This document shows positions 1 to 40,660 of a stretch of DNA of 40,660 bases, piece after piece. This DNA is from an uncultured Pseudomonadota bacterium (GTDB lineage: Bacteria; Pseudomonadota; Gammaproteobacteria; Methylococcales; Methylomonadaceae). Position 1 is the first letter of the stretch; each line of letters begins with the position of its first letter. Under the pieces are notes generated by a model. That model worked only from the letters and a program-made list of their open reading frames with translations, had not been told where the DNA came from and did no database searches. Position numbers and translations under genes: made by a program. The stretch covers positions 1 through 40,660 of the forward strand of contig CAIXED010000035.1 in assembly GCA_903918375.1 (NCBI GenBank), written 5' to 3'.

Positions 1-158
1 GACTGCTTGCGCCAAGCATAGAGTTGGGACTCGTGTAACCCCAGTTGCTTTGCCGCTTTGGCAACACCCACTGGGGCAGCCAGTTTCAGGCTTTCTTGTT
101 TGTATTCAGCGCTATGCCGGATATAGCTGGCTTTGTTGCCACTCGATTTCGTGCTCAT
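1..158 (-). CDS. IS3-family transposase OrfA, N-terminal part (truncated by window)
   Basis: Read on the minus strand from the ATG at 156-158, the frame stays open to the window edge for about 52 codons. It begins MSTKSSGNKASYIRHSAEYK and continues with a helix-turn-helix of the Transposase_8 type (LAAPVGVAKAAKQLGLHES, then QLYAWRKQ). The 'HS.EYKQE..KLA' and 'AA.QLGLHESQLY.WRK' patterns are characteristic of IS3/IS150-type OrfA proteins, which bind the terminal repeats and are joined to the OrfB catalytic domain by ribosomal frameshifting. The rest of the gene is off the left edge, so it is unknown whether the element is intact. Confidence 0.8.
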   Translation of the reverse strand, partial: MSTKSSGNKASYIRHSAEYKQESLKLAAPVGVAKAAKQLGLHESQLYAWRKQ

Positions 159-227
159 GCAAGTATCTCTCTTCGATTAAGAATACTCGCTTTTTAAAGT
201 GTCCACTATTCGTGGTGGGGATCAACA
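1..227 (-). mobile_element. End of an IS3-family insertion sequence, cut by the window edge
   Basis: The first ~158 bases encode the N-terminus of an IS3-type OrfA on the minus strand. The ~70 bases upstream of it look like the terminal region of the element. The boundary near 227 is inferred from the inverted-repeat-like stretch at about 196-227 (containing GGTGGGGATCAACA on the plus strand), which is rich in GTCCAC/GTGG half-palindromes. The other end, orfB and any target-site duplication lie outside the window, so the exact end cannot be fixed. Confidence 0.6.
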
Positions 228-350
228 CAGGACAAAACGATGACTTGGCGTGATGTTGGCTTCGACTTCGCGCAGCCAACGGGTGGTTTGAATGATCCAA
301 CGCTTGGCTCGGCCGAAGGCTGGTTTCGTTCAACCAGCAGACGAGATACT
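228..350 (-). other. Possible coding remnant next to the IS end (unidentified)
   Basis: Between the IS end and the transpeptidase gene, one minus-strand frame reads FGRAKRWIIQTTRWLREVEA and then NITPSHRFVL, with no start codon and a stop a few codons before it. The composition looks coding-like, and it may be the tail of a gene interrupted by the IS3 element. I do not recognise the family. It could equally be chance. Confidence 0.2.
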
Positions 351-354
351 GTTA

Positions 355-1662
355 TTAATGCGGAACAATCAACTCAGACTTTAAATCAAAAGTTTTTTTA
401 ATCCGCGTTTTAACGCTATTCGCTTCTTGCTTGGATTGAAAAGGCCCAGCAATCACTGCAAACTTTTCCTGCTTAGGCAAGCTACGCACCGGAATCGCTG
501 GCCCTTGATGATTCAACATCGCAGCCAGTTTTTTCGCTGAATACTCTTCCATGACTTCATCAACCGATAAATACCAATGTTGATTATCGAGGTTAGCTTC
601 AACAATGGGTTGTTCATTCAAAGTGGGAGGATGATCGAGTGCAATCCTTGTTGCAACAGGTTCAGGTAAAGTCACCGGACTCGGAACGCCGTCAGCTTGT
701 TTCAACACCTGCTGCACTTTCTGCCAGTCCACCTTTAAATGATTACTAGCGGCTGCAGCTTTCAGGCGTTTGATCAAATTCGCTTGTTGGCTTTTTTGTT
801 GCGACTTCCATTTTTCCAGTGATGGATTCGCTTCCACATATAACACCCGGTCTTTAAAACCCAGCATATAAGGCTGATGAATAATATTGACTTGGGTATT
901 CAGATCAACTTGTGGAAACAGCGCTTCAATATCTTCAGGATACATTTGAATACAACCATGACTGACTTGCATCCCAATCCCATAAGGTTTGTTGGTGCCG
1001 TGAATCAGATAGCCTTTAAAACCGAGATTCATAGCATACAGCCCTAGCGGATTGTCAGGGCCACTGCGTATCACCTTGGGCAAGGGTTCATTCAATTGCT
1101 GATGTTCTTTAAGAATCGATTCAGGCGCAGTCCAGTCGGGTTTATAGCGTTTGGTAATCACGCGGGTTTTGCCTAAGGGCGTATTCCAACCATCACGACC
1201 AATACCAATCGGATAAGTAACAACGGTATTAGCTTGCTTGGGTGGATAGAAAAACAGCCGCATATTGGCGAGATTGATGACGATGCCCTTTTTCGGCGCT
1301 TCCGGTAACAGATACTGCAGGGGTAAGACGATGCCTTGCTTATCGGTGAGTACCCAAGGATCAACACCGGGATTGGCCATCTGAATTTCGTCAAAACCTA
1401 AACCGAAATGGCGAGCAAGATCAGACAAGGTATCATTAGACTTCGCAGGAACGTGGGCATTAAGACCGATACTGGATTGCTCATCCTGTACTTTGAAGAC
1501 ATGGGTTTCGACCGCCGTTGGCAAGGGCTCAAACACAGCCTCAGATTGTCGAGTAACCGGTAGCATGGTTTCGCAAGCGGTTAAGCTGTGTAGAATCAAC
1601 ACAGCAAAACTAACAGAATACAGACGAGATAAAGGCTTCAATCGAAATACCATAGGAGTCAT
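355..1662 (-). CDS. L,D-transpeptidase lipoprotein with LysM and SPOR-like ends
   Basis: Predicted periplasmic peptidoglycan cross-linking enzyme (YkuD/ErfK family, forming 3-3 cross-links or anchoring a protein). From the ATG at 1662 the product has 435 residues. It has a hydrophobic signal ending in the lipobox LTAC, so it should be a lipoprotein. A LysM-like segment follows (SNDTLSDLARHFGLGFDEIQ, then MANPG). The YkuD catalytic domain has HGTNKPYGIG and the catalytic-cysteine motif SHGCIQM. The C-terminal ~40 residues (FAVIAGPFQSKQEANSVKTR) resemble a SPOR peptidoglycan-binding repeat. The usual Arg after SHGCI is Gln here. A TTG at 1674 and an ATG at 1653 are alternative starts. None has a clear ribosome-binding site. 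Confidence 0.88.
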   Translation of the reverse strand: MTPMVFRLKPLSRLYSVSFAVLILHSLTACETMLPVTRQSEAVFEPLPTAVETHVFKVQDEQSSIGLNAHVPAKSNDTLSDLARHFGLGFDEIQMANPGVDPWVLTDKQGIVLPLQYLLPEAPKKGIVINLANMRLFFYPPKQANTVVTYPIGIGRDGWNTPLGKTRVITKRYKPDWTAPESILKEHQQLNEPLPKVIRSGPDNPLGLYAMNLGFKGYLIHGTNKPYGIGMQVSHGCIQMYPEDIEALFPQVDLNTQVNIIHQPYMLGFKDRVLYVEANPSLEKWKSQQKSQQANLIKRLKAAAASNHLKVDWQKVQQVLKQADGVPSPVTLPEPVATRIALDHPPTLNEQPIVEANLDNQHWYLSVDEVMEEYSAKKLAAMLNHQGPAIPVRSLPKQEKFAVIAGPFQSKQEANSVKTRIKKTFDLKSELIVPH

Positions 1663-1786
1663 TTTGATTAACAAGACTTTTCATTCTAGCAGTAAAACCA
1701 CGATACACATCAATCTATTTGTAACGCAAGCAATTATAAAATAAGTACTTTTTTAGATTTAATGTTCACTATTAAACATAACAAAT

Positions 1787-3667
1787 CTACCACTCCAGAT
1801 AAGCCCCTCCATAAACCGCGGCCCCCACATAGTTAAAACCATAAAAATCGGGCGTTTTTTGGTTATTGATATTTTCACCGCGTAAGTTAAGCCGCAATTT
1901 TGGCGTTACCTGATAATTGATGCTGGCATTAAGGCGTGGCGCTGAATCAAGACGAACCGTGTTGTCAGGATCAACCCAAAAATCACTACGAAATGTCATA
2001 TCGACTCGTAAGCTAACCGGCTCCATAGCGTGCCATTCGGTCCAGACTTGCGCTTGATGTGGGGCTCGATACGGTGTTTTTTTATCGGTTTGAGGATCGT
2101 GTGCTTCCATAAACGTGTAGTTAAAACCACTACTTAGAACGCTATTCCAAGCGTGTTTTGCTTGTAATTCCACCCCAAAAATATCGGCTCTCATATTAGC
2201 CGCTCGGATAGAACCTATACTGAGCACTTGTTGTAACAAGATTAAATTCTCATAGCGTTGCAAATAACCGACAACACTAATTTGGTCATTTTTGCGTTTC
2301 CAGCTCCAACCAATTTCACCACCCACACTACTTTCCGCTTTGAGCGTTGGACTACCAAAGACAGAATGCAACAATTCGTTAACTGCTGGTGGACGATAGG
2401 CCGTACCGCCTTTTGCCCAAATCAACATTTCTGGATTCAGCCGCCAACCGCTACTGGCATTGAATACAGTGTGACCACCACCATACTGATCGTAATGATC
2501 GAAACGTACCTCGCTACTGGCTAACCAATTGCCCCACTCTATCTCGCTCCGCAGCAAAGGGCTAATTAGGGTATTAGTCAAAGCAAAATTGGATGAATTC
2601 AACGGAGTTTCGGCATGTTGCTGCTGCGATTCAAATGCCCAAATTAAACGCACGGAATCTTGCTGTTGCTGATTAAATGCAAACCGATGGCTATTTTCCC
2701 AACGGCCTAGCCATAGCTGACTGGTTAAATTCATGGATAAAGGTCCGCGCGGCAAAGTACCAATCCATCCACTTTGTTGATCTTGGGTAAACCCCATCCG
2801 TAACGAACTATCCCAATTATCAGTCACTTGATAACTGCCGTGAGTTTGTGCAACCCAAGTTTCTTGGTTAACAAAGCCATTTAAATCATCAGACCAGCCT
2901 ATTTTGCGATTAGGCAAGATGCCTGGGCCATCCATACCTTCATGAGTGCGGACAAAATAAAGAGAGCTGTCCAAATTGCCACGAGAAAACTCTTTATTCC
3001 ATCGCAACAGGCCATTACTCATATTAAAATTATCGCGTTCGGTCGCACCATTTTGCGGACCAGCTTGACTAACCCCTTCAAAAATATCGGTACGGCCAGC
3101 AATCAAGGTTAAATCACCTAAATCACCACCAATGCCACCACCTAAATGGTTACGGACAGTGCCGTAACTACCTGCCTCGCTATGTAAAAAAGCCTTGCCC
3201 GGCTTGATTTGCCGACTGGATAGGTTGATTGATCCACCTAAGGTACGACTGCTATCACGTTCACCACCAACACCGCGAGTGACTTTGAGATTGTCAAACA
3301 AATCAAGCGGGTAATGGCTAAGAGGGAAATAACCAACAAAACTGTTAAATAAGGGTACGCCATCCAGATTAATCAGACCTAATCCGCCACTGGCTCCGCG
3401 TAATTGTAAGCCTGAGGTGGTATTAGCGTTGCTTTGTGAGATGCTGACACCAGCAATACTACGGAATACACCATTCAAATCAGCTTTACCAACAGCATCC
3501 AAATTAGCGCGTTTAAATTCCGCATCTTGGCCGAGTTGTGCAGCAACGCTATCGCGCGATTCGGCCTCGACCACCACTTCGGGCAGCGCAGGTTCTTGAT
3601 CTGCACTAGCGCTATTGCAGGCGATTGCTAATAAAGCACACCAAGAAAAATATTTTGCAGGAAACAT
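1787..3667 (-). CDS. TonB-dependent outer-membrane receptor
   Basis: Product of 626 residues predicted to import a scarce ligand across the outer membrane using TonB-ExbBD energy. There is a signal peptide (MFPAKYFSWCALLAIACNSA, then SA) and a TonB-box-like PEVVVEA just after it. The plug domain follows (about residues 40-150, with LQLRGASGGLGLINLDGVPL and a TRGVGGERDSSRTLGGSINL stretch). A ~470-residue beta-barrel ends in an aromatic residue (GGAYLEW), as expected for outer-membrane insertion. The late GENINNQKTPDFYGFNYVGA motif is typical of the family. The ligand cannot be told from sequence, and no cobalamin-riboswitch core was seen upstream. A 20-bp palindrome lies about 135 bases upstream of the start codon. 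The gene is isolated, with no TonB or ABC partner in the window. Confidence 0.9.
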   Translation of the reverse strand: MFPAKYFSWCALLAIACNSASADQEPALPEVVVEAESRDSVAAQLGQDAEFKRANLDAVGKADLNGVFRSIAGVSISQSNANTTSGLQLRGASGGLGLINLDGVPLFNSFVGYFPLSHYPLDLFDNLKVTRGVGGERDSSRTLGGSINLSSRQIKPGKAFLHSEAGSYGTVRNHLGGGIGGDLGDLTLIAGRTDIFEGVSQAGPQNGATERDNFNMSNGLLRWNKEFSRGNLDSSLYFVRTHEGMDGPGILPNRKIGWSDDLNGFVNQETWVAQTHGSYQVTDNWDSSLRMGFTQDQQSGWIGTLPRGPLSMNLTSQLWLGRWENSHRFAFNQQQQDSVRLIWAFESQQQHAETPLNSSNFALTNTLISPLLRSEIEWGNWLASSEVRFDHYDQYGGGHTVFNASSGWRLNPEMLIWAKGGTAYRPPAVNELLHSVFGSPTLKAESSVGGEIGWSWKRKNDQISVVGYLQRYENLILLQQVLSIGSIRAANMRADIFGVELQAKHAWNSVLSSGFNYTFMEAHDPQTDKKTPYRAPHQAQVWTEWHAMEPVSLRVDMTFRSDFWVDPDNTVRLDSAPRLNASINYQVTPKLRLNLRGENINNQKTPDFYGFNYVGAAVYGGAYLEW

Positions 3668-3800
3668 AAATAAATATCAGTAAGCGTTAAAGGTCCCGAA
3701 GCTATCAAAGCCTGGCGCCATGAGACTGCAAATGATGATAATCCCAGCTTAAGCATTACTTATCTGTATAAATCTGCCATAACACTACACTAACGCTCGA

Positions 3801-3820
3801 TATCATACGTTCGCATGATA
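3801..3820. promoter_or_regulatory. 20-bp palindrome upstream of the TonB-receptor gene
   Basis: TATCATACGTTCGCATGATA is an inverted repeat (TATCATRCG / CGYATGATA around a 2-base centre, with one G:T pair). It lies 134-153 bases upstream of the receptor start, in AT-rich DNA. This form suits an operator for a dimeric regulator. Which regulator is unknown, and it does not match the Fur consensus well. Confidence 0.35.
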
Positions 3821-3997
3821 ACACTGGTTTGGCGTCAGAGTTAAAAAAGTAACTATAAATCGTAAAAAATAGAAAAAACGTGTAAACCATTGATTTTAAA
3901 TAGTTTAAGTCTATTAACTATGAATCAAGTTAGCCGCTAAAAATTTGATTTGTTAGAAAATCCAAATTTAGCGATGAGACAAATCGGAGGGAATGGG

Positions 3998-4033
3998 ATG
4001 AAAAGATTATTGAGGAGGATTAGACGGCTTTAG
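3998..4033 (+). CDS. Possible 11-codon Arg-rich mini-ORF (MKRLLRRIRRL)
   Basis: GGAGG at 3986-3990, 7 bases before ATG, starts an ORF encoding MKRLLRRIRRL. The arginines are all encoded by AGA, AGG or CGG, codons that are rare in the neighbouring genes. The stop codon lies inside a stem-loop (4021-4050). It could be a leader peptide or chance, because no gene that it would obviously control follows on the same strand except the YgjV-like gene at 4207. Confidence 0.2.
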   Translation: MKRLLRRIRRL

Positions 4034-4050
4034 CAGACAAAAACCGTCTA
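4021..4050. terminator. Stem-loop just after the microprotein gene
   Basis: TAGACGG at 4021-4027 pairs with CCGTCTA at 4044-4050 (7 bp, 16-base loop). It sits 18 bases past the stop of the minus-strand microprotein gene, so it may stabilise or end that transcript. There is no T-tract on the minus-strand side, so a canonical intrinsic terminator is doubtful. Confidence 0.35.
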
Positions 4051-4068
4051 GGACTATCGTTTGACTGC

Positions 4069-4143
4069 TTACTTGGTTTTAAGCGAATACATCACGTAAG
4101 CCACATAAGCTACGGTCAATAAGTAAATACCTGCTGAAATCAT
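4069..4143 (-). CDS. 24-residue single-pass membrane microprotein
   Basis: Minus-strand ORF of 24 codons plus stop. It starts at the ATG at 4141-4143 with AGGAG 5 bases upstream. The product begins MISAGIYLLTVAYVAYVM and ends YSLKTK. It is one hydrophobic helix with a positively charged C-terminal end, which suggests an N-out/C-in single-span protein. The good ribosome-binding site, plausible membrane topology and a stem-loop right after the stop support a real gene. Small subunits of oxidases and pumps (CydX, KdpF) look like this, but no such partner lies beside it, and I cannot assign a family. Confidence 0.6.
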   Translation of the reverse strand: MISAGIYLLTVAYVAYVMYSLKTK

Positions 4144-4206
4144 GATTTTCTCCTGTTTTAGTTATTATAGTTTTTTAGCTTTATATCAAAATTACGAGGA
4201 TTCGGC

Positions 4207-4713
4207 TTGATTGAATTATCAAACACGCTGTTGGCGTATAGCATTGGCGGCCTTGGCGTGATGGTCGAATGGCGTGCTTATTGGCTGGACTGTGGTCTAG
4301 CCTTTAGACGTTGGTCAGCGATTGGTGCGGCTTTATGGGCGTTGCAATATGCTTTATTAGATGCTTGGACAGCTTGTTTAACGATGGCGATGACCGCGTT
4401 GAGAACCCTGTTATCAGCAACTGAACAATCTAGGTATCAAGATTGGCTGACAGTCAGTTTTATCGGTTTGTTTATTGGCTTAACCGCTATTTCTTGGCAA
4501 GGTTATGTGTCTTTATTGCCGGCTTTTGCGGTGATTAACACCACTGTCGCCTTGTTTTATCTGGATAATTTCAAAATGCGTAAACTGTTGTTAGCATCGA
4601 GTTTAGCGTGGATTGCTAATGATATTTACTGGCAAGCTTGGCCGGCTTTGATAGCGGAAACGGTGGCGATGCTGATCAATCTCCGCACCATCCACCGTTT
4701 AAATCAGGCTTAA
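4207..4713 (+). CDS. YgjV-like inner-membrane protein
   Basis: Product of 168 residues starting at TTG with AGGA 7 bases upstream. It is highly hydrophobic, with about five or six predicted membrane spans. The pattern RRWSAIGAALWALQYALLDA followed by ALRTLLSA resembles the YgjV (Imp-YgjV) family of bacterial inner-membrane proteins, whose function is not established. The gene converges with, and overlaps by 4 bases, the YeeE/YedE gene at 4710-5114. Confidence 0.55.
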   Translation: MIELSNTLLAYSIGGLGVMVEWRAYWLDCGLAFRRWSAIGAALWALQYALLDAWTACLTMAMTALRTLLSATEQSRYQDWLTVSFIGLFIGLTAISWQGYVSLLPAFAVINTTVALFYLDNFKMRKLLLASSLAWIANDIYWQAWPALIAETVAMLINLRTIHRLNQA

Positions 4714-5114
4714 CGTTGGTGAAAGCGATTAAAAATCACAAAACCGACGAACATCGCACCGATAAACACCAATATCGCCGGCAAGCCTGAACTTAATCCC
4801 ACCAGCGCAGGCCCTGGGCAAATCCCTGACAAGCCCCAACCAATACCGAATATTGCCGAACCTATCAATAATTTGCGATCAATGCCCTGCTTGACACCAT
4901 CGCAAGAGGTTTGGATTTCCGGTGATAACTCCATTAAGCGTTGAATGGCCGCCAGAGTGATTAAGGCACTCGCCATCACTATCGCCAAACTCGGGTCCCA
5001 TTCGCCACTCACATCCAAAAACGCCAGCACTTTGCTGGGATTGGTCATATTGGCAATAATCAAGCCAAAACCAAATAACAGCCCTAACAAACCCGCCACT
5101 AAATTTTTAATCAT
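4710..5114 (-). CDS. YeeE/YedE-family transporter half, DUF6691 type
   Basis: Product of 134 residues, about four membrane helices. It carries the motif GWGLSGICPGPALVGLSSG, whose Cys-Pro-Gly-Pro element is typical of the shorter half of split YeeE/YedE transporters. Members of the superfamily move thiosulfate or related sulfur species, with conserved cysteines relaying the substrate. It follows the other half (5126-5542) by 11 bases, and the two probably act as one membrane unit. The location opposite cysK-cysE supports a role in sulfur supply (inference). Confidence 0.8.
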   Translation of the reverse strand: MIKNLVAGLLGLLFGFGLIIANMTNPSKVLAFLDVSGEWDPSLAIVMASALITLAAIQRLMELSPEIQTSCDGVKQGIDRKLLIGSAIFGIGWGLSGICPGPALVGLSSGLPAILVFIGAMFVGFVIFNRFHQR

Positions 5115-5125
5115 GATTTTTTGCC

Positions 5126-5542
5126 TTATAAAACGTGACGATAGATGTAAACCGTCACACCCGCTGTCAACATAAACACCAAGGTCGCCACAATCGAACG
5201 CATCGATAAACGAGCGATACCACAGACGCCATGACCGCTAGTACAACCGCCACCTAAACGACTGCCGTAGCCGACCAATAGACCCGCAACCGCTAAAACC
5301 GCCAACGGTGCATCCAGATTGATAGCTATCTCGCCGACCGTGATTCGATACAAAGCCGCACTGGCAATCAAGCCTAATACAAACCACAAACGCCAGCCCG
5401 ATTCTGCATTCCAAGGCAATAAAAGCCCCGAAGCAATCCCCGAAATCCCCGCCACCCGTTTATGAGTAAGCAACAATAATCCAGCCGCAAGGCCAATAAT
5501 CACGCCGCCCAATGCGGCCGATAAAATCGTTATGTCTGTCAT
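5126..5542 (-). CDS. YeeE/YedE-family sulfur transporter half
   Basis: Product of 138 residues with four predicted membrane helices. The diagnostic motif SRLGGGCTSGHGVCGIARLS carries the conserved GCTSGHG cysteine plus a second cysteine. In the family this is the first half of a split thiosulfate/sulfur-compound transporter. It is the promoter-proximal gene of a two-gene operon and is divergent from cysK, with a 184-base shared intergenic region (5543-5726) that could carry common sulfur-responsive control. Confidence 0.82.
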   Translation of the reverse strand: MTDITILSAALGGVIIGLAAGLLLLTHKRVAGISGIASGLLLPWNAESGWRLWFVLGLIASAALYRITVGEIAINLDAPLAVLAVAGLLVGYGSRLGGGCTSGHGVCGIARLSMRSIVATLVFMLTAGVTVYIYRHVL

Positions 5543-5660
5543 TTAAGTTCTAGTTTTAAAGTTTGAAAATACCGCAAACGCTATATTAGCTTTTTTTGAT
5601 AGTACCTAAGCCAGCGGGTAAGGTCAAAACCAATAGCATTCTGTTTAAAGATTCAACACC

Positions 5661-5690
5661 TTGACATCAACCCTTAACAGCAAGTAACTT
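5661..5690 (+). promoter_or_regulatory. Possible cysK promoter
   Basis: TTGACA at 5661-5666 is a perfect -35 element. A weak -10 (TAACTT) lies 18 bases further at 5685-5690, about 37 bases before the cysK start. The -10 is poor, which would fit an activator-dependent (CysB-like) promoter, but no CysB site could be defined by eye. Confidence 0.3.
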
Positions 5691-5726
5691 CACCCATTCA
5701 CACAATAATATTGTAAGGAAACAAAA

Positions 5727-6704
5727 ATGGCTCATTGGTACCCAGACAATTCACAATCCATCGGCAACACACCTTTAGTCCGTCTTAACCGAATTACCGA
5801 CGGTGCACCGGTGACATTATTGGCCAAAATCGAAGGCCGTAATCCGGCTTATTCGGTGAAATGCCGAATTGGTGCGGCTATGATTAAAGATGCCGAACAG
5901 CGCGGTTTACTGGGTGCAGGTAAAGAAATTATTGAGCCAACCAGCGGTAACACCGGCATCGCTTTAGCCTTTGTTGCGGCAGCAAAAGGCATTCCACTAA
6001 CTTTAACCATGCCAGACACTATGAGCATCGAGCGCCGCAAATTACTCGCCGCTTACGGTGCAAAATTAGTGTTAACCGAAGGCGCCAAAGGCATGAAAGG
6101 CGCGATTGCTAAAGCCGAAGAAATTGCCGCTTCCGACCCTGATCGCTATTTGTTGTTACAACAATTTAAAAACCCCGCTAACCCACAAATTCATTTTGAA
6201 ACCACTGGCCCAGAAATTTGGGCGGATACTGACGGTGCTATTGATATATTGGTTGCTGGTGTCGGCACAGGTGGCACCATCACAGGGGTTTCTCGCTTCG
6301 TGAAACAAGCGCAAAACAAAGCGATTACCTCAATTGCTGTTGAGCCAGAATCCAGCCCAGTGTTAAGCCAACATCGCGCTGGTTTAGAAATTCAACCCGC
6401 TCCGCACAAAATCCAAGGTATAGGCGCAGGCTTTGTGCCTGATGTATTGGATTTATCGTTAATTGATGAAATCGAACAAGTCAGCAACGATGATGCAATC
6501 GAATATGCACGTCGTTTAGCTCGCGAGGAAGGCATTTTGGCGGGCATTTCTTGCGGTGCGGCAGTTGCTGCTGCAGTTAGAGTGGCTAAACGCCCCGAAA
6601 ACAGCGGCAAAACCATCGTGGTGATTTTGCCTGATTCCGGTGAACGCTATTTAAGCTCCGCTTTATTTGAAGGTTTGTTTGATGCACAAGGGATTGCGGC
6701 ATGA
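5727..6704 (+). CDS. cysK: Cysteine synthase A (O-acetylserine sulfhydrylase)
   Basis: PLP enzyme of 325 residues making L-cysteine from O-acetylserine and sulfide. The start [13 protein letters not shown], the lysine in [11 protein letters not shown] (PLP Schiff base), the substrate loop [13 protein letters not shown], the phosphate-binding [13 protein letters not shown] and a late [13 protein letters not shown] are all family signatures. AAGGAAA precedes the ATG. It overlaps cysE by 4 bases, so the two are translationally coupled. The proteins are known to form the cysteine synthase complex in other bacteria. Confidence 0.95.
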
Positions 6705-7603
6705 GTTTGATTGATAAAGGCCAAAGTTGGGGCATTGATCATTTAGTCAGCGAATTGCGAAGCTTGCGTTTGCAATCGCTGGAAAGCCGCCAACGTCGCC
6801 ACCAACCGCCTAAATTACCGTCACGCGCCGAGCTGGGTTTGATTGTCGATAATTTAAAGGCAGTGCTATTCCCCAATCGCCTCGGCGTTCCGGGGTTGAC
6901 CGAAGAAAGCATTGATTATTTTGTGGGGCATACGCTCGACAAATCACTGGGGCAGCTGCATAAACAATTAGTTTTAGAACTAAATTTTGCCGCCGAACAA
7001 CAGCAATTAAGCATTGATGCTCATGATGAAGCCGCGCAATTAACCCGCCAATTTGCCGCGCATTTGCCGGAAATCAGACGCTTAATTGACACTGATATTC
7101 AAGCCGCTTACGAAGGCGATCCCGCTGCTCGTAGTTCTGATGAAGTGTTGGTTTGTTATCCTGGCATCGTCGCAGTAATTCACCACCGTCTTGCGCATGT
7201 TTTGTATCAACTGGGCACGCCGTTAGTGGCGAGAATGATTGCTGAAATTGCTCATTCAAATACTGGTATCGACATTCATCCTGGGGCACAAATTGCCGAC
7301 AGCTTTTTCATCGATCACGGCACTGGCGTGGTGATTGGTGAAACCGCAATTATTGGTCGCAATGTGCGTTTGTATCAGGCTGTAACCTTGGGCGCTAAAC
7401 GCTTTGATAAAGATGACAATGGCATGTTGGTCAAAGGCAATGCCCGTCATCCTATCGTTGAAGACAATGTGGTGATTTATGCCGGAGCGACGATTTTAGG
7501 CCGAATTACCATCGGCCAAGGTACGACGATAGGCGGTAATGTCTGGTTAACCCACAGCGTTCCTGAAAACAGTCATATTAGCCAAGCCCAAACGCGAAGT
7601 TAA
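6701..7603 (+). CDS. cysE: Serine O-acetyltransferase
   Basis: Product of 300 residues, catalysing acetyl-CoA plus serine to O-acetylserine, the step before CysK. An alpha-helical N-terminal half (~170 residues) precedes a left-handed beta-helix of hexapeptide repeats ([49 protein letters not shown]). The HPGA and DHGTG motifs hold catalytic residues of the family. The length and N-terminal style match the EpsC/SAT-like branch more than E. coli CysE. The start ATG overlaps the cysK stop (ATGA). The C-terminal tail is short and polar. Confidence 0.93.
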
Positions 7604-7648
7604 GTAGTTAAACAAAAGTAAGCAGGAATCTCTTGCTTGCAACTCAAG

Positions 7649-7732
7649 CCGTTCGTGCTGAGCGTGTCGAAGCATGAACGGCGATGGTTGGCGGCCTTCC
7701 CGTTCATCCTTCGACATGCTCAGGACGAACGG
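7649..7732. repeat. 33-bp inverted repeat pair, dispersed 'TTCGACA-GCTCAG' type
   Basis: The arm at 7649-7681 (CCGTTCGTGCTGAGCGTGTC, then GAAGCATGAACGG) is the reverse complement of the arm at 7700-7732 at 30 of 33 positions, with an 18-base spacer. This sequence type (pairs of TTCGAC-TGCTCAG-ACGAACGG) is a dispersed palindromic repeat common in proteobacterial genomes. Lying right after cysE, it could act as a terminator or mRNA-stabilising structure. It accounts for most of the 232-base gap before zwf. Confidence 0.85.
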
Positions 7733-7835
7733 TAAAGCCTTAACTTGTTTGCCAAACAATCAAGATTTTAATTGCACAAGACCGATTCAATTTCATTCAA
7801 ACGCTTAAAAATTAAGCTTATTGCAGGTGGTTTTT

Positions 7836-9326
7836 ATGTTGCCAGATCCATGTACCTACATCATTTTTGGCGCCACCGGCAATTTAGCGCGTCTGAAACT
7901 GTTACCGGGTTTTTATAATCTGGAAATCGATAACAAACTACCGCCGGAATGCTCAATTTTGGCGGTCGGTCGTAGGGCTTGGGATCAAAGTCGCTGGATC
8001 AACGAAGTTCGCAGCATCTTGGAACAAAAAACCAAAACCGCGCTGGATGAAACCGTATTTGAACGGTTTTGCCAGCGTTTGTTTTATCACCAAGGTGATA
8101 TGGATAACCCCGAATGCTATCAACAACTCACCGAACGCCTAAGCAACAATCCGCAATTTTCTAAAAACATCGCCTTTTACCTAGCGATTAGCCCCGAGAA
8201 TTTTGGCCCTGTGATTGAGTCGCTCAGTCATGTCGATTTATTTAATCAAGCTTATGGCTGGCGGCGGGTGGTGATTGAAAAACCGTTTGGTTATGACTTG
8301 GAAAGCGCACAAGTTCTGCAAAAACGCATCCATCGTTATTTAGACGAATCGCAAATTTTCCGAATTGACCATTACCTTGGCAAAGGCATGGTGCAGAATG
8401 TGTTGGTGTTTCGTTTTGCCAATGTGATGTTCGAACCGCTTTGGAATCGTAACTATATTGATCACATCCAGATCACTCATGCCGAGGAACTGGGCATTGG
8501 CACCCGCGGTGATTATTACGATAGCGCTGGTGCCATGCGCGATATGGTGCAAAGTCATTTGCTGCAATTGCTGACTTTAGTGACGATGGAGCCACCGGTT
8601 TCAATGGATGCCGAATCCTTACGCGATGAAAAAGTCAAAGTGTTGAAATCGATTCGACCGATTCCCAAATCAGCGGTTCACGCTCATGCCTTTCGCGGCC
8701 AATACAGCAAAGGCACGATTAAAGGCGAAACCGTCAACGGCTATTTGGATGAAGCCGATATTGCCGCTGATAGCTCGACTGAAACCTATGCGGCGCTGAA
8801 ATTGTTTATTGATAACTGGCGCTGGCGTGGGGTGCCGTTTTATTTGCATACCGGCAAACGCATGGCCGCTAGTCAATCCAGTATTTCCATCTGCTTTCGT
8901 CATCCACCTTTGCAGCTATTTCATGGCACAGGCGTCAGCTGCATGACGCCTAACTGGATATTGATGGGGATTCAACCCGACGAATCAATTCGCTTGGAAA
9001 TGACGATTAAAGAAGCGGGCTTGGAAATGCGCACCCGCACCACCAGTTTAGACGCCAGTTTTCGATTACCGAATCAACGCGCGGTTGATGCTTATGAAGA
9101 TTTATTGCTGGATGTGATGAAAGGCGATCATTCGCTGTTTTTACGGTTTGATGAAGTGGAATACGCTTGGCGAATTATTGACCCGATTTTGCAACACTGG
9201 GCAACCGAGCGTGATTACATAGCCACCTATCCCGCTGGCAGTTGGGGACCATCGGAAAGTAGACGGCTATTTGAAAAAGAAGGCCAGTTTTGGCGCACTT
9301 CGCTGCTGCCAGAATGCGAGATTTAG
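7836..9326 (+). CDS. zwf: Glucose-6-phosphate 1-dehydrogenase
   Basis: Product of 496 residues catalysing NAD(P)+-dependent oxidation of glucose 6-phosphate, the entry to the pentose phosphate and Entner-Doudoroff routes. It has the nucleotide-binding start [17 protein letters not shown], the [11 protein letters not shown] segment and the active-site signature [20 protein letters not shown]. The ATG at 7836 has AGGTGG 5 bases upstream and is preferred over a TTG at 7821. Two signature residues differ from the commonest form: GATGNL for GASGDL, and Gly after HYLGK where Glu is usual. The gene overlaps the convergent gene at 9323 by 4 bases. Confidence 0.95.
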
Positions 9327-9751
9327 ACTATATGGTCGCGAATCTGTTTTTCAGATTCGTCCACTAGATTTTTATCCAGTGAACTGCTAACCAAATCCTG
9401 AATATGGTCGCTAAGGATTTGCCTTAGCACACCTAGAAAAAACGGCGGAGCAATCAAAATCAGCTTTTGATATTGGTGATTTACCCGACCGTACTCCAGC
9501 TTTGCCTCAATTTGTCTGGCAAATACCTCGGCTTCGTGTTGCTTTAAATCGGTCGGCGCTTCAAAAGTATGGTCGCCTTCGCCATGACCGCCAGCAATGC
9601 CACCTTGTCGATCACACAACTCATCGCTCCCCGTCATCCGCCCTTCTTCATGAATCATGCCATCAAACTCCTGCATCGGTTCAATCCGGCTTTGTAATAA
9701 GAAAAATCGAGCTCTGCTTCTATCAGCGACTACCACCCAAGTGTTACGCAT
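9323..9751 (-). CDS. Host-attachment-type protein (Hap family)
   Basis: Product of 142 residues matching the family named 'protein required for attachment to host cells', a label from Agrobacterium whose biochemical role is unclear. It opens [17 protein letters not shown] and carries the central [20 protein letters not shown], then [20 protein letters not shown] and the late [18 protein letters not shown] segment. All are typical of the family. It has no signal peptide and is probably cytoplasmic. In free-living bacteria it often sits near stress or carbon-metabolism genes, as here between zwf and a small heat-shock gene. Confidence 0.85.
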
Positions 9752-9972
9752 AAATTCCCCTGTTAATAATTGATAACGAAATCGGCTTATTTAACAAGAT
9801 AATCCAGCACAACATTTATATTTAAATCGCATTAATTGATTTATAAAAAATATAAAAACCCCATTCAAAGACAGAAAAAATCAATCTTATTTTATTTCCT
9901 ATAAAATCAAAAATGGCTTTAATCCAAAGTCTGTCATCATGAGTAATATTAATGAAACACAGGAAACTAAAA

Positions 9973-10401
9973 ATGAATAACTTAACACCATTTGTTAGTC
10001 ACAGTTTATTTGACGAACTGTTTCGCGATACCAATCCTTCTTATTTTATCAAGCCTTTACACGGTGACCCGCTACCTAGCCAGCTTAAAATTGATGTTAA
10101 AGAAACGCCGACTGAGTTTACGGTGAAAGCAGATATTCCTGGTGCTAACAAAGAGAATATTAATGTCGATATTGAAGGCAGTGTGGTGAGTATTCACGCC
10201 CATATTGATCAAGTCGATAGTGAGTGTAAAGACGAAAAGACGTTACGCACTGAGCGTTACTATGGTGAAATTTCTAGGAGTTTTCAGTTGGCAAATGAGA
10301 TTGATGAACAAGCCAGCAAAGCGCATTATGAAAACGGGGTTTTGACTTTGAATTTAACTAAAAAACAAACCAAAACCGGTAAGCGGATTGAAATTGCTTA
10401 A
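9973..10401 (+). CDS. Small heat-shock protein (Hsp20/alpha-crystallin)
   Basis: ATP-independent holdase chaperone of 142 residues. The alpha-crystallin domain runs from about residue 40 (KIDVKETPTEFTVKADIPGA) to ~130, with the RTERYYGEISRSFQL strand, the AHYENGVLTLNLTKK motif and a C-terminal RIEIA resembling the IxI anchor. The ATG at 9973 is chosen because AGGAAA lies 6 bases upstream. An in-frame ATG at 9952 would add 7 residues (MKHRKLK). No clear heat-shock sigma-factor promoter was recognised in the AT-rich upstream 220 bases. Confidence 0.93.
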   Translation: MNNLTPFVSHSLFDELFRDTNPSYFIKPLHGDPLPSQLKIDVKETPTEFTVKADIPGANKENINVDIEGSVVSIHAHIDQVDSECKDEKTLRTERYYGEISRSFQLANEIDEQASKAHYENGVLTLNLTKKQTKTGKRIEIA

Positions 10402-10408
10402 TGCGAAG

Positions 10409-10437
10409 GTTGGGTTAGGCGCAGGCCATAACCCAAC
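10409..10437. terminator. Stem-loop after the small heat-shock gene
   Basis: GTTGGGTTA at 10409-10417 pairs perfectly with TAACCCAAC at 10429-10437 across an 11-base loop (GGCGCAGGCCA). It sits between two convergent genes and looks like a dispersed palindromic repeat of the GTTGGGTTA...TAACCCAAC type, acting as a bidirectional terminator. Confidence 0.6.
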
Positions 10438-10452
10438 TGACTACTTATAAAT

Positions 10453-10668
10453 TTAGGCGCTAGCCTTTTTAAGAATGGCGTAAAGCTGATCTTTTAATAA
10501 AAGTTTGTCTTTCTTTAAATCTTCAATTTCTTCAGGGGTGGCATTTTCAATGTGTGCCTCAAGATTTTTGATTTTCTGATCTAGTTCATTATGTTTATCA
10601 AACAAATTAACAAAATGATGATCACTGGTTTTTAATTCTGAAATCAAATCACGATATTCTGGGAACAT
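10453..10668 (-). CDS. YdcH-family (DUF465) small coiled-coil protein
   Basis: Product of 71 residues. The start MFPEYRDLISELKTSDHHF, the FDKHNELDQKIKNLE core and a Lys/Leu-rich end (LKKDKLLLKDQLYAILKKA) match the DUF465/YdcH family of small helical hairpin or coiled-coil proteins of unknown function. The conserved F..L...H..LD..I pattern is clear. No signal peptide, so cytoplasmic. Confidence 0.85.
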   Translation of the reverse strand: MFPEYRDLISELKTSDHHFVNLFDKHNELDQKIKNLEAHIENATPEEIEDLKKDKLLLKDQLYAILKKASA

Positions 10669-10809
10669 AAAATACTTCCAAAAGTACGGTCAAAAAGCCA
10701 CTCTTAATAATTATTAATAAGTGACTGCTGCTGACTAATTAATTAGCCTTATAGTTGATGATACGCAAACGCCATAAATCCTGCAATTTTTTATGGCAAT
10801 TAATATCAA

Positions 10810-12114
10810 TCAGTCAGTCGTATTCTCGATAATTTTATGAATTCGTTTAGCACTAATCGCAATAATGACCAAAATAAACGGAATTGATCCACCTTCCACA
10901 ATTTCAGGATTAACTTCCCAACCAAAACCATGCAAAGCCTCAGCAATTTTACCGACCAGACTGGCGGCGTAATAGGTAATCGCCACCATCGAGATACCTT
11001 CTACCATTTGTTGCATCCGTAGCTGCATTTTGGCCCGCAAAGCCATCGACGACAACAAGGCTTGGTTTTGGCGTTCAATCAAAATATCAACCTTGGTGCG
11101 CAATAACTGGCTGGCATTGCTCACCCGTTCCGAAATCAGCGTAAAACGATGTGAGGTCGAATTACAGGTATTCATCGCTGGCTCTAAGCGGCGTTTGGTA
11201 AATTCGCCCAAAGTTTGAATCCCTTGAATCCGCATTTCCCGCAAATCTTCCAGACGTTGTCCAACTAATTGATAGTAGGCGCTGGCAGCAGCAAAGCGGA
11301 AATGATGGGTAGAAATATGGTTTTCAACTTCTGCGGCTAAGGCGGTTAATTCATCCAGCAATTTGGCGTCATCATTGTCCGGCTGGGTCATTGAATTAGT
11401 GATGGTGTAAAGCTGACGGTCGGCCTTTTTAAGCTCCGGATACAGTTTGCGGGCAATGGGGAATGCCAATAAAGCCATCACGCGATAGATTTCAATATCA
11501 AACAAACGGTGCAACAATCGACCAGCCTGTGCGGTTTTTAAGGTATGGTTGACCACCAAAAAGCGGCTAAAACCGTCACCATGAATCCGAAAATCAGTAA
11601 ACACCGACGCCGCACCACCACTGACTTTAGAGCCAACAATCGGATTGTTGGAAAAATAAGTCGATAGCGGTGATAAATCCATTTCATCGCTGTAATTAAT
11701 CTCTGTAGCAGACACCACACTGGCGTGAGCGGCGACGATAACTTTACCGCTAATTTGCGACAGCCAATCAACGGGGACTTTTTTCAAAGCTGGCTCTGAG
11801 AACGGTGCTTGTGTCGCGTCATAAGCATAAAAGGTATAGGCGCTAAACTCACCGTGTTGCTCCCAGCTCATCTGGAACGAATCGAACTGTGTACTGAAAT
11901 GGTCGGCATCTTGATCAGGTGGCGTGGTGCCGAATCGTTCGCATAAGGCTATCAAATGCTGACGTTCAAGATTTTTTTCTTCACTGGATAATGACAAGGC
12001 CAAATAACTGGCCCGTACCGGCAAACTCAGAATCGACGAGGCTCTGGCGTGAACTTCGTTGTGTAAAACAAAGCGTTGCGGATGATTTTGGGGGATTGGG
12101 AATAAAGTAGTCAC
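10810..12114 (-). CDS. DUF3422 family membrane-anchored protein
   Basis: Product of 434 residues. The N-terminal signature HPQRFVLHNEVHARA is diagnostic of DUF3422, a family of unknown function common in Gram-negative bacteria. The large cytoplasmic part includes a long helical region (about residues 230-370, ending in a run of Arg/Gln/Met-rich helix). Two hydrophobic segments close the protein (MVAITYYAASLVGKI and IPFILVIIAISAKRIH), in the manner of CorA-like C-terminal membrane hairpins. The gene stands alone between the coiled-coil gene and the tRNA cluster. Confidence 0.85.
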   Translation of the reverse strand: MTTLFPIPQNHPQRFVLHNEVHARASSILSLPVRASYLALSLSSEEKNLERQHLIALCERFGTTPPDQDADHFSTQFDSFQMSWEQHGEFSAYTFYAYDATQAPFSEPALKKVPVDWLSQISGKVIVAAHASVVSATEINYSDEMDLSPLSTYFSNNPIVGSKVSGGAASVFTDFRIHGDGFSRFLVVNHTLKTAQAGRLLHRLFDIEIYRVMALLAFPIARKLYPELKKADRQLYTITNSMTQPDNDDAKLLDELTALAAEVENHISTHHFRFAAASAYYQLVGQRLEDLREMRIQGIQTLGEFTKRRLEPAMNTCNSTSHRFTLISERVSNASQLLRTKVDILIERQNQALLSSMALRAKMQLRMQQMVEGISMVAITYYAASLVGKIAEALHGFGWEVNPEIVEGGSIPFILVIIAISAKRIHKIIENTTD

Positions 12115-12356
12115 GGCTATTTTGGTAAAAGTTGTTGGTAAGCGTTTAAGCTAAAACTGACAGCATTTTACCTAACATCGAAAGCTTGGATTTCTTTTCT
12201 TATCCAAACGCTTTGAATAGTATTACGAATAACGCAAATGAGATGATTTATGTCGGCAATTGCGACAAAACCTGAACAGCAAAATTCATGAAGATTTTTA
12301 GATGTGTTTTAACAATGATTATTTGAATAAGACATTGTTTATATTGGAAAATCAGG

Positions 12357-12433
12357 TGGGGTGAACGATGGGGCTCGAACCCACGACAACCGGAATCACA
12401 ATCCGGGACTCTACCAACTGAGCTACGCTCACC
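12357..12433 (-). tRNA. tRNA-His (GTG)
   Basis: 77 bases with encoded CCA. Starts GGTGAGCGTAGCTCAGTTGG with the extra 5' G that pairs with C73, characteristic of tRNA-His. The anticodon loop is TTGTGAT (anticodon GTG), and the T-arm GTGGGTTCGAGCCCCA is intact. It is the last of three tandem tRNAs, 19 bases after tRNA-Arg. Confidence 0.96.
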
Positions 12434-12452
12434 ATAATGATTTTTTTTGAAA

Positions 12453-12529
12453 TGGCACGCTTGGCAGGACTCGAACCTGCGACCCTCGGCTTAGAAGGCC
12501 GATGCTCTATCCAGCTGAGCTACAAGCGC
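12453..12529 (-). tRNA. tRNA-Arg (TCT)
   Basis: 77 bases with encoded CCA. Starts GCGCTTGTAGCTCAGCTGGA. The anticodon stem-loop CGGCCTTCTAAGCCG gives anticodon TCT, reading AGA/AGG. The T-arm CAGGTTCGAGTCCTG is intact. It is the middle gene of the cluster, 6 bases after tRNA-Pro. Confidence 0.96.
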
Positions 12530-12535
12530 AAATCT

Positions 12536-12612
12536 TGGTCGGGGTAGAGAGATTCGAACTCCCGACATCCTGCTCCCAAAGCAGGCGCGCTACCAGACTG
12601 CGCTATACCCCG
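12536..12612 (-). tRNA. tRNA-Pro (TGG)
   Basis: 77 bases with encoded CCA. Starts CGGGGTATAGCGCAGTCTGG. The anticodon stem-loop CTGCTTTGGGAGCAG gives anticodon TGG. The T-arm GGGAGTTCGAATCTC is intact. It is promoter-proximal, and the Pro-Arg-His order suggests one processed transcript, with the same amino-acid types found together in the E. coli argX-hisR-leuT-proM cluster. Confidence 0.96.
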
Positions 12613-12709
12613 AATTTGACCTTCTAGTTTAGGAAGTTATGAACTCCCTGTGAAGAGCGCTTATATTAGCTTTTATTCTTTTGTTCGTCAAACACTTTTT
12701 CTAAATTTT

Positions 12710-13342
12710 CTACAATTTGGTTTTGACGATTTGATAAATGCTTTCCGACTCGACCTCAGCATTCCGCATAATGCTTTTTAATTCCAATAACTTAGCTTCA
12801 GCGAAATCACGATCTTTCAAACTTGCCGCATTAATATCAACATTCAACGCCGCACTTTTTAAAGCTGCATAAGCTGACATCACCGCTACACCCGCATCAC
12901 TAATTACGCCCAAATTACCCTTTTCAGCGGCAACACGACTCAAAGCAATCGCTTTCGCACACGCTTTAGCGCATTCCAAAGGCACAATAGTGGCTTGTTT
13001 TAAAACAATTTGAATTTGTTGATTGCGATGGGCTTTTTCTTCGTCGCTGCTTTTAGGCAAGCCATAACAAGCCATCAATTGATTAAACACATCAACATCA
13101 GCCTTAATCATGCCAGTCAAAGTTTCGCGCAACGCTTCCGCTTCAACTAATAAAGCCCGCATCTCAGTATCAACTTCAGCATATTTCGGCTTACCAATGG
13201 TGAGATTACACACCATGCTCACCAAAGCCGCCGCTTGCGCCCCCATTAACGCAGCAGCACTACCACCGCCCGGCGTCGCTTGTTTACTGGCTAATAGCTC
13301 AAGATAGGTTTGCAATGATTGCTGTTTAATTTCGCTCATCAT
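12710..13342 (-). CDS. fchA: Methenyl-tetrahydrofolate cyclohydrolase (FchA/FTCD-cyclodeaminase family)
   Basis: Helical protein of 210 residues of the cyclodeaminase/cyclohydrolase family. The signature LLASKQATPGGGSAAALMGA and the AALVSMVCNLTIGKPKY stretch are typical of FchA, which hydrolyses 5,10-methenyl-H4folate to 10-formyl-H4folate in one-carbon-using bacteria. A central DVDVFNQLMA and late NLGVISDAGVAVMSAY also match. It begins 6 bases after the cysS stop, so the two form an operon. A cyclodeaminase role is less likely because no histidine-degradation gene is near. FchA fits serine-cycle and one-carbon metabolism in a methylotroph (inference). Confidence 0.85.
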   Translation of the reverse strand: MMSEIKQQSLQTYLELLASKQATPGGGSAAALMGAQAAALVSMVCNLTIGKPKYAEVDTEMRALLVEAEALRETLTGMIKADVDVFNQLMACYGLPKSSDEEKAHRNQQIQIVLKQATIVPLECAKACAKAIALSRVAAEKGNLGVISDAGVAVMSAYAALKSAALNVDINAASLKDRDFAEAKLLELKSIMRNAEVESESIYQIVKTKL

Positions 13343-13348
13343 TGACCC

Positions 13349-14722
13349 TTAATTTTCTCTGCGCCAAATGGTATTGCCACCAGCAACATCTTCCAGTACC
13401 ACACCCTGCGCTTTTAATTGATCGCGAATGCTATCGGCTTGCGCCCAATCTTTATTAGCTTTAGCAGTTTTACGATCTTCAATTAACTGTTCGATTTGCT
13501 CCGCGCTAATACCATCATCACCAGCACCACCTTTTAAAAACTGATCTGGCTCATCCTGCAACAAGCCCAACAACGCCGCTAACGCTTTTAAAGTCGCCGC
13601 CAACACTTGTTTATCATCAGCTTTGTTCAACTCACGCGCTAAATCAAACAACACTGACAACGCCACCGGCGTATTGAAATCATCATCCATCGCTTGCTGG
13701 AAACGCTCGACATAAGCCTGATCCAAAGCCACATCAGCAATTTCAACCCCACGTAACGCCGTGTACAAACGCGTCAATGCCACACCAGCCTCATCCAACT
13801 GCTCATCGGAATAATTCAACGGACTGCGGTAATGACTAGACAAAATAAAGAAACGAATAATCTCAGGTCGATATTGCTTCAACACCTCGCGCACGGTAAA
13901 AAAATTGCCCAAAGATTTGGACATTTTTTCTTCATTAACCCGCACAAAACCATTGTGCATCCAATAATTAACAAAAGTTTCACCGGTTGCGCCTTCAGAC
14001 TGAGCAATCTCATTTTCATGATGCGGAAATTGCAAATCCATACCGCCACCATGAATATCAAAATGATTGCCTAAGCAGCAAGTAGACATTGCCGAGCATT
14101 CAATATGCCAACCCGGACGCCCCTTACCCCACGGCGAATCCCAAGCGGGCTCATCCGGCTTAGCCATTTTCCACAACACAAAATCCATAGGATCGCGTTT
14201 GGCGCTATCAATATCGACCCGCTCGCCAGCTTGCAAATCCTCAATATTTTTACCCGACAACTTGCCATAGCCTTGAAAACGACTCACCGCATAAAACACA
14301 TCACCATTACTACCGACATAAGCAAACTGCTTATCAATTAAAGTCACTATCATCTTAATGATGTCATCAATCGATTGCGTCGCTCTTGGCTCAATATCCG
14401 GCGGCAACACCGACAAGGCGCGTTCATCTTCATGCATCGCCTCAATAAAACGCTCAGTCAACGCCATAAACGACTCACCACGCTCATTAGCGCGTTGAAT
14501 AATCTTGTCATCAATATCAGTCACATTACGCACATAAGTCAGCTGATAACCGGAATGACGCAAATAACGCGCCACGGTATCAAACACCACCATCACCCGC
14601 GCGTGGCCAATATGACAGTAATCGTAAACCGTCATCCCACAGACATACATACCGACTTTAGGATAGTGTCTAGGTTCAAATTCTTGCTTGCTTCTGGTTA
14701 AGGTATTGTAGATTTTCAACAT
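13349..14722 (-). CDS. cysS: Cysteinyl-tRNA synthetase
   Basis: Class Ia aminoacyl-tRNA synthetase of 457 residues charging tRNA-Cys. The HIGH motif is in [14 protein letters not shown]. Zinc ligands are expected in [15 protein letters not shown] and FPHHENE. The KMSKS loop is [10 protein letters not shown], and the anticodon-binding helices make up the C-terminal third. The family start [15 protein letters not shown] places the ATG at 14720-14722. An upstream in-frame codon at 14758 would add 12 non-conserved residues. No strong ribosome-binding site is seen. It heads an operon with fchA. Confidence 0.96.
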
Positions 14723-14835
14723 GATGATAATGATTGGATACTGCGAAACAGCCAGCAATCTATCAAGATTCCAGCTTCTCTTTCAAGATAAAAACACATA
14801 GAATTCGGCGCTTACAGCAATCTTGAGGAAATCTA

Positions 14836-15417
14836 ATGCGTAAAGCCCTTGTTTATTTAATGCTGTTTTTGTTCACAACCCTTTCATTTGCAACGGAAAA
14901 GAAAATGTCCGACACACAAACCAAAGTAAAATTAACCACGTCACTTGGCGCGATTGTTATTCAACTTAACAACGAAAAAGCCCCGATTTCAGCCGCTAAC
15001 TTTGCAACCTATGTCAAAGAAGGCTTCTACAATGGCACCATTTTTCACCGTGTGATTCCTGGCTTTATGGCACAAGGCGGTGGTTTTGATACCGGTTTCA
15101 ACCAAAAATCAACCAACCCAACCATCCAAAACGAAGCCGACAACGGCTTAAAAAACACCCGTGGCAGCCTCGCCATGGCGCGTACCAACGCCCCACACTC
15201 AGCCAGCTCACAATTCTTCATCAACTATAAAGACAACAGCTTTTTAGACCACACCAGCCCAACTCCAAGCGGCTGGGGTTATGCGGTATTTGGTGAAGTG
15301 ATCGAAGGCATGGACGTAGTTGACGCAATGGCAAAACAACCCACAGGCAACCGTGGCGGTCATCAAGATGTGCCAAAAACCGACATCGTGATTGAAACAG
15401 CTGAAATCATCGAATAA
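14836..15417 (+). CDS. Peptidyl-prolyl cis-trans isomerase, cyclophilin type, exported
   Basis: Product of 193 residues. A signal peptide (MRKALVYLMLFLFTTLSFA) precedes a complete bacterial cyclophilin domain. The catalytic Arg is in FHRVIPGFMAQGGG, followed by LAMARTNAPHSASSQFFINY and WGYAVFGEVIEGMDVVD. TTGAGGAA lies just before the ATG. It should act on prolines of periplasmic proteins, as PpiA does. An internal ATG at 14905, preceded by GGAAAAG, begins MSDTQTKVKLTTSLGAIVIQ. That is where cytoplasmic PpiB-like proteins start, so a second, cytosolic product is possible. Confidence 0.93.
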   Translation: MRKALVYLMLFLFTTLSFATEKKMSDTQTKVKLTTSLGAIVIQLNNEKAPISAANFATYVKEGFYNGTIFHRVIPGFMAQGGGFDTGFNQKSTNPTIQNEADNGLKNTRGSLAMARTNAPHSASSQFFINYKDNSFLDHTSPTPSGWGYAVFGEVIEGMDVVDAMAKQPTGNRGGHQDVPKTDIVIETAEIIE

Positions 15418-15423
15418 GTATTA

Positions 15424-15467
15424 AGGGTTTCTGTTTATCCTAAGCAATTAGCGATAAAGGAAACCCT
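15424..15467. terminator. Stem-loop after the cyclophilin gene
   Basis: AGGGTTTC at 15424-15431 pairs with GAAACCCT at 15460-15467, and the inner TTATC/GATAA can extend the stem. It starts 7 bases past the stop codon, in the position of a transcription terminator, though no T-tract follows directly. Confidence 0.5.
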
Positions 15468-15473
15468 GCCAAC

Positions 15474-15633
15474 CCACCCTGCAAGGCCGCTGCCATTAAG
15501 TTAAAATGCTTCCCCCTTTGAAAAAGGGGGATTGAGGGGGATTTATTTAAATAATCTCCCCTAACCCCTCTTTTTCAAAGAGGGGAATAACAAACACGAT
15601 ACCTAACTTAATGGCAGCGGCCTTGCTGGGTGG
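15474..15633. repeat. Nested palindromic repeat element (~160 bp) with 22-bp perfect outer arms
   Basis: The outer arms GCAAGGCCGCTGCCATTAAG (15481, extending to 15502) and the reverse complement at 15605-15626 match perfectly over 22 bp. With one mismatch they extend about 7 bp outward. Inside lies a second inverted pair of the widespread CCCCCTTTGAAAAAGGGGGA type (15510-15545 versus 15552-15590). The element has no ORF and resembles a composite of dispersed miniature repeats, one inserted within another. Confidence 0.75.
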
Positions 15634-15653
15634 ATAAGCGCAGCACATCCACC
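15629..15653. repeat. Hairpin repeat GGTGGATAAGCGCAGC-ATCCACC
   Basis: GGTGGAT (15629-15635) pairs with ATCCACC (15647-15653) around AAGCGCAGCAC. This is a common dispersed proteobacterial hairpin repeat. It abuts the nested element and ends 18 bases before the chosen lpxH start. The earliest in-frame GTG of the lpxH frame (15630) lies in the repeat. Confidence 0.65.
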
Positions 15654-15671
15654 AATCAGCGAATCAAAGCC

Positions 15672-16397
15672 GTGAAAACCGACATCCTGTTCATCTCAGA
15701 CCTACATATCTCACTAGAAAAAACCGAGATTACCCAGCGCTTCCTCAATTTCCTGCAACACCGCGCCAGCCAAGCCCAAGCGCTCTACATTCTCGGTGAT
15801 TTATTTGATGCTTGGATTGGCGATGACGACAACACCCCGCCCAACAAAACCATCAAAAAAGCCCTAAAACAGCTCAGCGATTCTGGCACCGCCATTTACT
15901 TAATCCAAGGCAATCGCGATTTTTTGCTAGGATCAACCTTTTGCCAACAAGCCGGAATCAGCTTATTAGATGAATACGCGGTGATCGACTTAAACGGCCA
16001 AAACGCGCTACTGACTCACGGCGACTTACTCTGCAGCGACGACCTACCCTATCAAGCCTTCCGCCTAAAAGCACACAGCCCAGAATGGCAACAAAACGTA
16101 CTATCCAAACCCTTATTGCTCAGACTACTCGCCGCCCGCTGGTATCGTTTACGCAGTTATTTTCACAAACGCGGCAAAACCCAATACATTATGGACGTCA
16201 ATCAACAAACCGTAATTGACGTCATGCGCCAACACCAATGCCAGCTATTAATCCACGGCCATACCCATAGACCGAATCGGCATCAATTTATGATTGATGG
16301 GCAACCGGCAACGAGATTGGTTTTGGCTGATTGGAAAAAACACAGTGCGGAGGTTTTGTGTTGGGATGATGGGGAGTTTAGGGTTGAAGCGGTTTGA
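15672..16397 (+). CDS. lpxH: UDP-2,3-diacylglucosamine diphosphatase
   Basis: Peripheral inner-membrane metallophosphatase of 241 residues in lipid A biosynthesis, converting UDP-2,3-diacylglucosamine to lipid X plus UMP. Its motifs are FISDLHIS, YILGDLFDAWIGDDD, IQGNRDFLLG, LTHGDLLCSDD and LIHGHTHRPNRH, in the order of the two-metal site of E. coli LpxH (240 residues). The GTG at 15672 gives the family start (VKTDILFISDLH). The GTG at 15630 would add 14 residues encoded partly by a repeat. No good ribosome-binding site is visible before either, because repeats occupy the leader. Confidence 0.93.
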   Translation: MKTDILFISDLHISLEKTEITQRFLNFLQHRASQAQALYILGDLFDAWIGDDDNTPPNKTIKKALKQLSDSGTAIYLIQGNRDFLLGSTFCQQAGISLLDEYAVIDLNGQNALLTHGDLLCSDDLPYQAFRLKAHSPEWQQNVLSKPLLLRLLAARWYRLRSYFHKRGKTQYIMDVNQQTVIDVMRQHQCQLLIHGHTHRPNRHQFMIDGQPATRLVLADWKKHSAEVLCWDDGEFRVEAV

Positions 16398-16475
16398 GTT
16401 TTAATGTTCAAAGACAGAACAGGCATAGGGTGTGGTGAGTTTACGAACCGCACCACTCTCGACAGATGCGCTGAA

Positions 16476-16790
16476 TCACTCATCAAAGTCAAACTGTAAC
16501 GACGTCTGATAATCTTGACCACCGTAGAAAATACCAATAATCGACACCAACTCCTCATCAATCGTGTAAGCAATGACAACACGCTTTTTATAGTTGGTCA
16601 CTCGTAAGCCTGAACGAATGTCGTTATGCAGAACGCTTCGCTCCGGAAAGATTGCCAAGCCTTGGCAATAGGTGACGATAGCATTGGTGTAGCGTTCAGC
16701 AATAGTCGGCGATGCCGCTTGAGCAATATAACGAAATATTGTTACCAATTGCTCTTCTGCCTCTGGAGTAAAAATAACGCTATAAGTCAT
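16476..16790 (-). CDS. parE: ParE/RelE-superfamily toxin
   Basis: Product of 104 residues of the RelE/ParE fold. It opens YSVIFTPEAEEQLVTIFRYI, followed by RYTNAIVTYCQGLAIFPERS and the late RSGLRVTNYKKRVVIAYTID, then IIGIFYGGQDY. This is the ParE pattern; ParE proteins inhibit DNA gyrase. Its ATG overlaps the parD stop codon (TAATG), so it is translated with its antitoxin. The frame looks intact. Confidence 0.9.
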   Translation of the reverse strand: MTYSVIFTPEAEEQLVTIFRYIAQAASPTIAERYTNAIVTYCQGLAIFPERSVLHNDIRSGLRVTNYKKRVVIAYTIDEELVSIIGIFYGGQDYQTSLQFDFDE

Positions 16791-17065
16791 TAGGATGAAG
16801 TAGCGGCATTAAACTCTTGAGCAAGCCGAGCGCGAATAGAATCAACCGAAACCGCCCGTGCAGGATCAGCCTTGAGCGCATCATAGGCTGGAGCAACCTG
16901 TTCACGTAACCAATTTTCAACAACACGATCACGAGCCATTAGGGTACGGAGTCCATCGCGAATAACTTCGCTCTCTGTTGCATACTCCCCTGCCTCGACT
17001 TTTGCCTTAACTATGGCTGCCATTTCGTTTGGCAGAGTGATACTAAATTGTTGAGTTGTCCGCAT
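16790..17065 (-). CDS. parD: ParD-family antitoxin (ribbon-helix-helix)
   Basis: Product of 91 residues with an N-terminal RHH DNA-binding domain (TTQQFSITLPNEMAAIVKAK, then EVIRDGLRTLM) and a C-terminal tail that should wrap the toxin. It is the first gene of the pair. The 15-bp palindrome at 17086-17100, 20 bases upstream of its ATG, is a good candidate for autoregulation. Confidence 0.9.
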   Translation of the reverse strand: MRTTQQFSITLPNEMAAIVKAKVEAGEYATESEVIRDGLRTLMARDRVVENWLREQVAPAYDALKADPARAVSVDSIRARLAQEFNAATSS

Positions 17066-17085
17066 GACTGATACCTCGTATTGGA

Positions 17086-17100
17086 TATGATTAAATCATA
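17086..17100. promoter_or_regulatory. Probable parDE operator palindrome
   Basis: TATGATTAAATCATA is a perfect inverted repeat of 7-bp arms around one base. It starts 20 bases upstream of the parD ATG, where an RHH antitoxin would bind. Inference from position and symmetry. Confidence 0.6.
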
Positions 17101-17241
17101 CTCTAATTTCGTCAAAACTTGCCAGATGGAACAAAAGCGCCAAAAGCAGACTTAGGGCTAGGAGGGTTTAAGAACTGCATCAATCGCGAAATAGTCTGTG
17201 ACGGTTTTAGAAAGTGAGTTTCAATGATTTAAACCCGCAGA

Positions 17242-17268
17242 CAACAATCGGCCAATGGCCGATTGTTG
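17242..17268. terminator. 27-bp perfect hairpin in the parD / hypothetical gap
   Basis: CAACAATCGGCCA at 17242-17254 is the exact reverse complement of TGGCCGATTGTTG at 17256-17268, with a single central base. The sequence after it on the plus strand is CGATTTTC. It lies in the 283-base gap (17066-17348), downstream of the minus-strand gene at 17349-17657, and may terminate it. Confidence 0.5.
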
Positions 17269-17348
17269 CGATTTTCAAGTCATGGCAGAGAAAGCCAGCA
17301 TATTAAGCTATTCGACGTACAATGAAACACAATAAAGCCATCAGTCTA

Positions 17349-17657
17349 CTAAGGGCGCTGAAATGTGTAGTTGATAGTCGAAGGGCCACCATTATATAAA
17401 TCCCTTTGATAATCGCAGGCTTGATCACGTAGAAAGTTTTGTATAGCTTCATCGGCATTGTCAATATTGCCTGTCTGAATGGTTATCTCAAAAATAGCTG
17501 GTTGATTAACTGTTTGGTTGATAGCTGTATGCATACCCGTGACAGGAATATTGCTTTCAATGAATTTTGTTCTCAATTGCCTATAAAAATAACTTGGGAC
17601 ATCAACCGTATCATCTAATGGTGCTACTTGAGCGCGGAGCGTTATATCGTCATTCAT
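17349..17657 (-). CDS. Hypothetical protein, 102 residues
   Basis: I do not recognise this protein. It starts MNDDITLRAQVAPLDDTVDV with no signal peptide or membrane span. It is polar, rich in Asn, Asp, Gln and Thr, and has a single Cys (DQACDYQ). The alternating pattern (AIFEITIQTGNIDNADEAIQ) suggests a small alpha/beta fold. It has no close partner: 251 bases separate it from the next gene upstream, and the hairpin at 17242-17268 follows it. Composition and length support a real but perhaps accessory gene. Confidence 0.55.
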   Translation of the reverse strand: MNDDITLRAQVAPLDDTVDVPSYFYRQLRTKFIESNIPVTGMHTAINQTVNQPAIFEITIQTGNIDNADEAIQNFLRDQACDYQRDLYNGGPSTINYTFQRP

Positions 17658-17910
17658 ACGTTATTCTTTGTCATGGTTGAAAGTGATACTTGGCATCGCG
17701 GGATTGAGCAACGCGAATCCAGTAGGTAATTAGTTAATTTGCAGCCAAAACGATCTAGCTTCAAAGTTAGGTTTCATTATCATTCAACACAGCCCAGTTC
17801 TGCAAACCGACATTAGCTTAAAACAGCTTACTGTCAAACGCATTGATCAATACCAAAACGATTTTCGCGTGTGATTATCTGTCAATATTTAGACTTTAAA
17901 GATCTAAGAC

Positions 17911-18321
17911 CTATTTCTTCTTAGCCTTTTTACCCTGCTTAACCTTATGCTTCTTCTTATGATGATGCCCCTGCTTTACAACGCTAGGCTCAGCTTGCTC
18001 TTGATTTAACACCGGTGACTCAATCTTGCTAACCGGCGCAACCTGCCCCTGCTGCTCATCCGGCATTTGCGGTATTTCATCAACTAAAATCGGATTAAAA
18101 GCATCTTCCACTGGCGGTTTTTCACAATCAGGGGTTGGTTCCTCATCATCAGGACTACAAATCACCCGATAAATCAGTTTGCTGTCGCCTTTTACCGCCA
18201 CCGCCGCTTTAGTCGCTTCGGTTTCATCGGAAATGCGGCCTAGTAATTCAGCCGCATTCAGATTAACCATTGTCAACGCCAAAGCCAGCGTGACTAAGCC
18301 TTTGATTTGATTACGCTTCAT
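17911..18321 (-). CDS. Exported protein with Lys/His-rich tail, coupled to mazG
   Basis: Unrecognised 136-residue protein. The ATG at 18321 overlaps the mazG stop as ATGA and has AGGAAAG upstream. It gives a classic signal peptide (MKRNQIKGLVTLALALTMVN, then LNAAELLG). Two cysteines (VICSPDDEEPTPDCEKP) could form a disulfide. A Pro/Glu/Gln-rich stretch follows, and the C-terminus is HHHKKKHKVKQGKKAKKK. Such a cationic tail could bind nucleic acid, lipopolysaccharide, peptidoglycan or metal. Starting 33 bases earlier would destroy the signal peptide, so that start is rejected. Confidence 0.7.
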   Translation of the reverse strand: MKRNQIKGLVTLALALTMVNLNAAELLGRISDETEATKAAVAVKGDSKLIYRVICSPDDEEPTPDCEKPPVEDAFNPILVDEIPQMPDEQQGQVAPVSKIESPVLNQEQAEPSVVKQGHHHKKKHKVKQGKKAKKK

Positions 18322-19121
18322 CTGCTTTCCTGAACCCGCTTGGCTTGATTCCAAAAACCATCCAACTCATCCAACTGACAATCGCGCAGTTCGCGCCCAG
18401 AAGCGGCGATTTGTTGCTCGATGTAATTAAAGCGACGAGTGAATTTTTGCGTGGCTTCGCGTAAAGCGATTTCTGGATTGACGCTTAAATGCCGCGCCAA
18501 ATTGACGACTACCAATAACAAATCACCAATTTCTTCTTGGACATGGGCTTGATCGCCGGATTGCCAAGCTTCGTGAACTTCCTGCAATTCTTCTTTGACC
18601 TTTTCAAACACTGGCTCCACTTCCGGCCAGTCGAAGCCGTGATTAGCGGCACGGTCTTGGATTTTTTCGCATTGCACTAAAGCCGGCAAGCTATTGGCAA
18701 CGCCATCTAAAACGCTTTCCGGTTTTTGCTGACGGTTTTTTGCCAATCGTTCCTGTTCTTTGGCTAACTCCCAAGCTTGTTGGCGTTCGGCATCATCGGC
18801 AAATTCCACTTCACCAAACACATGCGGGTGGCGGATGATTAATTTGTCGGCAATTGCGCCAGCGACCTGTTCAAAATTAAACAGGCCACGTTCTTCGGCG
18901 ATTTGCGATTGAAACACCACTTGCAGCAACAAATCGCCTAATTCGCTACGCAAATCATCGAAATCATTACGCTCAATCGCATCGACCACTTCATAAGCTT
19001 CTTCAATGGTGTAGGTTTTCAGACTATCAAAATCCTGCCTAACATCCCACGGACAGCCGGTTTCAGGGTCACGCAAACGCGCCATCAGCGCCAAAAGTTG
19101 TTGGGTATTAGCTAAACTCAA
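18318..19121 (-). CDS. mazG: Nucleoside triphosphate pyrophosphohydrolase
   Basis: Product of 267 residues, close to the length of E. coli MazG (263), with tandem MazG domains. The N-terminal RLRDPETGCPWD is the family signature. Metal-binding helices are EEAYEVVDAIERNDFDDLRS plus ELGDLLLQVVF in repeat 1 and EELQEVHEAWQSGDQAHVQE plus EIGDLLLVVVN in repeat 2. It hydrolyses NTPs to NMP and PPi, cleaning damaged nucleotides. Four-base overlaps with the kinase upstream and the small gene downstream show tight translational coupling. Confidence 0.95.
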   Translation of the reverse strand: MSLANTQQLLALMARLRDPETGCPWDVRQDFDSLKTYTIEEAYEVVDAIERNDFDDLRSELGDLLLQVVFQSQIAEERGLFNFEQVAGAIADKLIIRHPHVFGEVEFADDAERQQAWELAKEQERLAKNRQQKPESVLDGVANSLPALVQCEKIQDRAANHGFDWPEVEPVFEKVKEELQEVHEAWQSGDQAHVQEEIGDLLLVVVNLARHLSVNPEIALREATQKFTRRFNYIEQQIAASGRELRDCQLDELDGFWNQAKRVQESR

Positions 19122-20050
19122 AACGAAGTCCCAAAGTTGTCTTGATAACGTTGTTTAAATTCATCCAAAGTAAACACATGGTTTTGAGTGCCGTTGTGTT
19201 CGATTTTGATAGCGCCTAATAAAGACGCGATTCGACCGGTGATTTCCCAATCGTATTCATTGATTAAACCGTACAACAAGCCCGCGCGATAAGCATCGCC
19301 ACAACCGGTTGGATCTAAAATTTGGCTAGGTTTAGCAGCAGGAATTTCGATACATTGGCCTTGGCTGTAGATTTTTGAGCCTTGTGCGCCCAAAGTGATA
19401 ATCAAGGCTTCGACTTTTTCAGCGATTTGTTCCAAGCTCAAGCCGGTGCGTTCTTGGACTAATTCCGATTCATAATCGTTAAAGGTGGCGTAAGTTGCTA
19501 AGTCTAAAAAGCGGATTAATTCTTCGCCATTGAACATCGGCATCCCTTGACCGGGATCGAAAATAAACGGAATTTCTAATTCGGCAAATTGCTCGGCGTG
19601 CTCTTGCATACCTTGTTTACCATCTGGCGAAACAATACCAATGCTGATGTCTTCGCCTACTGGCACGGCGTTCAAATGCGAGAAATTCATCGCGCCAGGG
19701 TGGAAAGCGGTGATTTGGTTGTTGTCTTGGTCAGTGGTGATGTAAGCCTGACCGGTGTAATGATCATCCAAGACTTTGATGTGATGCGTTGAAATGCCTT
19801 TTTGGCTTAACCATTGTGCATATGGCTCGAAATCGTGACCGACGGTGGCCATAATTACGGGTTCTTCATTCATCAATTGCAGATTGTAGGCAATATTACC
19901 GGCACAACCACCGTATTCACGACGCATCGCTGGCACTAAAAACGACACATTCAAAATGTGTAATTTATCGGCCAAGATGTGATTTTTGAATTGATCGTGA
20001 AACACCATGATGGTGTCATAGGCCATAGAGCCACAAATTAAAGTTGTCAT
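19118..20050 (-). CDS. PfkB-family carbohydrate/nucleoside kinase
   Basis: Product of 310 residues of the ribokinase/PfkB fold. N-terminal GSMAYDTI, the substrate-side motif REYGGCAGNIAYNLQLM and the ATP/catalytic signature DPTGCGDAYRAGLLYGL (catalytic Asp in GCGD) are clear. The sequence style is that of the adenosine-kinase-like or sugar-kinase proteins of proteobacteria. The substrate cannot be decided; the mazG neighbour mildly favours nucleoside metabolism. Its stop overlaps the mazG start, and it lies 39 bases after gcvH, so all may be one operon. Confidence 0.88.
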   Translation of the reverse strand: MTTLICGSMAYDTIMVFHDQFKNHILADKLHILNVSFLVPAMRREYGGCAGNIAYNLQLMNEEPVIMATVGHDFEPYAQWLSQKGISTHHIKVLDDHYTGQAYITTDQDNNQITAFHPGAMNFSHLNAVPVGEDISIGIVSPDGKQGMQEHAEQFAELEIPFIFDPGQGMPMFNGEELIRFLDLATYATFNDYESELVQERTGLSLEQIAEKVEALIITLGAQGSKIYSQGQCIEIPAAKPSQILDPTGCGDAYRAGLLYGLINEYDWEITGRIASLLGAIKIEHNGTQNHVFTLDEFKQRYQDNFGTSF

Positions 20051-20089
20051 TATTTTCCTTGGTTTATTTCAAAATTAAGCGTAAGCCGA

Positions 20090-20473
20090 TTACAGATCAA
20101 TCATTTCCAGATAAGCGCCAGCATCCATTAACAAATCCAATTCAGCTGGATCATCGGCTTTGATGCAAAACAACCAAGTGCCAAACGCATCATCATTGAC
20201 TAGCTCAGGCTCATCTTGCACCGCTTCATTAACTGCGACCACGGTACCGGAAACCGGGCTAAATAAATCAGACGCAGTTTTCACCGACTCGACCACTGCC
20301 AACTGCTCTTCACGCGCTACTACCCGCCCAACTTCCGGCAGGTTGATATACATAATGTCGCCCAATTCAGATTGAGCAAAATCGGTAATCCCGACTTTAA
20401 CTAGATTGCCATCTTCCAAACTAGACCATTCATGACTAGCGGCATATTTAAGATTTTCTGGCATTGGTTTCAT
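20090..20473 (-). CDS. gcvH: Glycine cleavage system H protein
   Basis: Lipoyl-carrier protein of 127 residues shuttling the aminomethyl group among the P, T and L proteins. It opens [20 protein letters not shown]. The lipoyl-lysine motif [17 protein letters not shown] has Lys at residue 65, and WLFCIKADD follows. AAGGGAA precedes the ATG. The gcvP and gcvT genes are not in the window. It heads the gene run ending in the Lys-rich protein. Confidence 0.95.
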
Positions 20474-20603
20474 TTCTATTCCCTTTTAGCTTGAACATTT
20501 GCCGGAAAGCATAACCGACGATTTTTTTTACACAACAAAAAATTGTAAATCAGCCGGTGCCTAACTTTATAATCGAAGCCCAGTTTATTCAGGCTTTCTT
20601 ATC

Positions 20604-21608
20604 ATGCGTACCCTATTTGCTTTGCTCACTTGCTTATCCATCATCAATTTAGCGCTTGCTGACGATGATGACGATGTTAAACCCAGCAAACCAGCCAGCA
20701 ATAGCGACACCAGCAAACTACAACTAGCAAGCCCCACCGAAAAATTAGCCGGCATCAAAACCCAAGCCTTACAAGCCGCCCAGCAACAAGCCGAATTTAC
20801 GGCCTTTGGCAAAGTGGTGAATTTGGAACCCTTATTGCAACTACGCCAACAATACCTAGCCGCCAATGCCCAACAGCAAAGCGCCAAAGCCCGTTATACC
20901 GAAGCGCAACTAAATTTAACCCGCACCCAAAATCTGCACAGCCAAGACATCGTTTCCAGCCGCCGTCTGCAAGAACAACAAGCCCAATCACTGGCCGACC
21001 GCGCCAATCTCGACGCCAGCGCTTACCAACAACAAACCTTGCTCGAAAACAGCAAGCTGGAATGGGGTAACACCTTGAGCGCTTGGTTCACCACTAGCAA
21101 CCACCCGCAAGCCGAACAATTTTTAAAACACAGCGCTCAACTAATCCAAATCACCTTACCCGCCAACAGCGAACTCGGCCAAGGTGTCAGCCAGATTTTT
21201 ATCGATGCTCACGGCCAGCGCCAAAACGCGATTCCCGCGACCTTGATTTCAGCCTCACCGCACATCGACCCACTCACTCAAGGTCAACGCTATTTCTTTA
21301 AGACGCAAGCCAAATCATTGCCTTATGGTAGCCATATCACCGCTTGGATTGCCGGTAATGGGAAACCGACCAATGGCGTGTTGATTCCGGCCTCGGCGAT
21401 TGTCCGTCAAACTGGGCAAAGTTTTGTGTTTATCAAAACCGCCGATGGTCAATTTAACCGTCGGCCTTTGCCGCAATTGCTCAACACACCAAAAGGCTAC
21501 CTAGCCTTGGATAATGTGCAAGTTGGTGAAGAAGTGGTGATTAGCGGTGCTCAAACCTTGTTATCAGAACAATTGAAAAGCCAGATTCCAGATGAGGATG
21601 ATGATTAA
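20604..21608 (+). CDS. RND-type periplasmic adaptor (HlyD/CusB-like), orphan
   Basis: Product of 334 residues. Signal peptide MRTLFALLTCLSIINLALA is followed by an acidic stretch (DDDDDV). A helical hairpin (about 80-150, with YTEAQLNLTRTQNLHSQDIV, then SSRRLQEQQAQSLADRA) is framed by lipoyl/barrel-like strands. The end has VLIPASAIVRQTGQSFVFI and the VGEEVVISGAQTLLSEQLKS membrane-proximal domain of efflux adaptors. Such adaptors bridge an inner-membrane RND pump to an outer-membrane channel, but neither partner is adjacent. It ends in EDDD. The next gene, trkH, lies 89 bases on. Confidence 0.75.
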   Translation: MRTLFALLTCLSIINLALADDDDDVKPSKPASNSDTSKLQLASPTEKLAGIKTQALQAAQQQAEFTAFGKVVNLEPLLQLRQQYLAANAQQQSAKARYTEAQLNLTRTQNLHSQDIVSSRRLQEQQAQSLADRANLDASAYQQQTLLENSKLEWGNTLSAWFTTSNHPQAEQFLKHSAQLIQITLPANSELGQGVSQIFIDAHGQRQNAIPATLISASPHIDPLTQGQRYFFKTQAKSLPYGSHITAWIAGNGKPTNGVLIPASAIVRQTGQSFVFIKTADGQFNRRPLPQLLNTPKGYLALDNVQVGEEVVISGAQTLLSEQLKSQIPDEDDD

Positions 21609-21697
21609 TGCTGGTTAGCCCGTAACATCAACAAATTCAATTGTTTGTTACAATTTGCCCCTTCGCATCGTATTTCCGTTTATTAGGCAGCGCCGTT

Positions 21698-23155
21698 ATG
21701 CAACGTTTTTGTACCCTTGGTTTTGTTCTTGGCCTTATTTTGATGGTGTTTGGCCTGACCTATATTTTGCCGATTTTCACATCACTGTATTTTGAAGACG
21801 GCATGATTGAGCATTTTTTCAACGGCATGTCGCTGAATATCGGCGTGGGCGGTTTTTTATCCTTAATCACCATGCGCTTTCGCGGTGATGTCAAAACCCG
21901 TGACGGTTATCTGTTGGTGGCTTTATTCTGGATTTTAATGGCCACCGCCGCCACCTTCCCTTTGATGTGGGGAATGCCAGGCTTGTCATTTACCGATGCA
22001 TTTTTTGAAACCAGCTCAGGCTTAACCACCACTGGCGCAACCGTCTTCACTGGCTTAGATAGCTTGGCCCCCTCACTCAATCTGTGGCGACATGAACTTA
22101 ACTGGATTGGCGGTTTGGGGATTATCGTTTTGGCGGTAGCGATTTTGCCTTTGCTCGGCATTGGTGGCATGCAGTTGTATAAAGCCGAAATTGCAGGACC
22201 AATTAAAGACAGCAAACTGACACCACGCATTGCGGAAACCGCACGTTTGTTATGGCTGGTTTATGGCGGCATTACGATTGCTTGTATCTTATTGCTCAAC
22301 TGGGCTGGCATGAGTTGGTTCGATGCGATTTGCCACGCGTTTGCAACAATGGGTTTAGGTGGTTTATCAACCCATGACGCCAGCATTGGTTATTTCGATT
22401 CGCCAGCAATTGAGATGGTATTAACGGTTTTCATGTTAATTTCGGCGATGAACTTTGCGGTACATTACCAAGCTTTACATCAACTCAGTTTCAAACCGTA
22501 TTCAGATGATCCAGAAGCCATGCCTATGCTGGGGATTATCACGGTCAGTATTTTAATCTGCTCGGCTTACATCACTTATTTCGATGTCTACCCAGACTTT
22601 TTAATCAGCTTGCGTCACGTCACGTTTAACTTGGTTTCAGTGGCTACCTCTAGCGGCTTTGTCAGCGTTGACTTTGATAAATGGCCACCGTTTGTGCCGT
22701 GGTGGATGCTGTATTTAAGTTGTATCACCGCTTGTACTGGCTCGACTGGTGGCGGTATCAAAATGTTCCGCACCCTATTACTTTGGAAACAGGCCGGTCG
22801 GGAAATGTTTAGCGTTTTGCACCCCCGCGCCATTAATCCAATTCGGATTGGCGATATGCCGATTCCTAACAAGATTATTTTCTCGGTATTGGCGTTTATC
22901 TTTTTGTATTTTATTTCGATTGTGGTTTTAACCTTTTCATTGCTGTTTTCAGGTTTAGATCCGATTTCATCGCTGAGCGCGGTGATGGCTTGTATCAACA
23001 ATGCTGGCCCAGGCTTAGGTGTGGTTGGACCCGCCGCCAATTATCAAGGTTTAAGCGATTTTCAAACTTGGGTTTGTACCATCGCCATGCTACTGGGACG
23101 CTTTGAAGTGTTTACACTATTGATGCTTTTTACGCCCGCTTTCTGGAGAAAATAG
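21698..23155 (+). CDS. trkH: Potassium uptake protein TrkH
   Basis: K+-translocating subunit of 485 residues (E. coli TrkH 483) with about ten membrane helices. Four pore-loop elements are visible: SSGLTTTGATVF, MGLGGLSTHDA, TSSGFVSVDF and NNAGPGLG. STGGGIKMFR is also typical. The ATG at 21698 has AGGCAG upstream. The longer frame from 21641 adds residues not found in the family. No trkA is adjacent, which is common. Confidence 0.95.
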   Translation: MQRFCTLGFVLGLILMVFGLTYILPIFTSLYFEDGMIEHFFNGMSLNIGVGGFLSLITMRFRGDVKTRDGYLLVALFWILMATAATFPLMWGMPGLSFTDAFFETSSGLTTTGATVFTGLDSLAPSLNLWRHELNWIGGLGIIVLAVAILPLLGIGGMQLYKAEIAGPIKDSKLTPRIAETARLLWLVYGGITIACILLLNWAGMSWFDAICHAFATMGLGGLSTHDASIGYFDSPAIEMVLTVFMLISAMNFAVHYQALHQLSFKPYSDDPEAMPMLGIITVSILICSAYITYFDVYPDFLISLRHVTFNLVSVATSSGFVSVDFDKWPPFVPWWMLYLSCITACTGSTGGGIKMFRTLLLWKQAGREMFSVLHPRAINPIRIGDMPIPNKIIFSVLAFIFLYFISIVVLTFSLLFSGLDPISSLSAVMACINNAGPGLGVVGPAANYQGLSDFQTWVCTIAMLLGRFEVFTLLMLFTPAFWRK

Positions 23156-23238
23156 TACAATTCGCGGTCTTATTGCCGCTAATCGACTAATCATAGATAG
23201 CAATAACCGATTTTCACCCTTTATTTAGGAACCTTGTC

Positions 23239-24165
23239 ATGACTTCCGCTCGACAAATTGATTTTCTTAGCAAAAGAAAAATGGCGTTTTTCTTTTCCGG
23301 CACCTTGTTTCTAATTTCGATTATTTCGTTCATTACCAAGGGCATGGACTTTGGTATCGATTTTACCGGCGGTAGTGTTTATGAAATGCACTACAACCAA
23401 TCGGTTGATTTAAACACTATGCGCGAAGCCTTAGAAAAACAAGGTTTCGGCGATGCCAACATCCAACATTTCGGCAGCTCACAAGACGTTTTATTACGCC
23501 TTAAACCGGTCGAAAACATCAACCAAAAACAATTAACCGAACAAATCCTGAGCACCGCTAACAGCAGCCAACCACAAGCAGGTGAAATGCGCCGCGTGGA
23601 ATTTGTTGGCCCACAAGTCGGTGAAGATTTGGTTAATGATGGCGGCTTGGCATTATTGCTGTCATTTTTGGCGGTGATGGCTTATGTCAGCGTGCGTTTT
23701 GAGTGGAAATTATCAGTCGGCGCGATTGCGGCTTTATTCCATGACACCATTATTACCATGGGCTTTTTCTCGGTATTTGGCTGGGAATTTGACATGACGG
23801 TACTGTCAGCGATTTTGGCGCTAGTCGGTTATTCAATCAACGATACCATCGTGGTTTATGACCGTATCCGTGAAACGGTTCGCAGTAGCCGTCGCGAATC
23901 AATGCACGACATTACCAACCGCGCACTGAACGACACTTTAAGCCGTACTATTTTGACGTCTTTGACTGTTTTCTTAACCTTGTTGGCCTTGGCATTCTTG
24001 GGCGGCAAAACCATTCATGGCTTCGCGATTGCTATGTTAATTGGTGTGGTTAAAGGTACCTACTCTTCGATTTATATCGCCAGCTCATTAGCCTTGAGCT
24101 TTGGCTTGAGCCGCGAAGATTTAATGCCTGCTGAAAAAGACAGCACGATTGACGAATTACCTTAA
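23239..24165 (+). CDS. secF: Protein translocase subunit SecF
   Basis: Product of 308 residues with six predicted membrane helices, an RND-fold partner of SecD that uses proton motive force to help proteins leave the Sec channel. Motifs: GMDFGIDFTGGSVYEM, VEFVGPQVGEDL and the transmembrane signature VGYSINDTIVVYDRIRE. The ATG follows AGGAACC. secD is not upstream; trkH ends 83 bases before. The usual yajC-secD-secF order is therefore broken here. Confidence 0.95.
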   Translation: MTSARQIDFLSKRKMAFFFSGTLFLISIISFITKGMDFGIDFTGGSVYEMHYNQSVDLNTMREALEKQGFGDANIQHFGSSQDVLLRLKPVENINQKQLTEQILSTANSSQPQAGEMRRVEFVGPQVGEDLVNDGGLALLLSFLAVMAYVSVRFEWKLSVGAIAALFHDTIITMGFFSVFGWEFDMTVLSAILALVGYSINDTIVVYDRIRETVRSSRRESMHDITNRALNDTLSRTILTSLTVFLTLLALAFLGGKTIHGFAIAMLIGVVKGTYSSIYIASSLALSFGLSREDLMPAEKDSTIDELP

Positions 24166-24209
24166 ATTTAAAAACTATCTCTCATCACAAGCCACAACGG
24201 AATCACTTG

Positions 24210-27200
24210 ATGACACAACAGATTAATACCAACGACTTGACCAAACTGACTTTGGGCATCCCTGGCTTTGAATATGCCGATTTATACGATACCCAACGCT
24301 TAGCGGATTTATTGGCTGTATTCGACCAATCGGTACAAAAACACGATCCTGAATTGTTCGCTGAATTAGCCGCTTACCGTGCTTGCAACGGCGAAGGCAT
24401 GGCACCCGAGCAAATTTCAGAATTATTGGTTAGAACCGCGCCTTATGTCGGCACGTTTGTGGCTGAATTATTTAAAGTCAGCGATGTTCGCGATCAACAA
24501 ATCAGCCATATCCGTAGCGAAGTGGAAAGCGTATTTGTTTACCGCACCGAAATCGTTGGCAAATTGGCGAGTCGTTTCAAAGGTCAAACCATCGAAGGCT
24601 GGGATATTGGCGCTTTAAATGCTGAATTACAGGCTTTAATCACCGCGACTGGCAATCAAGATTTGTTTGCTAATGACGCCGAATTTGCCGTGAGCTTATT
24701 GGCGGCTAATTTGTTAAAACTGTCACAAAATCCAGACTTAACTGATGCTGATGTTGCCGATTACAAATCACTACCTGCAGCCGCTAACAGCGACAGCCCA
24801 GCGGCTCTAATCGCCTCGGTTTTAGACATTATTTACCGTTGGAGCTTTGCCGCTAAATCAGCGCCAGAATTGCAAGCCGTGGTAAAAAAATGGTTGAGCT
24901 TTAAAGTCCCTGCCAAAACTGATTTAGACAATTTGGTTCACCACGCCAGCGTTGACCGTGATGGTTATAACGTGTGGGCTTGTGAAGAAGACCATGTTCG
25001 CCGCCGCGATGGCTTTGCCTTAACTGACAAACGCTTCGCCCAACGCCAAGTGTTGTATGAAGTTGATCATTGCATTTACTGCCACGACCGCGACAACGAT
25101 TCTTGCTCAAAAGGCATTAAAAACAAAAAAGACGGCACTTTCAAAAACAACCATTTGGGCGCGGTGATGACCGGCTGTCCTTTGGAAGAAAAAATTTCGG
25201 AAATGCACGTTGTTAAACGCCAAGGCGATAACATCGGTGCTTTAGCAATGATTGTGATCGACAATCCAATGTGCCCAGGTACGGGTCACCGGATTTGTAA
25301 CGACTGTATGCGCGGTTGTATTTACCAAAAAACCGAGTCAGTCAACATTCCACAAATCGAAACCAATGTCTTGACCGATGTGTTGTTCATGCCTTGGGGT
25401 TTTGAGATTTACAGCTTATTGACTCGCTGGAATCCGCTGAACGTCAAACGCTCGACTGCTTTGCCTTACAACGGCAAAAACGTTTTGGTTGCTGGTATGG
25501 GCCCTGCTGGTTACACCTTGTCACATTATTTGTTGAACGAAGGTTTTGGCGTGGTCGGTATTGATGCGCTAAAAATCGAGCCGCTACCTTTATACCTAAC
25601 TGGCGACCGCAACAACATTCCACAGCCAGTGATCGAATTCCAAAGCTTGTATGAAGAACTCGACAAACGGGTGATGCTAGGCTTCGGTGGTGTGGCGGAA
25701 TACGGTATTACCGTGCGTTGGGATAAAAACTTCTTAAAAGTAATTTACCTGAACTTGTTACGCAGAGCTGCGTTCAAATGCTACGGCGGCGTCCGTTTCG
25801 GCGGCAGCGTTAGCGTAGATGAAGCTTGGGAGATGGGCTTTGACCACATTGCTATCGCCAGTGGCGCGGGTAAACCTACCGTTATCGATTTAAAAAACAA
25901 CTTAACCCGTGGTATCCGCAAAGCTTCAGATTTCTTGATGGGCTTGCAGTTAACCGGTGCGGCGAAAGATTCATCATTGGCTAACTTGCAAGTACGCTTA
26001 CCAGCTGGCGTGATCGGTGGCGGTTTGACTGCGATTGATACCGCGACTGAATTATTGGCCTACTACCCAGTTCAAGTTAGCAAAATCGTTAAACGCTATG
26101 ACAAATTAGTCGCTAAATACGGTGAGGAATTAGTGCGTGGCCGTTATGACGCGGAAGAGTTAGAGATTCTCGAAGAATTTTTAGCCCATGGCCGAGTGAT
26201 TGAACAAGAACGTCAACGCGCGGCAGCTGCTGGTGAAAAACCAAACTTCTTACCATTCCTGCATCAATGGGGCGGTGTGACTATGTTCTACCGTAAAGGT
26301 ATCAAAGACTCACCCGCTTATCGCCAAAACCACGAAGAAATTCACGAAGCTTTAGCTGAAGGGATTTGGTTGGCAGAAGGCATGAGTCCATTAGAAGCCT
26401 TGGAAGATCAATACGGCCATTTGAACGCGGTGCGTTTTGAGCAATTGGAAGAACAAGAAGGCAGATGGCGTAAAACCGGTGAAAAAGAGGTGACTTTACG
26501 CGGTTTGTTTGTCGCGGCAGGTACGGCACCGAACACCATTTACCAATCTGAGCATCCTGGCACTTTTGTCATGGATCACAAATTCTACAAACGTCACGAA
26601 CCAGAATGGTTGCAAGGCAAAGCGACCTTGGTAGCCGCAGAAGACGAAGCGCAAGTTAAAGTCGGCAAACCTGCACCGTTTACCTCGTACAACAGCAATG
26701 GCCGTTACATCACTTTCTACGGTGATAATCATGCGGTTTACGCTGGCAACGTGGTAAAAGCGATGGCCAGCGCAAAAGACGGTTATCCGTACATTGTTAA
26801 ATTGTTTGCTAACGAATTAGCCAGTTTGGATGCCGGACAACAAGCACAACGCGACGCAAAATTACACGATTTGCAAGACCGTTTGGATGCGGCATTTTTA
26901 GCCCATGTGGTTGAAGTAAACCGCTTAACCCCAACCATTATCGAAGTCATCATCAAAGCGCCAGCCGCTGCGAAAAACTTCGAGCCAGGTCAGTTCTATC
27001 GGGTACAAAACTTTGAATCTTTGGCACCTGTCAAAGAAGGCACCAGTTTAGCCGCCGAAGGTTTGGCGTTGACCGGTGCTTGGGTTGATAAAGAACAAGG
27101 TTTAGTGTCTTTAATTGCCTTAGAAATGGGTAGCTCCAGCCGCTTGTGCGCGACATGGCAAGCCGGCGATCCATTAGTATTAATGGGCGTTACAGGCGCA

Positions 27201-27869
27201 CCAACCGAAATCCCAAGCAACAAAACAGTATTGTTATTAGGCGGTGGTTTGGGCAACGCGGTGTTGTTCTCTATCGGTAAAGCGCTCCGCTCTGCTGGCA
27301 ACAAAGTGATTTACTTTGCTGGCTACCGTAACCGTGAAGATTTATTCCGAGTCTCTGATATCGAAGAAGCTTCTGACCTAATCGTCTGGGCGGTGGATGA
27401 TAAACCGGGCAATGAAGCAATTACCCCAACCCGTCCACAAGACAAATCATTCGTTGGTAATATCGTGCAAGCGATGGTTTCATTTGCAACCGGTGAAATG
27501 GGCGAAACGGCATTGCGTTTACAAGATGTCGAGCATTTGGTGGTGATTGGTTCTGACCGCATGATGTCAGCGGTAAAAGATGCCCGTCATGGCATCTTGA
27601 AACCTTACCTGAAAGCCGACCACGAAGCGATTGGTTCTATCAACTCACCGATGCAGTGCATGATGAAAGGCGTTTGCGCTCAATGCTTATGCAAACACGT
27701 TGATCCAGAAAGTGGCGACATCAGCTTTACCTACACTTGCTACAACCAAGACCAAGCGCTGGATTATGTTGATTTCGACAATCTGCGTGCTCGTCTAAGA
27801 CAAAACAGCGTTCAAGAAAAACTGTCATCCTTGTGGCTGACTTATCTGCTAGAAACTGAAAACGTTTAA
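24210..27869 (+). CDS. Fused FAD/Fe-S oxidoreductase: GltD/NfnB-like plus PyrK/NfnA-like
   Basis: Giant cytoplasmic protein of 1219 residues. Residues 1-280 are helical and unrecognised. Cysteines at about 288, 291 and 299 (CIYCHDRDNDSC), 323 (GCPLEEKISEMH) and 355, 363, 366 and 370 (CPGTGHRICNDCMRGC) resemble the Fe-S region of the GltD family. FAD-binding AGMGPAGYTLSHYLL comes at ~427, NAD(P)-binding GVIGGGLTAIDTATELL at ~600 and FAD-closing GTAPN at ~770. From ~910 a PyrK-like module follows: FEPGQFYRVQNFES, LLLGGGLGNAVLF and a 2Fe-2S site CMMKGVCAQCLC starting at C1150, with a further Cys in TYTCYNQ. It is a single-chain counterpart of NfnAB (NADH-dependent ferredoxin:NADP+ oxidoreductase). 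The exact reaction is unknown. Confidence 0.82.
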   Translation: MTQQINTNDLTKLTLGIPGFEYADLYDTQRLADLLAVFDQSVQKHDPELFAELAAYRACNGEGMAPEQISELLVRTAPYVGTFVAELFKVSDVRDQQISHIRSEVESVFVYRTEIVGKLASRFKGQTIEGWDIGALNAELQALITATGNQDLFANDAEFAVSLLAANLLKLSQNPDLTDADVADYKSLPAAANSDSPAALIASVLDIIYRWSFAAKSAPELQAVVKKWLSFKVPAKTDLDNLVHHASVDRDGYNVWACEEDHVRRRDGFALTDKRFAQRQVLYEVDHCIYCHDRDNDSCSKGIKNKKDGTFKNNHLGAVMTGCPLEEKISEMHVVKRQGDNIGALAMIVIDNPMCPGTGHRICNDCMRGCIYQKTESVNIPQIETNVLTDVLFMPWGFEIYSLLTRWNPLNVKRSTALPYNGKNVLVAGMGPAGYTLSHYLLNEGFGVVGIDALKIEPLPLYLTGDRNNIPQPVIEFQSLYEELDKRVMLGFGGVAEYGITVRWDKNFLKVIYLNLLRRAAFKCYGGVRFGGSVSVDEAWEMGFDHIAIASGAGKPTVIDLKNNLTRGIRKASDFLMGLQLTGAAKDSSLANLQVRLPAGVIGGGLTAIDTATELLAYYPVQVSKIVKRYDKLVAKYGEELVRGRYDAEELEILEEFLAHGRVIEQERQRAAAAGEKPNFLPFLHQWGGVTMFYRKGIKDSPAYRQNHEEIHEALAEGIWLAEGMSPLEALEDQYGHLNAVRFEQLEEQEGRWRKTGEKEVTLRGLFVAAGTAPNTIYQSEHPGTFVMDHKFYKRHEPEWLQGKATLVAAEDEAQVKVGKPAPFTSYNSNGRYITFYGDNHAVYAGNVVKAMASAKDGYPYIVKLFANELASLDAGQQAQRDAKLHDLQDRLDAAFLAHVVEVNRLTPTIIEVIIKAPAAAKNFEPGQFYRVQNFESLAPVKEGTSLAAEGLALTGAWVDKEQGLVSLIALEMGSSSRLCATWQAGDPLVLMGVTGAPTEIPSNKTVLLLGGGLGNAVLFSIGKALRSAGNKVIYFAGYRNREDLFRVSDIEEASDLIVWAVDDKPGNEAITPTRPQDKSFVGNIVQAMVSFATGEMGETALRLQDVEHLVVIGSDRMMSAVKDARHGILKPYLKADHEAIGSINSPMQCMMKGVCAQCLCKHVDPESGDISFTYTCYNQDQALDYVDFDNLRARLRQNSVQEKLSSLWLTYLLETENV

Positions 27870-27888
27870 TGATTTAACCGTGCCTGTC

Positions 27889-27916
27889 GCCATGCCTACA
27901 AGCCTGTAGGCATGGC
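27889..27916. terminator. Hairpin after the fusion oxidoreductase gene
   Basis: GCCATGCCTACA (27889-27900) and TGTAGGCATGGC (27905-27916) form a perfect 12-bp stem with a 4-base loop, 19 bases past the stop codon. AAAA follows on the plus strand, so it looks like a repeat or RNA-stabilising hairpin rather than a T-tailed terminator. Confidence 0.6.
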
Positions 27917-27973
27917 AAAACAGCAATGACGTGGCATCCTTGCCGTGTTTTGTTGTCCTGCCTTACCACTATT

Positions 27974-29431
27974 ATGAAATCGGAGTTCACAGTGCTTGCA
28001 CGTTTGCCACTATTCCTTTTGCTCACTTTGTCACCGCTAATCGCTTGGGCCGATGCTGAAGCGACTACTCAAGCCCTAAACCTTACCCATCATTGGGTCG
28101 GTTATGCGGCACTTGGGGTATTTGCGTTTGCTTATTTTCTGGCCATGACTGAAGAAGTCACCGAGCTTAATAAATCTAAACCGATGGTATTAGCGGCCAG
28201 CTTAATCTGGGCTTTTATCGGTTCGATTTATGTGTCTGGCGGCATGGGCGAGCAAGCCGGTCATGCGTTTCGCGCTTGCTTAGAAGGCTATGCCGAATTG
28301 TTCTTATTCATCATGGTATCGATGGCTTACCTAAACGCGATGGAAGATCGTGGGGTATTCGATAATCTGCGTGTCTGGTTATTAAGCAAAGGCTTTAGCT
28401 ATCGTAAATTATTCTGGATTACCGGCATCATGTCGTTTTTCATGTCCTCCATTTGTAATAACCTCACCACCGCCTTGCTAATGGGTGCCGTGATTTTGGC
28501 AATGGGTAAAGACAATCGCCGTTTTGTGACCTTGGCTTGTGTCAACGTCGTGGTTGCCACCAATGCTGGCGGCTCGTTCAGCCCTTTTGGTGACATCACG
28601 ACCTTATTAGTTTGGCAAAGTGGTTTTGTACCCTTCGTGGACTTTTATTCATTATTCTTACCGGCGGTGGTCAACTTTGCTTTGCCAGCCATGATCATGC
28701 ACTTCTGGATTCCTAATGAACAACCCGCTGCTGTCGGCAAAGCACCAGTGATGAAACGCGGGGCAATTGCGATGATTGTCTTGTTCTTGTTGACCATTGT
28801 TACTGCGGTTTGTTTTGAAAATCTGTTAAAACTACCGCCGGCCGCAGGTATGTTAGCTGGTCTGACTTATCTAAAATTCCTAGGGTTTTATCTGCAAAAA
28901 ACCAGCGGCAGAGATAATAAAACAATCAATGAATTTGATCATGTCTACAAACTGTATGATGTGGAAGCGCCAACCGACAATAAAAACCAACGTTTCGATG
29001 TTTTCAAAAGCGTCGCTGCATTGGAATGGGATACCTTATTGTTTTTCTATGGGGTCATGATTAGCGTTGGTGGCTTGAGCTTTATCGGTTATTTAACCCT
29101 CGCTTCTGACGTGCTTTATGTCGGCATGGATCCAACCATTGCCAACATCATCGTCGGCATTTTGTCAGCCTTTATCGACAACGGCACCATCATGTTTGCT
29201 GTACTCACCATGCACCCTGATATTTCTCAAGGCCAATGGTTATTGGTGACGTTAACAGCTGGTGTCGGTGGTAGCTTGTTAGCAATTGGTTCAGCGGCTG
29301 GCGTCGGCTTGATGGGACAAATGAAAGGCATTTATACCTTTAGCGCCCATTTAAAATGGATGCCGGTAATTATGGTCGGCTACATTGGCAGTATCGCTGT
29401 ACACTTTTTGATTAATGGGCGGTATTTCTAA
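27974..29431 (+). CDS. nhaD: Na+/H+ antiporter NhaD
   Basis: Inner-membrane sodium/proton exchanger of the ion-transporter superfamily, 485 residues from the ATG at 27974. N-terminal signal-like helix (LPLFLLLTLSPLIAWADA), then about a dozen spans. Family motifs: MTEEVTELNKSKPMVLAA, FFMSSICNNLTTALLMGA, ATNAGGSFSPFGDITTLLVW and SAFIDNGTIMFAV. A GTG at 27992 has GGAG 6 bases upstream and is a serious alternative start. An ATG at 27926 is too far upstream. It follows the fusion oxidoreductase in the same direction. Confidence 0.93.
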   Translation: MKSEFTVLARLPLFLLLTLSPLIAWADAEATTQALNLTHHWVGYAALGVFAFAYFLAMTEEVTELNKSKPMVLAASLIWAFIGSIYVSGGMGEQAGHAFRACLEGYAELFLFIMVSMAYLNAMEDRGVFDNLRVWLLSKGFSYRKLFWITGIMSFFMSSICNNLTTALLMGAVILAMGKDNRRFVTLACVNVVVATNAGGSFSPFGDITTLLVWQSGFVPFVDFYSLFLPAVVNFALPAMIMHFWIPNEQPAAVGKAPVMKRGAIAMIVLFLLTIVTAVCFENLLKLPPAAGMLAGLTYLKFLGFYLQKTSGRDNKTINEFDHVYKLYDVEAPTDNKNQRFDVFKSVAALEWDTLLFFYGVMISVGGLSFIGYLTLASDVLYVGMDPTIANIIVGILSAFIDNGTIMFAVLTMHPDISQGQWLLVTLTAGVGGSLLAIGSAAGVGLMGQMKGIYTFSAHLKWMPVIMVGYIGSIAVHFLINGRYF

Positions 29432-29440
29432 TATCATTTA

Positions 29441-29475
29441 GCCGTTCGTTACATTACTTAGTTATGACGAACGGC
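29441..29475. terminator. Stem-loop after nhaD
   Basis: GCCGTTCGT (29441-29449) pairs with ACGAACGGC (29467-29475) across a 17-base loop, 9 bases after the nhaD stop. The arms share the CGTTCGT/ACGAACG core seen in the repeat at 7649-7732, so it may be a decayed copy of that repeat used as a terminator. Confidence 0.55.
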
Positions 29476-29503
29476 AACCCCACCACCTTTCGAGGCTTGA
29501 ACC

Positions 29504-29692
29504 ATGAGAACTAACATTTTGATTGACGACAGTTTAATGGCCGAAGTATTAAAAGTGTCGGGAGCAAAAAGTAAACGGGAGGCAGTCGAACTAGGTTTAA
29601 GATCCTTATTGGCGTTAAAACAGCAAGAACGAATTAAGCAGTTTAAAGGCCAATTAAAATGGGAAGGTAACTTAGAGCAATTAAGAACCTAG
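29504..29692 (+). CDS. VapB-type antitoxin, toxin partner lost
   Basis: Product of 62 residues with the VapB pattern. MRTNILIDDSLMAEVLKVSG is followed by KSKREAVELGLRSLLALKQQ, a short N-terminal DNA-binding part with the typical T.ID..L..EA start, and a toxin-binding tail ending KWEGNLEQLRT. GAGG lies 8 bases upstream of the ATG. The usual vapC follows immediately in such operons. Here only its first five codons remain, so this is an orphan antitoxin. Confidence 0.8.
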   Translation: MRTNILIDDSLMAEVLKVSGAKSKREAVELGLRSLLALKQQERIKQFKGQLKWEGNLEQLRT

Positions 29693-29694
29693 CC

Positions 29695-29730
29695 ATGATT
29701 TTGGTCGATCCAGTATCTTTTAGCTATTAA
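29695..29730 (+). pseudogene. vapC start remnant
   Basis: Two bases after the vapB stop an ATG opens MILVD, exactly the usual start of VapC PIN toxins (MILVDTS). The frame then runs PVSFSY and stops. The PIN domain is gone, apparently through a deletion joining codon 5 to unrelated DNA just upstream of hypF. Confidence 0.65.
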
Positions 29731-29755
29731 CGGTTGAATAGCATCATCTACCACT

Positions 29756-32008
29756 ATGCAACAACTTGAGATTAAGCTTCAAGGCCAAATCCAAGGCGTC
29801 GGCTTTAGACCTTTCATCTTCCAACTCGCCCAGCAATTTCAGCAACTCGGCTATGTCGCCAATTATGCACAAGGGGTGGTGATTGTTATTCAAGGCCAAG
29901 CTAATCAACAGCAAGACTTCCTCAATGCCTTACAAACTCAATTACCGCCGTTTGCCGAAATCCACCGCTTAGCAATCAGCGAAACACCACTCAGCTCATT
30001 CACCAATTTTCAAATTATCGCCAGCCAAACCGACGGCAAGCCCTCGGCCTTTATCATGCCCGACCTTGCGCCCTGCCCTGCTTGCCTTAACGATTTAACC
30101 GAGCCTAACAGCCGCTTTTACCGTTATCCGTTTACCAGTTGTTGTCATTGCGGGCCTCGTTACAGCATTATCCAAGCCCAGCCGTTTGATCGAGCGAATA
30201 CCAGTATGGCGGTGTTTCCGCTTTGTCCCAATTGTGAACAGGATTATCAAAATCCAAACGACCGACGTTTTCATGCCCAAACCCTCAGCTGCCCAACTTG
30301 CGGGCCCAGCCTAGAATTCATCTCGACCGCCGGCGTAATTCATAACGCTCCGATCAAATCCGCCGTCGAATTATTACAAGCGGGCAAAATCTTGGCGCTA
30401 AAAGGCATTGGTGGCTTTCAATTATTGGTCGATGGCAATAATCAAGCGGCTGTCGAACGCTTGCGCCAGCGCAAACAACGGCCTTACAAACCTTTAGCTT
30501 TAATGGTCGCTGACCTTAATGCCGCCGAACAACTGGGTTTTATTTCAGAACTAGAACAAGCCGCTTTAACATCAGCCGCTGCACCGATTGTTTTGCTACA
30601 ACGCCGTGCAACCACAACTGTCGCCAAAGCAGTTGCCGATAACAATCAATTACTCGGCATCATGCTCCCTGCCTCATCGTTGCATTATTTAATCGCTCAA
30701 GCGATGCAAAGCCCGTTAGTAGTCACTAGCGGTAATCACCACCATCAACCCTTATGCCTCGATAATCAACAAGCCCTTGCCGAATTAGCCGAAATTGCCG
30801 ACGGCTTTTTACTGCATGACCGAGTGATTCAACGGCCAGTAGATGATGCAGTGGTTCGCTTGATTGCAGGAAAAATGACGGTGTTACGCCTTGGACGTGG
30901 TTATGCGCCATTAACCATTGCTACCACAGCGCCTGTGACTAATCACTTGGCTTTGGGTGGGCATTTAAAAAACACTCTTGCTTTCGGTGTTGATCAACAA
31001 ATTATCAATAGCCAACATCTAGGCGACTTGGACAATCCTGACAACCAACGACAAGCCTTAGCCGCTATTAAAGATTTACAACACCTCTACGGCATTAAAA
31101 ATCCAAACCTCATCCACGATTTGCATCCTGATTATTTCGGTAGCCGTTACGCAAGCCAACAAGCCCACAGTCAAACGATTCAACATCACCACGCCCACAT
31201 TCTGGCTTGCATGGCGGAACATCAACTAAAACCACCGATATTAGGTTTTGCTTGGGACGGTGCTGGACTAGGAAACGATGGATTAACTTGGGGTAGCGAG
31301 GCTTTATTGATTAACCAACAAGGTTTTCAACGACTAGCCCATTTACGCCCGCTTGCCTTAATCGGTGGTGACAGCGCGGCACGCGAACCGCGTCGTGCGG
31401 CCTTGGCTTTGTTATATCAACTTTACGGCGATCAGCTCAGCGATGAATCGGCTGGTCTACAACGCTTTGAACCCGCACAACGGCCGTTACTAAAACAAAT
31501 GCTGGCTAAAAATCTCAACTGCCCGTTAACCACCAGTGCTGGTCGTTTATTTGATGCTGTCGCCAGCTTGCTGGATATTTGCCAAATCAATCATTACGAA
31601 GGCCAAGCGGCAATGCTGCTTGAGCAACAAGCCCATTTATCAACGCTAACCGCCGAATATCCATTTAAGCTAAGCGACACCACGCCAAGCATCATCGACT
31701 GGCAACCGTTGATGGAAGCACTATTGCTTGACCTCAATCAAAGCCCAATTCACGACATCGCTGCAAAATTCCACAACACCTTAGCGGTAATCATCCTGCA
31801 ACTAGCCGAGCGAGCTGGGGTAAAATGCATAGTCCTAAGCGGCGGTTGTTTTCAAAACGCCTGCTTAACCGCAAAAACCGTTGCCAAATTACAGGCCGCT
31901 AGTTTTACGGTTTACCGCCACCAAAAGCTACCGCCCAATGACGGCGGCCTTGCCGTTGGCCAGCTATATGCCGCCAGCCTCAATGCCTCTGTCATAAATT
32001 GGTCATAA
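29756..32008 (+). CDS. hypF: Carbamoyltransferase HypF
   Basis: Product of 750 residues, the same length as E. coli HypF. It makes the carbamoyl group that HypE turns into the CN ligand of [NiFe]-hydrogenases. Domains in order: acylphosphatase (LQGQIQGVGFRPF), two zinc fingers (CPACLNDL / CCHCGPRY; CPNCEQDY / CPTCGP), a YrdC-like ATP-binding domain (LRQRKQRPYKPLALMV) and a Kae1/TobZ-like domain with metal ligands in IQHHHAHI, then LSGGCFQN and PPNDGGLAVGQ. No other hyp or hydrogenase gene is in the window. The start has no obvious Shine-Dalgarno and is preceded by the vapC scar. Confidence 0.95.
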   Translation: MQQLEIKLQGQIQGVGFRPFIFQLAQQFQQLGYVANYAQGVVIVIQGQANQQQDFLNALQTQLPPFAEIHRLAISETPLSSFTNFQIIASQTDGKPSAFIMPDLAPCPACLNDLTEPNSRFYRYPFTSCCHCGPRYSIIQAQPFDRANTSMAVFPLCPNCEQDYQNPNDRRFHAQTLSCPTCGPSLEFISTAGVIHNAPIKSAVELLQAGKILALKGIGGFQLLVDGNNQAAVERLRQRKQRPYKPLALMVADLNAAEQLGFISELEQAALTSAAAPIVLLQRRATTTVAKAVADNNQLLGIMLPASSLHYLIAQAMQSPLVVTSGNHHHQPLCLDNQQALAELAEIADGFLLHDRVIQRPVDDAVVRLIAGKMTVLRLGRGYAPLTIATTAPVTNHLALGGHLKNTLAFGVDQQIINSQHLGDLDNPDNQRQALAAIKDLQHLYGIKNPNLIHDLHPDYFGSRYASQQAHSQTIQHHHAHILACMAEHQLKPPILGFAWDGAGLGNDGLTWGSEALLINQQGFQRLAHLRPLALIGGDSAAREPRRAALALLYQLYGDQLSDESAGLQRFEPAQRPLLKQMLAKNLNCPLTTSAGRLFDAVASLLDICQINHYEGQAAMLLEQQAHLSTLTAEYPFKLSDTTPSIIDWQPLMEALLLDLNQSPIHDIAAKFHNTLAVIILQLAERAGVKCIVLSGGCFQNACLTAKTVAKLQAASFTVYRHQKLPPNDGGLAVGQLYAASLNASVINWS

Positions 32009-32022
32009 ACCATTGCTAGATT

Positions 32023-32028
32023 AGGAGG
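32023..32028 (+). promoter_or_regulatory. Strong ribosome-binding site with ambiguous phoB start
   Basis: AGGAGG at 32023-32028 is a perfect Shine-Dalgarno, but the phoB ATG that fits the family lies 28 bases downstream at 32057. In-frame TTG codons at 32033 (spacing 4) and 32039 (spacing 10) are the codons this site would serve. Use of either adds 8 or 6 residues to PhoB. Confidence 0.5.
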
Positions 32029-32056
32029 ATTATTGAGCTTGAGAAAACACAAATTT

Positions 32057-32749
32057 ATGTCGAATTTGAATATTTTGGTTGTCGAAGACGAAGAAGCCAT
32101 CCGCGAAATGCTAATCATGGCGCTTGGTCAAAACCAATTAAATGTTACCGCTGTTGCCAGTGCTGAAGAGGCACTAAAAACCTTGGCTGACAAAACGATG
32201 GATTTACTGGTGCTAGATTGGATGCTACCCGGCATAAGCGGCGTTGAATTAGCTAGACGCTTAAAGAACGACCCGCATTACAAACAATTACCGATCATTC
32301 TGCTGACCGCAAGAGGCGAAGAAGCCGATAAAATTCGTGGTTTAGAAATTGGTGCCGACGATTACATGACTAAACCGTTTTCACCGAAAGAATTAGTCGC
32401 GCGAATTAAAGCGGTGATGCGCCGTAGCGGCAAACTCAATGAAAGTGGTCAAATCAGTGTCGATAGCATTGTCTTAGACCCAGAACAACACCGCCTCAGT
32501 ATTGATGGCAAAACATTAGAAATCAGCCCAACCGAATTTAAGCTGATGCAATTTTTTATGAGCAACCCCGACAAAGTTTACAGTCGCACCCATTTACTGG
32601 ACCAAGTCTGGGGACGCAGCGTTTATATCGAAGAACGCACCGTAGACGTCCATATTCGCCGTCTACGCAAAATTTTGGCTGAATATGGCCGTGAAGATTT
32701 AATCCAAACCGTGCGCGGCTTTGGATACCGCTTTTCAATTACAGGTTAA
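32057..32749 (+). CDS. phoB: Phosphate regulon response regulator PhoB
   Basis: Product of 230 residues. The receiver domain (NILVVEDEEAIREM; phospho-acceptor Asp in LLVLDWMLPGISG; Lys in DDYMTKPFSPKELVARIKAV) joins a winged-helix OmpR/PhoB DNA-binding domain (ISPTEFKLMQFFMSNPDKVY, then VDVHIRRLRKIL and RGFGYRF). The TARGEE and FSPKELVARIKAVMRR stretches are distinctive for PhoB rather than other OmpR types. It activates Pho-box promoters when phosphorylated by PhoR. The gap to phoR is 3 bases. A TTG start at 32033 is possible. Confidence 0.93.
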   Translation: MSNLNILVVEDEEAIREMLIMALGQNQLNVTAVASAEEALKTLADKTMDLLVLDWMLPGISGVELARRLKNDPHYKQLPIILLTARGEEADKIRGLEIGADDYMTKPFSPKELVARIKAVMRRSGKLNESGQISVDSIVLDPEQHRLSIDGKTLEISPTEFKLMQFFMSNPDKVYSRTHLLDQVWGRSVYIEERTVDVHIRRLRKILAEYGREDLIQTVRGFGYRFSITG

Positions 32750-32752
32750 AAC

Positions 32753-34024
32753 ATGCAACGCTGGCAACGCGAAATCAATATCACCATCGGCTTAGTAACA
32801 CCGGCTTTAGTCGTCAGTTTCTTTGTCGGTCATTTATCGACTTTGTTGCTTGCCGTCACCAGCTTTTTATTAATCCGCCAAACTTTAGCTGTCAACGAAC
32901 TGGAAAAATGGCTAAATAAAGGCGCATTTGGTGATAGACGCGACCAAAAAGGCATTTGGGGCGATATTTACTATCACTTGTGGAAAATCAAAAAAACCGA
33001 AAAGAAGCGCAAGAAAAAACTCAGCAAAATGGTGGAACAGTTCAGATCATCAACTGATGCTTTACCCGATGCTGCTGTTGTCATGGGTAGCTATGCCGAA
33101 ATTGAATGGAGTAACCGCGCCTGTCGCGATGTTTTAGGCTTAAAAAAATCTGACAAAGGCCAGCGCGTTCCTAACTTGATCCGTAATCCGCAGTTTGTTC
33201 AATATCTAAAATCCAACGATTACCAACAAAAAATCATTATTCCCTCGCCGGTTAACGAAAACATCATTCTGCAAATCAGCATCGTGCCTTATGGCGATGG
33301 CTTACGCTTGCTATTGGCACAAGATGTCACGCAACTGAAAAACATCGAGCGGATGCGTACCGATTTTGTCGCTAACGTTTCGCATGAACTCAGAACCCCG
33401 CTGACAGTTTTAAAAGGCTATTTGGAAACCTTGGTTGAAATGGACGACGGCCAAAGTATTTACTCACGTTCATTCCAAAACATGGCCACCCAAACCGAAC
33501 GCATGAATCTGTTAATCGACGATTTATTGCTACTGGCACGATTAGAATCGAAAACCAAATCCAGCCAATGCGTTAACGCCCCAGAATTACTTAAACAAAT
33601 CTGCCAAGAAAGCCGCTTACAAGCCAAAGACGCCTGCCGAATTGAGTTGATTCTTGAATCCGAAGCCAAAATCCAAGGCAATGAAGAAGAATTGCGAAGC
33701 GCGTTTAGTAATTTAGTCACCAACGCCCTGAAATACTCACCCGCCGATAAACCAGTCAAAGTCCGCTGGCAGCAAGCCGATGATGGGGTATTTTTTGAAG
33801 TTGAGGACTTTGGCGAAGGCATTTCAAACGCTGATATTCCAAAAATTACCGAACGTTTTTACCGCGCCGAGGTAAAACGTAATCATAAAATCAACGGCAC
33901 CGGCTTAGGCTTGGCGATAGTCAAACATGTATTAGTTAGACACGATGCCAAGCTGGAAATTAACAGCCAAATAGGTAAAGGTAGCCGGTTTAAATGCTGG
34001 TTTCCGGCGAAGAAGATTTGTTAA
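32753..34024 (+). CDS. phoR: Phosphate regulon sensor kinase PhoR
   Basis: Product of 423 residues. Two N-terminal membrane helices (ITIGLVTPALVVSFFVGHL, then LLLAVTSFLLI) precede a Lys-rich cytoplasmic linker (KKTEKKRKKKLSK) and a PAS domain (SSTDALPDAAVVMGSYAEIE). The HisKA helix follows with the phospho-His in FVANVSHELRTPLTVLKGYL. HATPase motifs come last: N-box VTNALKYSP, G1 EDFGEGI and G2 GTGLGLAIVKHV. It phosphorylates and dephosphorylates PhoB in response to phosphate import. No pst-phoU operon is in the window. Confidence 0.94.
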   Translation: MQRWQREINITIGLVTPALVVSFFVGHLSTLLLAVTSFLLIRQTLAVNELEKWLNKGAFGDRRDQKGIWGDIYYHLWKIKKTEKKRKKKLSKMVEQFRSSTDALPDAAVVMGSYAEIEWSNRACRDVLGLKKSDKGQRVPNLIRNPQFVQYLKSNDYQQKIIIPSPVNENIILQISIVPYGDGLRLLLAQDVTQLKNIERMRTDFVANVSHELRTPLTVLKGYLETLVEMDDGQSIYSRSFQNMATQTERMNLLIDDLLLLARLESKTKSSQCVNAPELLKQICQESRLQAKDACRIELILESEAKIQGNEEELRSAFSNLVTNALKYSPADKPVKVRWQQADDGVFFEVEDFGEGISNADIPKITERFYRAEVKRNHKINGTGLGLAIVKHVLVRHDAKLEINSQIGKGSRFKCWFPAKKIC

Positions 34025-34027
34025 GGT

Positions 34028-34165
34028 TTACAGCTTCCCCAGTACAAAAGCACCAGACAATATAACGATTACAACCAACCGATACAGCCATTTTCCGACT
34101 CCATGCCTCGCTAATCCTTTGCAAGTATCCATAAACACCTGCAAGGACACTTCGCCTTCATGCAT
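34028..34165 (-). CDS. Possible 45-residue membrane peptide
   Basis: Minus-strand ORF of 45 codons whose ATG abuts the TAA that ends the broken gene upstream. The product starts MHEGEVSLQVFMDTCKGLAR and ends in a hydrophobic helix (WLYRLVVIVILSGAFVLGKL). An AGGA lies only 3 bases before the ATG, a poor spacing. It may be a genuine small membrane protein, or further debris of the decayed cluster. No family recognised. Confidence 0.3.
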   Translation of the reverse strand: MHEGEVSLQVFMDTCKGLARHGVGKWLYRLVVIVILSGAFVLGKL

Positions 34166-34447
34166 TTATCCTGCTACATCGACAGGATAAAAATCCGCTC
34201 CGCCATTTAAAGCTATAAATTCACCTCGAAATCATTCAAAGTCAGAGTCATAAGTAATGACAGCATTAACGCCGTTGATAGTCATTTGGTTAATCATCGA
34301 ATAGCTGCTTATAAATTCTACCGCTACTCTAGCCGAGTGCCGCTCAGGAATTGATAACTCGTCTATCTCTAGCTCCGCAAAACGCGATTGAATTCGTTGG
34401 GCAAATCCCGCAGAGGCAGGCTTAGCAGCTAATGCCCTCAACAAAAT
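34166..34447 (-). pseudogene. Broken gene, perhaps PIN-domain (VapC-like), with in-frame TGA
   Basis: From a TTG at 34447 or 34444, preceded by GGTGAGG, the frame reads RALAAKPASAGFAQRIQSRF and so on to INGVNAVITYDSDFE. It meets TGA at 34232-34234, then continues in the same frame as FRGEFIALNGGADFYPVDVA, then G, to a TAA at 34166. The 'aVITYDsDFe' stretch resembles the last strand of PIN-domain toxins. The N-terminal acidic residues of such toxins are missing. It is best read as a decayed gene. The family is tentative. Confidence 0.4.
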
Positions 34448-34473
34448 ATCCTCACCGATATTCCCTTAAAAAC

Positions 34474-34725
34474 TCATAACAACTTCACCAGCGCCGCAAT
34501 AATGGCAACCTGAGCCAACATTAAGCCACCTACCCATTTAACAATGTCCACTTTCAGTTCAAGTAAATCATTTTTTGAGGCGAGAGGGGCAATATCGGCT
34601 TTGGTCGCTAGTTCACCTTGTGATTTTTTTAGCACAGACACAACTGTTTCTCACTGTTGGCGTGTAAATCCACTGGTTTCAAGCTCATTAACTAACTCTT
34701 GTGTATCAAATGTAATTGTAGCCAT
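34474..34725 (-). pseudogene. DUF1640-like coiled-coil protein gene with in-frame TGA
   Basis: From the ATG at 34723-34725, with GGAG upstream, the frame reads MATITFDTQELVNELETSGF, then TRQQ. It hits TGA at codon 25 (34651-34653) and continues uninterrupted as ETVVSVLKKSQGELATKADI and on to DLLELKVDIVKWVGGLMLAQ, VAIIAALVKLL and a final TGA. The whole is a textbook DUF1640 (CCDC90-like) small protein: helical, with a coiled coil and a C-terminal membrane helix. One nonsense codon separates it from an intact 83-residue protein. An antisense ORF at 34544-34753 is its shadow. Confidence 0.75.
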
Positions 34726-34884
34726 TGTTAGCTCCGTAAATTTAACCCTGTGAAAGCTCGAATCATAACCTAATCAAATCCACTTTATATGCAGTTATCC
34801 TCATCCTACCAAAAATCCCCCATAGGACAATCCCGCCAGACTGCCTATAATTGGCGGCTTTTGATTTAACTGCCTGAGGTTGGA

Positions 34885-36264
34885 ATGTTTTCCGAAACCG
34901 TTTTAGCGTTATCACAGTGGCAAATGTCGATAAGCGCTTTACTGCATTTTGTATTTATCCCTTTAACCCTTGGATTGTCGTTACTACTGGTAGCGCTGGA
35001 ATCCTTATATCTACTCACCAACCAAGCACATTACCTAAACGCCAGCCGTTTCTGGGCGCGGTTATTTAGCGTCAACTTTAGCTTGGCTTTAGCCAGTCGC
35101 TTGGTGCTGTTGTGTCAATTTGGCGCGGGGAGTTCTTATTTTTCCCGCTACGTTGGCGATGTGTTTGCCCTGCCGTTGGCGATTGAAGCTTTGAGTAGTT
35201 TCTTTTTGGCTTCGGTGTTGTTTGGGCCATTTTGGTTTGGTTGGGCGCGTTTGAGTAAACAGCAACATTGGCTGATTACTTGCTTATTGGCGCTGTGTCT
35301 TAATCTGTCGGCTTTGTGGTTGATTAGCGCTTATGCGTGGCTGGAAAATCCAGTTGGCGCCAGCTTTAATCTGCATTCGCTACGGATTGAATTAAACGAT
35401 GTCAATCAATTGCTCAACAATCCAGCGGCGATATTTAAAACCCTGCATTTGCTTGGCCTTTGCTATGCAATTGCCGCTGCCAGTGTGTTGGCGATTAGTG
35501 CTTGGCTGGTGTCGAAAAATCCCAACGATCCGCTTGGCCGCATCAGTTACAAACTAGCCGCACCGATTGGCTTAGTGGCGATTTTGCTGGCTTGGCCGAT
35601 TCAACCAACCCCAAACCGTTTGAGCCAAACTATTCAACAATCCGCCCTCAATGGCGGTGATTTGCAAAGCTTATTGCCGGAAATAGAAAGCCATGTCCGC
35701 AATGGTCTGACAGCTTATCAAAGCTTGCTGGCTTGGCGCGATGACGATAAAAACAGCGCTTTGCAAGCCCAAGTCGAGCAACATCAAGTCGATTTAGGCT
35801 ATGCCTTGTTATTACAGCGTTTCACCACGCACATCGAAAACGCTAACGAACAACAAATCAAACTCGCCGCACAATCAGCGTTACCGGCTGAACCTGCGGC
35901 ACTGTTGTGGACTCATCGCCTGTTAATCGGCTTGGGCGTATTGATTATGGCTGGCTTTATTGCCGCTTGTGTGGGCGGTTTAGGCCAAGGCGCGTTGAAA
36001 CCTTGGCTGATTCAACTCAGCATTTTCACTGCACCTCTGCCTTGGTTATTAGGCTTAGGCGATCATTTCCTTAACCAAGCCAGCCAACAACCTTGGCTAG
36101 TCGCCGAATTGTTGCCGAGCTTTTTAAGCTATTCCTCGCTGTCGGTCAGCGCACTGGCGATTAACTTCGGTATTTATCTAATCACCGGCACAGGCTTGGT
36201 CTGTGTTGCTGGGATTTTGATGGCTTACTTAACCTTTAGCCACGCCAGAGGAGCAGCGCAATGA
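34885..36264 (+). CDS. Divergent cytochrome bd-like oxidase subunit I (CydA-like)
   Basis: Polytopic protein of 459 residues with clear CydA homology over its full length. It keeps the heme b595 ligand H21 (SISALLHFVFIPLTLGLSLL), E101 (LPLAIEALSSFFLAS) and the b558 ligand H188 (FKTLHLLGLCY), as well as NLSALWLISAYAWLENPVGA. It lacks the counterparts of E. coli E107 (A109 here), M393 (L347 in HRLLIGLG) and E445 (L391 in PLPWLLGLGDH). The GDESG quinol loop is replaced by a stretch roughly 45 residues shorter. GAGG precedes the ATG. It overlaps the cydB-like gene by 4 bases. It is probably not a normal quinol oxidase. Confidence 0.85.
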   Translation: MFSETVLALSQWQMSISALLHFVFIPLTLGLSLLLVALESLYLLTNQAHYLNASRFWARLFSVNFSLALASRLVLLCQFGAGSSYFSRYVGDVFALPLAIEALSSFFLASVLFGPFWFGWARLSKQQHWLITCLLALCLNLSALWLISAYAWLENPVGASFNLHSLRIELNDVNQLLNNPAAIFKTLHLLGLCYAIAAASVLAISAWLVSKNPNDPLGRISYKLAAPIGLVAILLAWPIQPTPNRLSQTIQQSALNGGDLQSLLPEIESHVRNGLTAYQSLLAWRDDDKNSALQAQVEQHQVDLGYALLLQRFTTHIENANEQQIKLAAQSALPAEPAALLWTHRLLIGLGVLIMAGFIAACVGGLGQGALKPWLIQLSIFTAPLPWLLGLGDHFLNQASQQPWLVAELLPSFLSYSSLSVSALAINFGIYLITGTGLVCVAGILMAYLTFSHARGAAQ

Positions 36265-37397
36265 ATTTAGATTACGAAGTTTTACGTTTAGTCGCTTGGG
36301 CTTTGCTGGTTTTGGCCTTGGTCGGTTATGCCCTTAATGAAGGGATTACCTTAGGCACCAGTATGTTGTTGCCGTTGATTTCGCAAAGCGACAAAGAACG
36401 GCAATTAATCATCGCCAGCATCGCCGCTACCACCCAAGGTCAACAAGCGTGGCTAGTGGCTGTCATCGCGATTTTATTTGCCGCTTGGCCTATCGCTTAT
36501 GCGGTGAGTATGGCCTGTCTGCAACTACCAATTTTGCTGTTGCTATTGGCTTGGCTAATTCGGCCTTTGGGTTTTGTGTTTCGAGATGCGGCTAATGAGC
36601 AATGGCGTCAGTATTGCGACAAAGCTTTGGCAATTGGCGGTTGGGTTTCGACCTTGATGGTGGGGATGATTGCTGGCAATTTGCTAAAAGGCATTCCTTT
36701 TCATATGGATAACGACATGCGGATTTTGTTTTTAGGCGATTTTTCGACCTTGGTGAATCCGTTTGCTTTGTTAGTGGCTGGGATTGCGATTTGCTTGTTT
36801 TTATCGCACGCGGCTTTATTTCTACAACTCAACCCGCAAGCTTCGTTTTATAGCGCCAGCAAAAGCATGGGCTATAAAGCTGGATTTGGTTTTATCGTTT
36901 TATTTGTGCTGACTGGCTTGTGGGTAATTCGCTTGGAAGGCTATCACATCAGCTCCGAGATTCTCACCAATGCCGCCAGTAACCCGTTGATGAAATTCGT
37001 CAAACGCGGCGAAGACTTATGGCTGGACAATTACGAACATCAATATATGGTTTGGGCTTTGCCAAGTTTGGCGATTATTAGCGCTGGATTAGGCTTGTGG
37101 TTGTCGAAAATCGAACGTAATTACTGGGCGTTCCTCAGCAGCTCTGTCGCGGTCACCATGACCATTTTCACCACCGCTTTCACCATGTTCCCGTTTATTT
37201 TGCCGTCTAATCGCTCGCTAAACACCTCATTAACTTTATGGGATGCCAGCGCCAGCCAAGCAACTTTAAACCTGTTGGTGCCGATAGTGGCGGTGGCTTT
37301 ATTGTTGATGGCATTGATTAGCCGCTGGTCGTTTAGACTGCCAAATCATTTAAGCAAAACCGCTGCGTCGAAAACCGGCTGTTCGCAAATCAGCTAA
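36261..37397 (+). CDS. Cytochrome bd-like oxidase subunit II (CydB-like)
   Basis: Membrane protein of 378 residues, the length of E. coli CydB (379). It opens LDYEVLRLVAWALLVLALVG, then has QQAWLVAVIAILFAAWPIAY, GNLLKGIPF, LNPQASFYSAS and a C-terminal FTTAFTMFPFILPSNRSLNT, then SLTLWDASASQATLN, which is strongly CydB-like. The N-terminal TDGFDMG of E. coli is NEGITLG here, so acidic residues differ. Its start overlaps the CydA-like stop, so the two are made together. No CydX-sized ORF follows, and no cydDC is present. Confidence 0.87.
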   Translation: MNLDYEVLRLVAWALLVLALVGYALNEGITLGTSMLLPLISQSDKERQLIIASIAATTQGQQAWLVAVIAILFAAWPIAYAVSMACLQLPILLLLLAWLIRPLGFVFRDAANEQWRQYCDKALAIGGWVSTLMVGMIAGNLLKGIPFHMDNDMRILFLGDFSTLVNPFALLVAGIAICLFLSHAALFLQLNPQASFYSASKSMGYKAGFGFIVLFVLTGLWVIRLEGYHISSEILTNAASNPLMKFVKRGEDLWLDNYEHQYMVWALPSLAIISAGLGLWLSKIERNYWAFLSSSVAVTMTIFTTAFTMFPFILPSNRSLNTSLTLWDASASQATLNLLVPIVAVALLLMALISRWSFRLPNHLSKTAASKTGCSQIS

Positions 37398-37458
37398 ACT
37401 CGGCAATAGTTTGATACCCTAAGCGTTTATTGACACTTTTTACCTATTGGAAACAGCT

Positions 37459-37800
37459 ATGACCGATTTACCTAACTGCCCAAAGTGCGGCTCTGAATAT
37501 ACTTACAACGATGGCAACATGACCATCTGTTCTGAGTGTGCCCACGAATGGTCAGCAGACGCCAGCAACGACAACAATGACGATGCGAAGGTGATTAAAG
37601 ATTCAAACGGCAACATCCTGCAAGACGGCGACACCGTCACCGTGATTAAAGACCTGAAAGTCAAAGGTTCATCATTGGTGGTGAAAGTCGGCACCCGCGT
37701 TAAAAACATCCGCTTGGTTGACGGCGATCATGATATTGATTGCAAAATCGACGGCATTGGCGCGATGAAATTAAAATCTGAATTTGTGAAAAAGGCTTAA
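37459..37800 (+). CDS. yjdM: YjdM/PhnA-type zinc-ribbon protein
   Basis: Product of 113 residues. An N-terminal zinc ribbon ([20 protein letters not shown], then CAHEW) is followed by a conserved SH3-like barrel ([40 protein letters not shown], then [11 protein letters not shown]), near-identical in pattern to E. coli YjdM. Once called PhnA and tied to phosphonate use, its true role is unclear. GGAAAC lies 5 bases before the ATG. An in-frame TTG at 37447 is less likely. Confidence 0.93.
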
Positions 37801-37847
37801 TCTGCAAGCCAAATCGCTATTTACCATCACTTTGCTGAGGAGCAAGT

Positions 37848-38336
37848 ATGCAAACAAAAATTAAAGCTATTTTGGGGTTTTCACTGTTGCTAGGTGCTGT
37901 TTCGATGATCAGCCCAGCTTTTGCAGAAACCCCAGCGGCGGAACATGCTGACACGCATAATCACGCTGCCGAAGAAAACTTTGAATGGCCAGGTATTTAC
38001 ACAGGCTTTATCCCTTGTGCCGATTGCATCGGTGTAAAAACCACCTTGGCATTGAACAAAAACAGCAGCTACATCTTAATGACCCAATTCGTTGGCAAAT
38101 CGGAAAGAGAGTTTGTCGAAAAAGGTAAATTTGCTTTCAACAAAGCCAGCAACACCATCATCTTAACCCCACGCAACAGCACCACAGCGAATAGCCAACA
38201 ATATTTAGTCGGTGAAAATTCACTGATTCAATTGGATAACAGCGGTAACAAAGTGACTGGTAAATTGGCAGAGCGTTATATCTTGCGTAATAGCGACATA
38301 ACCGCTAACCCACCATCGCATTCAGGTCATCATTAA
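37848..38336 (+). CDS. NlpE-like exported protein with CADC motif
   Basis: Product of 162 residues. A signal peptide (KAILGFSLLLGAVSMISPAF, then AE) with no lipobox suggests a soluble periplasmic protein. The mature part starts with His-rich AEHADTHNHAAEENFEWPGI, then the NlpE N-terminal core YTGFIPCADCIGVKTTLALN. The CxxC pair, as in the copper-resistance/envelope-stress lipoprotein NlpE, may bind metal. The end is HSGHH. GAGGAGCA precedes the ATG. Copper binding is a plausible inference in a copper-using organism, not shown. Confidence 0.8.
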   Translation: MQTKIKAILGFSLLLGAVSMISPAFAETPAAEHADTHNHAAEENFEWPGIYTGFIPCADCIGVKTTLALNKNSSYILMTQFVGKSEREFVEKGKFAFNKASNTIILTPRNSTTANSQQYLVGENSLIQLDNSGNKVTGKLAERYILRNSDITANPPSHSGHH

Positions 38337-38377
38337 TAACTTTCCAGTCTGACCTAGCCAGCTTGAAAAGCACTAGC

Positions 38378-38401
38378 AGGACGGGATATTCATCCCGTCC
38401 T
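38378..38401. terminator. Terminator hairpin after the NlpE-like gene
   Basis: AGGACGGGAT (38378-38387) and ATCCCGTCCT (38392-38401) form a perfect 10-bp stem with a 4-base loop, 42 bases past the stop. A TCCTGTTTC tail follows. Confidence 0.65.
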
Positions 38402-38440
38402 TCCTGTTTCAAATTACTTCTGAAGTAGTAGAAAACATTT

Positions 38441-38464
38441 CAGACTGGGTTTAAACCCAGTCTG
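38441..38464. repeat. 24-bp perfect palindrome
   Basis: CAGACTGGGTTTAAACCCAG plus TCTG is a perfect palindrome between the NlpE-like gene and the convergent methyltransferase gene. It could fold as an 11-bp stem and end minus-strand transcription, or be a dispersed repeat. CCAGTCTG also occurs at 38344-38351. Confidence 0.6.
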
Positions 38465-38498
38465 GCTCTCGCCTAAAGCGGACATAACTCCAACCCAA

Positions 38499-39347
38499 TC
38501 ACTTCACAGCCCGCAACAAATTCCCATAATACAAATCCTTCCCCGTACTGGTTTGCATCCACAACTCCGCCACCACCACATCCCTGGCCTTAAAATACCG
38601 ATTCGCCAAACCACGCATATCAGCCAAACTAATACTCGGCGAATAAGTATTCAAAATCAAAAATCCATTCGGCGCTAACAAAGCCTGCGCCCCCGCCAGC
38701 AAGGCTTCTAATTTATGCTCCAGCTTCCATTTCTCACCTTTCGCCCCCAGCCCCCAAGCCGGTGGATCCATGATAATGCCGTCATACATCTTGCCGCGCT
38801 TCAATTCACGCTCAACAAACTTCAAAGCATCTTCCCTCACCCATTTAATATCGCTCAAACCGCTAAGCTGCATATTGCCATTCGCCCAGCTGATTAATTG
38901 TTTAACCGAATCCACATGTAAAGTCTCCGCACCGGTTTGACGCGCCACACAAGAAGCCGCGCCGGTATAAGCAAACACATTCAGAAAGCGCCCATCAGCC
39001 GGTAAATGCTCGGCGATGAAATCCCAGTTAGTGCGTTGTTCGGGAAACAAGCCAAGGTGCTTAAAACGGGTCAGTTCTAATTGAAACTTCAAATTGCCAT
39101 AACTGATTTGCCATTGGCTAGGCGCTCCGTCTTTCAAAGCTTGCCAAGCACCGGTTTGATTACTGGTTTCGACAAACGCCCAATCCGCTCGCTCGCGCCA
39201 TTGTTGTAGGGTTTGATCGGGTTTGAAATAAGCGTTGACCTCTGGGCGAATGGTTAAAACCTGCCCCCAGCGTTCCAGTTTCTGGCCATTGCCGGCGTCG
39301 AGTAATTGGTAATCGTCCCAGCCTTGGGTAAATATGCGTTGGTTCAT
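38499..39347 (-). CDS. Class I SAM-dependent methyltransferase (RlmI/Methyltrans_SAM type)
   Basis: Product of 282 residues of the family that includes rRNA cytosine-5 methyltransferase RlmI and relatives. The LGLFPEQRTNWDFI segment, the SAM loop FLNVFAYTGAASC, acidic HVDSVKQLISWANGN and the catalytic-type MDPPAWGLG (DPP motif) are clear, followed by LLAPNGFLILNTYSP. It lacks the N-terminal PUA domain of full-length RlmI (about 396 residues), so its target (rRNA or other) is uncertain. Confidence 0.82.
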   Translation of the reverse strand: MNQRIFTQGWDDYQLLDAGNGQKLERWGQVLTIRPEVNAYFKPDQTLQQWRERADWAFVETSNQTGAWQALKDGAPSQWQISYGNLKFQLELTRFKHLGLFPEQRTNWDFIAEHLPADGRFLNVFAYTGAASCVARQTGAETLHVDSVKQLISWANGNMQLSGLSDIKWVREDALKFVERELKRGKMYDGIIMDPPAWGLGAKGEKWKLEHKLEALLAGAQALLAPNGFLILNTYSPSISLADMRGLANRYFKARDVVVAELWMQTSTGKDLYYGNLLRAVK

Positions 39348-39463
39348 TGGTGATGGTGGATTGAGTTTTTGGCGGGTAGTTTAGCGGGTTATGGGCGATT
39401 TGATTTGATTAATGGTTGGGCTTATAGGAAGTGTTGAGCGATAGCGAAGCACATCAATCACGA

Positions 39464-39495
39464 ACGATGACGCCTCCTTGCGTCAGCAGCATCGT
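39464..39495. terminator. Hairpin between the DUF2971 and methyltransferase genes
   Basis: ACGATGACGC (39464-39473) and GCGTCA (39480-39485), plus CATCGT (39490-39495), form a stem with a 4-base bulge. It starts about 15 bases beyond the DUF2971 stop in its direction of transcription. A degenerate repeat (GAGCGATAGCGAAGCACATC) lies just beyond at 39436-39455. Confidence 0.4.
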
Positions 39496-39509
39496 AATAA
39501 GGCATGAGT

Positions 39510-40346
39510 TTATAACTCTTTTATTATTTCAACACTCCCATTAATAAATTGTGCTCGACAAACTTCAACAGCTGGATTTATTTCTTTAACTTGCTGTTTA
39601 ATTTCAATTGCCTGCTCATCACTTGTTTGCGATCCAAGGATAATGCGGTTAATACATTTTTTGGGTATTTTATAAATATGCAGTTGATTATTGTTTTGTT
39701 GCTCGCATTCCACCAAGGGCATAACTACACGAAATTCTTGCTCATAGCTCCAGTCTTTATATTTAGAGAAAAAACCATTCTCATGTGAGCTAGGTTCAAA
39801 TGTTATTCCACATTTTTCACCGTTGTAGGTTATCTGTCTAACTTGACGAAGAACACCTGTTTCATCACCTTTAAATGTTTGATCCAGATTAATAAATTCA
39901 ATAACAAAACCCTTGCTATTGTTTGCATAATGAGCCCACATAGGAAGGCAATTAAAATGATTGGTAAGGCACAAAACCCCTACGTTTGAAACAATTTCTT
40001 GTGATGCTTGCACAAAAAACTGTTTGACTTCATCAAAATTTTTTTCGTAATTGGCATTTTTGATAATCGCACTAGCCTCTGTGCTGTTATTGGGAATTGG
40101 ACGTGTTTTCAATCTAGGAGCTAGAGCTCTAAGAATATTACCTTGTTGACGAAGGTACTTCATGTCGCATTCGGAATACCCCTTTTGTTGCATGTGTTTA
40201 AGCGAGTCAAGAATATCTTGATCGTTTAGTGTTGGAGTCATTTCAGAGGGATCATTTAGCTCTGGAATTGGAGTGAACTTCACATTACCTGCCAATATAT
40301 TTTTAACAGCATTAATATCAGATATAAATTTATAAAGTAGTGACAT
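39510..40346 (-). CDS. DUF2971 family protein
   Basis: Cytoplasmic protein of 278 residues. The start SLLYKFISDINAVKNILAGN, then KFTPIPELNDPSE, is the DUF2971 signature. MWAHYANNSKGFVIEF, SYEQEFRVVMP and IILGSQTSDEQAIEIKQQV complete it. The function is unknown; members often occur in accessory and defence-island DNA. The gene is visibly more AT-rich than its neighbours and lies beside an IS110 element, which suggests recent transfer. An upstream in-frame codon at 40406 adds 20 non-conserved residues. The ATG at 40346 is preferred. Confidence 0.82.
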   Translation of the reverse strand: MSLLYKFISDINAVKNILAGNVKFTPIPELNDPSEMTPTLNDQDILDSLKHMQQKGYSECDMKYLRQQGNILRALAPRLKTRPIPNNSTEASAIIKNANYEKNFDEVKQFFVQASQEIVSNVGVLCLTNHFNCLPMWAHYANNSKGFVIEFINLDQTFKGDETGVLRQVRQITYNGEKCGITFEPSSHENGFFSKYKDWSYEQEFRVVMPLVECEQQNNNQLHIYKIPKKCINRIILGSQTSDEQAIEIKQQVKEINPAVEVCRAQFINGSVEIIKEL

Positions 40347-40531
40347 ATGGATTTTATTTGTTAGAGTTAATGGATTTGCATACTGTACTGATCGACAATG
40401 AAGCACAAAATCATCAATTATTAGGCTTGCTTGTCCCGCACATTGTATATTCTCACCTAAAAATCACTAACAGCAAAACTAAGTTACGGAACTGAATATC
40501 GCGTAAACCCCAGTTCATAAGATGATGACAT

Positions 40532-40598
40532 GGACTCCTCTCCACACCCAACGGTGTCACAATGCACCAGACAATTAAAACGGGGCAAAGAGGAGTCC
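40532..40598 (+). promoter_or_regulatory. Stem sequestering the IS110 transposase ribosome-binding site
   Basis: GGACTCCTCT (40532-40541) pairs perfectly with AGAGGAGTCC (40589-40598), which contains the AGGAG Shine-Dalgarno (40591-40595) of the transposase. A small inner hairpin ACACC-CAAC-GGTGT lies at 40544-40557. In RNA this would hide the ribosome-binding site, or form a stem of a bridge RNA. Confidence 0.6.
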
Positions 40599-40601
40599 GA
40601 A

Positions 40602-40660
40602 ATGAATCGTAACGTAGTGGGTTTGGATATTGCAAAAAACATTTTTCATTTATACATCGA
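40602..40660 (+). CDS. IS110-family transposase, N-terminus (truncated by window)
   Basis: ATG at 40602 follows AGGAG by 6 bases and opens MNRNVVGLDIAKNIFHLYI, the standard start of IS110/IS1111 transposases. The Asp of GLDIAK is the first residue of the DEDD RuvC-like catalytic site. Only 19 complete codons are inside the window. Confidence 0.85.
   Translation, partial: MNRNVVGLDIAKNIFHLYI

Follow-up and report, generated by a model that had tools for sequence, protein, structure and literature searches.

A cytochrome bd-like gene pair of Methylomonas without quinol lid and proton-channel acids, which may have been retained for another role

Gene pairs with the family signatures of CydA and CydB are labelled cytochrome bd quinol oxidases by family-level annotation and are taken as evidence for microaerobic respiration in methanotrophs. 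The stretch of Methylomonas DNA analysed here (40,660 nucleotides in full length, below called the window) carries such a pair, and the question is whether it encodes a quinol oxidase at all. Elsewhere in the same genome, on another contig, lies a further cydAB that is ordinary and has the GDESG loop. On balance, the evidence leans towards the pair of the window being a retained pseudo-oxidase, that is, a dismantled cytochrome bd kept for some other role; variants of this kind are probably not what their label says.

The membership of the pair in the cytochrome bd superfamily is clear. The CydA-like protein matches PF01654 (3.6e-75) and the CydB-like protein PF02322 (1.5e-63), both above the Pfam cut-off, and the former is predicted to have the bd fold, the fold being modelled for CydA only. 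At the level of NCBIfam equivalogs, the CydB-like protein passes the cut-off of TIGR00203 (268 vs 117.3 bits), while the CydA-like protein stays far under the best CydA cut-off (309 vs 968 bits). When the CydA-like subunit alone was modelled with AlphaFold2 from a 24-row alignment, the mean pLDDT was 77.4 and the pTM 0.80; the best structural matches of this model are E. coli bd-I and bd-II, with TM-scores of 0.82–0.84 by query length. The first-pass annotation of this DNA had proposed an overlay of the A/B pair on E. coli bd-I as a check; for the CydA subunit, the TM-score to 6rx4_A is 0.84 (by query length). The same annotation had taken both frames as intact and the CydB-like partner as coupled by a short overlap, and the open reading frames bear this out (Table 1).

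Table 1. Coordinates of the cydAB-like pair and its two-component neighbours in the window
Feature	Position	Strand	Remarks
PhoB-like response regulator	32033..32749	+	Pfam Response_reg and Trans_reg_C; recurrent upstream neighbour
PhoR-like sensor kinase	32753..34024	+	Pfam PhoR, HisKA, HATPase_c; recurrent upstream neighbour
cydA-like gene	34885..36264	+	459 aa; intact ORF; bd fold; Q-loop lid deleted
cydB-like gene	36261..37397	+	378 aa; intact ORF; 4-base overlap with cydA-like gene

Residues were compared by alignment to CydA and CydB of E. coli MG1655. The pair had been described beforehand as a non-canonical bd-like one that lacks the quinol lid and key heme and proton residues, and this alignment agrees with that description; the pair is also intact and, as given below, under selection. 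H19, E99, and H186 are indeed kept in the window CydA (H21, E101, and H188), E107 is replaced by Ala109, and M393 by Leu347. The b595 ligand E445 is lost as well, but not at the proposed Leu391: E445 aligns with Gln398 ('NQASQQPW' against 'AEYGRQPW'), and Leu391 sits in the column of E438, a residue conserved in 73/73 canonical CydAs and lost in the window. Three of the five heme-ligand residues are therefore kept. Further changes concern E74 (L76), K252 (Q), and E257 (N), and Y243, D239, and R448 are also lost.

The Q-loop had been estimated as about 45 residues shorter than in E. coli, which is close to the measured difference of about 46: where E. coli CydA has 49 residues between the columns of E257 and I307, the window CydA has 3. 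Missing is the E. coli stretch of about 259–306, and the window CydA still aligns over the stretch that follows it (307–383). In PMC13189123, residues 259–306 of the Q-loop are described as a lid that closes over the quinol and completes the quinol site. The first-pass annotation was to be given up if the Q-loop and the equivalents of M393 and E445 were found elsewhere in the protein; the alignment instead leaves the lid absent and the two ligands replaced. The same deletion recurs in all relatives of this kind, hereafter called variants. For the counts, 35 variant CydAs (33 of the genus and two of another genus of the family, g19) were set against 73 canonical ones, L031 being merged with L032 owing to identical last 200 residues, and L137 (genome G018) and the copy of G029 standing outside the counts. 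The lid segment comprises 3 residues in 34/35 variants and 1 in the other one, compared with 49–50 in 73/73 canonical CydAs. The quinol site of the qOR1 family is accordingly incomplete: the lid is present in 0/35 variants, E257 is kept in 1/35 (72/73 in canonical CydAs), and the R298 column is gapped in 35/35, with K252 and Y243 absent from the window in addition. K252 and D239 are kept in 28/35 and 27/35 variants.

The proton route is affected in both subunits. According to PMC13189123, the proton wire consists of K53, K57, E74, and E107 of CydA together with D58 and D105 of CydB, and a similar route through CydB is described in PMC6853902. E74 is kept in 0/35 variant CydAs (72/73 canonical) and E107 only in L035 (1/35 vs 73/73); K57 persists in 17/35, and K53 is not a clean marker, with Gln at this position in the canonical family sequences L038–L044. 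In the window CydB, the H-channel residues D58, D105, and K109 are replaced by Q, V, and A, and D29 and W57 by T each, while W12, W63, and R100 are kept. These replacements are general among the 33 variant CydBs counted, that is, apart from L004, which is cut by the contig end, and L035, which has no adjacent cydB: position 58 is acidic in 0/33 (46/47 canonical CydBs), position 105 in 0/33 (45/47), and K109 is kept in 3% vs 98%, but W12 and R100 are retained in 33/33 and W63 in 32/33. The qOR1 route through E107/E74 and D58/D105 is thus not found, and nearly all variants have lost the acidic core of the H-channel, by which heme d is supplied with protons. Moreover, a start motif of CydX was detected in 0/33 variant loci as opposed to 32/41 canonical ones by a scan that relies on this motif and would pass over an unusual CydX. 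Given the published residue roles, the variant would possess neither a closed quinol site nor a normal proton supply to heme d, from which we infer that it would be unable to run protonmotive quinol:O2 oxidation.

The heme ligands have fared differently. H186 is kept in 32/35 variant CydAs, M393 in 30/35, E445 in 29/35, H19 in 24/35, and E99 in 19/35; the H186/M393 pair of heme b558 survives in 28/35 and all five residues in 11/35, and no ligand is universal. The subclade of the window (with L004, L005, and L015) lost M393 and E445, and with only H21, E101, and H188 remaining of the five, its members would be expected to carry an incomplete set of hemes at best. L017-type rows lost E99 and mostly also H19, and H19, H186, and M393 are all gone from the G018 copy. 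With ligands eroding differently by subclade, the candidates for the function that remains are gas or redox binding through heme and a role as scaffold. Most members keep the H186-centred site, which speaks for binding or redox based on heme; a scaffold role or slow decay would also be compatible with the ligand losses of G018 and some other members. Six variant CydAs (L030, L031, L033, L036, L037, and L065) have a CxxCH motif around the N138 position, where the alignment places a transmembrane helix rather than a periplasmic loop, the topology being inferred; in several variant subclades, N138 is replaced by His, partly along with the loss of H19.

A lid-less CydA is found in 35/37 Methylomonas genomes, including that of the window, and a full-length match without internal stops in 34/37. 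The far-diverged copy of G018 is lid-less too; in G029, the variant match is in pieces that do not cover the lid region, and in G033 (81% complete) the CydA variant was not found, a second CydB fragment being present. Outside the genus, the variant occurs in two genomes of g19 (G068 and G134). Among the best matches listed for 369 genomes of the class, which also comprise full-length matches of 25–30% identity (five of them grouped with short-loop CydAs in the quick tree described below), the only one of the variant kind is the window's own. In the one-contig genome G027, the canonical cydAB is in fragments (G027:C1:877222-878531) and the variant pair is intact; no canonical CydA was seen in G019 or in the two g19 genomes. 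The variant thus persists without an intact canonical CydA in these genomes, which argues that it is independent of a canonical partner. In another genome, a canonical CydA match contains an in-frame TAG, real or due to a sequencing error (G026:C43:19428-20132). No earlier description of a lid-less Methylomonas variant was found among the literature matches listed.

The variant is under purifying selection, about threefold weaker than that on the ordinary copy. Between the window and a 94% identical relative, dN is 0.026 and dS 0.343 (ratio 0.074); eleven other variant pairs, partly overlapping and not all independent, gave 0.08–0.24, and variant CydBs (variants only) gave 0.08–0.20, compared with 0.02–0.05 for six canonical CydA pairs, all by a simple counting method in which two variant and three canonical pairs are saturated. 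Such ratios argue against a dead gene, and the faster rate points to looser constraint. It may be supposed that the variant is a duplicate in slow decay under relaxed selection, losing its parts piecemeal, with the residual constraint reflecting recent function or the avoidance of a toxic misfolded membrane protein. This is the strongest of the competing explanations, although an unlikely one. It would account for the raised dN/dS, for the loss of different ligands in different subclades and of three in the G018 copy, and for the long end branches, which exceed 0.7 changes per column in 7/33 variant rows and reach 3.1 in G018, against 0–0.12 in 13 canonical rows of the genus. It fits poorly with 34 full-length genus copies free of internal stops, with ratios far below 1 throughout, and with G027, where it is the canonical copy that broke up.

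In the genomic neighbourhood, phoBR lies upstream of the variant in 17/21 loci (as the next genes in 9, with one divergent gene between in 6, and with other opposite-strand ORFs in 2), and four loci lack it. Between phoR and the cydA-like gene, the window has a minus-strand stretch (34313-34525) that matches a small gene at the same place in L062 (51% over 71 aa), which is antitoxin-like by eye and stands beside a PIN-like gene. In L051, a fusion of SCO1, di-heme peroxidase, and cytochrome c domains is encoded upstream of phoB (L051:2330-4246), and the divergent gene that separates phoR from the variant encodes a MASE1-PAS-GGDEF protein (L051:6314-8458); these domains were assigned by Pfam on L051 only, and relatives of the fusion (cluster 10) lie upstream of phoB in 5/21 loci. 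Downstream of canonical cydAB in other Methylomonadaceae, there is a fusion of CydX with GGDEF (L146:9000-9569; PF08173 at 1-27 and PF00990 at 36-188, Pfam on L146). Similar proteins occur in L151, L150, L163, L153, L100, and L086, all seven sequences have a GGDEF motif of degenerate appearance, and no title on such a fusion was found among the literature matches listed.

The descent of the variant was followed in a quick tree of 105 CydAs (11 of 116 having been dropped beforehand, by judgement, as near-duplicates) and in a careful tree of 54 chosen CydAs, from which most of the longest branches were left out. In both, the variants nest inside the long-Q-loop CydAs of other genera of the family, with a starred support of 100 in the quick tree and 100/100 in the careful one for the clade that unites variants and family canonicals, which is the placement expected of qOR1. 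The quick tree needs two label changes for the variants, with the separately labelled G018 row falling among them; in the careful tree, they form one clade with an unstarred support of 93/66, which suggests a single origin. L087 has two cydAB in tandem, and the second of them is the nearest canonical relative; it keeps the residues and has no CydX start motif downstream, while the first is accompanied by a CydX-GGDEF-like gene on the same contig (L087:6001-12565). An origin by recent duplication from the canonical cydAB of Methylomonas itself (L001 and its kin) was rejected, the forced grouping having a p-AU of 5e-14. Variant and canonical cydAB alike are repeatedly accompanied by a DUF502 gene and by a phosphoketolase-like one (the latter named by eye), and phoBR precedes an ordinary cydAB in two genomes from a genus of the family other than Methylomonas (L150 and L155, 2/24 canonical loci examined). 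Taken together, the tree and the shared neighbours make the variant look like an old native copy, and the ordinary Methylomonas bd like another lineage.

The first-pass annotation had thought of kinship with the non-quinol (OR-type) families; OR-N and OR-C were reportedly defined by Murali et al. in 2021. This placement is disfavoured by the nesting in a long-Q-loop quinol-oxidase clade and by the phoBR locus of ordinary cydAB, in trees built without OR-N or OR-C sequences. Apart from kinship, the variant might be an oxygen reductase that uses a donor other than quinol, such as cytochrome c, as had also been proposed. The lid is lost in all 35 variants, many of which keep heme residues, and the six CxxCH motifs and the cytochrome c fusion in 5/21 loci can be read in the same direction. 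This explanation is nevertheless improbable: the proton-channel acids are lost together with the lid, the tree places the variant among quinol oxidases, the six motifs align to a transmembrane helix, and neither the window nor 16/21 loci have the fusion. For the window itself, another donor is not indicated, with no CxxCH in either subunit and no cytochrome c among the five neighbours scanned with Pfam.

It is equally doubtful that the variant still works as a quinol oxidase, binding quinol at a remodelled site and receiving protons by another path. Retention of K252, D239, and, in the 11 variants mentioned above, all five heme-ligand residues speaks for it, and some of these 11 could, judging by their residues, reduce O2 slowly with protons from elsewhere. 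Loop length as such is known to vary, since it differs between the bd-I and CIO types according to PMC5322542. However, the short-loop enzymes retain the very segment deleted in the variants along with E107 and E257 (7/7), and the window member has lost K252, D239, M393, E445, and R448 as well.

The recurrence of phoBR might suggest a membrane sensor module paired with this two-component system, but that is very improbable, for phoBR also precedes ordinary cydAB, so that the adjacency looks inherited, and is missing from four variant loci. Membership in the Pho regulon was rejected too: in a scan for a two-repeat Pho-box, the score clearly beat shuffles in 1/21 upstream regions, and this locus (L059) has no adjoining phoBR.

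The pseudo-oxidase reading can be put as a sequence of events. An ordinary long-Q-loop quinol oxidase of the family would have lost CydX, the quinol lid, and the acidic H-channel core, probably in an ancestor that Methylomonas shares with the two g19 genomes; in most of the genus, a second bd lineage would have provided for oxidase activity. Left in place would have been the heterodimer fold, the tryptophan of CydB by which E. coli bd-I holds a quinone, and, in most members, the H186/M393 pair. The genes may then have been retained by purifying selection for another role as a membrane complex, most members presumably being still able to bind heme; candidate roles are gas or redox binding, or a low-turnover electron sink. 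A more specific version, which must be considered tentative, holds that this is a non-respiratory bd-fold family, genus-wide and selected, that serves as a membrane heme sensor or a gas- or redox-binding device, having shed the quinol lid, CydX, and the acidic proton wire but kept the fold and, in most members, a b-type heme site.

If this more specific version is correct, nature would have provided a "proton-channel knock-out" of cytochrome bd. The family also offers natural variants in which the fold and heme binding are separated from the quinol lid and from the proton channel; what these two parts do is under current study in bd oxidases, which are of interest as drug targets.

Among known systems, E. 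coli CydABX (bd-I, qOR1; 6rko and 6rx4) shares with the pair the predicted fold, the order cydA-cydB, and the long-loop descent, and with the window member also the post-lid stretch and H19, E99, and H186. It differs in possessing the lid, E107, E74, E257, E438, M393, and E445, in CydB D58, D105, and K109, and in CydX, which was not found by the motif scan at variant loci. The Methylomonadaceae cydABX beside phoBR (L150 and L155) has the same phoBR neighbours and is close to the variants in the tree, but keeps the catalytic residues tested, and in L150 it is followed by CydX fused to a GGDEF-like stretch. The short-Q-loop CIO is similar to the window CydA in total length (about 460 aa); it is shortened elsewhere, however, with 47–51 residues in the lid segment and with E107, E257, M393, and E445 kept in 7/7 CydAs, and an assignment of the window CydA to this type, with its core lid lost and the following stretch kept, was rejected. 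OR-C is linked with heme c, and in CydAA' residues have been lost from CydA'. According to PMC10839748 and PMC13189123, OR-N, OR-C, and CydAA' share with the variant the lack of a quinol site. Unlike OR-N and OR-C, the variant appears to descend from a quinol oxidase, as judged by its neighbours and by its position in a tree of CydAs other than the OR families.
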